From contig DWZQ01000001.1 in assembly GCA_019117485.1 (NCBI GenBank), positions 1 to 64,000 on the forward strand: a stretch of DNA of 64,000 bases, in the 5' to 3' direction. The DNA is from Candidatus Agathobaculum intestinipullorum (GTDB taxonomy: Bacteria > Bacillota > Clostridia > Oscillospirales > Butyricicoccaceae). How positions within the stretch are numbered: the first letter of the stretch is position 1; each line of letters starts with the position of its first letter. The notes under the pieces were generated by a model that saw only the letters and a program-made list of their open reading frames with translations, was not told the DNA's origin and did not search any database. Positions 1-64,000 of the stretch are shown one piece after another. Position numbers and translations under genes: made by a program.

Positions 1-13
1 CGTTTCTCAAATA

Positions 14-129
<116 letters not shown>

Positions 130-132
130 ACT

Positions 133-166
133 AAAACGCCGGTTCAAAAGAACCGGCGTTTTGCTT
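133..166 (+). terminator. Intrinsic terminator of the rRNA operon
   Basis: A ten-base-pair stem, AACGCCGGTT (135-144) with AACCGGCGTT (151-160), is followed by TTGCTTT. It lies four bases after the 5S RNA. Confidence 0.85.
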
Positions 167-203
167 TATCTGTATGCGTGGAGGGTGGAGGGTGGAGGAT
201 GGC

Positions 204-851
204 ATGTATCAATACATTTTATTTGATCTGGACGGCACATTGACCGACTCGCGGGAAGGCATTACCAAATCCGTGCAGTATGCGCTGGCCAAAATGGATA
301 TTATCGAGTCGAACCTGACGTCACTTGAGCATTTCATCGGCCCGCCGCTATATGATGAGTTCCAACGCTGCTACGGCTTTGATGACGTTCAGGCAAAGCA
401 GGCGGTTGCAGCCTATCGGGAACGGTTTAGCGAAGTAGGTTGGAAAGAAAATTTGCTGTTTGATGGTATCCCTCAGCTGCTTGCAGCACTTCAGGCAGAG
501 GGAAAAACACTCGCGATTGCCTCGTCAAAACCAGTTGTATTTGTTGATAAAATCTTAGATTTATTTGAAATATCGTCGTATTTTGCTGTGGTCTCTGGCG
601 CATCGCTTGATGGTCGTGTCAGTACCAAAGAACAGGTAGTTGAGCAGGCGTTGACTATGCTGGCTGTATCTGATCGCACACAGGCGGTGCTGGTTGGTGA
701 CCGTATGCACGATGCAGAAGGGGCGCGAGTGTGCGGTATTGATTGTATTGGCGTGACGTTCGGCTTTGGCGGTGAGGAGGAATTGCGTACGGCTGGTATC
801 AGTAAGATAGCACGGGATATGCAAGAATTAAAACGTCTGATTTTGGCTTGA
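204..851 (+). CDS. HAD-superfamily hydrolase, phosphoglycolate phosphatase-like
   Basis: This 215-residue protein is a probable small-molecule phosphatase of the HAD superfamily. The nucleophile motif DLDGT is at residues 8-12, the Ser motif (IASSKP) is near 105, and the GDRMHD acid motif is near 165. A helical cap lies between motifs 1 and 2, as in Gph/PpaX-type enzymes. The start at 204 is chosen because GGTGGAGG (191-198) is a good ribosome site and because MYQYILFDLDGT is the usual N-terminus; an upstream ATG at 174 has no such support. The substrate cannot be read from sequence. The gene lies 63 bases ahead of cbiQ and may be co-transcribed with it. Confidence 0.85.
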   Translation: MYQYILFDLDGTLTDSREGITKSVQYALAKMDIIESNLTSLEHFIGPPLYDEFQRCYGFDDVQAKQAVAAYRERFSEVGWKENLLFDGIPQLLAALQAEGKTLAIASSKPVVFVDKILDLFEISSYFAVVSGASLDGRVSTKEQVVEQALTMLAVSDRTQAVLVGDRMHDAEGARVCGIDCIGVTFGFGGEEELRTAGISKIARDMQELKRLILA

Positions 852-914
852 ATCAATCGGGATAGATAGCGCGTTTTAACTGTGCCACATATTGCAACGG
901 AAGGGGGTAGCTGC

Positions 915-1700
915 ATGGCAAACGGACATATACATGGTGCCCATTCAATTGATCGGCTGGCCTATGAGTCCGGAATGCGCACGTGGAATCCGGTGTTCAA
1001 GACCGTGCTGGCGGTTGGCACACTCGTGCTGTGTCTTGCCGCAGATCGTCCGATGGTGTCAACGGCGGTTATCCTTGTGCTGGCGGCGCTGCAAAGGGGC
1101 AAAGGGAAATTACCGCTGCGCGATTATCTTGGATTGATGCTTGTGCCGCTGACCTTTCTACTGCTGGGCGGTGTGGCTGTTGCGTGCGACATTGCTTTGA
1201 CACCTGTATGCGACTGGAATCTGCGCCTTCCGTGGTTTTACCTATGCGTCAGCGCGGAGAGCATCCGGTTTGCTGTGGAACTAGTACTCAAGGCGCTGGG
1301 CGCTGTCAGCGCGATGTACCTGCTGGCACTGACGACCACAGCCTGTGAGCTGGTGGATGTGCTGCGCCGCGCGCATCTGCCGTCGTTGCTGTGCGAGTTG
1401 ATGTATTTGATTTATCGCTTTGTGTTTGTGCTGCTGGACATGTATGGGCGTATGCGGCAGGCCGCAGGCGCACGGCTGGGTTGGAAGGATTTCCGCACCT
1501 CATGTCGCTCGTTCGGAGGTATAGCGGGTAATTTGTTCGTGCTGTCGCTGCGCCGGTCGCGCGTGTATGCCGACGCGATGGCTGCGCGCGGTTATGACGG
1601 GGATTTGCGCTTTCTGGAGGAGGAAAAGCCCGTGCGTGCGGCGCAGATTATATGGACGGGGCTGTTCTGGACGGCGCTTTTGGTGCTTGCCATATGCTAA
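915..1700 (+). CDS. cbiQ: Cobalt ECF transporter, transmembrane T component CbiQ
   Basis: CbiQ (261 aa) is the membrane coupling subunit linking the substrate-binding CbiM to the CbiO ATPase in cobalt uptake. The N-terminus has the typical His-containing segment and the IDRLAYES motif. Four to five hydrophobic segments follow. A coupling region near residues 195-220 contains SLRRSRVYADAMAARGYDG, which matches the A-R-G helices that contact the ATPase. The start at 915 follows AAGGGGGT (901-908). cbiO begins 16 bases downstream. Unusually, this gene lies upstream of the cobalamin riboswitch rather than under it. Confidence 0.9.
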   Translation: MANGHIHGAHSIDRLAYESGMRTWNPVFKTVLAVGTLVLCLAADRPMVSTAVILVLAALQRGKGKLPLRDYLGLMLVPLTFLLLGGVAVACDIALTPVCDWNLRLPWFYLCVSAESIRFAVELVLKALGAVSAMYLLALTTTACELVDVLRRAHLPSLLCELMYLIYRFVFVLLDMYGRMRQAAGARLGWKDFRTSCRSFGGIAGNLFVLSLRRSRVYADAMAARGYDGDLRFLEEEKPVRAAQIIWTGLFWTALLVLAIC

Positions 1701-1716
1701 AAGGAGGAGATTGCCG

Positions 1717-2544
1717 ATGCAGCCGATTTTGCAGGCGAAGAATCTGCGTTTTTGCTATGATTTCGGCGTACCTGCACTGGATGGCGTATCGCTTGATGTG
1801 CATGCGGGCGAACGCATCGCGGTGCTCGGGCCGAACGGGGCTGGGAAATCCACCTTTTTCCTGTGCTTGAATGGGGTACTGGTGCCGGAGAGCGGTCAGC
1901 TCCTGCTGCATGGTAAGCCAGTAGACAAAAAAGCACGAAAAATGCTGTGCGAGCAGGTCGGGATCGTATTTCAAAACGCGGATGACCAAATTATCGCCTC
2001 GACCGTCGCGGCTGAGGTCTCTTTCGGGCCGATGAATCTGCGCCTGCCGCGGAATGAGGTCGCGCGGCGTGTCGACCATGCGTTGGATTACATGGATTTG
2101 CAGGCATTCCGCGCGCGTCCACCGCATGATTTGTCTGGCGGGGAGAAAAAACGGGTGTCGATTGCGGACATCTTGGCGATGGAAAGCGAGATCATCCTGC
2201 TGGATGAGCCTGCCGCGTCACTCGACCCCGCAGGGGAGGAGCGGCTCGAGCATGTGCTCGCCCGTTTGTCGGATGAGGGGTGCACGCTTCTGATTTCCAC
2301 GCACGATATGGATTTTGCCTTTCGATGGGCGACGCGCGTGGTGGTGTTCGCGGATGGGAAGATCCTTGCCGATGGCACGCCGCAGGCGGTGTTCGGTGAC
2401 GCGGCGGTGCTACGGCAGGCGCATCTGCGCCGCCCGCTGCTGATGGAGGTGTGGGATGCGCTGCGCACGCGTAGCTTAGTGCCACTCGATGCTACCTGTC
2501 CGACAACGGTGGAGGGGTTAGAACAGCTGCTGGGTGAAAAGTAA
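1717..2544 (+). CDS. cbiO: Cobalt ECF transporter ATP-binding protein CbiO
   Basis: CbiO (275 aa) is the ABC ATPase of the cobalt importer. Walker A GPNGAGKST is near residue 38, the signature LSGGEKKRVSIA near 137, and Walker B IILLDEP near 158, followed by the switch His in STHDMD. The start is fixed by AAGGAGGAG (1701-1709) eight bases before the ATG. Length and motif order are normal for an ECF A-component. It is translationally close to cbiQ, and its stop lies just ahead of the promoter for the large cobalamin operon. Confidence 0.92.
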   Translation: MQPILQAKNLRFCYDFGVPALDGVSLDVHAGERIAVLGPNGAGKSTFFLCLNGVLVPESGQLLLHGKPVDKKARKMLCEQVGIVFQNADDQIIASTVAAEVSFGPMNLRLPRNEVARRVDHALDYMDLQAFRARPPHDLSGGEKKRVSIADILAMESEIILLDEPAASLDPAGEERLEHVLARLSDEGCTLLISTHDMDFAFRWATRVVVFADGKILADGTPQAVFGDAAVLRQAHLRRPLLMEVWDALRTRSLVPLDATCPTTVEGLEQLLGEK

Positions 2545-2553
2545 GCATCCGCC

Positions 2554-2582
2554 TTGCAGAGCCATTCTCTACATGGTATAAT
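2554..2582 (+). promoter_or_regulatory. Sigma-A promoter of the cobalamin operon
   Basis: TTGCAG (2554-2559) and TATAAT (2577-2582) are separated by 17 bases, and TGG just before the -10 box makes it an extended -10. Transcription should start near 2589, about 30 bases before the riboswitch core. Confidence 0.82.
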
Positions 2583-2617
2583 GAAACTGCTTCTTCTGGC
2601 ATACTATGCCGGATACC

Positions 2618-2790
2618 AAAAGGTGCCTGCCATTTTCTCCGGCAGGAGAATAGGGAAAGAGGTGCAAATCCTCTGCGGTCCCGCCGCTGTAAGGGAAGAG
2701 CGCGCTATCGAATACGTCACTGAACTGGAAGGTTCGGGAAGACCGACTGCGTGCAAGGACGCCCAAGCCAGAATACCTGCCTTTTGGGAT
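2618..2790 (+). promoter_or_regulatory. Cobalamin (AdoCbl) riboswitch
   Basis: The conserved elements occur in order: GGTGCC (2622), the A-rich segment AATAGGGAA, GGTGCAAATCCTCTGC, the B12-box-like CCCGCCGCTGT, CACTGAACTGGAAGG, and the closing GCCAGAATACCTGCC (to 2781). The terminal AGGTGCCTGCC and ACCTGCC segments close the P1 region. It should repress the downstream operon when adenosylcobalamin is plentiful. The product of the operon is the ligand, so the logic is end-product feedback. Confidence 0.93.
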
Positions 2791-2831
2791 GGAAGCGCAT
2801 ACGGCTACGAGCGATGGCCGGTTGTGCGTTA

Positions 2832-2912
2832 GCCCGGCTCTCCGGCAAAGGGAGAGGTGGGCGCTTTGCGCCGGCCTGATGCGTGGGAAGCATCGGGGCA
2901 CGGCGTGTTTTT
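2832..2912 (+). terminator. Riboswitch expression platform with intrinsic terminator
   Basis: A hairpin formed by GCCCGGCTCTCC and GGGAGAGGTGGGC spans about 2832-2862. A second stem pairs CGCCGGCCTGATGC (2869-2882) with GCATCGGGGCACGGCG (2890-2905), and TGTTTTT follows directly. GGCGC-TTT-GCGCC (2860-2872) overlaps the 5' arm of the second stem and could compete with it. This arrangement fits transcription termination controlled by the aptamer; the switching itself is inferred. Confidence 0.6.
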
Positions 2913-2945
2913 GTATCCGTAGTTTTTCGCGGGAAAGGAGAAAAT

Positions 2946-3695
2946 ATGACACAAAAACAACGAAAATTGGTTCGGCTGACCGCCTGTGCTGCGCTTTTGT
3001 GCAGCGTGGTGCCGACGGCGGGTGCCATGCACATTATGGAGGGTTTTTTGCCCCCGTTGATGTGCATCCTGTGGGGCGTGATTGCGCTGCCGTTTCTGTT
3101 GGCGGGATATTTCTCGCTCAAAAAAGCCGTTGCGCGCGATCGGCGTGCAGTGACGCTTATTGCGATGGCAGGCGCGTTTATCTTCGTCATTTCGTCACTC
3201 AAGATTCCGTCCGCAACCGGTTCATGTTCGCATATGACCGGCACAGGACTGGGCGCGATCCTGTTTGGGCCGAGCGCGGTGTCCATCTTGGGTGTGATCG
3301 TGTTGCTGTTTCAGGCGATTTTGCTTGCGCACGGTGGGCTGACTACGCTGGGCGCCAACACTTTTTCCATGGCCGTCGCGGGGCCGTTCGTTTCATTTGG
3401 GATTTACAGGTTGTGCCTTCGGTGCAAAGTGAACAAAAAGGTTTCGGTCTTTTTGGCGGCGGCGCTGGGCGATTTAGTCACCTATTGCGTGACGAGCGTG
3501 CAGCTGGCCGTGGCTTACCCGTCCGCAACGGGCGGCGTTACGGGTTCGCTGTTGGAATTTCTCGGCGTGTTTGCGCCGACGCAGTTACCACTGGCAGTAC
3601 TGGAAGGTGTGCTGACCGTCATGATTATGATGGCACTCGAAGCCTATGCGCAGCCTGAGCTGCGCGCAGTCGGATTTGAGGAGGTGGGCGCATGA
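2946..3695 (+). CDS. cbiM: Cobalt ECF transporter substrate-capture protein CbiM
   Basis: CbiM (249 aa) binds Co2+ and is the specificity subunit of the CbiMNQO importer. A signal-peptide-like N-terminus ends in TAGA, so cleavage would expose Met28-His29 (MHIMEGFLPP), the N-terminal metal ligand typical of the family. Several membrane segments follow, and SSLKIPSATGSCSHMTGTG near 80-100 is the conserved His-containing loop. The ATG follows AAAGGAG (2935-2941). It is the first gene of the riboswitch-controlled operon and overlaps cbiN by four bases. Confidence 0.94.
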   Translation: MTQKQRKLVRLTACAALLCSVVPTAGAMHIMEGFLPPLMCILWGVIALPFLLAGYFSLKKAVARDRRAVTLIAMAGAFIFVISSLKIPSATGSCSHMTGTGLGAILFGPSAVSILGVIVLLFQAILLAHGGLTTLGANTFSMAVAGPFVSFGIYRLCLRCKVNKKVSVFLAAALGDLVTYCVTSVQLAVAYPSATGGVTGSLLEFLGVFAPTQLPLAVLEGVLTVMIMMALEAYAQPELRAVGFEEVGA

Positions 3696-4024
3696 CAAAG
3701 CGGGATAGAGCGTTGATGGTTGCGCTTCTGCTACTTTGTGTGGTGCTGATTGTTGCGCCCGTTGTGGCCTTGCGTGGTGCGGAGTTCGGCGGTTCGGACG
3801 ACGCGGGCAGCGAAAAGGTCGCGGAAATCACAGGCGAGGCGTATGAGCCGTGGGCGACGCCGATATTTGAGCAGCTGCTCGGCGGCGAGCTGCCGGGCGA
3901 ACTGGAAAGCCTGTTGTTCTGTGTGCAGACCGGTGTAGGCGTGGGTGTGATTGCGTTTTTTCTGGGTCGCTTTGTTGAGCGGAAAAAGCAGGAAACTGCA
4001 CGCGAGATGCAAAAGGAACAATGA
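3692..4024 (+). CDS. cbiN: Cobalt ECF transporter accessory protein CbiN
   Basis: CbiN (110 aa) is the small partner of CbiM, with two membrane segments (about residues 8-26 and 76-95) flanking an external loop that carries the EAYEPWATPIFE motif. It is thought to help load metal into CbiM. The gene overlaps cbiM and the adjacent reading frame by ATGA. Size and topology are normal. Confidence 0.9.
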   Translation: MTKRDRALMVALLLLCVVLIVAPVVALRGAEFGGSDDAGSEKVAEITGEAYEPWATPIFEQLLGGELPGELESLLFCVQTGVGVGVIAFFLGRFVERKKQETAREMQKEQ

Positions 4025-4089
4025 GAAAGGTGGGCAGGGCAGGCTTTCGGTCCGTCCTGCCCCATGCTGTTTGCGAGGAGGTGAGCCGG

Positions 4090-5226
4090 ATGACGATGGA
4101 GCAGATGACCTATCAGGGCGGGCAGGCACTGCGCCGCGGCTGGACGACGGGTTCGTGCGCGGCGGCGGCCGCGCAGGCAGCGGCAATGCTGTTGCTGACG
4201 GGTGTCGCTCCTGCCGAAATCGCCTTGCAAACCCCGGCAGGGATTACCTTTCGCTTGCCTGTTGAGCAGCCGCGCTGGGAGGATGGCGCGGCGGTTTGCA
4301 CGGTGCGCAAGGACGCGGGCGACGACCCGGATGTGACAAACGGCGTGCGCATTTCTGCTGCTATGCGCCGCGTGGAAAGCGGCGTTTCGATCGAGGGCGG
4401 CGCGGGCGTTGGGCGTGTGACGCGGCCCGGGCTTTCGGTTCCTGTGGGCGAAGCCGCCATCAACCCCGCCCCGCGTGCGCAAATCATGGCGGCGGTCGAA
4501 CGTGTGGCGCGTGAAACCGGCTATGCGGGCGGTTTTTCGGTTGTCATTTCGGCAGAAAACGGAGCAGAACTCGCCAAACAGACGTATAACGAGCATCTTG
4601 GCGTGGTGGGAGGTATCTCGATTCTCGGCACGAGCGGCGTGGTCGAGCCGATGAGCGAAAAGGCGCTGCTGGATACCATCCGGCTGGAACTTGACAGCCG
4701 GTATGCGGCTGGGCGACGCATCGCGTTCCTCTGTCCGGGCAACTATGGTGCGGATTTTTCGCGGGATACGCTGGGATTGGATTTAGAACAGGCGGTCAAG
4801 TGTTCGAACTTCATTGGGGACACGCTGGATTATGCCGCGTTCCGCGGGTTTGCGGATATCCTGCTGGTCGGACACGCGGGCAAGCTGGTTAAACTCGCCG
4901 CAGGCGTGATGAACACACATTCATCGGTCGCGGACGGACGACAGGAGATATTCACCGCACACGCGGCGCTGTGCGGCGCGGGGCGCGCTACGCTCGAAGG
5001 CTTGATGGATGCGGTTTCGGTGGATGCCTGCATCGACTTGCTGAATAAAGACGGCTTGCGGGATGCGGTGCTTGCGCGTATCGGCGCGGCAATCGAAAAG
5101 CGCCTTGCGTTGCGGCTGCGTGGCAAGGCGCGCGCGGAATTTATCATGTTTACAGGAAAATATGGTATACTGGCACAGTCGTCCGGGGCACGGGCGCTGT
5201 GCGAGCGATTAAAGGAGATCGTATGA
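4090..5226 (+). CDS. cbiD: Cobalt-precorrin-5B C1-methyltransferase CbiD
   Basis: CbiD (378 aa) methylates C-1 of the corrin ring in the anaerobic pathway after ring contraction. The N-terminal RRGWTTGSCAAAAAQAA is the family signature, and GHAGKLVKLAAGVMNTHS near 265 is also characteristic. An in-frame ATG at 4021 overlaps the cbiN stop, but the start at 4090 has the better ribosome site (GAGGAGGTG, 4075-4083) and matches the usual N-terminus. The stop overlaps cbiL by four bases. Confidence 0.92.
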   Translation: MTMEQMTYQGGQALRRGWTTGSCAAAAAQAAAMLLLTGVAPAEIALQTPAGITFRLPVEQPRWEDGAAVCTVRKDAGDDPDVTNGVRISAAMRRVESGVSIEGGAGVGRVTRPGLSVPVGEAAINPAPRAQIMAAVERVARETGYAGGFSVVISAENGAELAKQTYNEHLGVVGGISILGTSGVVEPMSEKALLDTIRLELDSRYAAGRRIAFLCPGNYGADFSRDTLGLDLEQAVKCSNFIGDTLDYAAFRGFADILLVGHAGKLVKLAAGVMNTHSSVADGRQEIFTAHAALCGAGRATLEGLMDAVSVDACIDLLNKDGLRDAVLARIGAAIEKRLALRLRGKARAEFIMFTGKYGILAQSSGARALCERLKEIV

Positions 5227-5915
5227 GCAAAGGAATTTTGTATGGCGTGGGTGTCGGCCCGGGCGACCCGGAACTGCTGACAGCCAAGGCCATCCGTGTA
5301 ATCGGGGAGAGCGATTTGATTGCCGTGCCGCAGTCGGGCGCAGGCGAGCAGACCGCGCTGCAAATCGCGGCACAGTACATCGGGGACAAGCCCGTGCTGC
5401 ACTGTGAGATGCCGATGACGCGCGACAAGGCGCTGCGCGACGCGTGCCACGACCGCGCAGCGAACGAGATCTGCGCGCAGTTGGACGCGGGCAAAACCGT
5501 GGCATTCCTGACGCTCGGTGACCCGACCGTATACTCGACCTGCTGGTATGTACTGCGGCGCGTGCAGGCGCGCGGCTACGCAACCGAGATCATCCCTGGC
5601 GTGCCGTCGTTCTGCGCGGCGGCAGCCACGCTCGGCCGCGCGCTGTGCGAGGACGGCGAAATGCTGCATATCATTCCCGCATCGCACGGCGGTCTGGACG
5701 CGGCACTCGATTTATCCGGCAGCCGTGTGCTGATGAAGGCGGGCAAGTCGATTTTGGAGGTGCGCGACAAGCTGGCCGCGCGCGGCGAGCTGGCAAACGC
5801 GGCGCTCGTCGAGCGCTGTGGCATGGAGGGCGAACGTATCGTCACCGACCTTGCCCAGCTCGACGACCCGACTGGGTATTTTTCCATCATTCTGGTGAAG
5901 GAGGAGCAGGCATGA
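5223..5915 (+). CDS. cbiL: Precorrin-2 / cobalt-factor II C20-methyltransferase CbiL
   Basis: CbiL (230 aa) adds the C-20 methyl group to cobalt-factor II using SAM. The tetrapyrrole methylase opening GVGVGPGDPELLTAKA is at residues 7-22 and the TLGDPTVYST loop near 97. The start overlaps the cbiD stop by ATGA with a GGAGA site just upstream. It is the first of five separate SAM-dependent corrin methylase domains of this fold in the operon. Confidence 0.9.
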   Translation: MSKGILYGVGVGPGDPELLTAKAIRVIGESDLIAVPQSGAGEQTALQIAAQYIGDKPVLHCEMPMTRDKALRDACHDRAANEICAQLDAGKTVAFLTLGDPTVYSTCWYVLRRVQARGYATEIIPGVPSFCAAAATLGRALCEDGEMLHIIPASHGGLDAALDLSGSRVLMKAGKSILEVRDKLAARGELANAALVERCGMEGERIVTDLAQLDDPTGYFSIILVKEEQA

Positions 5916-6667
5916 TCTATTTTGTCGGTGCAGGCTCGGGTGCGCCCGACCTGATCACCGTGCGTGGCGCGAAGCTACTTGCGCAGGCGGATGTGATCGT
6001 CTACGCAGGTTCGCTGGTCAATCCTGCTCTACTGGAGTATAAAAAGGACGGCTGCGAGGTGTACGACAGTGCCAAGATGACGCTTGAGGAGGTCATCGCC
6101 GTCATGGCGCCCGCCGCGCAGGCAGGCAAGACTGTGGTGCGCCTGCACACGGGCGACCCGTGCGTGTACGGCGCGCACCGCGAGCAGATGGACGCGCTCG
6201 ACCGACTGGGGTTGGACTACGAGGTCTGCCCCGGCGTTTCCTCGTTCTGCGGCGCAGCGGCGGCCTTAAAAGCCGAGTATACGCTGCCGAACGTCAGCCA
6301 GACGGTCATCCTGACCCGCATGGAAGGGCGCACGCCCGTGCCGGAAAAAGAGCAGATCGAAGCCCTTGCGGCGCACGGCGCGACGATGGTGATTTTCCTG
6401 TCTGCGGGGCAGCTGGAAAAATTGTCTGCACGGCTGATGGCGGGCGGCTACACGCCCGAAATGCCGGCTGCAATTGTCTATAAGGCCACATGGCCGGACG
6501 AAAAGGTCATCCGCACGACGGTGGCAGGGCTGGCCGAAGCTGCTGCCCGCGAGGGCGTGACCAAAACCGCGCTCATTACGGTTGGTGGTTTTCTAGGCGA
6601 TGACTACGACCGCTCCAAACTCTACGACCCGACGTTCACTACGGGCTTCCGCGAGGCCAGCCGATGA
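5912..6667 (+). CDS. cbiF: Cobalt-precorrin-4 C11-methyltransferase CbiF
   Basis: CbiF (251 aa) methylates C-11. It opens with VGAGSGAPDLITVRG (residues 5-19), which is the CbiF/CobM form of the methylase motif, and has HTGDPCVYGA near 82 and PGVSSFCGAAAALKAEYTLP near 108. It overlaps cbiL and cbiG by four bases each, with GAAGGAGGAG upstream. The length matches the family. Confidence 0.92.
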   Translation: MIYFVGAGSGAPDLITVRGAKLLAQADVIVYAGSLVNPALLEYKKDGCEVYDSAKMTLEEVIAVMAPAAQAGKTVVRLHTGDPCVYGAHREQMDALDRLGLDYEVCPGVSSFCGAAAALKAEYTLPNVSQTVILTRMEGRTPVPEKEQIEALAAHGATMVIFLSAGQLEKLSARLMAGGYTPEMPAAIVYKATWPDEKVIRTTVAGLAEAAAREGVTKTALITVGGFLGDDYDRSKLYDPTFTTGFREASR

Positions 6668-7713
6668 AGCACGCAAAATTTGTTTCGTTCACGAAGGTGG
6701 GCGCGCAGACTGCGGAAAAGGCGGCAGCGCTGTTGCCGGACTTTCTCACCGAGCGGTACGCCCGCACGGTGGACCCGTCGCTTGCGGGCACGCAGCTTTT
6801 GCGTTTTGCGCAGCAGGCAATGGTGGACTGCGATCTGATCGTATTCGTCGGTGCGGCGGGCATTGCGGTGCGCGCGGTCGCGCCGTATCTCATGGGTAAG
6901 GCGTTCGACCCGGCGGTGCTGGTCATTGACGAGGCCGGGCGGTTCGTGATCCCGATTTTGTCCGGACACCTCGGCCGTGCGAACGCGCTCGCTGAGCGGC
7001 TGGCAGATGGCCTCGGCGCACAGGCGGTTATTACGACCGCGACCGATGGCCGTGCGGTCTTTGCGGTCGATACATGGGCAGCGGCGCATAACTGCGCGGT
7101 GGTTGACCCGGAGCATATCAAGCACGTTTCGGGCGCGCTGTTGCGCGGCGAGCCGGTCGGTTTGCAGTCGGATTTTCCGGTGGACGGCCGTTTGCCCGCT
7201 CAGGTGACGCTGGACGGCGCGCCGGACAGCGGTTTTGTAATCAGCTTTGACCAAAGTGCCGCACCGTTTTCGCATACGTTGCATTTAGTACCATGCATTG
7301 TGTTTCTGGGCATCGGTTGCCGCAAAGGGACAGATGAAAAAACGATAGAAGCCGCCGTGCAGGCGGCGCTGGACGGTGCGGGCGTGTCTTGGGACGCGGT
7401 GCGCGGGGTGGCCAGCATTGATATCAAGCAAAACGAGCCGGGGCTACTGCACTTTTGCGAAACTCACGGCCTACCGCTGACCGTATATTCAGCGGAGACG
7501 CTGCAAAACGTGCCGGGCGATTTTACACCGTCGGACTTTGTCACGCGCACGGTCGACGTGGATAACGTGTGCGAGCGCGCGGCGGTGTGCGCCGCGTCGG
7601 GCGGAGCGCTGCTTTGCCGCAAGACCGCACGGAACGGCGTGACGATTGCTCTTGCGGCGCAGGAGTTCCGCGCACAATTTGACGAACAAGAGTGGGAGGA
7701 CAAACAGCTGTGA
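6664..7713 (+). CDS. cbiG: Cobalt-precorrin-5A hydrolase CbiG
   Basis: CbiG (349 aa) opens the delta-lactone of cobalt-precorrin-5A and releases the two-carbon fragment as acetaldehyde. The protein has the usual three-part layout: an N-terminal domain, a central part with PILSGHLGRANALAERLAD (near 97-115), and a C-terminal CbiG domain starting around LGIGCRKGTDEKTIEAAV. Its presence identifies the anaerobic (early cobalt insertion) route. It overlaps both neighbours. Confidence 0.91.
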   Translation: MKHAKFVSFTKVGAQTAEKAAALLPDFLTERYARTVDPSLAGTQLLRFAQQAMVDCDLIVFVGAAGIAVRAVAPYLMGKAFDPAVLVIDEAGRFVIPILSGHLGRANALAERLADGLGAQAVITTATDGRAVFAVDTWAAAHNCAVVDPEHIKHVSGALLRGEPVGLQSDFPVDGRLPAQVTLDGAPDSGFVISFDQSAAPFSHTLHLVPCIVFLGIGCRKGTDEKTIEAAVQAALDGAGVSWDAVRGVASIDIKQNEPGLLHFCETHGLPLTVYSAETLQNVPGDFTPSDFVTRTVDVDNVCERAAVCAASGGALLCRKTARNGVTIALAAQEFRAQFDEQEWEDKQL

Positions 7714-8915
7714 ACCTCATCATGACAGGCATTGATTTTGCCCATGCGGCGCTTCAGCAGCGCGAGTGCGTGTCGTTCGTGCGCGGACAGGTGCAGGCGC
7801 TGTTGCCGGAATTGGTGCGCGCGCCGGGGGTGTCCGGCTGCGTGCTGCTCGCAACCTGTAACCGCACCGAGCTGTACATGCACGGTGAGGATGGTGCATC
7901 GCTCGACCCACTCCTGCTCCTCGCGCGCGCGGCGGGCTTTGACGCGGATGTCTTCCGCCCATTGAGTGTCACCTGCGCGGACGCTGGGTGCGTACAGCAT
8001 CTCATGGCAGTTGCGGCGGGACTAGAGTCCCAGATTTTTGGGGACGACCAGATTTTGACGCAAGTGCGCGACGCGCTGACGCTTGCGCGTGAAGCGCAGA
8101 CCACGGACGGCGTGATAGACACGCTGTTCCGTCGCGCGGTGACGGCGGGCAAACGTGTGCGCACCGAGGTCAGGCTCACCGGTGTACCGGCATCTGCTGC
8201 GGTGGCGGGTGTGCGACGGGCACAGGACTTTTTTGGGGCACTGGAGGGCCGTCGCGCGGTTGTGATTGGCAATGGCGAGATGGGGCGACTGGCTGCATCC
8301 TCATTGCGCACGGCAGGCTGCACGGTCACGGTCACGCTGCGCAGCTACCACCACGGCGAGACGATCGTCCCGGCTGGGTGTGACACTTTCCCGTACGACC
8401 GGCGGTGTGAGGCGCTTGAGGGCGCGGATCTCGCGGTCAGTGCCACCACCAGCCCGCACTTTACGCTGACGGCAAAGCAGATCGACGATTTGTGCCAGCC
8501 GCCGCGTCTGCTGCTCGACCTTGCGATGCCGCGTGACATCGAGCCGGCGGCAGGGGAGAACGCTCGTGTGACGCTGTACAATCTTGACGATTTGGGCGAC
8601 TTGGACGACAGCCGCAACACGGCCGCGCGGCAGGCCGCTGTGCGAATCCTCGACGAAGAACAGGCCGAATTTGGCAAATGGTACCGCTACCGGCAAGCAC
8701 TGCCTGTAATCGCGCAGGTGAAGGACACCGCACTGGGGCGTCTGCGCTTTGACCACGCCTATGACGAACTCTGCCGCGCGGGTGATGTGGAGGGGCTTTT
8801 GGAACTGGCGGTCGGCAAAACGGTCGATTTGCTGCTGGGCGGCATGAAGGATTTCGTGGATGCGGACAGGTTGGAAGCCTGTCTCACCCACATGAGAAAG
8901 GGGAGCGGCAGATGA
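7710..8915 (+). CDS. hemA: Glutamyl-tRNA reductase
   Basis: HemA (401 aa) reduces glutamyl-tRNA to glutamate-1-semialdehyde, the first committed step of C5 tetrapyrrole synthesis. The catalytic Cys lies in LLATCNRTELYM near residue 50. GLESQIFGDDQILTQVRDA and the nucleotide-binding VIGNGEMG follow. The best start is GTG at 7710, overlapping the cbiG stop by four bases and nine bases after GGAGGA (7695-7700); an ATG at 7722 is possible. There is no C-terminal precorrin-2 dehydrogenase domain, which some clostridial HemA proteins carry. Confidence 0.9.
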   Translation: MNLIMTGIDFAHAALQQRECVSFVRGQVQALLPELVRAPGVSGCVLLATCNRTELYMHGEDGASLDPLLLLARAAGFDADVFRPLSVTCADAGCVQHLMAVAAGLESQIFGDDQILTQVRDALTLAREAQTTDGVIDTLFRRAVTAGKRVRTEVRLTGVPASAAVAGVRRAQDFFGALEGRRAVVIGNGEMGRLAASSLRTAGCTVTVTLRSYHHGETIVPAGCDTFPYDRRCEALEGADLAVSATTSPHFTLTAKQIDDLCQPPRLLLDLAMPRDIEPAAGENARVTLYNLDDLGDLDDSRNTAARQAAVRILDEEQAEFGKWYRYRQALPVIAQVKDTALGRLRFDHAYDELCRAGDVEGLLELAVGKTVDLLLGGMKDFVDADRLEACLTHMRKGSGR

Positions 8916-9640
8916 AACTGTATTGCATCGGCATTGGGCCGGGCGGCGCGGAGCAGATGACGCTGCGTGCGGTGCGTGCGCTCGAAAAGTGCGACTGCGT
9001 GGCGGGGTACGGGCTGTACCTCGATTTGATTGAAGAACTCATCAAGGGCAAAACACGTATCCAGACCGCCATGACGCGCGAGGTTGACCGCTGCACGGCG
9101 GCGCGTGACGCGGCGAAAGCCGGCCACACGGTTGCGGTCGTCTCATCTGGCGACGCGGGCGTGTACGGCATGGCGGGGCTGCTTTTCGAGGTGTGCGCGG
9201 ACGATCCGGACATCGAGATTGAGGTCATTCCGGGCATCACAGCCGCCTGTTCGGGCGGTGCGGTGCTGGGCGCGCCGCTGACGAACGACTTTGCCTGCGT
9301 GTCGCTCTCCGATTTGCTGACCCCGTGGGAGGTTATCGAGAAACGTCTGCGCGGCGCGGCGCAGGGCGATTTCTGCGTCGCGCTATATAACCCGGCCAGC
9401 AAAAAGCGCACGGATCACTTGCTTCGCGCGTGCGATATCCTGCTCGAAACCTTATCGCCGGAAACCGTATGCGGCACGGTGCGCAACATTGGTCGCGAGG
9501 GCGAAACATACACTTTAACTACGCTCGGCACATTGCGTGACACACCGGTCGATATGCTGACGACCGTCTTTGTCGGCAACAGCCGCACGCGCGTGATAGG
9601 CGGGCGTATGGTCACGCCGCGGGGGTATCGCGGCGTATGA
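8912..9640 (+). CDS. cbiH: Cobalt-precorrin-3 C17-methyltransferase CbiH
   Basis: CbiH (242 aa) methylates C-17 and drives ring contraction. The methylase opening CIGIGPGGAEQMTLRAVRAL is at residues 4-23. SSGDAGVYGMAGLLFEV near 77 and IPGITAACSGGAVLGAPL near 107 are typical of CbiH/CobJ. It is the short form, with no C-terminal ferredoxin-like extension. It overlaps hemA and the next gene by four bases each. Confidence 0.91.
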   Translation: MKLYCIGIGPGGAEQMTLRAVRALEKCDCVAGYGLYLDLIEELIKGKTRIQTAMTREVDRCTAARDAAKAGHTVAVVSSGDAGVYGMAGLLFEVCADDPDIEIEVIPGITAACSGGAVLGAPLTNDFACVSLSDLLTPWEVIEKRLRGAAQGDFCVALYNPASKKRTDHLLRACDILLETLSPETVCGTVRNIGREGETYTLTTLGTLRDTPVDMLTTVFVGNSRTRVIGGRMVTPRGYRGV

Positions 9641-10842
9641 AATTGGTCATTTTCTCTGGCACGAGTGAGGGACACGCACTGTGCCGTTTTGTGTCCGCTT
9701 GCGGCGGAAACGCGGATGTTTATGTGGCGACCGACTACGGCGCGGCGGTCATGGAGCCGATGAACGGCATCACAGTACACGAAGGGCGGCTGGACGCGGC
9801 CGCGATGGCGGGCACGTTGGACACGGATACGTTGGTCGTCGACGCGACGCACCCCTACGCCGCCGAGGTTTCGCAAAATCTGCACGCGGCTTGCGCGCAC
9901 ACGGGCGCGGAATATGTCCGTTTGTTGCGTCCTGCGATCGAGGGCGAGGATATTGTCACCGTGCCCGATGCGGCTGCCGCTGCCGTGTGGCTTAGCGAAC
10001 ACTCTGGTCGCGCGCTGTTGACGACCGGTAGCAAAGAGCTGGCTGTATTTACAGCAGTTGAGGGCTATCGGGAACGGTTGTTTGCGCGCATCTTGCCCGA
10101 CGCGGGCGCGTTGCAGAAGTGCCTTGATTTCGGCTTCCCGGCAGCGCACCTGATCGCCATGCAAGGGCCGTTTTCGCACGAACTGAACACCGCACTGCTG
10201 CGGCAGACGCGCGCGGACATTCTGGTCACCAAGGATACGGGAAAAGCGGGTGGCTTTGCAGAAAAGCTGTCGGCGGCGCGCGAGGTGGGCGCGACCGTTG
10301 TGGTGATCGCCCGCCCGTGCTCGGAGGATGGCCGAACGCTCGAAGAAATGCAGGATTTCCTGACAGCACGCTTCGGCTGGGCGCAGCCCATGCCCGAACA
10401 GGCGGAACAAACGCCGCGTTTTCCGCTGTTTGTTTCGCTTGCAGGCAAAAAATGCGTCGTATTCGGCGCGGGCAGGATCGCCGCGCGGCGCGTGGAGGTA
10501 CTGCGGCGCTTCGGCGCGGCAGTGACGGTCGTCGCACTGGATTCTCCGGCGGGTATCGCGATTAATCATGTTCGCGACTATGAGAAAAGCGATCTTTCGG
10601 GGACTTTTCTGGCAGTCGCAGCGACGAACAATCGGGACGTGAATCACCGCATCGCAAAGGATTGTGAAGTGTTCCATATTCCGTGCAGCGTGGCCGACTG
10701 CGCGGCGGAATCGACTTTTTTCTTCCCTGCTGTGTGCGAGGGCGGGGGACTTACTGCGGGCGTGGTGTCGGACGGCACGGCGCACGGCAAAACGGCGGTG
10801 GCGGCAAAGCGCATCCGCGCGGTATTGGAGGGAATGGCATGA
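9637..10842 (+). CDS. cbiJ-sirC: Fusion of precorrin-6A reductase (CbiJ) and precorrin-2 dehydrogenase (SirC)
   Basis: This 401-residue protein joins two redox enzymes. Residues 1 to about 250 are CbiJ/CobK (FSGTSEGHALC at the start, VVDATHPYA near 68, LLTTGSKEL near 128, VTKDTGKAGGFAEKL near 197), which reduces the corrin ring. Residues from about 264 to the end are a SirC/CysG-type NAD-binding domain (CVVFGAGRIAARRVEVLRRF, then VAATNNRDVNHRI), which oxidises precorrin-2 to sirohydrochlorin, the substrate of CbiK. There is no frameshift or stop between the halves. No separate sirC is seen, so this domain probably supplies that step. Confidence 0.88.
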   Translation: MKLVIFSGTSEGHALCRFVSACGGNADVYVATDYGAAVMEPMNGITVHEGRLDAAAMAGTLDTDTLVVDATHPYAAEVSQNLHAACAHTGAEYVRLLRPAIEGEDIVTVPDAAAAAVWLSEHSGRALLTTGSKELAVFTAVEGYRERLFARILPDAGALQKCLDFGFPAAHLIAMQGPFSHELNTALLRQTRADILVTKDTGKAGGFAEKLSAAREVGATVVVIARPCSEDGRTLEEMQDFLTARFGWAQPMPEQAEQTPRFPLFVSLAGKKCVVFGAGRIAARRVEVLRRFGAAVTVVALDSPAGIAINHVRDYEKSDLSGTFLAVAATNNRDVNHRIAKDCEVFHIPCSVADCAAESTFFFPAVCEGGGLTAGVVSDGTAHGKTAVAAKRIRAVLEGMA

Positions 10843-11702
10843 TCCGGGTTGGCAGCAGAGATAGCCGTCTTGCGATCGTGCAGGCCGAGGAGGTCTGCCG
10901 CGCACTGGGCGACTGTGAACTGATCACGATGAAAACCACGGGCGATATGGTGCTGGACAAAACGCTCAATCAGGTCGGCGGCAAGGGGCTGTTTGTCAAG
11001 GAACTTGACCGTGCGCTGGCAGACGGGCGGGTCGACCTGACCGTGCACAGCTTAAAAGATGTGCCGATGGAGCAGCCGGACGGCTTGCCGCTTGTGGCGT
11101 TCACGCGACGCGCCGACGCACGCGACGTGCTGGTGCTGCCGGAGAGTGGCGTGTGGGACAAAACCAAGCCTATCGGATGTGCATCCGCCCGGCGGCGGGT
11201 GCAGCTGAAAGCGCTGTTCCCGGATATCGACGTGCAACCGGTGCGCGGCAACGTGCAGACGCGGCTTGCCAAACTGGATAGCGGCGCGTTTGGCGCATTG
11301 GTGCTGGCGGCGGCAGGGCTGCATCGTTTGGGACTGAAAAACCGCATCAGCCGATATTTCTCGCTGGATGAGATCATCCCCGCGGCGGGTCAGGGCATTC
11401 TGGCAGTACAGGGCCGCGCGGGCGAACTCGAAGATGCCGCTCGACTGGTCGATGACGCCGACGCGCGTGATTGCGCGGCAGCTGAGCGCTCGTTCATCCA
11501 AACGCTCGGCGGCGGGTGTTTTGCGCCGGTCGCGGCCCATGCCGAGGTGCAGGGCGACACGCTGCACTTACGCGGGCTATATGTGACGGCGGACGAAACG
11601 CATATGGCGCGTGGTGCGGTGACCGGGCGGCGGGCAGAGGCTGTGTCGCTTGGCCGCACGCTCGCGCTGCAACTGAAGCATCAAGCGGAGGGAAAAGCAT
11701 GA
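10839..11702 (+). CDS. hemC: Hydroxymethylbilane synthase
   Basis: HemC (287 aa) polymerises four porphobilinogen units. It opens with RVGSRDSRLAIVQAEEV and has the VHSLKDVPME motif near residue 68. GGGCFAPVAAHAE near 225 carries the Cys that binds the dipyrromethane cofactor. The start overlaps the preceding stop by four bases with GGAGGGAATGGC upstream. Its place in the operon ties uroporphyrinogen synthesis to corrin demand. Confidence 0.93.
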   Translation: MIRVGSRDSRLAIVQAEEVCRALGDCELITMKTTGDMVLDKTLNQVGGKGLFVKELDRALADGRVDLTVHSLKDVPMEQPDGLPLVAFTRRADARDVLVLPESGVWDKTKPIGCASARRRVQLKALFPDIDVQPVRGNVQTRLAKLDSGAFGALVLAAAGLHRLGLKNRISRYFSLDEIIPAAGQGILAVQGRAGELEDAARLVDDADARDCAAAERSFIQTLGGGCFAPVAAHAEVQGDTLHLRGLYVTADETHMARGAVTGRRAEAVSLGRTLALQLKHQAEGKA

Positions 11703-13195
11703 CAGGAACGGTAACGCTGGTCGGTGCGGGGCCGGGCGACAAGGGGTTGCTGACGATTGCGGGCGCGCAGGCAATCGCGCAGGCGGACGCGGTGGTATAT
11801 GACCGGTTGGTGGGCGAAGATATCCTCGATCTGATCCCGCCGCACGCGGAAAAAATCTCAGTCGGCAAGGAAAACCACCACCATCCCGTGCCGCAGGAGC
11901 AAATCAATGAAATATTGGTGCGGCTCGCGCGCGAAGGGAAAAACGTCGTGCGGCTCAAGGGCGGGGATTGCTTTCTGTTTGGGCGCGGCGGCGAGGAATG
12001 CGAGTATCTGCTGGCAAACAGTGTGCCGTTCCGGGTGATTCCGGGTGTGACGAGCGCGCTGGCCGCGCCTGCATTTGCGGGTATTCCGGTGACACATCGG
12101 GATTGTACTTCGTCCGTGCATATTATCACGGCGCACGCCCGCGCGGGCAAACCGCTCCAAATAGACTTTGATGCGCTCGTGCGGTTAGACGGCACGCTGG
12201 TGTTCCTGATGGGATTAACAGCTCTTGAACAGGTAACGGACGGCCTGCTGTGCGCCGGAATGCCATCCGATCTGCCCTCCGCTGTGATTGAAAACGGCGC
12301 GCGCGGCACACAGCGCAAGGTGGTGTGCGGTCTGTCCGACCTTGCGGCAAACGTGCGCGCGGCAGGACTGCAAAGCCCGGCGCTGATCGTGGTCGGGCAG
12401 GTGTGCGCTCTGAGTGACCAGCTCGACTGGTTCACGCCGCTGCCGCTGCACGGAAAAACCATCGTCGTGACCCGCCCGAAAGCGCGGGCGGGCACGCTGG
12501 CAGAAAAACTGCGGCGGTTAGGTGCAAACGTCATTGAAGCACCTTGTATCGAGACGGTCGAGCGGGAGGACACAAAACCACTTGCGGATGCTTTGCAGCA
12601 GTCGCACGATTGGGCGGTGTTCACCAGTCCGGCGGGCGTGCTCTCAGCGGTGGACGCGCTGCGGCGGTTGGGCCGCGATCTGCGCGCGCTGTACGGCATG
12701 AAGCTTGCCGCCATCGGCAAGGGCACGGCGGATGCGTTGTCAGCTTACGGCCTGACCGCCGATCTTGTTCCGGCGCAGTACGACGGGGAGCATCTTGCGG
12801 ACGCTCTGATTGGCGTAATGCCGCAGGATGGTTCGGCGCTGCTGCTGCGTGCTAAGCAGGGCGGGCAGATTTTACCCGAAAAGCTCGCCGCCGTGGGCAT
12901 TCGCGTAACCGATGTGCCGCTATATGACACGGTGCATCGCTGTGATAAGGCGGATATGCTGCGTGGTCTGTTGGCGGACGGCAAAATCGACGCGGCGACG
13001 TTCACCAGCGTCTCGACGGTTGAGGGCTTTGTCGAAGCCGTCGGCGCAGACTGCACCGGCTTTACAGCTTGCTGTATCGGTGAACAAACTGCCAGTGCCG
13101 CAAAACGATACTACAACAATGTGAAAATTGCAAAAAATGCTACGATAGACGATCTGGTTACCTGTATCGAGGAGGAGATAAACCATGTTCAATGA
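11699..13195 (+). CDS. cobA-hemD: Fused uroporphyrinogen-III C-methyltransferase / uroporphyrinogen-III synthase
   Basis: This 498-residue fusion closes the tetrapyrrole ring and methylates it. Residues 1 to about 245 are the SUMT domain (LVGAGPGDKGLLTIAG at 7-22, VYDRLV, RLKGGDCFLFGRGGEE near 84), which makes precorrin-2. Residues from about 248 are HemD (IVVTRPKARAGTLAEKLRRL, TSPAGV, TFTSVSTVEGF), which makes uroporphyrinogen III. This order of fusion is common in Firmicutes. It overlaps hemC by four bases and hemB by eleven. Confidence 0.93.
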   Translation: MTGTVTLVGAGPGDKGLLTIAGAQAIAQADAVVYDRLVGEDILDLIPPHAEKISVGKENHHHPVPQEQINEILVRLAREGKNVVRLKGGDCFLFGRGGEECEYLLANSVPFRVIPGVTSALAAPAFAGIPVTHRDCTSSVHIITAHARAGKPLQIDFDALVRLDGTLVFLMGLTALEQVTDGLLCAGMPSDLPSAVIENGARGTQRKVVCGLSDLAANVRAAGLQSPALIVVGQVCALSDQLDWFTPLPLHGKTIVVTRPKARAGTLAEKLRRLGANVIEAPCIETVEREDTKPLADALQQSHDWAVFTSPAGVLSAVDALRRLGRDLRALYGMKLAAIGKGTADALSAYGLTADLVPAQYDGEHLADALIGVMPQDGSALLLRAKQGGQILPEKLAAVGIRVTDVPLYDTVHRCDKADMLRGLLADGKIDAATFTSVSTVEGFVEAVGADCTGFTACCIGEQTASAAKRYYNNVKIAKNATIDDLVTCIEEEINHVQ

Positions 13196-14171
13196 TAATA
13201 TTCGTCCGCGCCGTCTGCGCACGTCGGACGGTCTGCGCCGTATGGTGCGCGAGACGCGTATCTCGCCCGAAAGTCTGATTTGGCCGATTTTTGTTGCCGA
13301 GGGAGAGGGCATTTACGAAGAGATCCCCTCGCTGCCCGGGCAGTACCACTATTCGCCCGATCAGCTATACCGCATGGTTGAGCGCGCCCGCGCGCACGGT
13401 GTGAGCCGCGTGATTCTGTTCGGTCTGCCCAAGGAAAAAGATGAGATTGGCTCGGGCGCGTGGGCGGAGGACGGCATCGTGCAACAGGGCATCCGCAAGA
13501 TCAAGGAGCTTGCGCCGGAGATGTACGTCATCACCGATGTCTGCATGTGCGAATACACCAGCCACGGCCATTGCGGCGTTCTGTGTGGCTGTGATGTCGA
13601 TAACGATCAGACGCTCGTGCGGCTGGCAGAGATCGCCGTCAGCCACGCGCAGGCGGGCGCGGATATGGTTGCACCAAGCGACATGATGGACGGCCGTGTT
13701 GCTGCCATCCGCGGTGCGCTCGACCAGAACGGCTTTACAAACGTGCCGATCATGTCCTACGCCGCAAAATATGCTTCGACCTTTTATGGTCCGTTCCGCG
13801 ATGCGGCGGGTTCGGCGCCGTCCTTCGGTGACCGCCGCTCCTACCAGATGGACCCGCACAATGGGCGTGAGGCTATGCGCGAGTGTGCACTGGACGTACA
13901 GGAGGGCGCGGATATTCTGATGATCAAGCCTGCGCTGGCGTACCTCGATCTGGTGTACCAGTGCAAGCAGCGATTTGACCTGCCGGTTGCGGCCTACGCC
14001 GTGTCGGGCGAGTACGCGATGATCAAGGCGGCAGCAAAAGCCGGGCTGATCGACGAATATGGCGTGATGTGCGAGTCGGCGGTGTCTATCTTCCGCGCGG
14101 GTGCAGATATCCTGATTACCTATTACGCTTGTGAACTCGCGGACGCGATTCGGAAAGGGGATATCGGCTGA
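13185..14171 (+). CDS. hemB: Porphobilinogen synthase (5-aminolaevulinate dehydratase)
   Basis: HemB (328 aa) condenses two 5-aminolaevulinate molecules. CMCEYTSHGHCG near residue 120 supplies the Cys/His metal site. The Schiff-base lysines are in MSYAAKYAS near 196 and in MIKPALAYLD near 246. The ATG follows GAGGAGATAAACC. It overlaps the end of cobA-hemD by eleven bases, and its stop touches the hemL start (TGATG). Confidence 0.94.
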   Translation: MFNDNIRPRRLRTSDGLRRMVRETRISPESLIWPIFVAEGEGIYEEIPSLPGQYHYSPDQLYRMVERARAHGVSRVILFGLPKEKDEIGSGAWAEDGIVQQGIRKIKELAPEMYVITDVCMCEYTSHGHCGVLCGCDVDNDQTLVRLAEIAVSHAQAGADMVAPSDMMDGRVAAIRGALDQNGFTNVPIMSYAAKYASTFYGPFRDAAGSAPSFGDRRSYQMDPHNGREAMRECALDVQEGADILMIKPALAYLDLVYQCKQRFDLPVAAYAVSGEYAMIKAAAKAGLIDEYGVMCESAVSIFRAGADILITYYACELADAIRKGDIG

Positions 14172-15451
14172 TGACCCGATCGGAACAGCTTTTTGAGCGC
14201 GCGGTCAAGGTGCTGCCGGGCGGGGTGAACTCGCCGGTGCGCGCGTTTCGCGCGGTAGGGGGCAAGCCGCGCTTCATCGTCAAGGGGCTTGGCAGCCACA
14301 TCCTCGACGAGGACGGTCTGGAGTATATTGACTATGTCGGCTCGTGGGGGCCGATGGTGCTGGGACACAGTCATCCGGATATCCTGAAAGCCGTGTATGA
14401 CCGCATGGTGAACGGTCTGTCGTTTGGCGCGCCGACCGCGCTCGAGGTCGAAATGGCGGAAAAGATAGTTTCCATGGTGCCGAACATCGAGATGGTGCGC
14501 ATGGTAAACAGCGGAACCGAGGCGGTCATGAGCGCGCTGCGACTTGCGCGCGGCGCAACCGGGCGCGACAAGATCATCAAGTTTGAGGGTTGCTATCACG
14601 GCCATTCGGATGCAATGCTGGTCGGCGCTGGGTCGGGGGCGCTCACACAGGGCGAGCCGGATTCCAAGGGCGTGACGAAAGGCGCGGCGCGCGACACGCT
14701 GATGGCGCAGTATAACGACCTTGCTTCGGTCGAGTGCTTGCTGGATGCGAACCCGGGCGAGGTCGCGGCGGTTATCGTCGAGCCGGTTGCAGCGAACATG
14801 GGCGTTGTGCCGCCGAAGGACGGATTTTTGCAGGGTTTACGGAACTTATGCGATAAGTATGGTGCGCTGCTGATTTTCGACGAGGTCATCACGGGGTTCC
14901 GTCTCGCGGCGGGTGGTGCGCAAGAATACTTCGGCGTGCGCGCCGACCTTGTGACCTTTGGCAAAATCATCGGCGGCGGCATGCCGGTCGGCGCATATGC
15001 GGGCAGCCGCTCACTCATGGAGCAGGTCGCGCCGTGCGGGTCGGTCTATCAGGCGGGGACGCTGTCCGGGAATCCGGTCGCGATGGCGGCAGGGCTGGCA
15101 CAGCTGCAAATCCTGACTGACCACCCGGAGATTTACACGGTTATGGAGACTTCGGCGCAGTATCTGACCAATCATCTGCGCATGAGTGCGGAAAAGCACG
15201 GCGTGAACATGCGGGTTAATCAGGTAGGGTCGCTGCTGTGTCCGTACTTTACCGACACGCCGGTGGATTGCTTTACGGCTGCTAAGACGAGTGACACGGA
15301 GAAATATGCAAAGTATTTTAACCAAATGCTGCTGCGCGGTGTGTATCTCGCCCCCAGTCAGTTCGAGGCGATGTTCGTCTCGTCGGCGCACACGCAGAAG
15401 GATTTGCAGTTTACCGCGCAGGCAGCGGAGGAAAGCCTCGCGGTGCTGTAA
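14171..15451 (+). CDS. hemL: Glutamate-1-semialdehyde 2,1-aminomutase
   Basis: HemL (426 aa) converts glutamate-1-semialdehyde to 5-aminolaevulinate with pyridoxal phosphate. It has PGGVNSPVRAFRAVGG at residues 15-30, VNSGTEAVMSALRLARG near 113, FDEVITGFR near 235, and the PLP lysine in TFGKIIGGGMPVGA near 262. Together with HemA it provides the C5 route. Length is normal. Confidence 0.95.
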   Translation: MTRSEQLFERAVKVLPGGVNSPVRAFRAVGGKPRFIVKGLGSHILDEDGLEYIDYVGSWGPMVLGHSHPDILKAVYDRMVNGLSFGAPTALEVEMAEKIVSMVPNIEMVRMVNSGTEAVMSALRLARGATGRDKIIKFEGCYHGHSDAMLVGAGSGALTQGEPDSKGVTKGAARDTLMAQYNDLASVECLLDANPGEVAAVIVEPVAANMGVVPPKDGFLQGLRNLCDKYGALLIFDEVITGFRLAAGGAQEYFGVRADLVTFGKIIGGGMPVGAYAGSRSLMEQVAPCGSVYQAGTLSGNPVAMAAGLAQLQILTDHPEIYTVMETSAQYLTNHLRMSAEKHGVNMRVNQVGSLLCPYFTDTPVDCFTAAKTSDTEKYAKYFNQMLLRGVYLAPSQFEAMFVSSAHTQKDLQFTAQAAEESLAVL

Positions 15452-15471
15452 CTTTCGGAAGGAGGGGCAAA

Positions 15472-16665
15472 ATGTCCCGTATTTTCTATATTATCGGCGC
15501 GGGAATGGGTACGCTGGACACGTTGACGGGCGAAGCGCGTCGTGCGCTCGATACGGCCGACGCGGTACTGTCTACCGCTCGGCTGGCGGCGCTGCATCCG
15601 AGGACAACTGTTTGCGCCTTCGGAGAACTTGCCGCGCGGGCAGTGCGGGCCGAGGGCGGCACGGTCGCCGTGTTGGTGTCAGGCGACGTGGGTTTTTTCA
15701 GTGTGACGGCACAGCTGTGCGCGCAGCTTGCGCCACATGGCGAGGTGCGGCTGGTATGTGGTCTGTCCAGCCTGCAATATTTCTGCGCTAAGCTGGGTGT
15801 GCTGTATGACGACGTCTGCGTGCGCAGCTTGCACGGTCGTGCGGGTAGCATACTCGGCGCGGTGAGTTATCACAAAAAGGTATTTGTGCTGACCGGTGGG
15901 GCGCAGAATGCGCAGACCGTGTGTCGTGTGCTGATGGATGCGGGTCTCGGTGGGCTGGCCGTTTATTTGGGCGAAAACCTCGGCATGGAGACCGAGCGCA
16001 TTGTGCACGGGACAGCGGCCAAACTGGCCACGCAGCCCTGCGGCAATCTGGCCGTGCTTCTGATCGAGAACCCGGATGCGGTGAACGCTACTGAACCGCT
16101 GCGTGACGCGATGTTCACACGCGCCAACGTGCCGATGACCAAGGAGGAAGTGCGTTGGACGGCGTGCGGCAGGCTTTCCGTGCAGCCGGGTGATACAGTT
16201 TGGGACGTAGGCGCAGGAACGGGTGCGATGACGCTCGAACTTGCGCGACGGACGTGCGACGGCGTAGTGTATGCGGTCGAGTGCAAGCCGGACGCGCTCG
16301 AGCTACTCGCGGAAAACCGCTGTAAGCTGGGCGGGTACAACGTGCAGATCGTTGCGGGGCGTGCGCCTGAAGTACTCGAAGCGCTGCCCGTGCCGGACTG
16401 CGTATTTGTTGGTGGCAGCGGCGGTGAACTGCGCCGCATTCTGGCGTTAGCTAAGGAGAAAAATCCCGCCGTGCGCGTGGTGGTCACCGCGATTGCACTG
16501 GAAACGCTGGAGGAAGCGCGGCGCGCGCTGGTGGAACTCGGTTTTGCAAATATCGAAGTCTCGCAGCTGGCGGCGTCGCGTGGAAAAGCCGTTGGGGCGT
16601 ACACCATGTTGACAGCGTTGAATCCGGTATTCATCCTGTCGGGAGGGAGAGACGATGCGAAATAA
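15472..16665 (+). CDS. cbiET: Fused cobalt-precorrin-7 C5- and -6B C15-methyltransferase CbiET
   Basis: This 397-residue protein joins CbiE and CbiT. Residues 1 to about 190 have the methylase opening IIGAGMGTLDTLTGEARRAL and LVSGDVGFFS (C-5 methylation). Residues from about 205 are CbiT (TKEEVRWTACGRLSVQPGDTV, then DVGAGTGAMTLELAR), a Rossmann methyltransferase that methylates C-15 and decarboxylates the C-12 acetate. The start has GGAAGGAGGGG upstream. The fusion resembles aerobic CobL but sits in an anaerobic pathway, as is common in Clostridia. Confidence 0.92.
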   Translation: MSRIFYIIGAGMGTLDTLTGEARRALDTADAVLSTARLAALHPRTTVCAFGELAARAVRAEGGTVAVLVSGDVGFFSVTAQLCAQLAPHGEVRLVCGLSSLQYFCAKLGVLYDDVCVRSLHGRAGSILGAVSYHKKVFVLTGGAQNAQTVCRVLMDAGLGGLAVYLGENLGMETERIVHGTAAKLATQPCGNLAVLLIENPDAVNATEPLRDAMFTRANVPMTKEEVRWTACGRLSVQPGDTVWDVGAGTGAMTLELARRTCDGVVYAVECKPDALELLAENRCKLGGYNVQIVAGRAPEVLEALPVPDCVFVGGSGGELRRILALAKEKNPAVRVVVTAIALETLEEARRALVELGFANIEVSQLAASRGKAVGAYTMLTALNPVFILSGGRDDAK

Positions 16666-17995
16666 CGCGTCCCGCCTGCTGCTCGCGGGCACAGGCTCGG
16701 GCTGCGGTAAGACAACGGTCACAATCGCATTGCTGCGCGCTTTGCAACGCCGCGGTGTGTCGCTTGCAGCTTTCAAGTGCGGGCCGGACTACATCGACCC
16801 CATGTTCCACACCGAAGTGCTCGGCGTGCCCAGCCGCAATTTGGATTTGTTCTTTGTGGACGAAACCGAGGTGCGCGGGCAGCTCGCGCGACATGTCCCA
16901 GCGGATGGCGTCGGCATTATTGAGGGTGCGATGGGCTTTTATGATGGCGTGTCCGGCAATACTGACACGGCTTCCGCGGCGCACCTTGCGCACGCGACCG
17001 ATACGCCCGCTGTGCTGATCGTGCGGCCGCGCGGGCAGTCGCTGTCGCTCGCGGCCGAGATCAAGGGATTTCGGGATTTTGCGCCGAATACGCTTGCAGG
17101 CGTCATTCTGAACGGCGTGTCGGCGGGTATGTATTCGTATTACCGCGCGATCGCGGAACGAGCGGGGCTGCCGGTGCTCGGCTTCTTGCCGCCTGTGCCG
17201 GAGGCCGAGATTCCCGACCGGCACTTAGGGTTGGTGACAGCTGCCGAGATCGGGGACTTATCGGACAAGCTCGACCGACTGGCTGACGCAGCGGAAACCG
17301 GACTGGATCTCGATGGTTTGCTTGCGCTGGCGAGCACCGCGCCGCCCCTTGCGGACGAAAGCGCGCCGCTGATGCCGGTGGTGGACAAGCCGGTGCGCAT
17401 CGCGGTCGCACGGGATAAGGCATTCTGCTTTTACTATGCGGACAACTTCGATGTGCTGCATCAACTGGGTGCGGAACTTGTGCCGTTTTCCCCACTGGAC
17501 GATGAAAAACTGCCGGAAGGGATTGACGGTCTGTATCTTGGCGGTGGGTATCCCGAAGAGCATGTGGCGCAGTTGGCGGCGAACCTTACTATGCGGGACA
17601 GCATCCGCGACGCGGTGCTGAGTGGCCTGCCGACGATTGCCGAGTGCGGCGGCTTTCTTTATCTGCACCGCACGTTGGACGGCGCAGAGATGGCTGGCGT
17701 GATCGACTCGAATGCGCATTTGACGAAAAATCTCCAGCCGTTCGGTTATGTGACGCTGACCGCGCGGCGAGATAACCTCCTCTGCTGTGCGGGTGAGCAA
17801 ATCCGCGCGCACGAGTTCCATTACGCGGTCTCGAGTGACGCTGGCATGGATTTTGACGCGAAAAAGCCGAACGGCCGCGCGTGGGCGTGCGTCCATGCAA
17901 GCGATACGCTGTATGCAGGCTTTCCACACTTGTATTTCCGTGCAAACCCGGCGTTTGCCGAGAATTTTGTGCGCCGTTGTGCGCAGAAAGGATAA
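16655..17995 (+). CDS. cbiA: Cobyrinate a,c-diamide synthase
   Basis: CbiA (446 aa) amidates the a and c side chains of cobyrinate using ATP and glutamine. An N-terminal P-loop, GTGSGCGKTTVTIALL, starts near residue 10. AFKCGPDYIDPMFH is near 39-52. The C-terminal glutaminase-like domain has YLGGGYPEEHVAQLAAN near 291 and the nucleophile Cys in AECGGFLYL near 329. It overlaps cbiET by eleven bases. Confidence 0.94.
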   Translation: MRNNASRLLLAGTGSGCGKTTVTIALLRALQRRGVSLAAFKCGPDYIDPMFHTEVLGVPSRNLDLFFVDETEVRGQLARHVPADGVGIIEGAMGFYDGVSGNTDTASAAHLAHATDTPAVLIVRPRGQSLSLAAEIKGFRDFAPNTLAGVILNGVSAGMYSYYRAIAERAGLPVLGFLPPVPEAEIPDRHLGLVTAAEIGDLSDKLDRLADAAETGLDLDGLLALASTAPPLADESAPLMPVVDKPVRIAVARDKAFCFYYADNFDVLHQLGAELVPFSPLDDEKLPEGIDGLYLGGGYPEEHVAQLAANLTMRDSIRDAVLSGLPTIAECGGFLYLHRTLDGAEMAGVIDSNAHLTKNLQPFGYVTLTARRDNLLCCAGEQIRAHEFHYAVSSDAGMDFDAKKPNGRAWACVHASDTLYAGFPHLYFRANPAFAENFVRRCAQKG

Positions 17996-18001
17996 AACAC
18001 G

Positions 18002-19060
18002 ATGGATTTGCAGCAGACCATTGCGGCGGTGCGTTCGCCGTGCGAGGACAGCCGCGCGGCGGCGTATCAGCGTTTTTCGGACATTGCGATGCCGCTGGGT
18101 AGCTTAGGGCTGTTGCAGGACGCGGTCGCACAGATCGCCGCCATCCGGCGCACGCTGCGCCCGTCGATTGCAAAGCGCGCGGTCGTGATGTTCTGCGCGG
18201 ATAACGGCGTGGTCGCCAAAGGCGTGACCCAGTGCGGGCAGGAAGTGACCGCAACGGTGACCGAAAACATGGGGCGCGGCAAGTCGAGCGTGTGCCTAAT
18301 GGCGCAGCATATTGGTATGGACAGCTTTCCGGTGGACATCGGCGTGGTGCGCGACGTACAGGGCGAGCGCATTCTGCGCCGCAAAATCCGATATGGCACG
18401 GCAGATTTAGCTAAAGAGCCAGCAATGACGCGGGACGAAGCCATGCGCGCGATCGAGGTTGGAATCGAACTGGCGGAATGGTGCGCGTCGCAGGGCTATG
18501 AGCTGCTGTGCGGCGGCGAAATGGGAATCGGCAACACGACGACAAGCGCCGCCGTCACCGCGGCGTTGACCGGCGCGGCGGTCGAAACCGTGACCGGCCG
18601 CGGTGCAGGTTTGTCCTCGGAAGGGCTTGCACGCAAGGTGCGCGTGATTCAAACCGCGCTCGCACTTCACCAGCCCGATCCCCAAGATCCGATCGGCGTG
18701 CTGCACAAGGTCGGCGGGCTGGACATTGCGGGGCTGACCGGGCTGTACCTCGGTGCGGCGGCTTGCGGCCTGCCCGTTGTGCTGGACGGCGTGATTTCTT
18801 GTGCGGCGGCACTGCTGGCTGTGCGGCTGTGTCCGAACGTGCACGGCTATCTGCTCGCGGGGCATCACTCGGAGGAACCTGCGGGCGCACTGCTGCTGGA
18901 TGCACTCGAACTGCGTCCGTTTATCACAGCGGGAATGAGGCTGGGCGAGGGCACAGGCGCGGTCGCGGCGGTCAGCTTGCTCGATCTGGTGTTTGCGGCC
19001 TATGACGGGATGCCTCGCTTCGACGAAGTGGGGATAGAAGCCTATCAGAAACTGACTTAG
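18002..19060 (+). CDS. cobT: Nicotinate-nucleotide:dimethylbenzimidazole phosphoribosyltransferase
   Basis: CobT (352 aa) activates the lower-ligand base to its alpha-ribotide. MPLGSLGLLQDAVAQIA is near 29-45, ADNGVVAKGVTQ near 66, EMGIGNTTTSAAV near 173, and the catalytic Glu lies in MRLGEGTGAVAAVSLLDLV near 312. The start follows the cbiA stop by six bases with AAAGGATAAAAC upstream. No gene for making a benzimidazole base is in the window, so the natural base is unknown. Confidence 0.94.
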   Translation: MDLQQTIAAVRSPCEDSRAAAYQRFSDIAMPLGSLGLLQDAVAQIAAIRRTLRPSIAKRAVVMFCADNGVVAKGVTQCGQEVTATVTENMGRGKSSVCLMAQHIGMDSFPVDIGVVRDVQGERILRRKIRYGTADLAKEPAMTRDEAMRAIEVGIELAEWCASQGYELLCGGEMGIGNTTTSAAVTAALTGAAVETVTGRGAGLSSEGLARKVRVIQTALALHQPDPQDPIGVLHKVGGLDIAGLTGLYLGAAACGLPVVLDGVISCAAALLAVRLCPNVHGYLLAGHHSEEPAGALLLDALELRPFITAGMRLGEGTGAVAAVSLLDLVFAAYDGMPRFDEVGIEAYQKLT

Positions 19061-19090
19061 CAGAAAAAAGTGGGAGGAAGGACAAAAACC

Positions 19091-19621
19091 ATGTTGATTT
19101 TGGTGACCGGCGGTGCAGCAAGTGGGAAATCCGCGCACGCGGAGCGCCTGCTGTGCGACTGTGCGCCGTCCTCCCGGCTGTATCTAGCCACCATGCAGTC
19201 ATTCGGTGCGGCGGCGCAGGCGCGTATTGCGCGGCACCGCGCGCTGAGGCAGGGCAAAAACTTTGAGACGATCGAGCACCCGCTCGATCTGGCGGGGCTG
19301 GTGTTGCACCGCCGGTATGATGGGATTTTGCTTGAAGATCTGGGCAATCTGCTCGCAAACGAGGTGTTTGCACCGGATGGCGCGGGCGACGCGGCGTTCG
19401 GCAGCATCCTTGCAGGTATCGACCATCTGCAAGACTGCTGCGAAACGCTGGTCGTGGTGACGGACGAGATTTTTGCTGACGGGATAGATTACCCGCCCGA
19501 GACCGCGCGGTACATCTGTGATCTTGCAGCGTTGAACCGCGCGCTTGCCACGCGGGCGGAGGTAGTATATGAGTCGGTTTGCGGTATTTTGCTGCCTCTG
19601 AAGGGGGAAAAGGGGATTTGA
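19091..19621 (+). CDS. cobU: Adenosylcobinamide kinase / guanylyltransferase CobU
   Basis: CobU (176 aa) phosphorylates adenosylcobinamide and transfers GMP to it. The P-loop VTGGAASGKSAHAE is at residues 5-18. ARIARHRALRQGKNFETIEHP near 43-63 holds the His expected to carry GMP, and GILLEDLGNLLANE is near 78. The C-terminal block that usually reads EVGxGIVP here reads DEIFADGIDYPPETARY, which is divergent. The start at 19091 is preferred over 19070 because GGGAGGAAGG (19072-19081) precedes it. Confidence 0.87.
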   Translation: MLILVTGGAASGKSAHAERLLCDCAPSSRLYLATMQSFGAAAQARIARHRALRQGKNFETIEHPLDLAGLVLHRRYDGILLEDLGNLLANEVFAPDGAGDAAFGSILAGIDHLQDCCETLVVVTDEIFADGIDYPPETARYICDLAALNRALATRAEVVYESVCGILLPLKGEKGI

Positions 19622-20406
19622 AAAGCGCATGGAGTGGCCTGCTGGTCGCGTTTTCGATGTATTCGGCCGTACCCGTGCTGCAGGTGCAGTGGGAAAAGCG
19701 CACGATGCGCTGGGCGCTGGGTTTTCTGCCGTTGATCGGCGTGCTGATTGGCGCACTCGAGTGGCTGTGGTTTGCGTTCTGCACGCATTTTGCAGCTGAG
19801 GGGTTGTTTTACTCAGTTGGGGCGGCGCTCATTCCGTTTTTCGTGTCGGGCGGCATTCATCTGGATGGCCTGTGCGACACCTGTGATGCACTCTGTTCGT
19901 ACGGCGACCGCGAAAAGCGGCTGGCGATTTTGAAAGACCCGCATGTCGGCGCGTTCGGCCCGATGTGGCTGATCGCTTTTCTGTTGGCCGAAGTCGGCTG
20001 CTTTGCACAGATTTACGCGCGCCCTGCGCTGCTGCCACTGGCGCTGACAGGCTTTGCACTTGCGCGCTGTCTGGGTGGTTGCAAGGTGGTGCTGTCGCCC
20101 TGCGCCAAGGACAGCGGCCTTGCGCACCTGTTCGCGGAGAACAGCGACAAACGTGTGGTCGCCGTCGCACTGCTGGCTGAGATGATGCTCTATCTGGCGG
20201 TCGTTGGGCTGATGGTGCATGCCGTGCCGAATGGATTAACGATGGCGACAGTCTGGGTGGTCGTGCTGCTTTTGTGGTACGGTGTGCATGAGAAATTGAC
20301 TCGCCGTACTTTCGGCGGCATCACTGGCGATCTTGCGGGCTTTGGCATTTCAGTAGCCGAACTTTTGTCACTCGTTTGCGCCGCATTGGGAGGGTTGTTG
20401 GTATGA
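19618..20406 (+). CDS. cobS: Adenosylcobinamide-GDP ribazoletransferase (cobalamin synthase)
   Basis: CobS (262 aa) is the membrane enzyme that joins AdoCbi-GDP to alpha-ribazole. It has several hydrophobic segments. The family motif GGIHLDGLCDTCDAL is near 78-92, followed by EKRLAILKDPHVGAFG near 101. The likely start is TTG at 19618, overlapping the cobU stop by TTGA and preceded by GGGGGAAAAGGGG; no ATG fits. It overlaps the next gene by four bases. Confidence 0.9.
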   Translation: MKSAWSGLLVAFSMYSAVPVLQVQWEKRTMRWALGFLPLIGVLIGALEWLWFAFCTHFAAEGLFYSVGAALIPFFVSGGIHLDGLCDTCDALCSYGDREKRLAILKDPHVGAFGPMWLIAFLLAEVGCFAQIYARPALLPLALTGFALARCLGGCKVVLSPCAKDSGLAHLFAENSDKRVVAVALLAEMMLYLAVVGLMVHAVPNGLTMATVWVVVLLLWYGVHEKLTRRTFGGITGDLAGFGISVAELLSLVCAALGGLLV

Positions 20407-20738
20407 CCGTATTATTCATCGGCGGGGCGCATCAGGGAAAGGCCGCGCTTGCGCGTGCCCTGTATCCCGCGTTGCCGCGGGTTGAAAACCTGCATTTACT
20501 TGTGCGAGCGGAACTTGTCGCAGGACGTGACCCACTGGCGCTGCGGGAAGGTTTACGCGGTCATGCCGTGACCTGTGATGAGGTCGGCTGTGGCGTGGTG
20601 CCGATCGACCGGGCAGATGAAGCCTATCGAGAAGCCGTCGGGCGGCTGTGCTGTGCGCTGGCCGCTGAGGCGGATGCGGTTATCCGCGTAACTGCGGGTA
20701 TCCCGCAATATATCAAAGGAGAAAAAATATGTACCTGA
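20403..20738 (+). CDS. Short CobU-like P-loop protein
   Basis: This 111-residue protein looks like a shortened second CobU. A P-loop-like FIGGAHQGKAAL is at residues 5-16, and CDEVGCGVVPIDRADEAYREAVGRL near 64-88 matches the C-terminal EVGxGIVP block of CobU. The middle of CobU, with the guanylylated His and the kinase core, is missing. Notably it keeps the block that the full-length CobU upstream lacks. It overlaps cobS by four bases and cbiB by ten, so it is translated within the operon and is not obviously decaying. Its function is unknown; helping CobU is one possibility. Confidence 0.75.
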   Translation: MTVLFIGGAHQGKAALARALYPALPRVENLHLLVRAELVAGRDPLALREGLRGHAVTCDEVGCGVVPIDRADEAYREAVGRLCCALAAEADAVIRVTAGIPQYIKGEKICT

Positions 20739-21697
20739 CCTGTACTGTGCTGCTCGGTTTTGTGCTCGACTGTCTGCTTGGCGACCCAAACACCTGTTTG
20801 CACCCGGCCTGCCTGATCGGGCGGTTAGTATCGCGTACCGAAAAAATTTTGCGGCGGCTGTTTCCCAAAACCCGCCGCGGCGAGACCGTCGCGGGCGTGC
20901 TGCTGTGGCTGGTGGTTTGTGGCATTAGCTTTGCCGTACCGTTTTTCGCGCTGCGCTGGCTGCGTGAGCGTAACTTCTGGCTGGGCTTTGCAGCGGAGTC
21001 GCTGCTGTGCTGGCTGGTGCTCGCGTGCCGCAGTCTGGCCGACGCGGGAAAAGATGTGTATGCGGCGCTCGGCAAGTCGCTTGAGGACGGCCGTAAGACG
21101 GTTGCGATGTATGTCGGCCGTGACACGGGAGAACTCGACGAGCCGGGCGTCATCAAAGCTGCGGTCGAGACAGTGGCCGAAAATACGACAGACGGCGTGG
21201 TCGCGCCGCTGGTGTTTTTGCTCATCGGCGGCGCGCCGCTCGGGCTGCTCTATAAGGCGGTCAACACGCTGGATTCGATGGTCGGCTATCACAACGACAA
21301 GTATGAGTATTTCGGCAAGTTTTCTGCGCGGATGGATGATATTTTTAACTTTATTCCGGCGAGGCTGTCCGCGGTTTGCCTGATCGCGGCGGCGGGAATG
21401 CTGTGTCTTGATAACCGCAACGCGTTGCGCGTGTTTCGGAGAGATCGGAACGGTCATAAAAGCCCCAACGCCGGACAGACCGAGTCCGCTTGCGCAGGCG
21501 CGCTGCATATCCAGCTGGGCGGGGACGCAAGCTATTTCGGCAAAACGGTGAAAAAAGCGTCGTTTGGTGATCCCGACCGTGTCGTGCGTCGTACGGATAT
21601 TTTGCAGACTTGCGACTTGATGCGTATGGCGAGCGTGCTCGCGCTTGTGTTATGCGCGGTGGTGCGGCTGGTTTTGACTTGGCATCCTGCCGCTTGA
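20729..21697 (+). CDS. cbiB: Adenosylcobinamide-phosphate synthase CbiB
   Basis: CbiB (322 aa) attaches (R)-1-amino-2-propanol phosphate to adenosylcobyric acid. It is a membrane protein; the opening contains DCLLGDPNTCLHPACLIGRL. AVETVAENTTDGVVAPL near 147 and VNTLDSMVGYHNDKYEYFGKF near 181 are conserved family motifs. The ATG follows AAAGGAGAAAAAAT. Length is normal. Confidence 0.93.
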   Translation: MYLTCTVLLGFVLDCLLGDPNTCLHPACLIGRLVSRTEKILRRLFPKTRRGETVAGVLLWLVVCGISFAVPFFALRWLRERNFWLGFAAESLLCWLVLACRSLADAGKDVYAALGKSLEDGRKTVAMYVGRDTGELDEPGVIKAAVETVAENTTDGVVAPLVFLLIGGAPLGLLYKAVNTLDSMVGYHNDKYEYFGKFSARMDDIFNFIPARLSAVCLIAAAGMLCLDNRNALRVFRRDRNGHKSPNAGQTESACAGALHIQLGGDASYFGKTVKKASFGDPDRVVRRTDILQTCDLMRMASVLALVLCAVVRLVLTWHPAA

Positions 21698-21713
21698 CAG
21701 AAAGGAGATAACC

Positions 21714-22769
21714 ATGCCCGAATATGTACACGGCGGCGACGTGTATTCCTATGCCGCGCGCTTTGGCGCCGCACCGGTGGATTTATCGGCCAATATCAAT
21801 CCATACGGCGTTCCGGAATCGGTTAAACAGGCGATGCACGATGCGATCGAAAACTGTACGCAGTACCCTGATCCGTTTTGCCGCGCGGCGCGGCAGGCAA
21901 TCAGCGAGGTCGAGGGTGTTGCCCCCGATCGCATCTATTGCGGTAGTGGTGCTGCGGATGTGCTCGACCGTCTTGCGGCGGTGCTACGGCCCAAAACCGC
22001 ACTACTGCTTGCGCCAACCTTTGCCGAGTATGAGCGTACGCTCACGGGTGCGGACTTGCGCTTTCACACGCTGCGTGCGGATGAGAATTTTGCGGTCACC
22101 GAGGGGATTTTGCAGAATATTACGTCTGACCTTGACGCGGTTTACCTGTGTAACCCCAATAACCCGACCGGACGCACGATTGCCCCGGCACTGCTGCGGG
22201 AGATAGCCGCGCGATGCGCCGAGGTGGGCGTGCGGTTGATCGTGGACGAGTGTTTTCTCGACTTTGTGTCCGGTGGTGAAACGCTGGTGCCCTATCTGGA
22301 TACATTCCCGTCCCTTGTGCTGCTGCGCGCTTATACGAAGATGTACGCCGTGCCGGGCGTGCGCTTCGGTTGGTGCATGACGGCGGACGCGGCTCTCATC
22401 GAGAGCTTGTACTGCGCGGGGCAGCCATGGAACGTATCGGTGATTGCACAGGCGTGCGCGGTCGCTTGCGCGTGGGAGCGGGACTATGCCGCGCAGACCG
22501 CGCAGCGTATCGCAGCCGAGCGGGTGTATCTCACCGAAGGCCTTACTGCGTGCGGGGTGACGGTTTTTCCGGGCGAAGCGAACTTTTTGCTATTCCACAC
22601 GTCGGATACGGATTTGCAGGACAAACTCGCGCGGCACGGCATTCTGGTGCGCGACTGTTCTAATTACCGTGGCTTGACATGCGGATATTACCGCACGGCG
22701 GTCAAGACCAGAAACGAGAGCGAAATGCTATTCGCGGCACTGGATGAGATACGAAAGGGGAGAGGCTGA
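21714..22769 (+). CDS. cobD: L-threonine-O-3-phosphate decarboxylase (CobD/CobC type)
   Basis: This 351-residue PLP enzyme decarboxylates threonine phosphate to give the aminopropanol phosphate linker. It opens with HGGDVYSYA and LSANINPYGVPESVKQA, has YCGSGAADVLDRLA near 78, CNPNNPTGRT near 143, and the PLP lysine in AYTKMYAVPGVRFGW near 206-220. The family is close to histidinol-phosphate aminotransferase, but the setting next to cbiB and cbiP supports the cobalamin role. Names conflict between species: Salmonella CobD equals Pseudomonas CobC. Confidence 0.9.
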   Translation: MPEYVHGGDVYSYAARFGAAPVDLSANINPYGVPESVKQAMHDAIENCTQYPDPFCRAARQAISEVEGVAPDRIYCGSGAADVLDRLAAVLRPKTALLLAPTFAEYERTLTGADLRFHTLRADENFAVTEGILQNITSDLDAVYLCNPNNPTGRTIAPALLREIAARCAEVGVRLIVDECFLDFVSGGETLVPYLDTFPSLVLLRAYTKMYAVPGVRFGWCMTADAALIESLYCAGQPWNVSVIAQACAVACAWERDYAAQTAQRIAAERVYLTEGLTACGVTVFPGEANFLLFHTSDTDLQDKLARHGILVRDCSNYRGLTCGYYRTAVKTRNESEMLFAALDEIRKGRG

Positions 22770-24271
22770 TGGCGCGGTGTATCATGGTGCAGGGCACCTG
22801 CTCAAACGCGGGTAAGAGCCTCATTTGCACGGCCTTGTGTCGTATTTTCCGGCAGGACGGTTGGCGCGTTGCACCGTTCAAGGCGCAGAACATGGCGCTC
22901 AACTCGTTTATCACGGCGGACGGCAGCGAGATGGGCCGCGCACAGGTCGTGCAGGCCGAGGCGGCGGGCATTGTGCCAGATGTGCGTATGAATCCGATTT
23001 TGCTCAAGCCGACGAGTGACGTCGGCTCGCAGGTGATTGTGCTGGGTCAGGCACGCGGCAATCGTACCGCCCGTGAATATTGGGGCGACAAAAAAGCGCT
23101 TATGCCGGTGGTCAAGCAGGCGTATGACAGTCTGGCGGTTGAGTATGATATCATCGTGATCGAGGGGGCGGGTAGCCCGGCCGAGATCAACTTAAAGAAA
23201 GACGATATCGTCAATATGGGACTGGCAAAGCTGGTGGACGCGCCTGTGCTGCTGGTGGGTGATATCGACCGCGGCGGTGTGTTCGCGTCGCTCTATGGTA
23301 CGGTTAAGCTGCTCGAGCCAGACGAGCAGGCGCGTATCCGTGCGCTCATCATCAACAAGTTTCGGGGCGATGTGGAAATTTTGCGCTCCGGTTTGGCGCA
23401 GCTTGAGGAATTGACCAGCAAACCGGTCGCAGGCGTCGTGCCTTATGGGCATTTCGACATCGATGACGAGGACAGTTTATCCGAGCGTCTGGACGGTGAC
23501 GCGCGCGGTGCGGCCGTTCGAATCGCGGTGGTGCAGCTGCCGCGGCTGAGCAACTTCACGGATTTCTCCGCGCTCGGTAGAGTTCCGGGGGTGGGCGTAT
23601 ATTACGCAGACAAGCCCGCGCAGCTCGATGGGGCGGACTGCATCATCTTGCCCGGCACGAAGGCTACGCTGTCCGACCTCAAATGGCTGCGCGAAAGCGG
23701 CATGGAAGCGCAGATTTTGAAGCAGCACGCGGCGGGCACGCCGGTGCTGGGCATCTGCGGCGGATTTCAGATGCTGGGGCGCACGGTGTCTGACCCGGAG
23801 AACACCGAGGGAGGTGGTGCGATGCGCGGTCTTGGATTGCTGCCCGTGGACACGGTGTTCCATCCGCATAAGACGACGACGCAGGCGCATGGTGTAGTCA
23901 GCAGCCTGTCTGGTGCGCTGGAAGGCTTATCAGGTGCGGCGGTCAAGGGTTACGAAATCCACATGGGCGAAACCGCGCGCGACGCGGACGCGCTGCCGTT
24001 TGCTGTGCTCATCCGCGCGGACGGTACGGAGGTTGCAGATGGATGTCAGGTGGAAAACGCTTACGGAACCTATCTGCATGGCGTGTTTGACGCGCCGGGG
24101 GTTGCATCGGGATTGGCGCAGGCACTGGCCGTTCGCAAAGGCGTGACGTTAAACGAGACAGCGCTGGGCACCGCAGGGTATAAAGAACGAGAATACGACC
24201 GCTTGGCGGACGCTGTTCGGCAGGCATTGGATATGAATTTGATTTATCGGATTTTGGAGGGCAAAGCATGA
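22769..24271 (+). CDS. cbiP: Cobyric acid synthase CbiP
   Basis: CbiP/CobQ (500 aa) amidates the b, d, e and g side chains. The N-terminal P-loop MVQGTCSNAGKSLICTALCR is at residues 5-24, with FKAQNMALNSFIT near 38. VIEGAGSPAEINLKKDDIVN near 131 is typical. The C-terminal glutaminase part has LPGTKATLSDLKWLR near 294 and the nucleophile in LGICGGFQMLG near 327. The start touches the previous stop (TGATG). Confidence 0.95.
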   Translation: MARCIMVQGTCSNAGKSLICTALCRIFRQDGWRVAPFKAQNMALNSFITADGSEMGRAQVVQAEAAGIVPDVRMNPILLKPTSDVGSQVIVLGQARGNRTAREYWGDKKALMPVVKQAYDSLAVEYDIIVIEGAGSPAEINLKKDDIVNMGLAKLVDAPVLLVGDIDRGGVFASLYGTVKLLEPDEQARIRALIINKFRGDVEILRSGLAQLEELTSKPVAGVVPYGHFDIDDEDSLSERLDGDARGAAVRIAVVQLPRLSNFTDFSALGRVPGVGVYYADKPAQLDGADCIILPGTKATLSDLKWLRESGMEAQILKQHAAGTPVLGICGGFQMLGRTVSDPENTEGGGAMRGLGLLPVDTVFHPHKTTTQAHGVVSSLSGALEGLSGAAVKGYEIHMGETARDADALPFAVLIRADGTEVADGCQVENAYGTYLHGVFDAPGVASGLAQALAVRKGVTLNETALGTAGYKEREYDRLADAVRQALDMNLIYRILEGKA

Positions 24272-24798
24272 CAAACAAGGCTTGTGTGCACCTATACTGC
24301 GGCGATGGCAAAGGCAAAACAACCGCGGCGGTTGGGCTGGCTGTGCGGTTTGCCGGGCGCGGCGGAAAGGTGGTGGTCGCGCAGTTTTTGAAGGACGGCA
24401 CGTCGGGCGAATGCCGCGCGCTGGCGAAACTGGAAACCGTGACCATGCTCGCGGCCAATCCGGTGCGCAAATTCTCCTTTCAAATGAACGAAGAGGAAAA
24501 ACAACGCACGGCAGACGCGGTGCAGCGCACCTTCGCGACCGCGACCGGCTACGCCGTGCGCGAGGGTGCGGGACTACTCATCCTCGACGAGGTGTGCGCA
24601 GCGATTAGTTGCGGTTTTCTGGACGAACAAGCGGTGTTGGACTTTTTGGATGGTCGGTCGGATACGCTCGAGGTTGTGCTGACCGGGCGCGACCCGTCTG
24701 AAGCCTTGCAGGAGCGTGCAGATTATATCACTGAGATGGTCAAGCGCCGCCACCCATTTGATGATGGAGTGACCGCGAGGGAGGGGATCGAATGGTAA
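24268..24798 (+). CDS. cobO: Corrinoid adenosyltransferase
   Basis: CobO (176 aa, BtuR/CobA family) transfers the adenosyl group of ATP to Co(I) corrinoid. The P-loop YCGDGKGKTTAAVGLAVRFA starts at residue 10. FLKDGTSGE is near 43, and ILDEVCAAISCGFLDE near 105. It overlaps cbiP by four bases and cbiC by seven. Confidence 0.92.
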   Translation: MTNKACVHLYCGDGKGKTTAAVGLAVRFAGRGGKVVVAQFLKDGTSGECRALAKLETVTMLAANPVRKFSFQMNEEEKQRTADAVQRTFATATGYAVREGAGLLILDEVCAAISCGFLDEQAVLDFLDGRSDTLEVVLTGRDPSEALQERADYITEMVKRRHPFDDGVTAREGIEW

Positions 24799-25430
24799 AC
24801 AGACGCATGGCGCCCGTCGAGATCGAAAAGCGCAGCTTTGAGATTATCACGGAGGAGTTGGGCGAGCGTACCTTCGCACCCGGTGTGGCTGAGGTAGTTA
24901 AGCGTGTCATCCACACGACGGCGGACTTCGACTATGCGGACAACCTGTACTTTTCGGAAAATGTGATCGAGCGGGCGAAAGAGGCACTTTCGGCGGGTGC
25001 GACGATTGTCACCGACACCAACATGGCGCTGGCTGGTATTAGCAAGCCCACACTCACCAAACTCGGCGGGCGGGCGGTTTGTCTGATGGCGGACGAGGCG
25101 GTAGCGCGTGAGGCCAAAGTGCGCGGCGTGACCCGTGCAACGGTTTCGATAGAACACGCGGCAAAACTTCACGGGCCGCTGATTTTTGCCGTCGGCAATG
25201 CCCCGACTGCGCTCATACGTCTGCATGAGCTGATAAACGAGGGCGCGGTACAGCCTGCGCTTGTCATCGGCGTGCCTGTTGGATTTGTCAACGTGGTCGA
25301 AGCGAAAGAATTGTTCCTCGGCGGGGACACGCCGTACATCATCGCGCGCGGGCGCAAGGGCGGCTCAAATGTGGCTGCCGCCATTGTTAATGCGTTGTTG
25401 TATCAACTGGTCAAGCGGGAGGGGTTCTGA
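24792..25430 (+). CDS. cbiC: Cobalt-precorrin-8 methylmutase CbiC
   Basis: CbiC (212 aa) moves the C-11 methyl group to C-12, giving cobyrinate. PVEIEKRSFEII (residues 7-18) and RVIHTTADFDYADNL are characteristic, with the catalytic His in the latter. TDTNMALAGIS near 75 and IGVPVGFVNVVEAKE near 157 follow. It starts within the cobO end and stops one base before cbiK. Confidence 0.93.
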   Translation: MVNRRMAPVEIEKRSFEIITEELGERTFAPGVAEVVKRVIHTTADFDYADNLYFSENVIERAKEALSAGATIVTDTNMALAGISKPTLTKLGGRAVCLMADEAVAREAKVRGVTRATVSIEHAAKLHGPLIFAVGNAPTALIRLHELINEGAVQPALVIGVPVGFVNVVEAKELFLGGDTPYIIARGRKGGSNVAAAIVNALLYQLVKREGF

Positions 25431-25431
25431 T

Positions 25432-26211
25432 ATGGGCAAGAAAGCATTGGTGGTCGTCAGCTTCGGCACCAGTATGCCGCAGGCGCGGTGCGCGATTGAA
25501 AACATCGAGGAACGGCTGCGCGCGGCATTTCCGGATCATGACTTTTTCCGTGCGTTTACTTCGGGCATGGTTGCCCGCAAGATCGAGCGCGAGGAGGGCG
25601 TACACATCCCCGCGCCCGAGGAACTGATGGAGCAGCTGGCCACCGAAGGGTATGAGGAGGTGCGCTGCCAGAGCCTGCACGTTATCTTTGGGCAGGAATA
25701 TGAAAAGCTGCTGGCACAGCTGCGGCCGTATTGCGGGCGGTTTGCGCGTTTGCTGATCGGGCGGCCGCTTTTGTGGGATACCGAGGACTATCTGCGTCTG
25801 ACGCGTGCGCTGCTGGCCGAAATGCCGCACCTTGCGCCGGATGAAGCTTATGTATTTATGGGACACGGCACCGAACATCCGGCAAACGCTGCGTATGCGC
25901 TGGTCGAGAATTGTTTCCGCTACCACCGTGCCGAGCGGGTGTATGTCGGCACGGTTGAAGGCTTCCCACATCTGGATTATGTGCTGGCACGGCTGGATGC
26001 GCACGAGGTCACACATGTGCATCTGGCGCCGTTGATGATCGTGGCGGGTGACCACGCGCACAACGACCTTGCAGGCGACGAGGAGGACAGTTGGAAGAAC
26101 CGTCTGGAGAGCGAGGGTTATACGGTGGAAACCCATTTGCGCGGCTTAGGTGAGCTTGATACAGTTGGAGAAATTTTTGTGAGCCATTGTCGAGATGCGG
26201 CTGACGTTTGA
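25432..26211 (+). CDS. cbiK: Sirohydrochlorin cobaltochelatase CbiK
   Basis: CbiK (259 aa) inserts Co2+ into sirohydrochlorin, the first cobalt step of the anaerobic pathway. VVSFGTSMPQARCAIENIEE is the N-terminal signature. The metal-binding histidines appear in FMGHGTEHPANAAY near 142-155 and in MIVAGDHAHNDLAGDE near 202. There is no signal peptide, so it is the cytoplasmic form. GGGAGGGGTT precedes the start. It is the last gene of the operon, although it acts early in the pathway. Confidence 0.93.
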   Translation: MGKKALVVVSFGTSMPQARCAIENIEERLRAAFPDHDFFRAFTSGMVARKIEREEGVHIPAPEELMEQLATEGYEEVRCQSLHVIFGQEYEKLLAQLRPYCGRFARLLIGRPLLWDTEDYLRLTRALLAEMPHLAPDEAYVFMGHGTEHPANAAYALVENCFRYHRAERVYVGTVEGFPHLDYVLARLDAHEVTHVHLAPLMIVAGDHAHNDLAGDEEDSWKNRLESEGYTVETHLRGLGELDTVGEIFVSHCRDAADV

Positions 26212-26304
26212 ATCTTGTCCATCAGCTCGAATAGGAGGGCAATTCAAAGATAAAAACTCCAATATAAAGAAGAGAATGATGATGCAACTATCCTGACTGA
26301 ACAA

Positions 26305-26342
26305 AGCCCCTCCGGCGAGTAACCGGAGGGGCTCATTTTTTC
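26305..26342 (+). terminator. Terminator of the cobalamin operon
   Basis: An eleven-base-pair stem, AGCCCCTCCGG (26305-26315) with CCGGAGGGGCT (26323-26333), is followed by CATTTTTT. From 26212 to this hairpin, and on to 26407, I see no gene. Confidence 0.9.
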
Positions 26343-26407
26343 ACAATTTTACTGACAAATCCACTGACAAGCAAATTTCCGACAGAACAAATATATCTTA
26401 TAAAACG

Positions 26408-26434
26408 GGAATTTTTGAAAGATTCGAAAATTCC
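26408..26434 (-). terminator. Weak hairpin after rnpB
   Basis: GGAATTTT and AAAATTCC pair around an 11-base loop, and on the minus strand CGTTTTAT follows. It sits about 17 bases past the 3' end of RNase P RNA and may end or protect it. Confidence 0.4.
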
Positions 26435-26450
26435 GCAACTTATTTTATAG

Positions 26451-26794
26451 CATGACTGGTGCGTAAGCCGGGTTCTGTCGTGGACGGTCATCTATCTGGG
26501 ACGCACGTTGCCGCGCGCCTCAAGCCGCCAGTCGGGACGGACGGGCCGCCCATAGTCCCTGTCGGCGTTGCTGCGGATAGAGTTTACAGGCCCCCCGTGT
26601 CACCACGGGGCGCGGTGAGCTCTTACCTCGCCTTTCCACCCTTACCGCGTCGGCGCTTGACGCATCGGCGCGGCGGTATATCTCTGTTGCACTATTCCTA
26701 GGGTCGCCCCCGGCGGATGTTATCCGTTATCCTTGCCCTGTGCAGCCCGGACTTTCCTCATGCCATTGGCACGCGACCGTCAGCACCAGTCATG
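26451..26794 (-). ncRNA. rnpB: RNase P RNA component
   Basis: Read on the minus strand, the sequence contains GAGGAAAGTCCGGGCTGCAC near the 5' end, TAAGGGTGGAAAGGCGAGGTAAGAGCTCACCG in the middle (only its core GGTAAGAGCTCACCG is cited as diagnostic), and AGAACCCGGCTTA at the 3' end. The ends, CATGACTGGTGC and GCACCAGTCATG, pair to form P1. About 344 nt, a normal length for a bacterial type A-like RNA. It is the ribozyme that trims tRNA 5' leaders. Confidence 0.94.
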
Positions 26795-26800
26795 ACAAAC

Positions 26801-26829
26801 AGTATACCGCAAAAAAATGCCTTCGTCAA
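26801..26829 (-). promoter_or_regulatory. Promoter of rnpB
   Basis: On the minus strand TTGACG (26829-26824) and TATACT (26806-26801) are separated by 17 bases. The -10 box ends six bases before the RNA 5' end. Confidence 0.8.
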
Positions 26830-26836
26830 ACCGGTC

Positions 26837-26865
26837 TTGCAAATTTAATAAAAATCCTGTATACT
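26837..26865 (+). promoter_or_regulatory. Promoter of murD
   Basis: TTGCAA (26837-26842) and TATACT (26860-26865) are separated by 17 bases. It is back-to-back with the rnpB promoter; only seven bases part the two -35 boxes. Confidence 0.78.
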
Positions 26866-26898
26866 GTAACCTGTGAAGAAGGCGGTGTAACGCAAATT

Positions 26899-28260
26899 AT
26901 GACAGCATTAGAACAATATCTGGGCGGCCTGTCGGACAAACGGGTCGGCGTGATCGGTGCGGGCGTGAGTAACATGCCGCTCATCCGTATGCTGCGTGCG
27001 GCAGGCATATCGGTAACCGTACACGATAAAAAGGACCCCACGGAGTTGGGCGACGGCTACGCCACACTGGCGACACTCGGCGTGGATTTCGTGCTCGGCG
27101 AGCACTATCTGGATGCGCTTGACGAAGATGTGATTTTCCGTACGCCGGGCGTACATCCCGACCGTTTGGAAGCCGCACGCGAGCGCGGTTCGGAGATCAC
27201 AAGCGAAATGGAACTGTTTTTCGCGGTTTGCCCATGCCCGATTATCGGCATTACCGGGTCGGACGGCAAGACGACAACCACGACGCTGGTCAGTGAAATT
27301 TTGAAGCACGCAGGCTATACCGTGCATTTGGGCGGCAATATCGGCACGCCGTTGCTGCCGCGTGTTAGAGAGATGACCGAAAGTGATCTTGCGGTTGTAG
27401 AACTATCCTCATTCCAGCTGATGGGCATGAAGCATTCGCCCCATGTTGCGGCGATTACCAACCTTACGCCAAACCATTTGGATTACCACAAGGATTTTGA
27501 CGAGTATGTGCAAGCCAAAACTGCGATCTATCGCAATCAGGGTGAAAATGACCGTCTTATCCTCAATCTCGATGACGAGGTGACACGGTCGCTGCACGCT
27601 TCGGGCAACCTGTTTTGCACAAGCAAAAAGCAGGAGCTCGCCAATGGCGTGTTCCTCAAGGACGATATGATCTATATCGCGGAGGGCGGCGCACGGCGCG
27701 AGTTGATGGCGGCGGCGGATATTCGCATTCCCGGTGCACACAACGTTTATAACATGATGATGGCGGCGGCGGTGGTACAAGGCTACGCATCGGATGATGA
27801 TATCCGTGCGGTAGCGACCACGTTTGGTGGTGTTGAGCACCGCATTGAGTTTGTGCGCGAGAAGGACGGCATCAAGTACTATAACGACTCGATTGCTTCC
27901 AGCCCGACGCGCACGATTGCCGGTCTTGAATCCTTCCAGCAGAAGGTCATCCTGATTGCGGGCGGCTACGACAAGCACATTCCGTACGATGTGCTGGGCG
28001 AACCAATCTGCCAGCATGTTAAGGTGCTGATTGTCACCGGCGCGACAGCGCCCAAGATCCGCGACTGTGTGCTTGCGGTTGAAGGCGAACATCCACCCAT
28101 CCTTGAGGTGGAAAACCTTGAAACGGCGGTGCGTGAAGCGGCAGCGCAGGCGCAGGAGGGCGATGTGGTTATCATGAGCCCGGCAAGCGCGTCGTTTGAC
28201 CGGTTTAAAAACTTTATGGAGCGTGGCAAGCTGTTCAAATCGCTTGTTAACGCGCTGTAA
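26899..28260 (+). CDS. murD: UDP-N-acetylmuramoyl-L-alanine--D-glutamate ligase
   Basis: MurD (453 aa) adds D-glutamate to the peptidoglycan precursor in the cytoplasm. The N-terminal Rossmann segment is VGVIGAGVSNMPLIRML near residue 15, and the ATP loop GITGSDGKTTTTTLVSEIL is near 117. TPNHLDYHKDFDEYVQAK near 192 and YNDSIASSPTRT near 331 are typical. The start at 26899 is chosen for length and N-terminal fit; the open frame runs back into rnpB but those codons are not supported. The ribosome site is weak (AAGGCGG, about 14 bases upstream). It stands alone, outside any mur cluster. Confidence 0.93.
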   Translation: MTALEQYLGGLSDKRVGVIGAGVSNMPLIRMLRAAGISVTVHDKKDPTELGDGYATLATLGVDFVLGEHYLDALDEDVIFRTPGVHPDRLEAARERGSEITSEMELFFAVCPCPIIGITGSDGKTTTTTLVSEILKHAGYTVHLGGNIGTPLLPRVREMTESDLAVVELSSFQLMGMKHSPHVAAITNLTPNHLDYHKDFDEYVQAKTAIYRNQGENDRLILNLDDEVTRSLHASGNLFCTSKKQELANGVFLKDDMIYIAEGGARRELMAAADIRIPGAHNVYNMMMAAAVVQGYASDDDIRAVATTFGGVEHRIEFVREKDGIKYYNDSIASSPTRTIAGLESFQQKVILIAGGYDKHIPYDVLGEPICQHVKVLIVTGATAPKIRDCVLAVEGEHPPILEVENLETAVREAAAQAQEGDVVIMSPASASFDRFKNFMERGKLFKSLVNAL

Positions 28261-28269
28261 CGCAATAAG

Positions 28270-28304
28270 AAAAGGCTTCCGATGGTTCGGAAGCCTTTTT
28301 CTTA
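28270..28304. terminator. Bidirectional terminator between murD and the MATE gene
   Basis: AAAGGCTTCCGA (28271-28282) and TCGGAAGCCTTT (28287-28298) form a 12-bp stem with a four-base loop. T runs follow on both strands, so it can end both convergent genes. Confidence 0.88.
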
Positions 28305-29621
28305 TGCGCGCTTGTCCAAGCGGAAAACGTGGCATACCGATACAAGCGTCAGGATAGCTGTTACGGTCTCAACTGTTGGGAAGGCAGCCCAGACGCCAGT
28401 CACTCCGAACAGCGCGGCCAGCGCCAGCAGGATGGGCGGCACAGCCGCAACACCGCGCACCAATGAGATCGCAAAGCCCATCCCGGCACGACTGGAGGCG
28501 CTGAAAAATGCGGCTGTGGTCAGGTTGAAACCGGCGCACCAGAAACCGAGAAAGTAAACGCGCAGACCGGACACAGCGTAGCTGTGCAGCACTGGGTCGC
28601 CAGCGCTGTTGAACGATGCAGCGATCGGGTCGGCAAAGAAAAAAACCAGCACATATAATGCGGTTGCAATTGTCAGTGCGGTCGTAAGTCCATATCGGTA
28701 CAGGCGGCGTAATGCGGCATGGTCGCCCATGCCGCTGCTGTGGCTGATGAGCGGCTGCATTCCTGTACTCAAGCCTTGATAAATGGCAATGGCGACCAGC
28801 GCGAGGTTGGCAACAATACCGTAAGCGGCTACGCCGGTATTGCCTGTAAGGTGCAGCAGGATCAGGTTGAACAGAAGCAGCACCACACCGGAGGACAGTT
28901 CACCGATCAGCGAGGACAGGCCGGGCGCGCATAAGCCGGGAAGTGCGCGCGGTGCAAACCGGCTGCGTCGCAGATGGAAGCCGCGTCCTGCTCCCCGGAG
29001 GTGCCCGGATAGTAGCAGAATGCTGATGATGGGGGAGACACCGGTCGCAAGTGCCGCGCCAAACATGCCCATACCGAGCGGGAAGATGAACAGGTAGTCG
29101 AATACAATATTGGATAGGCTGCCGACTACCATGCCACGCATCGCGCGGCCGGGCGCGCCATCATTGCGGACAAAGGCAAGCAGCACATTGTTCATCACGA
29201 AGAAAGGTGAAAAGCTCAGAAGCGTGCGCAGATAGGTGCGGGTGAGGGGAAAGGTTTCGGCATCTGCGCCGAGTAGCCGAGCAAGCGGCGCGGCGGCAAT
29301 CACACCCAGCAGCAGGAATACGAGGCCGACAGCAAGGCCGAGGTACACTGCTTGTGTAAATGCGCGGTCGGCGCCTTGCTGGTCGCCCTGCGCACGGCAG
29401 ACAGTGAAGTGTGTGGCCGCGCCAACGCCAATCATCAGGCCGAGGCCGTTGAGCAGGTTGAACGCTGGAATGGCAATGTTGAGCGCGGCAAGACCGGTTG
29501 CGCCCGCGCCACGGGCAACAAAAAACGTGTCGGCAAGGATATAGCACGAAATACCGACCATACCAAGTATATTCAGCGACGCATAGCGGCCAAAGGTGCG
29601 TAAGGTTGCGGTTTGTTCCAT
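28302..29621 (-). CDS. MATE-family efflux transporter, MepA-like
   Basis: This 439-residue protein has about twelve membrane segments and belongs to the MATE exporters, which use ion gradients to remove cationic drugs or metabolites. DTFFVARGAGATGLAALNIAIP near 27-48 is the usual MepA/NorM-type first-repeat motif, and the second half starts near 230. AGGAGG lies six bases before the ATG. It has its own promoter and a structured leader with a terminator just ahead of the ribosome site. If the leader is a guanidine sensor, guanidinium is a likely substrate; the protein sequence alone cannot tell. Confidence 0.88.
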   Translation of the reverse strand: MEQTATLRTFGRYASLNILGMVGISCYILADTFFVARGAGATGLAALNIAIPAFNLLNGLGLMIGVGAATHFTVCRAQGDQQGADRAFTQAVYLGLAVGLVFLLLGVIAAAPLARLLGADAETFPLTRTYLRTLLSFSPFFVMNNVLLAFVRNDGAPGRAMRGMVVGSLSNIVFDYLFIFPLGMGMFGAALATGVSPIISILLLSGHLRGAGRGFHLRRSRFAPRALPGLCAPGLSSLIGELSSGVVLLLFNLILLHLTGNTGVAAYGIVANLALVAIAIYQGLSTGMQPLISHSSGMGDHAALRRLYRYGLTTALTIATALYVLVFFFADPIAASFNSAGDPVLHSYAVSGLRVYFLGFWCAGFNLTTAAFFSASSRAGMGFAISLVRGVAAVPPILLALAALFGVTGVWAAFPTVETVTAILTLVSVCHVFRLDKRA

Positions 29622-29639
29622 GGGATTCCTCCTAAAATG

Positions 29640-29693
29640 AAAAAGGGCGCCAGTCCGTCCATCTTCTAAGGCCTACGATGGAAGGAATGACGC
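29640..29693 (-). terminator. Terminator hairpin in the MATE leader
   Basis: On the minus strand a 17-position stem (29693-29677 with 29663-29647, 15 paired) closes a 13-base loop, GTAGGCCTTAGAA. CC and TTTTT (29644-29640) follow. It ends only seven bases before the AGGAGG of the gene, so it would block expression unless prevented. Confidence 0.82.
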
Positions 29694-29739
29694 ACAAATT
29701 TTTATCCGGCGATAAAAATTCGGTCTGATTCGATTAACC
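29640..29739 (-). promoter_or_regulatory. Candidate guanidine-IV (mepA-type) riboswitch
   Basis: The leader starts about seven bases after the -10 box. It has a perfect ten-base-pair hairpin, AATTTTTATC / GATAAAAATT, with loop GCCG (29720-29697), followed at once by the terminator hairpin whose loop holds GGCC. The loops can pair through GCC and GGC. From memory, the guanidine-IV class lies upstream of MATE genes and uses loop-loop contact with the terminator. The class assignment is inference; the structured leader itself is directly visible. Confidence 0.5.
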
Positions 29740-29745
29740 GACGAT

Positions 29746-29774
29746 AGTATAGCACGGTGTTCTCTGCTTGTCAA
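29746..29774 (-). promoter_or_regulatory. Promoter of the MATE gene
   Basis: On the minus strand TTGACA (29774-29769) and TATACT (29751-29746) are separated by 17 bases. Confidence 0.85.
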
Positions 29775-29780
29775 GCGAAA

Positions 29781-29816
29781 GCAAACCGCCCCGTTTCCTA
29801 AAACGGGGCGGTTTGG
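29781..29816 (-). terminator. Terminator of the S-layer-type protein gene
   Basis: AAACCGCCCCGTTT and AAACGGGGCGGTTT pair over 14 bases with a CCTA loop. On the minus strand TTTGCTTT follows. It begins seven bases after the stop of the gene at 29821. Confidence 0.75.
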
Positions 29817-29820
29817 CTTA

Positions 29821-32800
29821 TTAGAACAGCGCCAGGATTTTGGCGATCTCGCCGCGGGTGATCTTGCCCAGCGGCTGCAAGGTATTGTCCTCATAGCCGC
29901 CGATGATACCGGCGGAAACACATACCTTGACCTGATCGAGCGCCCACGAGGGTACAGCGGATGCATCCGAGAAGGGGAGCGCCTTAGCGGCATAGCCGCG
30001 CGGCAGGCAGCGGCCAATGACCGTCATTACCTCGGCACGGGTCATATCTGCGTCCGGGTTGAAGTACAGCTTGCCGCCGTCGCTCGAGCCCTGCATGATG
30101 CCCGCTGTCGACACGGCATAAACCGCGCCGCGTGCCCAGCTGGGGATGGACGCGTCGTCGGCAAAGTCCATTGCACCAGTGTAGGAGGTATCAAGGCCAA
30201 GCAGTCGTGCAACCGTGACTGCGAACTCCTTGCGGGTCAGGTTGCGGTTGGGGCTGAAGTAAGTCTTGCCATCGCTGCCTGTTTCGCCCTGCATGATGCC
30301 GCGTGCGCTGAGCTGGGCGGCATAGCCGCGCGCCCAGTGGTTGGCAGTATCGGCGAAGGCATTGGTGGCGCTGCCCGCTGTCACCGTAGCGGATACACGC
30401 GTGCGGTTGCCGGCATCGTCCGATACATCCACGGTAATGCTGTGCGTGCCGGCAGCCAGTGCGCCGGTTGTTACGGTCAGTGACGAGCCGCTCATGCTGG
30501 CCGTGCCAGATACGATTTTACCATCGACCTTGACCGTGATATTGGATGCACGCGCCGGGTACTTGCCGCTTTCCATCGTAGCCTTGCCGGTCAGGGTAGC
30601 CGACACGCCTGCGTCAACCGTGAGCGATGTGCTGTTCAGCGACACGGCCGGTGCATCGGTATTCGTGACCGCGTGGTCGGCCGAAACGACGATTTGGTCG
30701 AGATAGAGTGCGCTGTCTGCTGCACCCGCGGCACCGCGGTCAAACCGCAGGCCGGTCAGCGTCTGTGCGCCGGAGGGGATAGCAGCGGTCAGCTGCTTCC
30801 AGCTGTCAGTGGTCGAGGCAGACAGTGGAGCGGTCAGTTCGGTGCCCTCTGCATCGGTGAACACAGCCGTCAGTGTGCCATGCGCGCCTGTGCCGCGTGC
30901 CCACAGCGTCAGATAAGCCATGTCAGATACGTCGGTCGGTTTTACAGAAACCGTCGCGGCCATCACCTTGGAACCGTCGTAAGCGGCCTTCAGCGAGCCG
31001 CTGCCGCGGGCGACTTCGGTATAGTCGGTCACACGCGACAGGGTAACGCCCTCGGTCGCGGTGCAGCCGTCCGTGCCGGATTCAAAGCCTGCAACCGTCT
31101 GCGCGTCCTGCGGATCGCCCATGCCGACGTTAACAGGGATAGATTTGCTGGTGTTGCCATACGAGCAGGTGAGTGTGCCGCTGGCCATCTTGTCGCCCGC
31201 AGTGAACATGCCGGCATCGCTGACCGAGCCGATATCGCCGCTGACGCTCCAATTAAACGAGGTGTCAACCGAAGCCATCTTCTGGCCGAGGTGGTAGGCA
31301 ATGCCATCCACGTCAATGCTCTGGCCCGGCTTGACCGAGATTGCGCTGATATCCTTATCGTCGCTTGTCAGACCGATGGATTGGATATCACCCGTGATGC
31401 AAAGGGACATCGATCCGCTGACCGCACCGTTAGAGCCGGTGACCGTTGCGGTGCCGGTGGACATGCCCGCCGTAAAGGTCTGGCCGTCTACCGTACCCAT
31501 TTCACCGTCAACCGAGAAGGTCAGGTCGGTGGGTGCTTCCGCCGGGCCATAGGAGCTATCCGCACCCTTGATGGAGAACCACGTCGATGCGCCGGGCATC
31601 AGATAGCGGTAACTCGGCGTAAGTACCGCATGTGCCGTTACACCGTCAGCCGGGACGTTGTTGATAAAGAAGATATAGTTCGCGCATGCACGCTGCGAGC
31701 CGTCCGACGGGCTGGAAATCAGCGAAGCAGTCTGCTCACCCGGCTTGCGCAGCGCCATTGCGGACGAGCCGCCGCCGTCCAGACAGATCGCACGCACACA
31801 GCCTAAGCTGACCAGCTCATTGCCCAGTTCGGCCGCAGTCATGCCGACGCTATGCGAGGATTGGTTGCCGTCGACCTCATACAGCACAACGGTGCCGTCG
31901 GCCTTGACGCCGATCGCGCTGCGTGCGCGTTGCGAGGACGCGCCGTCAATGCCGGAGGTCGTTACCGAGCTGTTGTCGATCAGCAGCTTGCCGCCGACCG
32001 CGTATTCCACATCGGCCCAGTTGGTATCATTGGCGCCGACCCAGAGCGATACTTCTTCGCCGACCGGGAAATCCACCCATGAGGGGACATTGGCGCCGTC
32101 CGACTTGGTCAGGATCATCTGATTGTCCGCAATGGCAAGCGGGGTGTTGCCCGTGCCCTTGTCGACAACCTTGAGTTTGACCGTCTGGTTGACCTGTACA
32201 GGGCTATTATCCAGCCGTTCAAGTACAATATAGCTGCCGTTGGCCGAGAAATGTGTGGAGTCGTCATAGTTACGGTCGAGCAGATAAGCGCCCGCCGTGG
32301 TGCGCGTCTTGTTAAAGTACGAAACCGTCACCTTGCCGGATGCGCCGGTGATTGTCATGTTCATCGTCGGGCGGCCCATCACGGCGGTGCCGTCCGCCTT
32401 GAAGCCGACTGCGTACTGCCACGCGTCGGATGAGATCAGTTCGCCTTCGTCAATGACAAGGCCGATCGGGATGCCGCTGGACATGACGAAAAAGTCCGCG
32501 TTCGTGCCGCCGATGACGGTTTTGCCTTGGCCTTCCAGATACTTAACGGCATTCGTAATGGTCGCTTGGCTGCCGTAGAGCTGGGAGTCTGCATACACCA
32601 TAATGGGGGAAACGCCCGTATTGGGCTGGTAGGTCAGGACGTTGGCACGCTGCACGCCAGCGCTGTTTTTCCCCTCGGTACGGGTGTATTGCAGCCCTTG
32701 ACCGACTGGATAGGAATAGGAAAATGCGTTGTTGAGCGCTGCGCCGGCTGCGGCCGACAGCAGCTGCGCTGCCGCGAGCGACAATGCCAGTACACGACAG

Positions 32801-32823
32801 GATCGTTTGATAAAATGTTTCAT
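29821..32823 (-). CDS. Secreted multidomain protein with phosphodiester glycosidase and SLH domains
   Basis: This 1000-residue protein has a signal peptide (residues 1-30). A phosphodiester glycosidase (NAGPA-like) domain covers about 60-385, with GGTNADFFVMSSGIPIGLVI and the catalytic-type DGGGSSAMALR. Ig-like segments follow, then a carbohydrate-binding-like module (starting AGFESGTDGCTATEGV) and another Ig-like segment. The last ~185 residues are three SLH repeats (FADTANHWARGYAAQL, FADDASIPSWARGAVYAV, FSDASAVPSWALDQVKV), which tether proteins to cell-wall polymers. The start at 32823 has a plausible signal peptide and GAGG upstream; an earlier in-frame ATG lacks both. A role in processing wall or surface glycans is inferred. 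Confidence 0.83.
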   Translation of the reverse strand: MKHFIKRSCRVLALSLAAAQLLSAAAGAALNNAFSYSYPVGQGLQYTRTEGKNSAGVQRANVLTYQPNTGVSPIMVYADSQLYGSQATITNAVKYLEGQGKTVIGGTNADFFVMSSGIPIGLVIDEGELISSDAWQYAVGFKADGTAVMGRPTMNMTITGASGKVTVSYFNKTRTTAGAYLLDRNYDDSTHFSANGSYIVLERLDNSPVQVNQTVKLKVVDKGTGNTPLAIADNQMILTKSDGANVPSWVDFPVGEEVSLWVGANDTNWADVEYAVGGKLLIDNSSVTTSGIDGASSQRARSAIGVKADGTVVLYEVDGNQSSHSVGMTAAELGNELVSLGCVRAICLDGGGSSAMALRKPGEQTASLISSPSDGSQRACANYIFFINNVPADGVTAHAVLTPSYRYLMPGASTWFSIKGADSSYGPAEAPTDLTFSVDGEMGTVDGQTFTAGMSTGTATVTGSNGAVSGSMSLCITGDIQSIGLTSDDKDISAISVKPGQSIDVDGIAYHLGQKMASVDTSFNWSVSGDIGSVSDAGMFTAGDKMASGTLTCSYGNTSKSIPVNVGMGDPQDAQTVAGFESGTDGCTATEGVTLSRVTDYTEVARGSGSLKAAYDGSKVMAATVSVKPTDVSDMAYLTLWARGTGAHGTLTAVFTDAEGTELTAPLSASTTDSWKQLTAAIPSGAQTLTGLRFDRGAAGAADSALYLDQIVVSADHAVTNTDAPAVSLNSTSLTVDAGVSATLTGKATMESGKYPARASNITVKVDGKIVSGTASMSGSSLTVTTGALAAGTHSITVDVSDDAGNRTRVSATVTAGSATNAFADTANHWARGYAAQLSARGIMQGETGSDGKTYFSPNRNLTRKEFAVTVARLLGLDTSYTGAMDFADDASIPSWARGAVYAVSTAGIMQGSSDGGKLYFNPDADMTRAEVMTVIGRCLPRGYAAKALPFSDASAVPSWALDQVKVCVSAGIIGGYEDNTLQPLGKITRGEIAKILALF

Positions 32824-32927
32824 GATTTGCCTCGTTTTCTGGGATCGTGGGATACCAATGCCGCGCCGCGCTCCCACTTTGCGCGCCGCGTTTCCTGCTC
32901 TAAACAATATGTTTAGAACAAGTGAGT

Positions 32928-34313
32928 TTAGATGCTTTTGGTCAGTTTTTCCAGAACCTCGGAGATACGCGGGCTGCGCACGGACACATCCGCCACGCGC
33001 CGGTAGATACCCTTACGGGCATTGTACAGGCGACGGGTTTCGGCGAGCTTGTCCGGCTTGTCCAGCAGCGGGCGCGTGTTGGAGTAAGACAGGTTTTTGA
33101 CGATGCGGTGGTAAGGCGTGTCCAGATAGATGAGCAGGCCGGTTTCGCGCACTGCGTCGACGTTCTCCTGCCGCAGCACCGCGCCGCCGCCGAGCGACAG
33201 CACGATGCCGTCCCGCTGGGATAGCTCGCGGATGTAGGCGCTTTCCCGATCGCGGAAATAGGCTTCACCCTTTTCGGCAAAAATATCGGAGATCTTTTTG
33301 CCTTCCTGCGCTTCAAGGTACTGGTCGGCGTCGACAAAGTCTAGTCCGGTCAGACGGGCAAGCTTGCGGCCGATCGTCGTCTTGCCGCTGCCCATGAAGC
33401 CGCACAATACAATATTGCGTTTGCCGTGCTTCTCGTGCAGCCGCTTGACCGCCATTTTGCCATAAGTGCGGCGCAGAATGGTTTCGCAGGCCTGCGGCGC
33501 AAACTGAACGCCCGACCAGATGGTCTGTGCATGCGCCGCCTGCATGACCAGCATGAACAGGCCGTCGCGCGTTTTGGTCTTGCGCGGGTTGGCCAGCTTC
33601 ATCGTCGCGGTGACAGGCGGATTGTAGATTGCATCGAACACATACTCAGTTTTGTGCGGCAAAAAATGCAGTGGCGACGCGGATTCCTTGGGGAACATAC
33701 CGACCGGTGTCGAGTTGAGCACGATTTGGATATCGCGCGGGATATGACGACGGCTGAACACTGAAACATGTGCGCCGGGCACAGCCTCGCACAATTGTTG
33801 TTGCAGTTGTGCGGCTTTGTCCAGATTGCGACCGGTAATCGTCAGGTACGCGCCTTGCGTGACGCAATGGTAGGCCATGACCGACGCCGCGCCGCCGTAG
33901 CCGAGCAGCAGAACCTTTTTACCGCGTAGCTTGATGCCGTCGCGTGTGAGGGATTCGGCAAAACCGAGAATGTCGGTGTTGTAGCCGATGGCGCGGCCGT
34001 CGCGGAAGGCAATGGTGTTGACCGAGTGCAGGTCGCGTGCGGCAGTGTCGACTTCGTCAAGCAGGCCGATAACGGCTTTTTTATGGGGGATCGTGCAGTT
34101 GATTCCCCCAAGCTTGCGCTTTGCCAACTCGAAGGCTTCAGGCAGATCGTCGGGCGGGACGGCTACGCCGATATAGTCTGCATCCTGCCCGGACGCAGTG
34201 AACAGCTGCGCGTGCAGCTCGGGGCTCATTGTATGCCCGAGCGGCCAGCCAAACAGCGCGTAGGTCGTTTTTTTCGGCTCGAACGCGCGGAACTCATCCA
34301 TGTTCAGCAGCAT
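32928..34313 (-). CDS. aroE-aroK: Fused shikimate dehydrogenase / shikimate kinase
   Basis: This 461-residue fusion catalyses two consecutive shikimate steps. Residues 1 to about 285 are AroE (FGWPLGHTMSPELHAQLF, NCTIPHKKAV with the catalytic Lys, NTDILGF, LLLGYGGAASVMAYH). Residues from about 298 are AroK, with P-loop GFMGSGKTTIGRKLARL, DADQYLE, the RDRE arginine site and SLGGGAVLR. The start at 34313 follows GGGAGG; a longer upstream frame overlaps aroA and is not supported. It is the last gene of the aro operon, four bases after aroA. Confidence 0.92.
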   Translation of the reverse strand: MLLNMDEFRAFEPKKTTYALFGWPLGHTMSPELHAQLFTASGQDADYIGVAVPPDDLPEAFELAKRKLGGINCTIPHKKAVIGLLDEVDTAARDLHSVNTIAFRDGRAIGYNTDILGFAESLTRDGIKLRGKKVLLLGYGGAASVMAYHCVTQGAYLTITGRNLDKAAQLQQQLCEAVPGAHVSVFSRRHIPRDIQIVLNSTPVGMFPKESASPLHFLPHKTEYVFDAIYNPPVTATMKLANPRKTKTRDGLFMLVMQAAHAQTIWSGVQFAPQACETILRRTYGKMAVKRLHEKHGKRNIVLCGFMGSGKTTIGRKLARLTGLDFVDADQYLEAQEGKKISDIFAEKGEAYFRDRESAYIRELSQRDGIVLSLGGGAVLRQENVDAVRETGLLIYLDTPYHRIVKNLSYSNTRPLLDKPDKLAETRRLYNARKGIYRRVADVSVRSPRISEVLEKLTKSI

Positions 34314-34317
34314 CGTG

Positions 34318-35589
34318 TCAGCCTCCCAACGATTCCAGTGTGCGGAAGAAGTCGGGGTAGGAAATCGCAACGACCTCATGGTCTGCGATGCGGCTGTCGC
34401 CATGCGCGGCAAGGCCTAAAACCGCAAGGCTCATCGCAATGCGGTGATCTTTGTAGGTTTGGAATGAAATGCCGCGTGGCTGCTTGCCGCCGCAGATGAC
34501 CATGCCGTCCTCGGTTTCTTCGATGTCAACGCCCGCGCGTGCCAGTTCGGTGACCATCGCGGCGATACGGTTGGATTCCTTTACTTTAAGCTCCTGCGCA
34601 TCGCGGATGACGGTTTCGCCCTCGGCGTATGCCGCCGCAACGGCAATGACGGGCAGCTCGTCGATCAGGCGCGGGATGATCGCGCCGCCGATTTCTACGC
34701 CATGCAGCTTGCTGTACCGCACAGTCAGGTCGCAGACCGGCTCGGCTTCGTCACGGAAGTTGGATGTGGTGATATCCGCGCCCATGTCGCGCAGCACGTC
34801 GAGGATGCCGGTGCGCGTCGGGTTGACACCGACGTTTTTGACTGTCAGCTCACTGCCCGGTACAATCGCGCCTGCAACGAGGAAAAATGCGGCGGAAGAA
34901 ATGTCGCCCGGCACAGCGATGTCGACTGCGTGCAGGTCTTCCGGTGGCTCCAGTGTGATCGTGTTGCCCTCGGTTTCGATTTCGACGCCGAGCGCGCGGA
35001 ACATACGCTCGGTGTGGTCACGGGAGGGGGTAGGTTCAATGACCGTGGTCTGCCCCTCGGCATACAGTCCAGCAAGCAAGATCGCGCTTTTGAGCTGCGC
35101 GGATGCGACCGGCAACCGATACTCAATGCCGTGTAGTTCGCTCGGATAGAGCGTCAATGGACAGAAGTTATCGCTTTTGCCTTCGATGGACGCGCCCATC
35201 TCACGCAGCGGCTTGATGATACGCCCCATCGGCCGCTTTTGGATGGAAGCGTCGCCATTTACAGTCACAGTGAACGGCTGTCCGGCAAGGATGCCGCACA
35301 GCAGGCGGGTGGTTGTGCCACTGTTGCCGGTGTATAGCACTTCCTCAGGCGCACACAGGCCGTGCAGGCCAACGCCTTCGACGATCACCTCATCGTCCGT
35401 GATCTCGATCTCTACACCCATCTTGCGGAAGCAGTCGATGGTCGACAGGCAGTCTTCGCCCATCAGGAAGCCGGTGATGTGGGTCGTGCCGCTCGCCAGC
35501 GCGCCCAGCATGACTGCGCGGTGCGAGATGGATTTGTCGCCCGGCACGGTGATACAACCGCGCAGCGGGCCGCAGGGATGGATTTGCAT
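34318..35589 (-). CDS. aroA: 3-phosphoshikimate 1-carboxyvinyltransferase (EPSP synthase)
   Basis: AroA (423 aa) joins phosphoenolpyruvate to shikimate-3-phosphate. VPGDKSISHRAVMLGALASG (residues 15-34) is the substrate-binding motif, and GNSGTTTRLLCGILAG near 85 is the second signature. RDHTERMF near 193 and KVKESNRIAAM near 334 are conserved. The start at 35589 has GGAGGAGTAAAGCAA upstream; the frame extends further but into pheA. Five bases separate it from the pheA stop. Confidence 0.94.
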   Translation of the reverse strand: MQIHPCGPLRGCITVPGDKSISHRAVMLGALASGTTHITGFLMGEDCLSTIDCFRKMGVEIEITDDEVIVEGVGLHGLCAPEEVLYTGNSGTTTRLLCGILAGQPFTVTVNGDASIQKRPMGRIIKPLREMGASIEGKSDNFCPLTLYPSELHGIEYRLPVASAQLKSAILLAGLYAEGQTTVIEPTPSRDHTERMFRALGVEIETEGNTITLEPPEDLHAVDIAVPGDISSAAFFLVAGAIVPGSELTVKNVGVNPTRTGILDVLRDMGADITTSNFRDEAEPVCDLTVRYSKLHGVEIGGAIIPRLIDELPVIAVAAAYAEGETVIRDAQELKVKESNRIAAMVTELARAGVDIEETEDGMVICGGKQPRGISFQTYKDHRIAMSLAVLGLAAHGDSRIADHEVVAISYPDFFRTLESLGG

Positions 35590-35594
35590 TTGCT

Positions 35595-36734
35595 TTACTC
35601 CTCCGTTGCATCGGCAACCTGATAGCTGCCGATGACTTTGATGTAAGGCAGCTCCTCGTGGAGCTGGTACAGCAGGGCACGCACGGCGTGATCCTGCATG
35701 TTGCCGGTGAAATCGACATAAAACACATAGCACCACGGGCTGTCCTTGACTGGACGGGAATAGATGCTTGTCATGTCGATGCCATAGTGGGTGAATACGT
35801 CAAGCACGCGGCCGAGCGAACCGGCCACGTTCGGGATGCGGAAGGCAATCTCGATGCGGTTATCCTCGGGCAGGCTGGTCAGCGTGCGGCTGACCGCAAT
35901 GAAACGCGTTTCGTTGTGTTTCAGATCGTTGATGCCCTCGGCCAGTACAGTCAGGCCGTATCGGTTTGCAGCCTCGTGCGAGCAGACCGCAGCGAGATGC
36001 TTGTCGCCTTTTTGTTGCACGTTCTGTGCCGCAATCGCGGTATTTGCGACCTCGATTGCCTCCAGTCCGTGCTCACTGATGAAATCATGGCATTGGGGCA
36101 AGGCGTGTGGGTGTGAGCAGACGCTTTGGATATCGGAAAGCGCCGCGCCCGGCACGGCGGCCAGACAGTGCGAAATTTTTTTGATATAAGATTTATTGAT
36201 CGACAGGTCGTACTCGAGCAGCAGATCGTACACCTCGCTGACCGTGCCGGCGGTCGAGTTTTCGACTGGTACAACGCCTGCATCGGCCAGGCCGTCACGC
36301 ACCGACTGGAACACCTGCTCCCACGTTGGCACGCACTGCGGCTCGCACTGCGGAAACAGCGCCCGCGCGGCCAACTCCTGATAGGCGCCGGGTACGCCCT
36401 GATAATAGACGGTTGCCGGCGCGATCGGGTTCCCGGAAGGATGCAGCGGGAAACGCTCGGGGCGCTGCCGCAGCATCTCACTGTATTGATATTCGCGGCT
36501 GGCGCGGATCATGCTTTGCAGCAGTGCAGTATATTTTAAGCGAAGTTCGTCGCTCATGCCTGCGGCGCGTTTTTCGATGATCTCGGCCTCGCGGTCAGGC
36601 TTGTAGATTTTGTCGTCGGTTTCGACCTTGGTCTGTGCGACTTCGAGTGCAAGATCCATTCGCTCAAGAAACAGCGCGCGGATCTGCTCGTCAACGCGGT
36701 TGATGTCCTGTCGGATATCGGATAATTCACGCAT
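35595..36734 (-). CDS. pheA: Bifunctional chorismate mutase / prephenate dehydratase (P-protein)
   Basis: PheA (379 aa) turns chorismate into phenylpyruvate. Residues 1-85 are an AroQ-type chorismate mutase (IRQDINRVDEQIRALFLERM). Residues about 105-280 are the prephenate dehydratase (GVPGAYQELAARALFP, VVPVENSTAGTVSEVYDLL, ETRFIAVSR). Residues about 290-375 are an ACT domain for phenylalanine feedback (VAGSLGRVLDVF). The Phe-binding ESRP motif reads YSRP here (TSIYSRP), which may alter feedback. It overlaps aroC by eight bases. Confidence 0.93.
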   Translation of the reverse strand: MRELSDIRQDINRVDEQIRALFLERMDLALEVAQTKVETDDKIYKPDREAEIIEKRAAGMSDELRLKYTALLQSMIRASREYQYSEMLRQRPERFPLHPSGNPIAPATVYYQGVPGAYQELAARALFPQCEPQCVPTWEQVFQSVRDGLADAGVVPVENSTAGTVSEVYDLLLEYDLSINKSYIKKISHCLAAVPGAALSDIQSVCSHPHALPQCHDFISEHGLEAIEVANTAIAAQNVQQKGDKHLAAVCSHEAANRYGLTVLAEGINDLKHNETRFIAVSRTLTSLPEDNRIEIAFRIPNVAGSLGRVLDVFTHYGIDMTSIYSRPVKDSPWCYVFYVDFTGNMQDHAVRALLYQLHEELPYIKVIGSYQVADATEE

Positions 36735-37818
36735 AGCCGTTCGCCTCCTGCATCAGATCGGCCAGCGCGACCGCGCAGGCCGCCTCAATCACGGGCGCCG
36801 CGCGCGTGACGATACAGGGGTCGTGCCGTCCGTGGATGGACAGCGGCTCGACCTTGCCGGTCTGGATATTGAGCGTGTGCTGCACGGCCGAAATGGATGG
36901 CGTGGGCTTGATGCACGCCCGGACGATGAGCGGCATACCGTTGGTGATGCCGCCGTTGATGCCACCGTTGTTGTTGGTCTCGGTTTTGACCATGTCTCCG
37001 TCCTTGTATAGCGTATCATTTGTGTGTGCGCCGCGCAAGGCCGCAAAGGCAAATCCAGCGCCGAACTCTACACCCTTGACCGCGGGCACGGCGAACAGGA
37101 TGGAGGACAGACGGCTTTCCACCGTGTCCATCATCGGGCTGCCAATACCAGCGGGCAGGCCGACGGCCGCACATTCGATCACGCCGCCGACCGAGTCCTG
37201 CGCTTCGCGCGCATCCTCAATCGCGGCGAGCATAGCGTCCAGCGCGCGCGGGTTGTTGACAGGGTAATCTGCATCCCGCAACGCTTCCAGCTGGGCAACC
37301 GGTACGTCCACATCGTCAAACGGCATATCCTGAATCTGCGCGATCGACTGGATGTGTGAGCCGACGGTTATGCCCTTTGTTTTCAGCCACAATTTACACA
37401 GCGCCCCCGCAAACACAAGCGGCGCAGTCAGGCGGCCGGAAAAATGGCCACCCCCACGCGGGTCATTGCAGCTGTGATAGCGTATCATGCCGGTGTAGTC
37501 CGCGTGACCCGGGCGGGGCTGCGGCGCAAGCGCAGCATAGTCGCCCGAGCGCTGGTTGGTGTTCTGGATCAGCGCGCAGATGGGGGCGCCGGTGGTTTGG
37601 CCGTTATAAATGCCGGATTGGATGACCGGCGTGTCGGCTTCCTTGCGCTGGGTGGACTGCTTATTGCGACCGGGCGCGCGGCGCTCCATTTCGCGCAGCA
37701 CAAAAGCCTCATCGTACTGTACGCCTGCCGGGAAGCCGTCGATCACAACGCCGATACCGGCACCGTGTGACTCTCCAAAGATGGATATTTTGATGGCGTT
37801 GCCCCAAGTGGAACCCAT
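36727..37818 (-). CDS. aroC: Chorismate synthase
   Basis: AroC (363 aa) makes chorismate from EPSP using reduced FMN. FGESHGAGIGVVIDGFPAGV (residues 13-32), RRAPGRN near 47 and RYHSCNDPRGGGHFSGRLTA near 116 are the standard signatures. RAAPVIEAACAVALAD lies near the C-terminus. AAGGAGGTTTGCCCG precedes the ATG. It overlaps pheA and follows aroB by 13 bases. Confidence 0.95.
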   Translation of the reverse strand: MGSTWGNAIKISIFGESHGAGIGVVIDGFPAGVQYDEAFVLREMERRAPGRNKQSTQRKEADTPVIQSGIYNGQTTGAPICALIQNTNQRSGDYAALAPQPRPGHADYTGMIRYHSCNDPRGGGHFSGRLTAPLVFAGALCKLWLKTKGITVGSHIQSIAQIQDMPFDDVDVPVAQLEALRDADYPVNNPRALDAMLAAIEDAREAQDSVGGVIECAAVGLPAGIGSPMMDTVESRLSSILFAVPAVKGVEFGAGFAFAALRGAHTNDTLYKDGDMVKTETNNNGGINGGITNGMPLIVRACIKPTPSISAVQHTLNIQTGKVEPLSIHGRHDPCIVTRAAPVIEAACAVALADLMQEANGYA

Positions 37819-37831
37819 CGGGCAAACCTCC

Positions 37832-38872
37832 TTACAGTTTCAGAATATATTCGTGTAGCGCTTCGGCCTCAATGGGGGTGATTTCCGCCCGGCCAGGCTC
37901 ACGCACAAGAATAAAGTTGACCGTGCTGCCGAATTTCTTCTTATCCGACAGCAACGCGCCGAAGATTGCTTCACGGTCGTGCGTCAGCTCGGTCGGAAGG
38001 CCGATTTTATGCAGCAGCGCTACGAGCGGGGCGGACAGGTCGGCATCGCCCCGCAGTGCGCCCAGTCGCAGCGCCGCGACCATGCCGATCGCGACCGCCT
38101 GCCCATGGGTCAGTTCGGTGTAGTTTCCGAGCTTTTCCACCGCGTGGCCAACCGTATGGCCGAAGTTGAGGATCATGCGCAGGCCGGTGTCATGCTCGTC
38201 GATTGCGACCACGTCACGCTTGATCTTAACACATTCGTAAATCACATCGCTGATGTGCGCTTTGTAATCCGGCTGTGAAACCATATCCAGAATGTCAGGG
38301 TTTGCGATATATCCATATTTGACAACCTCGGCCATGCCGTCGGCAAAGGTTGTGTCCGGTAGGGTATTCAGCACTTCCGGGTCGATCAGCACCAGCCGCG
38401 GCTGGTAGAATGCACCGACAAGGTTTTTGCCTTCTGCAAGGTCTACGCCGGTTTTGCCGCCAACCGAGGAATCTACCTGCGCGAGAAGGGTGGTCGGGAT
38501 TTGGCACAGCGATACGCCGCGCAGCAGGGTTGCGGCGGCAAAGCCAGTGATGTCGCCTACAACGCCACCGCCCAGTGCAATGATCAGGTCTTTGCGCGTA
38601 AACCCGACGGCAAGCAGATCGTGGTAGATGCCCTCAACGGTCGAAAGCCGTTTGAGCTCCTCACCCGCAGGGATGACCGTGGAGCTGACCGGCAATTCAA
38701 ATTGCTGTGCAAGCTGTTCAAGGTACAATGGCGCAACGTTGGAGTCGGTTACAATATGTATGCGGGAAGGGGAGAATGTTTTAAGGATCTCTTCGCCCGC
38801 ATAACCGAGCAAACCGGGTTCAATGAATATTTCAGACAGGCCGTTTGCGCCTGTCAGGCTCAGCGTCTGCAC
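37832..38872 (-). CDS. aroB: 3-dehydroquinate synthase
   Basis: AroB (346 aa) cyclises DAHP to 3-dehydroquinate using NAD and a metal ion. GGGVVGDITGFAAATLLRG near 101-119 binds NAD, and VDSSVGGKTGVDLAEGKNLVGAFYQP near 132 is the active-site block. The metal ligands include NFGHTVGHAVE near 236. Length is normal. A 106-base hairpin-rich spacer separates it from aroF. Confidence 0.94.
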   Translation of the reverse strand: MQTLSLTGANGLSEIFIEPGLLGYAGEEILKTFSPSRIHIVTDSNVAPLYLEQLAQQFELPVSSTVIPAGEELKRLSTVEGIYHDLLAVGFTRKDLIIALGGGVVGDITGFAAATLLRGVSLCQIPTTLLAQVDSSVGGKTGVDLAEGKNLVGAFYQPRLVLIDPEVLNTLPDTTFADGMAEVVKYGYIANPDILDMVSQPDYKAHISDVIYECVKIKRDVVAIDEHDTGLRMILNFGHTVGHAVEKLGNYTELTHGQAVAIGMVAALRLGALRGDADLSAPLVALLHKIGLPTELTHDREAIFGALLSDKKKFGSTVNFILVREPGRAEITPIEAEALHEYILKL

Positions 38873-38897
38873 TGCTGAAACACTCCTTTCGCTTTTC

Positions 38898-38970
38898 GCG
38901 CCGTAAGGCGCTTTTTAACAGGAACAGACCGCTATGCGGCCTGTTCCGTAAAAACGGGGAGCATGCTCCC
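38898..38970 (-). other. Three-hairpin spacer between aroF and aroB
   Basis: On the minus strand, reading from aroF: GGGAG-CATG-CTCCC (38970-38957) followed by CGTTTTT; GGAACAG-G-CCGC-ATA-GCGG-T-CTGTTCC (38947-38921); and GCGCC-TTAC-GGCGC (38911-38898). The first looks like a weak terminator. They may reduce read-through or protect mRNA ends; no function is proven. Confidence 0.6.
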
Positions 38971-38978
38971 AATCAAAG

Positions 38979-39995
38979 TTAAATCTCGCGGCCGACCGCC
39001 TGCGCCACTGCGCGCAGGCTTTCCATCGTCTCGTGGAAAGAATCGTAGGTGAGCGACTGTGCGCCGTCCGACAATGCGTGCGCCGGGTCGTTGTGTACCT
39101 CAATCATCAGGCCGTCCGCACCCGCGGCGACCGCCGCCTTGGCCAACGGCTCGACCATCCAGTAAATGCCGCCGGCGTGGCTCGGGTCGACAACGACAGG
39201 CAGGTGGCTCATGCGCTTGAGCACCGGTACCGCCGAAATGTCAAGCGTATTGCGGGTGTAAGTCTCATAGGTGCGGATGCCGCGTTCACACAGGATGACA
39301 TTCTCATTGCCGCCCGCCATGATATATTCGGCGCTCATCAGGAATTCTTCCATCGTATTAGCGAAGCCGCGCTTTAACAGGATGGGCTTTCTGGTCGCGC
39401 CCAGCTCTTTGAGTAACTCAAAGTTTTGCATGTTGCGCGCGCCGACCTGGAAGCAGTCGCACTTGTCCATGAACAGGTCGATGTGTGCGGGATTGGTGAT
39501 CTCGGTCACGACCGGCAGGCCGGTCTGCTCATGCGCCTTGTGCAGCAGCTCCAAGCCCTCCGCCTTGAGCCCTTGGAACGAGTACGGGGAAGAACGCGGC
39601 TTCCATGCGCCGCCGCGCAGCACAGTGGCGCCCTCCGTCTGCACATGCTTTGCTACGTCGATAATCTGCTCCTCGCTTTCGACCGAGCAGGGGCCAGCCA
39701 TGACAACCAGTTTTTTGCCGCCGACGACAACACCCGGAGCGATTTCTACCTCGGTATTATCCGGGTGGAACTTGCGATTGGCCAGCTTGAACGGCTCCTG
39801 CACCTTGAGGATGTTTTCGACCTGCGGGTCACGCAGCAGGGCATCCTTATCCACTGCGCCCGTGTCGCCAACCAGACCGATAACGGTCGTGCCTGCGCCG
39901 TAAATCGGGGTGGCCTTGACACCCCAACGTTCAATATGGCGGGACAGATCCTCGACATGTTCACGCGTTGCGCCCGGCTTCATAATAATAATCAT
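38979..39995 (-). CDS. aroF: 3-deoxy-7-phosphoheptulonate synthase (DAHP synthase)
   Basis: AroF (338 aa) condenses phosphoenolpyruvate and erythrose 4-phosphate, the entry to the shikimate pathway. Residues 1-75 form the ferredoxin-like regulatory domain typical of the Thermotoga-type enzyme. The barrel domain has VMAGPCSVESEEQI near 98, LRGGAWKPRSSPYSFQG near 126 and VVDPSHAGG near 268. AAGGAGAGA precedes the ATG. It is the first gene after the T-box and so is controlled by charged tRNA levels. Confidence 0.94.
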   Translation of the reverse strand: MIIIMKPGATREHVEDLSRHIERWGVKATPIYGAGTTVIGLVGDTGAVDKDALLRDPQVENILKVQEPFKLANRKFHPDNTEVEIAPGVVVGGKKLVVMAGPCSVESEEQIIDVAKHVQTEGATVLRGGAWKPRSSPYSFQGLKAEGLELLHKAHEQTGLPVVTEITNPAHIDLFMDKCDCFQVGARNMQNFELLKELGATRKPILLKRGFANTMEEFLMSAEYIMAGGNENVILCERGIRTYETYTRNTLDISAVPVLKRMSHLPVVVDPSHAGGIYWMVEPLAKAAVAAGADGLMIEVHNDPAHALSDGAQSLTYDSFHETMESLRAVAQAVGREI

Positions 39996-40054
39996 AATCT
40001 TGTCTCTCCTTTATCCATGTGTGGGTTTTGCTGTTTGTCCGGCGGAGAAAGCAC

Positions 40055-40345
40055 AAAAAAGCCTTTCATCCACAAAGAGGGACGAAAGACAAACGGTTCC
40101 GCGGTACCACCCACATTCGGCACAAAAATGCCGCACTTTTTTCAGATACAGAATATATCCTATCCCGGTAACGGAGGAAGTCCGTCGGCGCCTACTAAAA
40201 ATGTTTTTTCAGCGCCGCAGCTCGAGAGGGAACTTCATTGTACCGGCGCCTGCGTCCGTTTCCAGTCATGCCGGACACTCCCTGAAAGCCGCACTTGGAA
40301 CAATTACTTTCCTCTTTCATCGCTTTGTGCAATATTTGTTCTTTA
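40055..40345 (-). promoter_or_regulatory. T-box leader, specifier UUC (phenylalanine)
   Basis: On the minus strand the T-box sequence GGGTGGTACCGCGGAA is at 40112-40097. Stem I carries AGTAA on its 5' side and GAAG-TTC-CCTCTC-GAGC on its 3' side. TTC (40232-40230) sits directly before the CCTCTC strand (40229-40224), in the specifier position. An intrinsic terminator follows. Uncharged tRNA-Phe should permit transcription of the operon, which contains pheA. The T-box is certain; the specifier reading is by alignment to the general pattern. Confidence 0.88.
40057..40088 (-). terminator. T-box terminator
   Basis: On the minus strand CTTTCGTCC pairs with GGATGAAAGG and CTTTTTTG follows. It is the stop signal opposed by the antiterminator that contains the T-box sequence. 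Confidence 0.8.
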
Positions 40346-40352
40346 TTATAGT

Positions 40353-40381
40353 ATTATAGTACCAAACACGCCCTTTGTCAA
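40353..40381 (-). promoter_or_regulatory. Promoter of the aro operon
   Basis: On the minus strand TTGACA (40381-40376) and TATAAT (40358-40353), both consensus, are separated by 17 bases. Confidence 0.9.
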
Positions 40382-40408
40382 TGCCCGTTTTGTTACGCTT
40401 ATGTTGCA

Positions 40409-40437
40409 GGCATATCCGGGACAGGCCGGGCATAGAG
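40409..40437 (+). promoter_or_regulatory. Possible sigma-E-type promoter of spoIIIA
   Basis: GGCATATC (40409-40416) and GCATAGAG (40430-40437) resemble the -35 and -10 elements of sporulation sigma-E promoters, and spoIIIA is a sigma-E operon in Bacillus subtilis. The predicted start would leave a very short leader, so this is tentative. Confidence 0.35.
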
Positions 40438-40448
40438 TAGGACAGGTG

Positions 40449-41360
40449 ATGAAAATGGAAGTGAAAAAGGATAGGGCATTCCAGCAGGCGGTAGGCTGCC
40501 TGTCGCCCGAGCGGGCGGCGGAACTACTGACGTTGGCTGGACAGGATGGGATCGAGGAAGTCCGCCTGCGGGCGGGATGGCCGCCATCGGTGCGCACAGG
40601 CTCGGGCGAGCGGCAAACGGAGTTTGCGCCTGCCACGGCGCAGGAATTGCGCGAAACACTCAGTCGGGCGGCACGGTATTCGGTACATAGCTATGCGGAA
40701 AGCATGAAACATGGCTTTATCCCGCTTGAGGGTGGACACCGGCTCGGATTGTGTGGCACGGTGGCTGAAGAAAATGGACAGGTGGTAGGCGTGCGCGGAC
40801 TGTCATCGGTCAACCTGCGTGTGGCGCGGCAGATAGATGGGTTGGACGATATGCTGCGGCCATGGGTCGGCAACGGTGCGCCGGAAAGCGTGTTGCTGCT
40901 CGCGCCGCCGGGCTTCGGCAAGACCACATTGCTGCGCGCATGGGTACGGCTGGTGTCGGATGCGGGATACCCGGTATCAGTCGCGGACGAGCGGGGTGAG
41001 ATCGCGGCCCTGCGGGACGGTGTGCCGCAGTTCGACCTTGGACGGTGTACGGATGTGCTCGAGGGCTGCGCGAAGGCACAGGCGGTGCTGATGCTGCTCA
41101 AAACCATGTCGCCTGTGCTGCTTGCGATGGACGAGATCACAGCCCCCGAAGATTTGCGGGCAATCGCAGTATGCGCGCACTGCGGCACCGCCGTCCTTGC
41201 CAGCGCGCACGCAGCAAACGTGGACGACCTGCGCCGCCGTCCGCTTTACCGCGCTTTGCTTGCGCTTGGCGTGTTTTCACACGCGTTGGTCATTACGCGG
41301 CATGATGGTTCGCGGCACTACCGGTGGGAGAGATTGGAGGGGACGTCATGCTCAAGCTGA
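40449..41360 (+). CDS. spoIIIAA: Stage III sporulation protein AA (ATPase)
   Basis: SpoIIIAA (303 aa) is the cytoplasmic ATPase of the SpoIIIA-SpoIIQ channel that links mother cell and forespore. Walker A APPGFGKTTLLRAW is near residue 153, VADERGEIAAL near 177, and a Walker B-like VLLAMDEITAPED near 220. It resembles secretion ATPases. Start choice is uncertain: ATG 40449, GTG 40446 and ATG 40455 are all near a weak AGGACAGGTG. It opens an eight-gene operon. Confidence 0.9.
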   Translation: MKMEVKKDRAFQQAVGCLSPERAAELLTLAGQDGIEEVRLRAGWPPSVRTGSGERQTEFAPATAQELRETLSRAARYSVHSYAESMKHGFIPLEGGHRLGLCGTVAEENGQVVGVRGLSSVNLRVARQIDGLDDMLRPWVGNGAPESVLLLAPPGFGKTTLLRAWVRLVSDAGYPVSVADERGEIAALRDGVPQFDLGRCTDVLEGCAKAQAVLMLLKTMSPVLLAMDEITAPEDLRAIAVCAHCGTAVLASAHAANVDDLRRRPLYRALLALGVFSHALVITRHDGSRHYRWERLEGTSCSS

Positions 41361-41866
41361 TGGGTGCGGTGCTGATTTTTGGCGCGTGCGCGTCGCTGGG
41401 CCTATCTGCACGGCAGGGATTGCGACAGCGGGTGTGTGCGGCAGATGCCATGCTGCTTGCGCTTGCGCTGATTGAAGGGGAGATCGCCAGCCGTCGCACG
41501 CCTGTGCCAGAGATTGTCGGGCAGCTGTCCGAAAGTGATAATGCAGCCATCCGTACCGTATTCGGTGCGCTGCATCGTCGCTTGCTGATGGCGGACGGCC
41601 TTTCGCTCGGCTACCATTGGCGTGCGGCGCTGCGCGAAACGCGCGACGAAGCCGGGCTGGACAGGGACGCATGCGACATCCTATGCGAGGCGGCGGCGTG
41701 GCTTGGCCGGTACGATGCCGGGGAGCAGATTGCCGGGCTGCGGCAGATCGCGCGGCGCCTGCGCGCGGCACGGGACGCGGCAGCAGGGGAACTGCAAAAT
41801 AAGGGTAACCTGTACCGCACCTGCGGTGTCGCGCTCGGCCTGCTGGTGGTGCTGGTGTTGATCTGA
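41348..41866 (+). CDS. spoIIIAB: Stage III sporulation protein AB
   Basis: SpoIIIAB (172 aa) is a membrane-anchored component related to GspF of type II secretion. There is one hydrophobic segment at each end (about residues 2-18 and 153-171), with a helical middle containing RRTPVPEIVGQLS. The start overlaps spoIIIAA by 13 bases and follows GGAGGGGACGTC. Confidence 0.87.
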   Translation: MLKLMGAVLIFGACASLGLSARQGLRQRVCAADAMLLALALIEGEIASRRTPVPEIVGQLSESDNAAIRTVFGALHRRLLMADGLSLGYHWRAALRETRDEAGLDRDACDILCEAAAWLGRYDAGEQIAGLRQIARRLRAARDAAAGELQNKGNLYRTCGVALGLLVVLVLI

Positions 41867-41881
41867 GGACGGAGGAACAAC

Positions 41882-42076
41882 ATGGACGTAGATCTGATTT
41901 TCCGTATCGCGGCGGTCGGCATACTGGTGGCCGTGCTCGGCCAGCTTTTGTCGCGCTCGGGGCGGGAGGAGCAGGCCCTTATGACCACGCTGGCAGGGCT
42001 CATCGTCGTACTGATGCTGATTGTGCAGGAGATTGATCGGCTGTTTACGATGATGAAAAGCGTGTTTGGGTTTTGA
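41882..42076 (+). CDS. spoIIIAC: Stage III sporulation protein AC
   Basis: SpoIIIAC (64 aa) is a small two-segment membrane protein of the channel, with the conserved motif SRSGREEQALMTTLAGLIVVL (cited only in part: GREEQALMTTLAG). GGACGGAGGAAC precedes the start. The stop overlaps the spoIIIAD start by TTGA. Confidence 0.9.
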   Translation: MDVDLIFRIAAVGILVAVLGQLLSRSGREEQALMTTLAGLIVVLMLIVQEIDRLFTMMKSVFGF

Positions 42077-42462
42077 GTGGGCTGTGGGCGGCCTGTGGGC
42101 TGGTGCTGCTGGCATTGGTATTGACCACGGTATTAAAAAAGGATGCGCCGGCGATTGCTATATTGCTTTCACTGGTAGCCGGCGTACTCATTCTGCTGCG
42201 TGCGTTTGAAATGGCCGATGGGGTATTGTCTAACCTGACCGGCTTGCTGGAGCAGGGTGGTATTGCACAGGAGATGTACCTGCCGGTGCTCAAGTGTGTG
42301 GGCGTTGCGGTTGTGGTGCGTGTGATGGGGGCACTGTGCCGGGATAACGGACAGGGGGCGCTCGCGGCAAAGATTGAGATTGCAGGCGCGGTATTGGCGC
42401 TGGCGCTTTGTCTGCCGCTCGCCGAGCAGGTGCTCGCGCTTGCGTCGGGCTGGACAGCATGA
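42073..42462 (+). CDS. spoIIIAD: Stage III sporulation protein AD
   Basis: SpoIIIAD (129 aa) is a multispanning membrane subunit related to SpoIIIAC. Conserved parts are DAPAIAILLSLVAGVLIL and CRDNGQGALAAKIEIAGAV near 95. The only reasonable start is TTG at 42073, overlapping the spoIIIAC stop, so reinitiation is likely. Confidence 0.87.
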   Translation: MSGLWAACGLVLLALVLTTVLKKDAPAIAILLSLVAGVLILLRAFEMADGVLSNLTGLLEQGGIAQEMYLPVLKCVGVAVVVRVMGALCRDNGQGALAAKIEIAGAVLALALCLPLAEQVLALASGWTA

Positions 42463-42472
42463 AAGGGAACGG

Positions 42473-43570
42473 ATGATGAAACGATGGATTTTGGCGGTTT
42501 TGGTGCTGGTGGTGCTGGTCATACCAGCTGCGGCGGCGGTAGATAACGGCGGCGCAGAGGAGGAAACACTGCGGGGGGCGGTACCCGGCGATGCGCGCAG
42601 CTATCTGGACGGCATCGACGCGGGTGCGGCGGACGAACTGGCCGGTTCATTTGCGAAGTTGTTGGAAAATACTGCGCAGGACAGCCGTAGTGCACTGAAA
42701 AGCGCGGTCAATAGCCTGCTGCGGATAGCTATCATTGTGGTGCTGACAGCGGCAGGGCGCGGTTTTTCCGCAGCGGCGGGCGGCGCAGCCGACGCATGGA
42801 TCGACATGGCCGGTGCGCTCGGTTGTGCGGCGGTGCTGCTACGAGATTTCACAGGTGTGCTGGCGCTTTGCCGTGAAACGCTGTCTGAGATCAGCGTGTT
42901 TTCCGGTACATTGCAGCCTGTACTCGCAACTGTACTGGCAGCAGGCGGCAACGCTGCAACCGCGACCGCGCTGCAGGTCGCAACAATGGTGGTGTTCGAT
43001 CTGGTGATTCGACTGATCAGTACGCTGCTTGTGCCAGCTGCATGTGCCTATCTTGCGGTTTCGGTTGTGGACGCAGCGGCGGGCAGCGGTATGTTACGCG
43101 GTTTGGCTGACGGAGTCAAGGGGTTGACCGCAGGCGCGCTCAAGCTCATTCTAACACTGTTTACCGCCTATCTGACGATCGCGGGAGGTGTGTCGGGCAG
43201 CGTTGACCGCATTGCGCTTAAAACCGCCAAATTCGCGGTATCCGGCGCGGTGCCCGTGGTCGGTGGGGTGATCTCGGACGCGACCGAGACTGTGCTGTCC
43301 GGCGCGGCGCTGCTGCGCGGGTCGGTCGGCGTGTTCGGCATGCTATGCGTGACGGCGATTTGTCTGCTGCCGTTTTTACGCGTCGGCACAAGCTACCTGT
43401 GCTATAAGGCAGGAGCGGCTGTGCTCTCTCCATTGTGTGCAGGCGGTCTGCGGCAGCTTCTGGACAGCGTCGGCACGGGCTTCGGCCTGCTGCTAGGCAT
43501 GTTGAGTACCTGCTGCTTGATCCTGTATCTCGAACTGGTTTATGTAGTTGCGATGGTGAAGCCAATATGA
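42473..43570 (+). CDS. spoIIIAE: Stage III sporulation protein AE
   Basis: SpoIIIAE (365 aa) is the large polytopic membrane protein of the channel. A cleavable signal sequence (residues 1-22) is followed by an acidic segment and then about seven membrane segments. LLVPAACAYLAVSVVDAA near 185 and KTAKFAVSGAVPVVGGVISDA near 250 are family motifs (the second is quoted in short as AVPVVGGVISDA). The stop overlaps spoIIIAF by ATGA. Confidence 0.9.
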   Translation: MMKRWILAVLVLVVLVIPAAAAVDNGGAEEETLRGAVPGDARSYLDGIDAGAADELAGSFAKLLENTAQDSRSALKSAVNSLLRIAIIVVLTAAGRGFSAAAGGAADAWIDMAGALGCAAVLLRDFTGVLALCRETLSEISVFSGTLQPVLATVLAAGGNAATATALQVATMVVFDLVIRLISTLLVPAACAYLAVSVVDAAAGSGMLRGLADGVKGLTAGALKLILTLFTAYLTIAGGVSGSVDRIALKTAKFAVSGAVPVVGGVISDATETVLSGAALLRGSVGVFGMLCVTAICLLPFLRVGTSYLCYKAGAAVLSPLCAGGLRQLLDSVGTGFGLLLGMLSTCCLILYLELVYVVAMVKPI

Positions 43571-44046
43571 GTGAATTGTTTCACACGATCTTGCTGCGCG
43601 TGACGCTGGCGGGGATTGCATCTGCCGTCGCGTTGCGTGTGGTAGGGGAAGGGGCGTTGCGCGAGATCGTCAAGCTGGCGGCCGGACTGCTGATGCTGCT
43701 GGCGCTGTTACAGCCGCTGGCCGGACTGCGGTTATCGGTCGGCGCGCGGCTGCCGGGCGGCATATCTGCTGAAGATGTAGCAGCAATCGAGCAGCAAAAC
43801 GCACAGACGGCGATGAGTACGATCGCTGCGAGCATTGCAGATGCCTTAGAAGATAGTGCGACGGCTGCGGGCTTTGCGTGCACGGTGCATGTCGAAATGA
43901 CGACCGACGAGGACGGCATATTACAGGTCGGCCTTGTGACGGTGCGGTACACCAGCGCGGACGCCAAGCGGCTGGACGAACTCAAAGCGCTCATTACCGA
44001 CGGCTGCGGCGTGGGTGAGGACAGACAGGAGTGGATTTTGCAATGA
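43567..44046 (+). CDS. spoIIIAF: Stage III sporulation protein AF
   Basis: SpoIIIAF (159 aa) has two N-terminal membrane segments (about 8-26 and 35-55) and a soluble domain thought to form a ring in the inter-membrane space. The start overlaps spoIIIAE and the stop overlaps spoIIIAG, each by four bases. Confidence 0.86.
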   Translation: MSELFHTILLRVTLAGIASAVALRVVGEGALREIVKLAAGLLMLLALLQPLAGLRLSVGARLPGGISAEDVAAIEQQNAQTAMSTIAASIADALEDSATAAGFACTVHVEMTTDEDGILQVGLVTVRYTSADAKRLDELKALITDGCGVGEDRQEWILQ

Positions 44047-44591
44047 TGGAGCAATGGAAAGAACGGTTGGAGGCGGTGCGCAAACAGGCCATGCCGCTTG
44101 TGCTGAAATATCGTGCCGTGCTGATCGTTCTGCTGGCGGGTGTGCTGTTACTCGCCTCGGCGGGGCACGGCAGTGATGTATCCGAAAACAGCACACCGTC
44201 AGCTGTGCAGGATACGGCCGACTTTGACCTTGCATCGTTTGAGCAGCAGCTTTGCGGCAAACTGGCCGCAGTGGATGGGGTTGGCCGGGTGGAGCTGATG
44301 CTATCCCTTGAGCAGAGCGGCGAAGCGGTGTATGCGGTCAATACGAGGCAGACGAGCAGCGGGGGGGACAGCGCAAGCTTTGAGAGCGATTTGACCGTGG
44401 TCAGCGACAGCAGCTATGGTGAGGCGCCGGTTACGGTCAAAAACTTGTTGCCGACGTTCCGCGGCGCAGTCGTATTGTGCGATGGGGCAGGGGATGCCAA
44501 TGTGCGGCTGGCCGTGACGCAAGCCGTCAGCACGGTATGCGGCATCGGTGCGGACAAAGTGACGGTTCTGAAATTGTCCGGCACGTCATAA
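44043..44591 (+). CDS. spoIIIAG: Stage III sporulation protein AG
   Basis: SpoIIIAG (182 aa) forms the large ring of the channel. One membrane segment is near residues 24-42. The soluble domain has LAAVDGVGRVELMLSLEQSG and the YGEAPVTVKNLLPTFRGAVVLCDGAG region, quoted here as KNLLPTFRGAVVLCDG, a ring-building motif. ACAGGAGTGG lies upstream of the start. Confidence 0.9.
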   Translation: MMEQWKERLEAVRKQAMPLVLKYRAVLIVLLAGVLLLASAGHGSDVSENSTPSAVQDTADFDLASFEQQLCGKLAAVDGVGRVELMLSLEQSGEAVYAVNTRQTSSGGDSASFESDLTVVSDSSYGEAPVTVKNLLPTFRGAVVLCDGAGDANVRLAVTQAVSTVCGIGADKVTVLKLSGTS

Positions 44592-44626
44592 AACTAAAGT
44601 AACCATATACAGGAGGGCGAGCAGTG

Positions 44627-45139
44627 ATGAAAAAAATCAAGAAACGCGGCGCGGTATACGGTGTGATCGCGCTATTGCTTTGCGCGGCGGTCTATCTCAA
44701 CTGGAGCTATGTTGATGCACCGGAGGAGCTACTGGCAGCGGGAGACACCAGCACGGAAAGCACAGATACTGCGGCAGAGGGGGAAGGCGATTACTTTGCG
44801 GCTTCACGGCTGTCGCGCGAGCAGGCACGGGACGAGGCGGTCAGCACACTGCGTGAATTGACCGAGAGTGAAGACGCCGACCAGACAGCCAAGGATGAGG
44901 CGGCCGCGCAGATCTCCGCGCTGGCAGACGATTCGGTTGCTGAGGCCAACATCGAGAGCCTGATCCGCGCCAAGGGTTACGCGGATGCGGTTGTTATGAT
45001 TGGCGACAGCAGTGTGAATGTCGTCGTCGCCCCGCCGGATGGCGGCTTGCAGGCGACAGACGTAACTGTGATCAAGGATATCGTCGTTTCCGAAACTGGT
45101 GTCACGGCGGGGCAGGTCAAAATTGTCGAAGCGGAATAA
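44627..45139 (+). CDS. spoIIIAH: Stage III sporulation protein AH
   Basis: SpoIIIAH (170 aa from this start) is the mother-cell partner of forespore SpoIIQ. It has one membrane segment (about 9-25), a helix-rich acidic linker (REQARDEAVSTLRELTE) and a C-terminal YscJ/FliF-like ring domain (VMIGDSSVNVVVAPPDGGL). AGGAGG is at 44611-44616; GTG at 44624 is the alternative start. A 36-base gap separates it from spoIIIAG. Confidence 0.9.
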   Translation: MKKIKKRGAVYGVIALLLCAAVYLNWSYVDAPEELLAAGDTSTESTDTAAEGEGDYFAASRLSREQARDEAVSTLRELTESEDADQTAKDEAAAQISALADDSVAEANIESLIRAKGYADAVVMIGDSSVNVVVAPPDGGLQATDVTVIKDIVVSETGVTAGQVKIVEAE

Positions 45140-45172
45140 GGGCACGCCTATGCGCAAATACGTATTTTTGCT

Positions 45173-45200
45173 TTGCATTTTGCCGAAACTGTGCTATAAT
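45173..45200 (+). promoter_or_regulatory. Promoter of the Asp23/Gls24 gene
   Basis: TTGCAT (45173-45178) and TATAAT (45195-45200) are 16 bases apart, with TGC before the -10 box (extended -10). Confidence 0.75.
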
Positions 45201-45224
45201 CCGTTATAAAGGAGAGTGAGCACT

Positions 45225-45635
45225 ATGGCGGATCACAAGGAGTACTGGTCGACCGAGAGCGATCAGGGTTCTATCCGGATCTCCGAGGACGTTGTGGCGT
45301 CCATTGCGGCGCTGGCTACGTCGGAGACCGAAGGTGTCAGCGGTCTGTATTCCACGCTGACCAGCGACATCGTCAGCTTTTTGAGCAAAAAGAACCTGTC
45401 CAAGGGTGTGCGTATTGAGATCGGCGAGCAAGGCACGGTCAAAATTGAGATCGGCTTCCTTGCCCTGTTTGGCCATAATATCTGTGATGTGGCAAAGCAG
45501 GTGCAGCAGAGTGTGCGGTCATCGGTCGAGTCGATGACCGGCTTGAAAGTTACCGAGGTCAATGTACACGTCGGCGGCGTGACGTTCACGCCAGCGCCGG
45601 CCGCAGCCGAGGAGTTGTCTGCGGTGCAGGAGTAA
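45225..45635 (+). CDS. Asp23/Gls24 family envelope stress protein
   Basis: This 136-residue protein belongs to the Asp23/Gls24 (YqhY/AmaP-linked) family, cytoplasmic proteins tied to envelope or lipid homeostasis. GSIRISEDVVASIAALAT and the VNVHVGGVTF end are characteristic. AAAGGAGAGTG precedes the ATG. In Firmicutes a member commonly sits between spoIIIA and nusB; nusB is not present here. The exact role is unclear. Confidence 0.87.
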   Translation: MADHKEYWSTESDQGSIRISEDVVASIAALATSETEGVSGLYSTLTSDIVSFLSKKNLSKGVRIEIGEQGTVKIEIGFLALFGHNICDVAKQVQQSVRSSVESMTGLKVTEVNVHVGGVTFTPAPAAAEELSAVQE

Positions 45636-45660
45636 AACCTTATCCAGCGGAGACAGTTTG

Positions 45661-45707
45661 AAAACCTCCTGTGTGGTGTCAGATGGAAGCACCACACAGG
45701 AGGTTTT
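45661..45707. terminator. Strong bidirectional hairpin
   Basis: AAAACCTCCTGTGTGGTG (45661-45678) and CACCACACAGGAGGTTTT (45690-45707) pair over 18 bases. Both strands end the stem in TTTT. It probably ends the Asp23-family gene and the convergent small gene. Confidence 0.78.
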
Positions 45708-45735
45708 GCATATAATATGGCAAAATGGGATTACT

Positions 45736-45855
45736 TTATGCCGCCTCGGCAAGCTCGCGCAATGCTTCCTGCTTGCTGTCAGCGGAGAACAAAAACGCGC
45801 CGTTTTCGTCATATACTTCAATGTGTCCGTTAACATATTCGATCGAGCAGCCCAT
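45736..45855 (-). CDS. Small protein of 39 residues
   Basis: Read on the minus strand, AAAGGAGAACCGATT lies directly before an ATG at 45855, an excellent ribosome site. The translation starts MGCSIEYVNGHIEVYDENGA and ends SKQEALRELAEAA. It is acidic, with a two-strand hairpin-like start (IEYVNGHIEVYDENGAFLF) and an amphipathic helical end. No family is recognised with certainty; I recall similar short proteins in gut Clostridia. It is convergent with the Asp23-family gene. Confidence 0.7.
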   Translation of the reverse strand: MGCSIEYVNGHIEVYDENGAFLFSADSKQEALRELAEAA

Positions 45856-45917
45856 AATCGGTTCTCCTTTCCTTTGATGATAGGAGTATATCAAAGAAAA
45901 GGTACAATAATCAGGGC

Positions 45918-46916
45918 TTATTCAAGTAACAGCCGCAATTGTTTTTGAAACGCGTCACGCACATCTGATGGGTCGACGATCCAAACACCGCCGCCCAGTC
46001 CGAACACCCAAGAAAAGAATTGCGGACTGACTACAACGGAGACGTTGACATAAAAATGGTCTGCATCCGCAGGCTGCACCATCAGGTCAGCGCCAAAGCG
46101 ATCGCGCAGCACGCCGATAAAACGGTTTTCGCATTGCAGCCGCACGGTTTTTTCCTCGCCGGAGAACATACCAAACACTTTTCGCGAATAAGATGCCGGG
46201 TTGAATTGATTATGGAATAGGTTTTGTCCTTCGCGTAGCAGCTCGGTCAGTTGGATGTGCTCCATCTTGTCCACACGATAGTGGCGGATGGTATTTGAAG
46301 TCCGTTCATAGGCGATCAGGTAATAATTTTCGTCATCCCACGTCAGCGCCCACGGGCTGACCTGATAGCGCGCACCGTTCTTGCGGTAGCGCTTGCGGAT
46401 ACGCTCAGTACCTGAAAAATCGATCATCCATTCGAAATACTGAAAGGTGATTTGCACGCCGGCTGACACCGCCGCGTGCAGTGTGTCGATATTGTAGTAG
46501 ATGCTCTCGTTGACGGTTTTGCTACGGTCCGCGATGTAGACCTGCCGTTGCAGCGCGCGCGCTTGCGGTTCGCTGGCCAGCGATTCAATTTTGCAAATCA
46601 GTTCATTCGACTTTTTTTCGGTGATGAACCGGGAGCACTGAATGGCATCGACCAGCAGTTTCAGCTCGGGCAATTCAAAATCACGCGAAGCGACATAATA
46701 CCCGCCGCCCGGTCCGCGTTGCAGGACAATATCCAGTCCGAAATTCTGCAAAGCAGCGATATCTGAATAGATGCTCTTGCGTTCGGCTTCAATGCCACAG
46801 AGGGCAAGTTGTTGCAGCAGTCCGTCCACGCCGAGCTTGTGGTCTTCATCTGTTTTTTGCAACAAAATCCGACATAAATATAGCAGCTTAAGTTTTTGAT
46901 TTGGATTTTTAGGCAT
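45918..46916 (-). CDS. WYL-domain transcriptional regulator
   Basis: This 332-residue protein has an N-terminal winged helix-turn-helix (residues about 8-75, with ERKSIYSDIAALQNFGLDI) and a WYL-type ligand domain (about 140-225; YQVSPWALTWDDENYYLIAY). A C-terminal extension of the WCX type follows. WYL regulators sense nucleotides or nucleic acid and often control stress or defence genes. It overlaps the macrodomain gene by eight bases, so the two form one operon. Confidence 0.87.
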   Translation of the reverse strand: MPKNPNQKLKLLYLCRILLQKTDEDHKLGVDGLLQQLALCGIEAERKSIYSDIAALQNFGLDIVLQRGPGGGYYVASRDFELPELKLLVDAIQCSRFITEKKSNELICKIESLASEPQARALQRQVYIADRSKTVNESIYYNIDTLHAAVSAGVQITFQYFEWMIDFSGTERIRKRYRKNGARYQVSPWALTWDDENYYLIAYERTSNTIRHYRVDKMEHIQLTELLREGQNLFHNQFNPASYSRKVFGMFSGEEKTVRLQCENRFIGVLRDRFGADLMVQPADADHFYVNVSVVVSPQFFSWVFGLGGGVWIVDPSDVRDAFQKQLRLLLE

Positions 46917-47433
46917 TCTTCTGCTCCGCTTCCGTCAGTGCCTGCTGATAGGCGGCGAATGTGTTCGCGTCAAAGCAGACCATGGTCACCTGCTCGATTT
47001 CATCGTGTGCATGCAAATAGGCGAGGATGGTGTTTACCGCGATACGCGCTGCCTGCGGCAGCGGAAAGTGATAGACACCGGTACTGATCGACGGGAAGGC
47101 AACCGTTTTGCAGCCAAGTTCGGATGCGATGGTGAGGGAATTGCGATAGCACGCGGCCAGCTTGTCTGCTTCGCCGCATGTACCGCCGTGCCAGATCGGG
47201 CCGGGTGTGTGTATCACATAGCGGCAAGGCAGACGGTAGCCTTTGGTTGCCTTTGCCTCGCCAGTCTCACAGCCATGCAGCGTGCGGCATTCCGCAAGCA
47301 GTTCAGGCCCAGCCGCGCGATGGATTGCGCCGTCGACTCCGCCGCCGCCCAACAGCGAAGTGTTAGCCGCGTTGACAATCGCGTCGGTCGTACAGTGGGT
47401 GATGTCGCCCTGTATGATTTGCAGTCGATCCAT
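46909..47433 (-). CDS. Macrodomain protein, probable ADP-ribose hydrolase
   Basis: This 174-residue protein is a MacroD/YmdB-type macrodomain that should bind ADP-ribose and remove it from protein, acetyl or nucleic acid targets. IIQGDITHCTTDAIVNAAN (residues 6-24), GGGGVDGAIHRAAG (33-46), HTPGPIW near 74 and PSISTGVYHFPLPQAARIA near 111 are the full set of conserved loops. GAGGGC precedes the start. The natural target cannot be read. Confidence 0.92.
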   Translation of the reverse strand: MDRLQIIQGDITHCTTDAIVNAANTSLLGGGGVDGAIHRAAGPELLAECRTLHGCETGEAKATKGYRLPCRYVIHTPGPIWHGGTCGEADKLAACYRNSLTIASELGCKTVAFPSISTGVYHFPLPQAARIAVNTILAYLHAHDEIEQVTMVCFDANTFAAYQQALTEAEQKNA

Positions 47434-47469
47434 AAAGTAAGCCCTCTTTCTGGGTGATTATTTGGACTT

Positions 47470-47498
47470 ATTATACGTCTGTCGGGTGCGAAATGCAA
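47470..47498 (-). promoter_or_regulatory. Promoter of the macrodomain-WYL operon
   Basis: On the minus strand TTGCAT (47498-47493) and TATAAT (47475-47470) are 17 bases apart. Confidence 0.78.
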
Positions 47499-47503
47499 GT
47501 TGT

Positions 47504-47532
47504 TTGACGGCGCTTGCGCCATGCGCTATAAT
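47504..47532 (+). promoter_or_regulatory. Promoter of the recombinase gene
   Basis: TTGACG (47504-47509) and TATAAT (47527-47532) are 17 bases apart. It is divergent from the macrodomain promoter. Confidence 0.82.
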
Positions 47533-47569
47533 AAATGCAGAAGGCAAACACACATCAAAGGAGACTGTC

Positions 47570-48592
47570 ATGGACAAGCCGATGTCGCAGTACGCCGCGG
47601 ACGCGCCGCGTGTGCTGCGTGATTTTTTAACCTATATTTCCACCATTCAAGGCAAATCTGCCAAGACTGCACATGAGTATTACCTCGACCTGCGCCTGTT
47701 TTTCCGTGTGCTCAAGCGCAACAAGGGACTGGCGGACAAGGATGTGCCCATCGAAAAAATCCCGATCGACGATGTGGATGTGGATTTTTTGGCGCAGGTG
47801 ACATTGTCCGATGCCTATGATTATCTGGAATATATGTCGGGTGAGCGGCCTACCCAACAGAACAGCGCGCTCACCGATTATGGTCTGAACAGCACGTCGC
47901 GTGCGCGTAAAGTCTCGGCCATCCGCGCGTTTTTTCGCTACCTGACCGATAAAAAACACCTTCTGGAGCATAATCCGATGAGCAATCTGGAGGCGCCGAC
48001 CATTCGCAAGTCGCTGCCGGTCTATCTGACCACGGACGACAGCGTCAAACTGCTCGAATCCGTGCAAGGGGAGTATGCCGAGCGGGATTATTGTATTCTG
48101 ACGTTTTTCCTCAACTGCGGGCTGCGTGTGTCCGAACTGGTGGGGCTGAATTTGTCGGATTTTCAGGGTGATACGGTGCGTGTGCTCGGCAAGGGCAACA
48201 AGGAGCGCACGGTCTATCTGAACGATGCCTGCAAACTGGCGCTGGAGCGATATCTGCCGAAACGCATCACACCGCATGACCGGGATAAAAACGCGCTGTT
48301 TATCAGTCGAAACCGCAATCGCATCAACGTGCAGACGGTTAAGTGGCTGGTGAAAAAGCATCTGGGGCAGGCGGGATTGGACACGCAGAAATATTCCGCA
48401 CACAAGCTGCGACACACCGCCGCGACGCTGATGTATCAGAACGGTGTTGATATTCGCACCTTGCAAAATATTCTCGGACACACCAGCGTCAATACGACGA
48501 TGATCTATACGCACATTGAGGACAGCAGCTTGCGGGAGGCGGCAGCCAAAAATCCGCTGGCTTCCGTGAAACCACAGGACAAAAATTCGTGA
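47570..48592 (+). CDS. Tyrosine recombinase, XerC/XerD type
   Basis: This 340-residue protein is a tyrosine site-specific recombinase. The N-terminal SAM-like core-binding domain covers about 12-130. The catalytic residues are seen in GLRVSELVGL (Arg), HKLRHTAATLMYQ (His-x-x-Arg), LGHTSVNTTMIYTHI (His and the nucleophile Tyr). The length and the lack of nearby phage genes suggest a housekeeping Xer enzyme for dimer resolution rather than an integrase. AAAGGAGAC precedes the start. Confidence 0.88.
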   Translation: MDKPMSQYAADAPRVLRDFLTYISTIQGKSAKTAHEYYLDLRLFFRVLKRNKGLADKDVPIEKIPIDDVDVDFLAQVTLSDAYDYLEYMSGERPTQQNSALTDYGLNSTSRARKVSAIRAFFRYLTDKKHLLEHNPMSNLEAPTIRKSLPVYLTTDDSVKLLESVQGEYAERDYCILTFFLNCGLRVSELVGLNLSDFQGDTVRVLGKGNKERTVYLNDACKLALERYLPKRITPHDRDKNALFISRNRNRINVQTVKWLVKKHLGQAGLDTQKYSAHKLRHTAATLMYQNGVDIRTLQNILGHTSVNTTMIYTHIEDSSLREAAAKNPLASVKPQDKNS

Positions 48593-48600
48593 AGGACAGG

Positions 48601-48637
48601 AAAAGGCCGCGCAGCATCGCTGCACGGCCTTTTTGTT
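48601..48637. terminator. Terminator between the recombinase gene and dapB
   Basis: AAAAGGCCGCGCAGC and GCTGCACGGCCTTTTT pair with one mismatch around a short loop. T and A runs flank it, so it can serve both convergent genes. Confidence 0.85.
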
Positions 48638-48641
48638 TTGG

Positions 48642-49409
48642 TTATGCATTGTGAGAAGCGATCACGTCGCTCATGTCATACATGCCGGGCTGCTGGCAGC
48701 CAGCCATAAATGCAGCGGCATCCACTGCGCCGACGGCAAATACCTCGCGCGAAAGCGCGGTGTGCTTGATCTCGATGATCTCATCGCGACCGCAGAATAG
48801 CACGCTGTGCTCGCCAACAATCGTACCGCCGCGGATTGCGGAAATGCCGATCTCATGGGCAGGGCGCTTTTCGCGGCGCTCGTGGCGGTCGTAAACGTAT
48901 TCCGCGTCATAGGGCAGGGCGTCAGCTACTGCATCGGCCAGCATCAGTGCCGTACCGGATGGGGCATCAAGCTTCTGGTTGTGGTGCTTTTCGATGATTT
49001 CAACGTCGTATTTGTCGCCAAGCACCGCCGCAGACTTACGCAACAGCTCGGTCATCAGGTTAATGCCGATCGACATGTTGCCCGAGCGGAACACCGGAAT
49101 CTCGCCGGACGCGGCGCGGATAGCCTGCAACTGTTCGGCAGAATGGCCGGTCGTGCAGATGACGACGGGCGTTTTATGCTGTTTGCAGTAGTCCAGCAAG
49201 TGCTCAGTGCTCGATGCGTTGGAAAAGTCAATGATCACGTCGCATGTACCGCCAAACTCGAACGGGTCGGCAAACACAGGGAAATTCGAATATTTCGTTG
49301 TATTGATATCAAACCCGGCGACAATTTCCATACCATCCCGGCCGCGGACAATATCCGCGATTACACGTCCCATCCGGCCGTTGCAGCCGGAAAGCGCAAT
49401 TTTCAACAT
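48642..49409 (-). CDS. dapB: 4-hydroxy-tetrahydrodipicolinate reductase
   Basis: DapB (255 aa) reduces the dapA product in lysine and diaminopimelate synthesis. ALSGCNGRMGRVIADIV (residues 5-21) binds NAD(P)H. EIIEKHHNQKLDAPSGTAL near 136-154 has the catalytic His and Lys. FNASS-type substrate contacts appear as DFSNASSTEHL near 61. It is the last gene of the asd-dapA-dapB operon. Confidence 0.94.
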   Translation of the reverse strand: MLKIALSGCNGRMGRVIADIVRGRDGMEIVAGFDINTTKYSNFPVFADPFEFGGTCDVIIDFSNASSTEHLLDYCKQHKTPVVICTTGHSAEQLQAIRAASGEIPVFRSGNMSIGINLMTELLRKSAAVLGDKYDVEIIEKHHNQKLDAPSGTALMLADAVADALPYDAEYVYDRHERREKRPAHEIGISAIRGGTIVGEHSVLFCGRDEIIEIKHTALSREVFAVGAVDAAAFMAGCQQPGMYDMSDVIASHNA

Positions 49410-49434
49410 CTTTGTTAAGCTCCTTTTGGAAGTC

Positions 49435-50325
49435 TCAGATCTTGCAGCCCGCGGCAGCCAGTTCCTTGCGGATCAGCTCAATGTGCTCCGGTGTTGGCTC
49501 GACGAGCGGCAGGCGAAGCGGGCCGACGTTCCAGCCAAGGATTTCCATTGCCTTTTTGACGGGGATGGGGTTAACCTCGCAGAACAGGGCGTCGATCAGG
49601 TTGTGGAATGCAAATTGCATCTTAGCAGCTTCCGGATAGCGGTTCTCGAAGCACAGCTGGCACAGATCGTGCGTCTGCTGAGGCGCCACATTGGACAGCA
49701 CTGAGATCACGCCTTTACCGCCCAGTGCCATCAGCGGGACGATCTGGTCGTCGTTACCGGACCAGATGTTGAGGTCGTCACCGCACAGGGCGCGCGCAGC
49801 AGCCAGCAGGCTGAAGTTGCCGGATGCGGCCTTGAGGCCGTTGATATTCGGATGCTTGGACAGGGTCTGCAAGGTTTCAGCAGTAAAGCAGACCCCTGTG
49901 CGGCTGGGTACGTTGTACAGGACGATCGGCAGGTCACAGCTGTCCGCAATCGCAGTGTAGTGCGCGATTAGACCACGCTGTGAGGTCTTGTTGTAGTACG
50001 GGGTGACCGACAGACCACCGTCTGCACCGCACTCCTTGGCAAACTTGGTCAGTTCGATCGCGTAGGCGGTATCATTCGACCCGACGCCTGCAACAACAGG
50101 GATGCGGTGGTTGACGTATTCACAGCACCAGGAGACAGCCTCGCGGTGCTCCTTGTCGTGCAGGGTGGACGACTCACCGGTCGTGCCGCAGACGATGATT
50201 GCGTCCGTGCCGTTGGCAATCTGGTGGTCGATGATGCGGCCAAATTCCTCATAGTTCACTTCGCCGGTCGACTTGAACGGTGTGATGATGGCGACACCTG
50301 CGCCGGTAAATACAGGATTCTTCAT
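49435..50325 (-). CDS. dapA: 4-hydroxy-tetrahydrodipicolinate synthase
   Basis: DapA (296 aa) condenses pyruvate with aspartate semialdehyde. GTTGESSTL near 45-53, the Tyr in LYNVPSRTG near 134, and the Schiff-base Lys in GLKAASGN near 164 are all present. The start at 50325 has AAAGGAGGCAGCC upstream and is better than an in-frame codon further up. Confidence 0.94.
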   Translation of the reverse strand: MKNPVFTGAGVAIITPFKSTGEVNYEEFGRIIDHQIANGTDAIIVCGTTGESSTLHDKEHREAVSWCCEYVNHRIPVVAGVGSNDTAYAIELTKFAKECGADGGLSVTPYYNKTSQRGLIAHYTAIADSCDLPIVLYNVPSRTGVCFTAETLQTLSKHPNINGLKAASGNFSLLAAARALCGDDLNIWSGNDDQIVPLMALGGKGVISVLSNVAPQQTHDLCQLCFENRYPEAAKMQFAFHNLIDALFCEVNPIPVKKAMEILGWNVGPLRLPLVEPTPEHIELIRKELAAAGCKI

Positions 50326-50342
50326 AATATAGGCTGCCTCCT

Positions 50343-51425
50343 TTAGCGGTCCATATAGCCTTCGGCACACAGCAGCTCCGCCATCAGAACGGCGCCGCCG
50401 GCCGCGCCGCGCAGGGTGTTATGCGACAGGCTGACAAACTTGTAATCATACAGGGCGTCCTCGCGAAGACGGCCGATCGAAACACCCATACCGCCTTCCA
50501 GATCGCGGTCGAGCTTGGTTTGCGGACGGTTGTCTTCCTCGAAATAGGTCAGGAAATGCTCGGGCGCAGAGGGGAGTTTCGGTTCCTGCGCGCGGCCCTT
50601 ATAGCTGCGCCAACGCGCGATCATCTCCTCCTTAGTCGGTTTGTTCTTGAACTTTACAAATGCCGCTGCCATATGACCGTCAGACGCGGCCACACGCAAG
50701 CACTGCGCGGTGATGACCGGCGAGGTAGCAGGCTCGATGTGGTCGCCTTCGATGTGGCCCCAGACCTTCATCGGCTCTTTCTCGCTCTTTTCTTCCTCGC
50801 CGCCGATGTACGGGATAACATTGTCGACCATTTCTGGCCAGGTTTCAAAGGTCTTGCCCGCGCCGGAAATCGCCTGATAGGTGCAGACGGCGACTTCGGT
50901 CGGCTCAAAGTCGATCAGTGCGGACAGGGCAGGGACATAGCTCTGGATCGAGCAGTTGGACTTGACCGCGATAAAACCACGCTTGGTGCCAAGACGTTTC
51001 CGCTGCGCCGGGATGATCTGCGCGTGATCGGCGTTGATCTCCGGGATGATCATGGGAACATCGGGCGTCATGCGGTGTGCAGAGTTGTTCGAGCAGACCG
51101 GACACTCAAGCTTTGCATATTTTTCCTCCAGCGCGCGGATTTCATCCTTTTTCATATCGACTGCACAGAAGATAAAGTCTACCTTGGAGGCGATCTCCTC
51201 AGCGTCGGCCGTGGCATCGAGCATCACCATGTCACGATATTTCTCCGGCATCGGGACAGCCATTTTCCAGCGGCCTTCGCAGGCCTCGGCGTAGGTTTTG
51301 CCACGGTTGCGTGCGGAAGCGGCAAGCGCCACGACCTCAAACCAGGGATGATTTTCCAGCAGCAGTGAAAAACGCTGGCCAACCATGCCCGTAGCCCCGA
51401 CAATACCCACTTTGTAGTGATTCAT
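50343..51425 (-). CDS. asd: Aspartate-semialdehyde dehydrogenase
   Basis: Asd (360 aa) makes aspartate semialdehyde, the branch point to lysine and threonine. VGIVGATGMVGQRF (residues 5-18) binds NADP, and the catalytic Cys lies in VKSNCSIQSYV near 152. The sequence and length match the archaeal/clostridial subfamily rather than the E. coli type. ATG at 51425 follows GGAAGG; a TTG three codons upstream is possible. It is the first gene after the lysine riboswitch. Confidence 0.92.
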   Translation of the reverse strand: MNHYKVGIVGATGMVGQRFSLLLENHPWFEVVALAASARNRGKTYAEACEGRWKMAVPMPEKYRDMVMLDATADAEEIASKVDFIFCAVDMKKDEIRALEEKYAKLECPVCSNNSAHRMTPDVPMIIPEINADHAQIIPAQRKRLGTKRGFIAVKSNCSIQSYVPALSALIDFEPTEVAVCTYQAISGAGKTFETWPEMVDNVIPYIGGEEEKSEKEPMKVWGHIEGDHIEPATSPVITAQCLRVAASDGHMAAAFVKFKNKPTKEEMIARWRSYKGRAQEPKLPSAPEHFLTYFEEDNRPQTKLDRDLEGGMGVSIGRLREDALYDYKFVSLSHNTLRGAAGGAVLMAELLCAEGYMDR

Positions 51426-51485
51426 TTTGATCAAATCCTTCCAAAAGATTTATTAACGCTTGCATTTTTGCCAAACATGGACAAG

Positions 51486-51514
51486 AAAGAAAAAAACCGG
51501 TTGAAAAACCGGTA
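51486..51514 (-). terminator. Lysine riboswitch terminator
   Basis: On the minus strand TACCGGTT and AACCGGTTTTTTTC form a short GC stem followed by seven T residues. It lies between the aptamer and asd. Confidence 0.82.
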
Positions 51515-51557
51515 TGATCTATACTATAATAGAAAGTGCGGGACAAGCCGCAGCCTT

Positions 51558-51740
51558 CCAAACAGGATAGCTCTCCACCGGCATTTCTGCTGATGACAGA
51601 CGCAGGGATATTCTCCGGAACGTCCAGCCCGGGCTTGCCGCAACAAGAACCGGCTTCGGCGGAAGACCCTTTCTCGGCTGCTTAACGGGTTTACGGACCC
51701 TCCCAGACGATACTGATGAAAACCGCGCCTCTATCTTTGA
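51558..51740 (-). promoter_or_regulatory. lysC leader type: Lysine riboswitch (L-box)
   Basis: On the minus strand the conserved parts run in order: AGATAGAGGCGCGG at the 5' end, CATCAGTA, GGGAGGGTCCGTAAACCCG, AGCAGCCGAGAAAGGGTCT, CCGCCGAAGCCGG, and the closing GTGGAGAGCTATCCTG. These match the five-way-junction lysine aptamer. With the terminator at 51486-51514 it should shut off asd-dapA-dapB when lysine is high. Confidence 0.92.
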
Positions 51741-51759
51741 AACTGTACTTTTCGTTCTT

Positions 51760-51788
51760 ATTGTAGAATAAGGATATTTATTTGTCAA
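51760..51788 (-). promoter_or_regulatory. Promoter of the asd-dapA-dapB operon
   Basis: On the minus strand TTGACA (51788-51783) and TACAAT (51765-51760) are 17 bases apart, about 20 bases before the aptamer. Confidence 0.82.
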
Positions 51789-51821
51789 TAGAACGCGTAA
51801 AAAATTAAAGGAGTGGAAACA

Positions 51822-53528
51822 ATGAAGAGGATAATTTCCTTGTGCTTATGTATGTTGCTGGCGCTTGGCGGACTGTGCATGTCGGCGCCGGCTTCAGCGG
51901 TCGACACCAACGTGACGTTGCGCGTCGGCCTGACCATCGACGGGTCAAGCAGTTTTGCCGACCCGAAGCTGGAGAATGCGTCTGGTTATCCAACCGGCTA
52001 TACGATTGGTCAGATGAATGGCACTACGTTTACCAGCAGCCAGACGGTTTCGTCCTCGCAGCTGACCATCCGGCTGGTGAACGATGCGTTTCAGGTGAGT
52101 GATACGGCGAGCGGTTCGGTGTTATATACCTCATCAGCTGGCGCAGACCATATCGCGATCCGACCGAACAGCACGCTGACTTGGTTTAAGGGTTATAAGT
52201 GGTACGGTGATTTCGTCTACCGCCGTGCATCGGGCAGCAACCTGACTGTAATAAACTATGTCGGGCTGGAGGACTATGTGAAAGGCGTGCTGCCGTACGA
52301 GATCAGCGCGGACTGGCCGGCAGAGGCGCAGAAGGCACAGGCTGTGTGTGCGCGTTCTTTCGCTTTGGGTACGCACAAACATGAGGGCAGCGGTTATGAC
52401 CTGTGCAATACCACGAATTGTCAGGTCTATCTGGGCGCAAACCGCGCGACTGCACAGTCGGACGCGGCAGTGGAGGCAACCCGCGGTGAATATCTGACCT
52501 ATAACGGCGACTTGATCGTTGGTTATTTCTTCTCGTCTGACGGCGGCGCGACTGAGGATGCGGTCAATGTCTGGGGCGGCGATTATCCCTACTTGCAGGG
52601 CAAAGAGGACCCATATGAGACCTACGACAGTTCGTGGAGCGTAACGCTTACGGCAGACGAGGTGCGCCAGAAGCTGACTAACGCGGGATATACGATCGGA
52701 CAAATCGCTAATGTCGAAGTCACCAAGCGCACGGATAACGATAATGTCAATCAGGTGACTGTAACGGATACAAGTGGCAAGCAGGTGGTTATTTCCAAGT
52801 CGAATACGCGCACCGTATTCGGTTTGGACAGCATCCGTTATACCATCACGCCGAATACATCCAACAAGGCGGCTGCGCTGCCGCAGAGCGCCAGCCTGAA
52901 GATTGTTCCGTCGTCGCATAAGGTTCAGCTTGACGGCGAAGCGGTCAAACCGCAGGGCTATAATGTCAATGGCAATAATTATTACAAACTGCGGGACATT
53001 GCGTACTTACTCAGCGGCACGGACAGCCAGTTTAATGTAACATGGGAGGCGGATAAGAACCGCATCCTGCTGACCACCGAAAGCCCGTACCAGCTGGTGG
53101 GCGGAGAAATGACCGATTCGGTTTCGGCCGTCATCCAGAGCAGCTTGCCTTCGGATTCTGTAATCTCGCTCGACGGCAAGACGATTTCTCTGACCGGCTA
53201 CCGCATTAACGGCAACAATTACTATCAGCTGCGCGCAATGGGTGACGCACTGGGGTTTGGTGTAGATTTTGATGAGGACAGCAAAACTGTGCTGATTACT
53301 TCTGATGAAACGCTGCCGGAAGACTCGGAGGGACCGTCTACGCCGGAGACCAAGCCGGATCAAAATGGGCAGCCGTCTACGCCACCGGTCAGCTATACCT
53401 TTACCGGTAGCGGCTGGGGGCATAGCGTCGGCATGAGCCAGTGGGGAGCATATGCGATGGCGCAGCAAGGCTTTACCTATGAGGAAATCCTTAAATTCTA
53501 TTTTACCGGTATTGCAATCGCCGGTTGA
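51822..53528 (+). CDS. SpoIID/LytB-type protein with internal copper-amine-oxidase-like repeats
   Basis: This 568-residue secreted protein has a signal peptide (1-26). The SpoIID domain starts near residue 75; LEDYVKGVLPYEISADWP near 147 holds the catalytic-type Glu of this peptidoglycan lytic transglycosylase family, with CARSFAL and SSDGGATEDAVNVWGG after it. Two copper-amine-oxidase N-terminal-like repeats follow (about 358-425 and 440-497; NGNNYYKLRDIAYLL and NGNNYYQLRAMGDALGF). The SpoIID end motif SGWGHSVGMSQWGAYAMAQQ comes after them, near 530. AAAGGAGTGG precedes the ATG. It may be SpoIID itself or a vegetative relative. Confidence 0.85.
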   Translation: MKRIISLCLCMLLALGGLCMSAPASAVDTNVTLRVGLTIDGSSSFADPKLENASGYPTGYTIGQMNGTTFTSSQTVSSSQLTIRLVNDAFQVSDTASGSVLYTSSAGADHIAIRPNSTLTWFKGYKWYGDFVYRRASGSNLTVINYVGLEDYVKGVLPYEISADWPAEAQKAQAVCARSFALGTHKHEGSGYDLCNTTNCQVYLGANRATAQSDAAVEATRGEYLTYNGDLIVGYFFSSDGGATEDAVNVWGGDYPYLQGKEDPYETYDSSWSVTLTADEVRQKLTNAGYTIGQIANVEVTKRTDNDNVNQVTVTDTSGKQVVISKSNTRTVFGLDSIRYTITPNTSNKAAALPQSASLKIVPSSHKVQLDGEAVKPQGYNVNGNNYYKLRDIAYLLSGTDSQFNVTWEADKNRILLTTESPYQLVGGEMTDSVSAVIQSSLPSDSVISLDGKTISLTGYRINGNNYYQLRAMGDALGFGVDFDEDSKTVLITSDETLPEDSEGPSTPETKPDQNGQPSTPPVSYTFTGSGWGHSVGMSQWGAYAMAQQGFTYEEILKFYFTGIAIAG

Positions 53529-53553
53529 CGCAGCGAAAGAAAAGGAGGCATGG

Positions 53554-53574
53554 CATGGGCGCAGTGCGCCCATG
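53554..53574 (+). other. Perfect hairpin between ribosome site and queA start
   Basis: CATGGGCGC and GCGCCCATG pair over nine bases around AGT. AAAGGAGG lies at 53541-53548 and the queA ATG at 53583, so the hairpin sits between them. Confidence 0.7.
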
Positions 53575-53582
53575 CCTTTGTG

Positions 53583-54608
53583 ATGAAAAAAAGCGATTTT
53601 TATTTTGACCTGCCCGAGCGTTTGATTGCGCAGCATCCACTGGAGCAGCGCGACGCGTCGCGCCTTTTGGTGCTCAACCGCGCGGATGGTTCGGTGACGC
53701 ACCGGCACTTCCGCGACCTGCTCGAGTATGTGCAGCCGGGCGACTGCATGGTGTTCAACAACTCTCGTGTGATTCCGGCGCGGCTGATGGGGCACGCGGT
53801 CGGCAAGACAACGCCGATTGAAGTGCTTCTGCTGATCGACCGTGGCGAGGGTCTGTGGGAGTGCCTGACCCGTCCGGGGCGCAAGACCCGCGAAGGCGTC
53901 GAGCTGGTATTTGGTGACGGTTTGCTGACCGCAACAGTCGAGTCCGTCCAGCCGGATGGCAACCGGTTGATCCGTTTCCACTATGACGGTATCTTCCTTG
54001 AGATACTTGATAAACTGGGAACCATGCCGTTGCCACCTTATATCAAGGAAAAATTGGACGACCCCGAGCGATACCAGACGGTGTATTCCAAAACACCCGG
54101 CTCAGCCGCCGCGCCGACCGCAGGCTTACACTTTACGCCAGAACTACTGGAGCAGCTCAAGGCCAAAGGCGTTAGTTTGGCCTTTGTTACGCTGCACGTT
54201 GGTTTGGGTACGTTCCGTCCGGTCAAGGAGGATGAAATTACCGACCATGTGATGCACTCGGAATACTATGTCATGGACGGGGAAACTGCTGCTCTCATCA
54301 ATAGAACGCGGGAAAACGGCGGAAAAATTTGGGCAGTAGGCACGACGGCCACCCGCACGCTTGAGACCATTGCCGCCGAGGACGGAACGGTGTGCGCGCA
54401 ATCGGGCTGGACGGATATTTTCATTTATCCGGGCTACCGCTTCAAGGCGGTCGATCATCTGGTGACCAACTTTCACTTGCCGGAGTCGACGCTGATGATG
54501 CTGATTTCGGCCTTTGCCACCCGTGAGATGGTGATGGAGGCATACCGGCAGGCCATCGAGGAAGAATACCGATTTTTCTCATTCGGCGACTCCATGCTGC
54601 TTTATTAA
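53583..54608 (+). CDS. queA: S-adenosylmethionine:tRNA ribosyltransferase-isomerase
   Basis: QueA (341 aa) moves the ribosyl part of SAM onto preQ1 in tRNA, giving epoxyqueuosine. [26 protein letters not shown] is the usual N-terminus (quoted in part: [16 protein letters not shown]). [13 protein letters not shown] and [10 protein letters not shown] near 57 follow, with [10 protein letters not shown] near 207 and [17 protein letters not shown] near 293. The start is ATG 53583 (or GTG 53580) by alignment to the family; an upstream in-frame ATG at 53550 is only one base from the ribosome site. Confidence 0.93.
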
Positions 54609-54632
54609 ATGTTACTGTGACAAGAGGGAATT

Positions 54633-55775
54633 ATGCAAATCGGAACTTTTGAATTACTGAAAACGGAAGGAAATGCCCGTCGTGGTGTGTTCCATACTGC
54701 ACACGGCACAGTGCAGACGCCGGTGTTCCAGAATGTCGGCACAGCGGGCGCGATCAAGGGTGCGGTCGATGCGTTTGACCTGAAAGAACTGGGCTGCCAG
54801 ATTGAACTGTCCAACACATATCATCTGCATGTCCGCCCCGGTGACCAGATCGTTAAACAGATGGGCGGCCTCCATAAGTTTATGCGCTGGGACGGTCCGA
54901 TGCTGACGGATTCGGGTGGATTTCAAGTGTTTTCGCTCGCAACGCTGCGCAAGATCCGCGAGGAAGGCGTAACCTTCCATTCGCATGTGGACGGCCGTAA
55001 GATTTTCATGGGGCCGGAGGAGAGCATGCGTATCCAATCCAACCTCGGTTCGGATATTGCGATGGCGTTTGACGAGTGCATTGAAAATCCTGCACCGCGC
55101 GAGTATGTCAAGGACTCGATCGACCGTACAACGCGCTGGCTGCGTCGCTGCAAAACTGAGCTCGACCGGCTGAATAGCCTGCCGGACACGGTAAACCCGC
55201 ACCAGATGCTGTTTGGCATCAATCAGGGCAGTACCTACGACGATCTGCGCGTTGAGCATATGCAGCAGATCGCGGAGTTGGATCTGCCGGGCTATGCAAT
55301 TGGCGGGCTGGCGGTGGGTGAAAGCACCGAGGTCATGTACCACATCCTCGACGTGGTATTGCCGCACGCGCCGGCAAACAAGCCGCGATACCTGATGGGG
55401 GTTGGTACGCCGTCTAACATCATTGAAGGTGTTGCCCGCGGGGTGGACTTTTTCGACTGCGTTATGCCGACGCGCAATGCGCGACACGGACATCTGTTTA
55501 CGCACAACGGCATCATGAACATTATGAACGCCAAATATCAAACCGACGAACGGCCAATTGAAGAGGGCTGCCAATGTCCGACCTGCCGCCGGTTTAGCCG
55601 CGCCTACCTGCGCCATCTGCTCAAAAGCGGGGAAATGCTTTCTCAGCGCCTGCTGGTCATGCATAACCTGTGGTTTTATAATCACCTGATGCAGGAAATC
55701 CGCGATGCGCTCGATAACGGTACCTTTGCCGCGTTCCGCGCGGAATATAGCGAGAAGATGAGCAAGCGTATTTGA
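54633..55775 (+). CDS. tgt: tRNA-guanine transglycosylase
   Basis: Tgt (380 aa) swaps guanine 34 for preQ1 in the anticodon of four tRNAs. LTDSGGFQVFSL near 90 holds the catalytic Asp region, GGLAVGES near 229, and FFDCVMPTRNARHGHLFT near 272 the second Asp. The zinc site is CQCPTCRRFSRAYLRHLL near 312 plus a later His. It follows queA by 24 bases; the pair makes a queuosine operon. Confidence 0.95.
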   Translation: MQIGTFELLKTEGNARRGVFHTAHGTVQTPVFQNVGTAGAIKGAVDAFDLKELGCQIELSNTYHLHVRPGDQIVKQMGGLHKFMRWDGPMLTDSGGFQVFSLATLRKIREEGVTFHSHVDGRKIFMGPEESMRIQSNLGSDIAMAFDECIENPAPREYVKDSIDRTTRWLRRCKTELDRLNSLPDTVNPHQMLFGINQGSTYDDLRVEHMQQIAELDLPGYAIGGLAVGESTEVMYHILDVVLPHAPANKPRYLMGVGTPSNIIEGVARGVDFFDCVMPTRNARHGHLFTHNGIMNIMNAKYQTDERPIEEGCQCPTCRRFSRAYLRHLLKSGEMLSQRLLVMHNLWFYNHLMQEIRDALDNGTFAAFRAEYSEKMSKRI

Positions 55776-55786
55776 TTTGCGCATAT

Positions 55787-55812
55787 AAAGCCGGGTAAAA
55801 CCCGGCTTTTTG
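55787..55812 (+). terminator. Terminator after tgt
   Basis: AAAGCCGGG and CCCGGCTTT pair around a five-base loop and TT follows. Confidence 0.85.
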
Positions 55813-55865
55813 CATGCATATCGTATATGACCGCCGCATACCTTTTGATGAAATGGGGTATTGCC

Positions 55866-57428
55866 GTGCGGATTCACAAAAAAACTATCCTTTATGCTGC
55901 AGGCGTGCTGGCCTGCGGAAATATTGCGCTGCAAGTGCTCGGCTTTGCCTATCGCGTACTGCTCAGCCATTATGCAGGTGCAGAGGGATTAGGGGTATAC
56001 CGGCTGGTCAACTCGGTCTATCTGGTATGCAATGCAGGCTGCTTGTCTGGTGTCACCATGGCTTGTTCGCGGCTGAGCGCAGCAAGCGAAGCGCGTGGCG
56101 AGCAGTATAAAGTCCGTGCAGTTTTGCACCTTGCATTCCGCGTATTTTTCACGCTCTGCCTGTTGTGTGGCGTGGTGTTGTTACTGGACGGGCAGGGGAT
56201 AGCGGGCGGTATATTAGGCGACAGCCGCTGTGCGCGGGCGTTTCCTTTCCTGCTGCTGTGTCTGGCGCTGACCGGCATAGAGAATATTTTTAAGTCCCTG
56301 TTCATCGGGCTGGAGCGCATGCAATATGCCGCTGTGTCCGAGGTCACCGAGCAACTCATCCGCATTGGTGCGGTCTGGTTGCTGCTCAGACAATACCAAG
56401 GCGAGAATTATGGCACGATTGCGATGCTCATTTTTGCGGGTATGGTGGCAAGTGAAATCTTCAGCGCATCTTTTTTGACCATATTGTACCGGCGTGGGTT
56501 GGCGGGACGCACGCCTGCCGCGCCGCTTGACCGCACAACTGCACGGCAGTTCTTTTTCATTGCACTGCCGGTGTCCGCATCTGCGCTGTTGGGAAACGTC
56601 ATTGGCTCGGCAGGGTCAATCCTGCTGCCGAAGCGGCTGATGTTGGCTGGGTTGACCTATGAGCAGGCGCTATCCGCGCTCGGCGTGCTGTCCGGCATGG
56701 CGATGCCATTGCTGCTTTTGCCGGTTGCCTTGATTAGCTCAGTTTGCACGGCTCTGCTGCCCGCTGTGACCGCTGCGCAGGCAACCGGCAATCAAAAGCG
56801 CGTGCGCGCACTGACCGGCCGCGCGGTCACCACGGTTGGTCTGATCGGCGTGCCGGCAACGGCGGTTCTTGTGCCGCTCGCGCCTGCACTTAGCGCGCGT
56901 ATTTTCGACCAATCGCTCAGCACACCCTATGTTTCGCTGCTCGGCGTGACAGCTATGTTATGCTATTACCAGATGGCCGCGGGCAGCCTGCTCAATGCGC
57001 TCGGAATGCAGCATTGGCAGGTGGTGATTTCAGTCAGTGCGGAGCTGCTGCAGGTACTGCTCATGTATCGCTGGTGTGCGCAGCCCGCTTGGGGTATCTA
57101 TGGGTATCTGGGTGCGATGGCACTGACGGAAGCGCTGGCCTTTGTCTTATCGCTTACGCTGCTGCATCGGAAAACCGGTTTTGTGTTGCGGCCTGTGCGG
57201 CGTTTCGGCGTACCATTGCTGTGCGGTGCGGCACTGTACGGCTGGACACGCGTGTTTTTTGCATGGTTTTCTCAGCACAGCGTATCGGAGACTGCCGCGC
57301 TCTTTTGGACAGCGGCGGGTGCGGCTGCACTCTATCTGCTGGTGCTGAGGCTGATGGACGTGCATCTGTGGACGTATCTATCCCGGCGGATCGAAAAAAC
57401 CGCGTTGCCGCGGTTACATCTCTGGTAA
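55866..57428 (+). CDS. SpoVB-like lipid-linked precursor flippase (MVF/PST family)
   Basis: This 520-residue protein has about 14 membrane segments and belongs to the oligosaccharide flippase superfamily, closest in pattern to SpoVB-type proteins of sporulators (GNIALQVLGFAYRVLLSHYAG near the start, LGVYRLVNSVY near 43). It probably moves lipid-linked sugars or peptidoglycan precursors across the membrane. The start is uncertain: GTG 55866 has GGGGT upstream, while ATG 55827 and 55848 lack a site. Whether it is true SpoVB cannot be settled from sequence alone. Confidence 0.78.
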   Translation: MRIHKKTILYAAGVLACGNIALQVLGFAYRVLLSHYAGAEGLGVYRLVNSVYLVCNAGCLSGVTMACSRLSAASEARGEQYKVRAVLHLAFRVFFTLCLLCGVVLLLDGQGIAGGILGDSRCARAFPFLLLCLALTGIENIFKSLFIGLERMQYAAVSEVTEQLIRIGAVWLLLRQYQGENYGTIAMLIFAGMVASEIFSASFLTILYRRGLAGRTPAAPLDRTTARQFFFIALPVSASALLGNVIGSAGSILLPKRLMLAGLTYEQALSALGVLSGMAMPLLLLPVALISSVCTALLPAVTAAQATGNQKRVRALTGRAVTTVGLIGVPATAVLVPLAPALSARIFDQSLSTPYVSLLGVTAMLCYYQMAAGSLLNALGMQHWQVVISVSAELLQVLLMYRWCAQPAWGIYGYLGAMALTEALAFVLSLTLLHRKTGFVLRPVRRFGVPLLCGAALYGWTRVFFAWFSQHSVSETAALFWTAAGAAALYLLVLRLMDVHLWTYLSRRIEKTALPRLHLW

Positions 57429-57432
57429 AGAC

Positions 57433-57461
57433 TTGACAAACCGGGTAGAAACCGCTAAGAT
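57433..57461 (+). promoter_or_regulatory. Possible promoter of the RNA methyltransferase gene
   Basis: TTGACA (57433-57438) and TAAGAT (57456-57461) are 17 bases apart. A terminator-like hairpin follows within the predicted leader. Confidence 0.55.
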
Positions 57462-57475
57462 AACGACAAAAGGAC

Positions 57476-57509
57476 GGCTCCTGCCCGCAGCTTCGGCAGG
57501 AGCCTTTTT
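57476..57509 (+). terminator. Terminator-type hairpin before the RNA methyltransferase gene
   Basis: GGCTCCTGCC (57476-57485) and GGCAGGAGCC (57495-57504) pair over ten bases and TTTTT follows. It may end the flippase gene or attenuate the next one. Confidence 0.82.
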
Positions 57510-57534
57510 GCAGGAAGAAAAGGGGAGTAGACCT

Positions 57535-58686
57535 ATGGAATTGACCCTGTGCTGTCCGACATTGTTCGGTTTGGAAGGTATTGTTGCAGACGAGCTTCGT
57601 TTTGGTGGAAGCCTGACCGAAGTGCATGCGGAAAACGGTCGCGTGCTGTTCGAGGGCGATGAAAATACGCTGGCGTGGGCAAATCTCCATTTGCGCTGCG
57701 CCGAGCGCGTGCTCATCCGTCTGGGGACGTTCCCGGCCAAGACGTTTGATCAGTTGTTCGAGGGTGTGCGTGCGTTGCCATGGGAGCAATTCATCCCGCA
57801 CGACGGTGCGTTCCCTGTCAAGGGGCACAGCCTGAATTCTGCGCTACACTCTATCCCGGACTGCCAGAAGATCGTGAAAAAGGCAGTGGCCGCGCGGCTG
57901 AGCTCGTGCTATCATCAGAACTGGTTTGAGGAAAGCGGCGCCAAGTATCAGATTCAGTTTGCTATTATGCACGACAAGGCCGAACTGTTTTTGGATACCT
58001 CCGGCGCGGGTTTGCACAAACGCGGATACCGTGCCAACAGTAATGCTGCCCCGCTGCGCGAGACGCTGGCGGCGGCGATGGTCAAGGTGGCACGCTGGCG
58101 TGGGCGAGAGCCGCTGATCGACCCGTTCTGTGGCTCGGGTACGATTGCGATTGAAGCGGCGCTGATTGCGCAGCGGCGTGCGCCCGGTCTGATGCGTGCA
58201 TTTGATGCGGAAAAGTGGAACTGCATTGATGCAGCAGTCTGGCGGCAGGCACGCGAGGATGCGTTGGAGATGACCGACGGCAGCGCGCGCTTTGATATTG
58301 TCGGCAGTGACATTGACCCGGCCTGTGTGCAGCTTTCTATTGAGAATGCGCGCAAGGCAGGCGTATCCGGAACGGTGTTTTTTGAGCAAAAGGACGCGTT
58401 GGAGCGCGATTACCATGGCAGCGGCACGCTGTTTGCCAACCCGCCTTATGGTGAACGCCTGCTCGATGTACAAGCAGCGGAAGAATTGTACACAAAACTT
58501 GGTAGGGCGGTTGCGGGAAGCCCGATGAAGCAGTATATCCTCAGCTCAGATCCGCTATTCGAACGGTGCTATGGCCGTAAGGCGGACAAACGCCGCAAAC
58601 TGTACAATGGTATGCTCAAATGTGAGCTGCATATGTACTTTAAGCACTCGGGTACCCGCACTGCTAAACCGCAAAAGCGGGATTGA
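57535..58686 (+). CDS. THUMP-domain class I SAM-dependent RNA methyltransferase (RlmL/YpsC-like)
   Basis: This 383-residue protein probably methylates a guanine in 23S rRNA. The THUMP RNA-binding domain covers about 40-160. The methyltransferase domain has DPFCGSGTIAIEAALIA near 198-214, VGSDIDPACVQLSIENAR near 257, and the catalytic NPPYGERL near 302. It is the short form without the RlmK domain. GGGGAGTAGACCT precedes the ATG. Confidence 0.9.
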   Translation: MELTLCCPTLFGLEGIVADELRFGGSLTEVHAENGRVLFEGDENTLAWANLHLRCAERVLIRLGTFPAKTFDQLFEGVRALPWEQFIPHDGAFPVKGHSLNSALHSIPDCQKIVKKAVAARLSSCYHQNWFEESGAKYQIQFAIMHDKAELFLDTSGAGLHKRGYRANSNAAPLRETLAAAMVKVARWRGREPLIDPFCGSGTIAIEAALIAQRRAPGLMRAFDAEKWNCIDAAVWRQAREDALEMTDGSARFDIVGSDIDPACVQLSIENARKAGVSGTVFFEQKDALERDYHGSGTLFANPPYGERLLDVQAAEELYTKLGRAVAGSPMKQYILSSDPLFERCYGRKADKRRKLYNGMLKCELHMYFKHSGTRTAKPQKRD

Positions 58687-58738
58687 ACGGATTCACAAAA
58701 AATTTAAAATCTTTTTAGTGTTTTTTCCAAAAAAACAC

Positions 58739-58770
58739 TTGCCATTCGGGAATACTTGATGTAATATAAT
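58739..58770 (+). promoter_or_regulatory. Promoter region of groESL
   Basis: TATAAT is at 58765-58770, just before the CIRCE operator. The best -35 box is TTGCCA (58739-58744), with a long 20-base gap; TAATAT at 58763 would shorten it to 18. Confidence 0.6.
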
Positions 58771-58777
58771 ACTCGAG

Positions 58778-58804
58778 TTAGCACTCTTGATATTTGAGTG
58801 CTAA
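58778..58804 (+). promoter_or_regulatory. CIRCE operator (HrcA binding site)
   Basis: TTAGCACTC (58778-58786), nine bases, then GAGTGCTAA (58796-58804): an exact match to the CIRCE inverted repeat. HrcA should repress groESL here in the absence of heat or protein stress. Confidence 0.96.
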
Positions 58805-58848
58805 ACCCCTGAATGTGTTTATTCTAATTTTCATAGGAGGCATCCGTT

Positions 58849-60788
<1,940 letters not shown>

Positions 60789-60813
60789 GTCTGTAAAAAA
60801 TAGAGTTGAGATT

Positions 60814-60854
60814 TGGCCCGGCGTATACCAATATTGGTGTGCGCCGGGCTTTTG
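60814..60854 (+). terminator. Terminator of groESL
   Basis: GCCCGGCG (60816-60823) and CGCCGGGC (60842-60849) pair, with an inner ACCAATATTGGT stem, and TTTTG follows. Confidence 0.85.
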
Positions 60855-60928
60855 TTGTGCAATTGCTGCCAAGAAAAAACCGTTGTTGTGATGGGTTTAC
60901 GATAAGTACAAGATAATCATGGTTTTAC

Positions 60929-60957
60929 TGTACATTCTGATAAAGGCATGCTATACT
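60929..60957 (+). promoter_or_regulatory. Possible promoter of the nfeD-SPFH operon
   Basis: TGTACA (60929-60934) and TATACT (60952-60957) are 17 bases apart. Confidence 0.55.
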
Positions 60958-60981
60958 GTTGCCAAAGGAGGGATCAGAACC

Positions 60982-61425
60982 ATGCTTTTTGGTGTCAACA
61001 GCCTGTACATTTGGGTGGCTGTGATCATACTATGTGTAGCGGTCGAAGCGTTCACACTCGACTTGTCCGCGATTTGGTTTGCCGTGGGTGGTGTGGCCGC
61101 GCTGATTGCGGCCAGTCTGTCGTTCAGCATATCGACGCAGCTGATCATCTTTGTACTCTTTTCAGCAGTTCTGCTCGCGTTGATGCGTCCATTTTGTCGT
61201 AAATTCCTCAAAACACGAAGCGAACCCACCAATGCTGACCGCATCATTGGAGAAACCGCCGTTGTGACGGAGCAGATCGACAATCTGCACGAGACGGGCG
61301 CAGTCAAGGTGTTCGGTACGGTGTGGACGGCGCGCAGTGAGGCCGATGCTGTAATCCCTGTGGGTGAAACCGTCAAAATTGTTGCAATCCGCGGTGTCAA
61401 AGCCGTGGTGCAAAAGGTAGGATAA
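60982..61425 (+). CDS. NfeD-family membrane protein
   Basis: This 147-residue protein has two to three membrane segments (about 6-70) and a C-terminal OB-fold domain (IIGETAVVTEQIDNLHETGAV, quoted in part as GETAVVTEQI). It is a short NfeD without the protease domain. NfeD proteins pair with SPFH proteins in membrane microdomains, and the next gene is one. AAAGGAGGG precedes the start. Confidence 0.87.
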   Translation: MLFGVNSLYIWVAVIILCVAVEAFTLDLSAIWFAVGGVAALIAASLSFSISTQLIIFVLFSAVLLALMRPFCRKFLKTRSEPTNADRIIGETAVVTEQIDNLHETGAVKVFGTVWTARSEADAVIPVGETVKIVAIRGVKAVVQKVG

Positions 61426-61450
61426 TTTTTCTGGAGTAAAGGAGTAAACT

Positions 61451-62368
61451 ATGCCAATACCGTTTCTGATTTATGGACTTTGGATCCTGTTAGCCATCCT
61501 GCTCATCGCGTTTTTGGCCAGTAATATCGTTATTGTGCCGCAGGCCAAGGCGTATATCGTCGAGCGATTGGGCACCTACAAGTGCACTTGGAATACCGGC
61601 TTGCACATCAAGGTGCCGTTGTTTGAGCGCGTGGCGCGTCGCGTGACGCTTAAGGAACAGGTGGTGGATTTTCCGCCCCAGCCGGTTATCACTGAGGATA
61701 ACGTTACGATGCAGATTGATACGGTCGTGTATTTCCAGATCACTGACCCCAAGCTGTTCACCTATGGTATTGAAAGCCCGATGGCAGCGATTGAAAACCT
61801 GACTGCGACCACGCTGCGTAACATCATCGGTGACCTCGAGCTTGACCAGACGCTGACCAGCCGCGATATTATCAACACCAAGATGCGTGCGATTCTGGAT
61901 GAAGCGACCGACGCATGGGGCATTAAGGTCAACCGTGTGGAATTGAAGAATATCATTCCACCGGCAGCCATTCAGGAATCGATGGAAAAGCAGATGAAGG
62001 CTGAACGTGAGCGCCGTGAAGCGATTCTGGTGGCAGAGGGCAAGAAACAGTCTGCCATTCTGGTAGCGGAGGGCGAAAAGGAATCCACTGTACTGCGTGC
62101 AGAAGCGACCCGTCTGGCCAAGATTAAGGAAGCGGAAGGCGAGGCCGAGGCCTTGCTGACGGTGCAGAAGGCATTGGCCGATTCGATCGCAATGCTCAAT
62201 CAGGCATCCCCGACAGAGCAGGTCATCAAGCTCAAGTCGCTGGAGGCATTCACCGCCGCTGCGGATGGTAAATCGACCAAAATTATTATCCCAAGCGAAA
62301 TCCAAAGCCTTGCTGGCCTTGCGACTTCATTTAAGGAAGTTATTACCGAGCCAAAAGCAAATCAGTAA
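61451..62368 (+). CDS. SPFH/band-7 family membrane protein (paraslipin-like)
   Basis: This 305-residue protein has one N-terminal membrane segment (about 5-24), a band-7/SPFH domain (about 27-190; VPQAKAYIVERLGTYKCTW, TLKEQVVDFPPQPVITEDNV in part) and a long charged coiled-coil (MEKQMKAERERREAILVAEG). It is of the stomatin/paraslipin type and probably forms oligomers that organise the membrane. It follows nfeD by 25 bases with AAAGGAG upstream. Confidence 0.9.
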   Translation: MPIPFLIYGLWILLAILLIAFLASNIVIVPQAKAYIVERLGTYKCTWNTGLHIKVPLFERVARRVTLKEQVVDFPPQPVITEDNVTMQIDTVVYFQITDPKLFTYGIESPMAAIENLTATTLRNIIGDLELDQTLTSRDIINTKMRAILDEATDAWGIKVNRVELKNIIPPAAIQESMEKQMKAERERREAILVAEGKKQSAILVAEGEKESTVLRAEATRLAKIKEAEGEAEALLTVQKALADSIAMLNQASPTEQVIKLKSLEAFTAAADGKSTKIIIPSEIQSLAGLATSFKEVITEPKANQ

Positions 62369-62372
62369 ATCC

Positions 62373-62404
62373 AAAGCCCGCTGTGCAAAACGGCGGGCTT
62401 TTTG
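62373..62404 (+). terminator. Terminator of the nfeD-SPFH operon
   Basis: AAAGCCCGC and GCGGGCTTTTT pair around an 11-base loop and a T run follows. Confidence 0.85.
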
Positions 62405-62437
62405 GTTAAAGTTTGGATATATTGGCCGCTTGTTTGC

Positions 62438-62466
62438 TTGCAACATGCCATATCCTGTGATAATAT
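62438..62466 (+). promoter_or_regulatory. Promoter of the P-loop protein gene
   Basis: TTGCAA (62438-62443) and TAATAT (62461-62466) are 17 bases apart. Confidence 0.65.
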
Positions 62467-62503
62467 ATATATAAGTTAAAGTATGCGTTGAAGGGGCGTT
62501 TGG

Positions 62504-63055
62504 ATGCAGAAACATGTTTTTGTGATCAACGGCAGCGGTGGTGTCGGCAAAGATACAGTTTGCCAAATGGCGGCCGCATTCTGGCGGGTTCAAAACATTT
62601 CGTCCATTACACCTGTTTTGCAGGTCGCACATGCAGCTGGCTGGGATGGGGAGAAGTCCCCTGCGGCCAGGCGGTTTTTATCCCGTCTGAAAGAGGTTTG
62701 TATCGAATTTAACGATCTGCCGTTCCGATACTGTATGGAGCAGTACGGACAGTTCCTGCAAAGCGATGCAGAGATGCTATTTGTGCACATCCGGGAGCCG
62801 GAGGAAATTGAGCGTTTTCGACAGGCGGTCGGTATAAGTTGCCGAGCGGTACTGGTACGTCGGCCGACACTGGAACAGGTGCGTGGGGCCCTGGGAAATC
62901 GTTCGGATGATGGCGTAGACGCATATGCCTACGACGGAGTACTTATCAATGACGGCACACTGGATGAACTATCGCAAAAGGTGCACGACTTTTTCGGCCG
63001 TTGGATGGACAGCGAGCCGGAACAAACGTATGCAATGAAGGAAACCAAAGGTTAG
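62504..63055 (+). CDS. Uncharacterised P-loop protein, nucleotide kinase-like
   Basis: This 183-residue protein has a Walker A motif, INGSGGVGKDTVCQMAA, at residues 8-24, with Asp after GK as in small-molecule and nucleotide kinases. HIREPEEIERFRQAVG near 87-102 resembles the lid/Arg region, and VLINDGTLDEL is near 147. I recall similar proteins across Clostridia with no assigned substrate. Its stop lies 22 bases before the next gene, so the two may be co-transcribed. Confidence 0.78.
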   Translation: MQKHVFVINGSGGVGKDTVCQMAAAFWRVQNISSITPVLQVAHAAGWDGEKSPAARRFLSRLKEVCIEFNDLPFRYCMEQYGQFLQSDAEMLFVHIREPEEIERFRQAVGISCRAVLVRRPTLEQVRGALGNRSDDGVDAYAYDGVLINDGTLDELSQKVHDFFGRWMDSEPEQTYAMKETKG

Positions 63056-63077
63056 AGAACAGAAAGGATCAGCACCC

Positions 63078-64000
63078 ATGAGTGAGGAAAACAAGCAGAA
63101 ACCAAAGCTGTCCGCGAAAGGCGGCGCGCATGTTGCAAAGTCCGGAAGTAAGGTATCGGCTGCGGCGCAGGCGGCAAAGGATGCTGCGGCAGAGGCAGCG
63201 GATATGCAAGCAGATAAGGCGGTGGACACGGAAGCGGTAGCTGCACAGCAGGTAGCTTCAGCAGAGCCGACGGCTGTGGAAACACCGACGATGCCCAAGC
63301 GCAACAAATATGCGGATAAGATGAATAAGAAAAAACGTCGCCTAAACCGAGGGGTGCGCATGGCAATCGGCATAGCCGTATTGCTGCTCCTGATTGCTGG
63401 CGGGGTCTTTTTGGTATGGAAAACCCGTGATACTGGTACGGAGACGACAGGGGAGACAACGGCTGTTGCAACGCGCGGTATGTTGGAAACGTACATCGAA
63501 GGCAGCGGTGTAACTGCAGCCAAAAAGCGCGAGGAACTTGGTCGCGATCTGAAGGGCACCATCACCAGTGTTTTAGTTGAGGTGGGCAGCGAGGTCAAGG
63601 AAGGGGACGAACTGGTTGTTGTCAACCCGACAGAGACCCGCAAAGAGTTGCAGACCGCGCAAACTGAGCTAACTGAGGCACAGCGCGCCGTAACGGACGC
63701 ACAGGCTGAAGTATCATCGGCACAGAGCACGCTGAATGCGGCAAGGAATAAGCTGAACAAGCTGAATGTGACCGCACCGTTTACGGGAAAGATCATCCCT
63801 GCATCGGATGGGGAGGGAAATGAAACAACCTATCGCGTCGGCCAGCAGGTAAGCGAAGGCGAAGTCATTGGCTACATGGTTGATGACAGCACGATGAAGC
63901 TGTCGCAATATTTTAGTTCAGCATATCGCGGGGACATCCAGTCCGGGCAAACGGCTACTGTGTCTATTCCGTCTGTTATGAGTGAGGTTTCAGGCACAGT
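63078..64000 (+). CDS. Membrane-fusion (HlyD/MacA-like) efflux adaptor, 3' end cut by the window
   Basis: About 307 codons are visible and the frame stays open to the window edge. An unusual Lys/Ala-rich, charged N-terminal region (1-94) precedes one membrane segment (95-115). Then come a biotinyl/lipoyl-like half (GTITSVLVEVGSEVKEGDELVVV), a short coiled-coil (TELTEAQRAVTDAQAEVSSAQ, in part) and the second half with LNVTAPFTGKI. This is the adaptor of ABC or RND-type exporters. AGAAAGGATC precedes the start. The ABC partner is expected to the right. Confidence 0.85.
   Translation, partial: MSEENKQKPKLSAKGGAHVAKSGSKVSAAAQAAKDAAAEAADMQADKAVDTEAVAAQQVASAEPTAVETPTMPKRNKYADKMNKKKRRLNRGVRMAIGIAVLLLLIAGGVFLVWKTRDTGTETTGETTAVATRGMLETYIEGSGVTAAKKREELGRDLKGTITSVLVEVGSEVKEGDELVVVNPTETRKELQTAQTELTEAQRAVTDAQAEVSSAQSTLNAARNKLNKLNVTAPFTGKIIPASDGEGNETTYRVGQQVSEGEVIGYMVDDSTMKLSQYFSSAYRGDIQSGQTATVSIPSVMSEVSGT

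Follow-up and report, generated by a model that had tools for sequence, protein, structure and literature searches.

The leader of a MATE efflux transporter gene in Candidatus Agathobaculum intestinipullorum is, with a probability of about 0.9, a guanidine-IV riboswitch (mepA or GGAM-1 motif) that acts as a transcriptional ON switch for this gene. The guanidine-IV identity is supported by the structure of the leader, by the covarying conservation of that structure, by the classes of genes that follow related leaders, and by homology to the Lactococcus RNA that has been tested experimentally. The leader is located in the first 64,000 nucleotides of contig DWZQ01000001.1 (assembly GCA_019117485.1), and this whole stretch of analyzed DNA is referred to below as the window.

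Architecture of the MATE leader

The leader occupies positions 29774-29622 on the minus strand and runs from a promoter through a hairpin (P1), a terminator hairpin (P2), a U-run, and a Shine-Dalgarno sequence to the MATE gene. The U-run and the Shine-Dalgarno sequence were read directly from the sequence, P1 from the sequence and the computed fold, and the P2 pairs were taken from the computed fold:

29815-29782, same strand as the MATE gene: terminator-like site after the upstream gene, just before the promoter
29746..29774, minus strand: sigma-70 type promoter, with TTGACA at 29774-29769, a 17-nt spacer, and TATACT at 29751-29746
29697..29720, minus strand: P1 hairpin, AATTTTTATC-GCCG-GATAAAAATT, with 10 perfect pairs and the loop GCCG at 29710-29707
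29710-29708, minus strand: GCC, the P1 (5') side of the kissing pair
29647..29693, minus strand: P2 hairpin, which is the terminator stem, with 15 pairs and two 1x1 mismatches
29664..29676, minus strand: P2 loop of 13 nt, GUAGGCCUUAGAA
29673-29671, minus strand: GGC, the P2 (3') side of the kissing pair
29639..29647, minus strand: U-run after the terminator stem, CCCTTTTTC
29628..29633, minus strand: Shine-Dalgarno sequence AGGAGG
28302..29621, minus strand: MATE efflux transporter gene, 439 aa, ATG at 29621, Pfam PF01554 (E 1.2e-37)

These elements bear out the layout described in the first-pass annotation. The consensus promoter proposed there carries 11 of the 12 consensus letters, with TG before the second hexamer, and promoter-like sites within positions 29400-30000 number 2, versus a mean of 0.3 in shuffled sequences. 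The perfect ten-base-pair hairpin with the loop GCCG is present at 29720-29697, where the computed fold lengthens the stem to 12 pairs, and what had been counted as a terminator stem of 17 positions resolves into the 15 pairs and two 1x1 mismatches of P2 (29693-29647). The hairpins are separated by a linker of 3 nt, their loops are able to pair through GCC and GGC as had been suggested, and the terminator indeed stands just ahead of the Shine-Dalgarno sequence and the MATE gene, with the U-run at 29647-29639 followed by AGGAGG at 29633-29628 and the ATG at 29621. A trait of guanidine-IV RNAs, two hairpins of which the 3' one is an intrinsic terminator, is thus present in the window leader. The leader folds at -35.9 kcal/mol, a better value than that of any of 200 dinucleotide shuffles (mean -24.4 kcal/mol, z of -3.7).

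The transporter was previously described as a MepA-like MATE protein. Its membership in the MATE family holds by the match to PF01554, but the name MepA fits loosely, as the protein scores under the NCBIfam cut-off for all nine families that it matches, MepA included. The gene looks like a transcription unit of its own (monocistronic), because the preceding gene, which is encoded on that strand too, is followed by the terminator-like site at 29815-29782. Immediately upstream of this unit lies an open reading frame of 1028 aa (29821-32907, minus strand) that has weak NCBIfam matches only, namely to a NEAT-domain protein and to a Ca2+-stabilised adhesin repeat.

Related leaders and covariation

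Matches to the MATE protein at E-values up to 1e-40 were found in 61 of the 87 genomes of the window's family. Examination of 50 MATE loci yielded 49 leaders, as L031 is part of the gene in L037, where the leader is found. A two-loop pattern matches 33 of these 49 leaders, including L051, which is the variant RNA treated in a later section. For 36 MATE genes, the identity to that of the window is 41% or more; 35 of their leaders were read (that of genome G055 being excluded), and the motif is present in 31. Neither the two-loop motif nor a whole-motif match to the covariance model R1 (see below) was found in L017, L020, L021, and L025, the leaders of close MATE orthologues, and the other 12 motif-less leaders (L038-L049) precede genes for MATE proteins at most 34% identical to that of the window. 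The leaders L017, L020, L021, and L025 do contain hairpins and, judged by eye, L020 may carry an additional hairpin atop the second one.

Nine MATE leaders, with the window and its 66-85% identical relatives excluded, were used to build R1. In the window's own genome, R1 has a single match, which is the leader studied here (E 1.2e-6). At E-values up to 1e-3, the model matches 75 of 391 genomes of the class, and a run over 100 loci produced 97 matches, with two in L110 and zero in L017, L020, L021, and L025.

R1 contains both stems and not the kissing pair. Accordingly, the counts of stem pairs lean toward the stems of R1, to which the alignment was fitted, and the kissing pair is unfitted. When both stems are taken together with the kissing pair, 94.5% of the cells pair, a value that falls to 34-45% in slid structures, and 15 of the 18 pairs vary on both sides; the observed values were reached by none of 500 shuffles. 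Within the stems, both-side changes occur among the related leaders in 7 of the 8 pairs of P1 and in all 7 pairs counted in the inner part of P2.

For the kissing pair, the 97 rows counted include the nine training rows of R1 and reduce to 96 distinct rows, of which two, gapped at the kissing pair, were set aside. In the remaining 94 rows, which are related rather than independent and in which 24 of the G-C rows stem from searching the window's own family for the MATE protein, the first letter of the P1 side (GCC or ACC) and the last letter of the P2 side (GGC or GGU) combine as A-U in 56, as G-C in 36, as G-U in 2, and in no case as an unpaired combination. These rows show no variation at the two remaining kissing pairs. 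Covariation of the two loops in related leaders, the absence of which had been named as an argument against the assignment, was therefore found. At least 2 changes between A-U and G-C are needed on a quick tree built for 46 MATE proteins, with 43 rows counted after omission of both G-U rows and of one row with a gap. Among 13 later class matches inspected by eye, one kissing pair is broken in L127, L131 has a G-U, and the P1 of L130 is odd.

Related leaders show both hairpins and the pairing between their loops again, with compensatory changes, and the structure of the leader is therefore more than a product of chance. A plain attenuator or constitutive terminator, in which the upstream hairpin would be incidental and no ligand would be sensed, has next to no probability: although hairpins plus a U-run alone would look alike, the loop nucleotides of the related leaders are conserved above the stems, and the loop-loop pairing covaries across many genomes.

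Genes downstream of the motif

Apart from the window, the R1 scan of the class gave 80 places, 67 of which yielded 68 matches (two in L110) and 13 of which were run later. The downstream genes were labeled through similarity to nine seed proteins, and a label was obtained for 64 of the 68 and 13 of the 13 matches, or 77 of the 81 outside the window. These 81 matches precede genes for PnuC (46), MATE (22), SMR/SugE (5), and PNPOx/Nim-like proteins (4), with 4 having no label, one at a contig end (L053) and three without a similar gene (L068, L098, and L100). Pfam and NCBIfam support the labels on the examples scanned. In the accessible part of a published description of guanidine-IV RNAs (Lenkeit et al. 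2020, PMC7736828), sugE is the commonest associated gene, and the other transporter classes named are PnuC and MATE. The same three gene classes, SugE, PnuC, and MATE, are recovered downstream of R1 matches. SMR and Fpg genes were sought in the window's own genome, and none were found.

R1 matches were also observed before PNPOx-family genes, in L051 (1929-1981, minus strand), L101, L115, L126, L131, and L217. The PNPOx-family gene in L051 is nearest to Nim 5-nitroimidazole reductases, below the NCBIfam cut-off.

The scan with Rfam covariance models that the first-pass annotation had put forward as a check came out negative: no riboswitch match was found for the window leader in Rfam 15 at E-values up to 10. 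Elsewhere in the window, Rfam identified the following RNAs:

14-130, plus strand: 5S rRNA
2604-2798, plus strand: cobalamin riboswitch
26449-26792, minus strand: RNase P RNA class A
40075-40329, minus strand: T-box leader
51560-51741, minus strand: lysine riboswitch

Rfam 15 likewise gave nothing relevant for two sets of related loci, 13 scanned at E-values up to 5 and 10 scanned at E-values up to 1. The 23 loci missed in this way include sugE, pnuC, and MATE leaders, with 3 SMR loci among them. Because the same library is also blank for these related loci, the lack of an Rfam match says little about the leader, which is most likely a real guanidine-IV riboswitch left unannotated by the copy of Rfam 15 used; that copy cannot rule out guanidine-IV RNAs.

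Relationship to the tested Lactococcus RNA

Lactococcus was reached with an L. lactis beta-phosphoglucomutase query against named genomes, the query sequence coming from a PDB search (entry 1lvh, which we take to be the L. lactis protein). L. cremoris was used for the comparison because L. lactis is absent from the best 80 of 251 relatives. Over 20 named genomes, R1 matched 5 and missed 15, the latter including five further Lactococcus species. In Lactococcus cremoris, the sole R1 match precedes sugE.

The tested L. lactis RNA, 95 Lla, binds guanidine with a K_D of 210 uM (published affinities for guanidine-IV span about 64-250 uM), guanidine relieves its termination, and the nucleotides named in the accessible part of the report are G62, U63, G66, U67, A71, and G72 (PMC7736828). 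When G62 is set on the G of GTAGGT in the L. cremoris leader, all six of these nucleotides fit. The stem of this leader is followed by 7 T, and its distance to ATG+31 is 147 nt, as in the published excerpt, on the assumption that the first genomic base of 95 Lla is where the 147-nt template begins. Finding the L. cremoris sugE leader with the published letters means that a model built from MATE leaders recognizes a close relative of a guanidine-binding RNA. Through this relative, which fits the published L. lactis letters and lengths, the window leader appears to be homologous to the tested guanidine-IV RNA. With the L. cremoris sugE leader and the published numbering as guides, the equivalent positions in the window are:

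29676, minus strand: equivalent of G62
29675, minus strand: equivalent of U63
29672, minus strand: equivalent of G66
29671, minus strand: equivalent of U67 (C here)
29667, minus strand: equivalent of A71
29666, minus strand: equivalent of G72

The initial assignment to the guanidine-IV class agrees with the covarying loop-loop pair, with the reach of R1 to the L. cremoris sugE leader, and with the published gene classes.

A riboswitch of the Gd4v type would have the same two-hairpin kissing fold tuned to another ligand. MATE-like genes are found under both motifs, and the border between the two is hard to draw (Lenkeit et al. 2022, PMC9788692, consulted in excerpts); the window leader shares with Gd4v the overall fold and a MATE gene, MATE genes being among the Gd4v targets. 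We nevertheless consider this identity highly improbable. Two strict marks, D1 and D2, are given for telling the motifs apart. The hairpin atop P2, D2, which in the excerpts is always present in the Gd4v subset (PMC9788692), is absent from the window leader, whose 13-nt loop has no internal pairs, and the Gs tested in guanidine-IV are kept. D1 is always G in the guanidine-IV subset, and the window has G at the equivalents of G62, G66, and G72, so D1 is G here as well if it is among these positions. Furthermore, Gd4v never precedes sugE according to the same excerpts (PMC9788692), yet the matches of R1 include sugE leaders. The Gd4v identity was set aside on the open 13-nt P2 loop and the three retained G positions.

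The G-C type of kissing pair

Compared with guanidine-IV RNAs as described in the accessible part of PMC7736828, the window leader shares the two hairpins, the loop-loop pair, a 3' hairpin that is the terminator, the loop letters G62, U63, G66, A71, and G72, and a MATE gene downstream, and differs in its G-C kissing pair, which is A-U in the L. cremoris relative, and in the C at the equivalent of U67. The kissing loops are GCC/GGC in the window versus ACC/GGU in the L. cremoris RNA, that is, both letters of one pair are changed: the P2 loop keeps the equivalents of G62, G66, and G72 and has C at U67, a change that is offset by a G in the P1 loop. U67 is reported to be 97% conserved, and U67A abolished binding (PMC7736828, in the same part). 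With C in this position and G as its partner, the window is without one of the listed letters, and the kissing pair is kept.

The G-C type accounts for 13 of the 68 class matches, a share that may be inflated among R1 matches because 6 of the 9 leaders in the training set of R1 are of this type. The class MATE leaders comprise 8 of the A-U type, 8 of the G-C type, 2 with G-U, and 1 without loop 1. PnuC leaders are of the A-U type in 39 of 40 cases, and 2 of 6 later PnuC leaders, examined by eye, are of the G-C type (L120 and L125). Leaders of the G-C type also lie directly before SMR/sugE genes, in L084, in L086, and, in Companilactobacillus kimchiensis, in L218; the best NCBIfam match of the proteins in L086 and L218 is SugE, below the cut-off, and the same is true of the L. 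cremoris protein.

We take the G-C subtype to sense guanidinium too, possibly with a different threshold. That the leader belongs to a G-C (GCC/GGC) branch of guanidine-IV with an affinity or a ligand unlike that of the tested A-U type is unlikely. Very unlikely, in our estimate, is a G-C (GCC/GGC) subgroup derived from guanidine-IV that responds to another ligand or at a clearly shifted threshold. Such a subgroup could be argued for from the A-U type (ACC/GGU) of the tested Lactococcus RNA, as judged by the L. cremoris relative, from the strong conservation of U67, and from the 13 G-C leaders among the class matches. However, leaders of the G-C type are also found directly before sugE (L084, L086, and L218), and both types occur on one MATE tree, with at least 2 changes between them. 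Present before both MATE and sugE genes, the G-C subtype is a naturally occurring replacement of both letters in one kissing pair, and this natural change between G-C and A-U is usable for probing how loop-loop strength sets the response of guanidine-IV RNAs.

A variant RNA with a separate terminator and tandem elements

A variant RNA was observed in which P1, with the same GCCG loop, is followed by a short hairpin with a loop that begins RUAGGCC; this loop and the 3' part of the hairpin double as the 5' arm of a terminator of its own, so that hairpin and terminator exclude each other. The variant RNA was found in the following places:

L224 1501-1566, minus strand: variant RNA, MATE downstream (by eye)
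L225 1501-1567, plus strand: variant RNA, MATE downstream (by eye)
L226 1501-1568, minus strand: variant RNA, MATE downstream (by eye)
L241 1501-1567, minus strand: variant RNA, MATE downstream (by eye)
L222 near 1500, plus strand: variant RNA, unidentified gene downstream
L050 just before the MATE gene, minus strand: variant RNA, MATE by Pfam
L051 just before the MATE gene, minus strand: variant RNA, MATE by eye

In 6 of the 7 cases, the variant RNA thus precedes a MATE gene, which was recognized by eye in 5 of the 6. In an alignment of 6 of the 7 sequences, each of the alternative structures has 4 pairs changed on both sides; the pairing exceeds that in all 500 shuffles, and the pair types are no more than in the shuffles. 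The arrangement is the usual mutually exclusive layout of riboswitches, whereas in guanidine-IV the aptamer hairpin is itself the terminator. No mention of this layout was found in the part of the guanidine-IV literature surveyed, and it may be known.

A side model, R2, matched 18 of 391 class genomes at E-values up to 0.01; in its first six places, L223 (the element of L222), L224, L225, and L226 were accepted, and L227 and L228 were rejected as variant RNA. Another side model, R3, matched 2 of 398 genomes of the phylum, with L241 accepted and L242 rejected, and a sequence pattern for the variant RNA matched 1 of 391 genomes, L222. Tandem elements were observed as well. In L050 (1427-1485, minus strand) and L241 (1678-1734, minus strand), a single MATE gene is preceded by an R1 match and, directly after that match, by the variant RNA, and in L110 two R1 matches precede the MATE gene (1538-1601 and 1281-1343, minus strand), the second being weak (20.1 bits) and without loop 1.

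Proposed mechanism and implications

As described in the accessible parts of three reports, guanidine-IV RNAs are ON switches in which guanidinium stabilizes the kissing loops and prevents the terminator stem from closing (PMC7736828, PMC12186494, and PMC11611296). In the C. botulinum guanidine-IV RNA, analyzed by single-molecule FRET, the kissing loop formed with guanidinium hinders the full terminator stem (PMC11611296, in part), and the window leader is likened to this RNA by mechanism and not by sequence. By analogy with these RNAs, guanidinium would be the ligand of the window leader and would cause its antitermination. In the proposed scheme, P2 would close fully beside the U-run when no ligand is bound, and RNA polymerase would terminate. 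With guanidinium present, GCC of the P1 loop would kiss GGC of the P2 loop, the ligand would be held by the conserved nucleotides of the loops, and the rigid kissed hairpins with their 3-nt linker would block the outer terminator pairs, so that the MATE exporter would be made. The short linker suits the ON-switch model, because locked loops would force the outer P2 pairs to stretch. The same analogy suggests that guanidinium may be a substrate of this MATE transporter.

The switch most likely turns the pump on as guanidine, a toxic small molecule, accumulates, and a MATE transporter that has so far been uncharacterized gains guanidinium as its likely inducer and substrate. If the G-C branch does differ from the tested A-U type, the inducer of the MATE exporters in this lineage would be guanidine at another level or a compound related to it.
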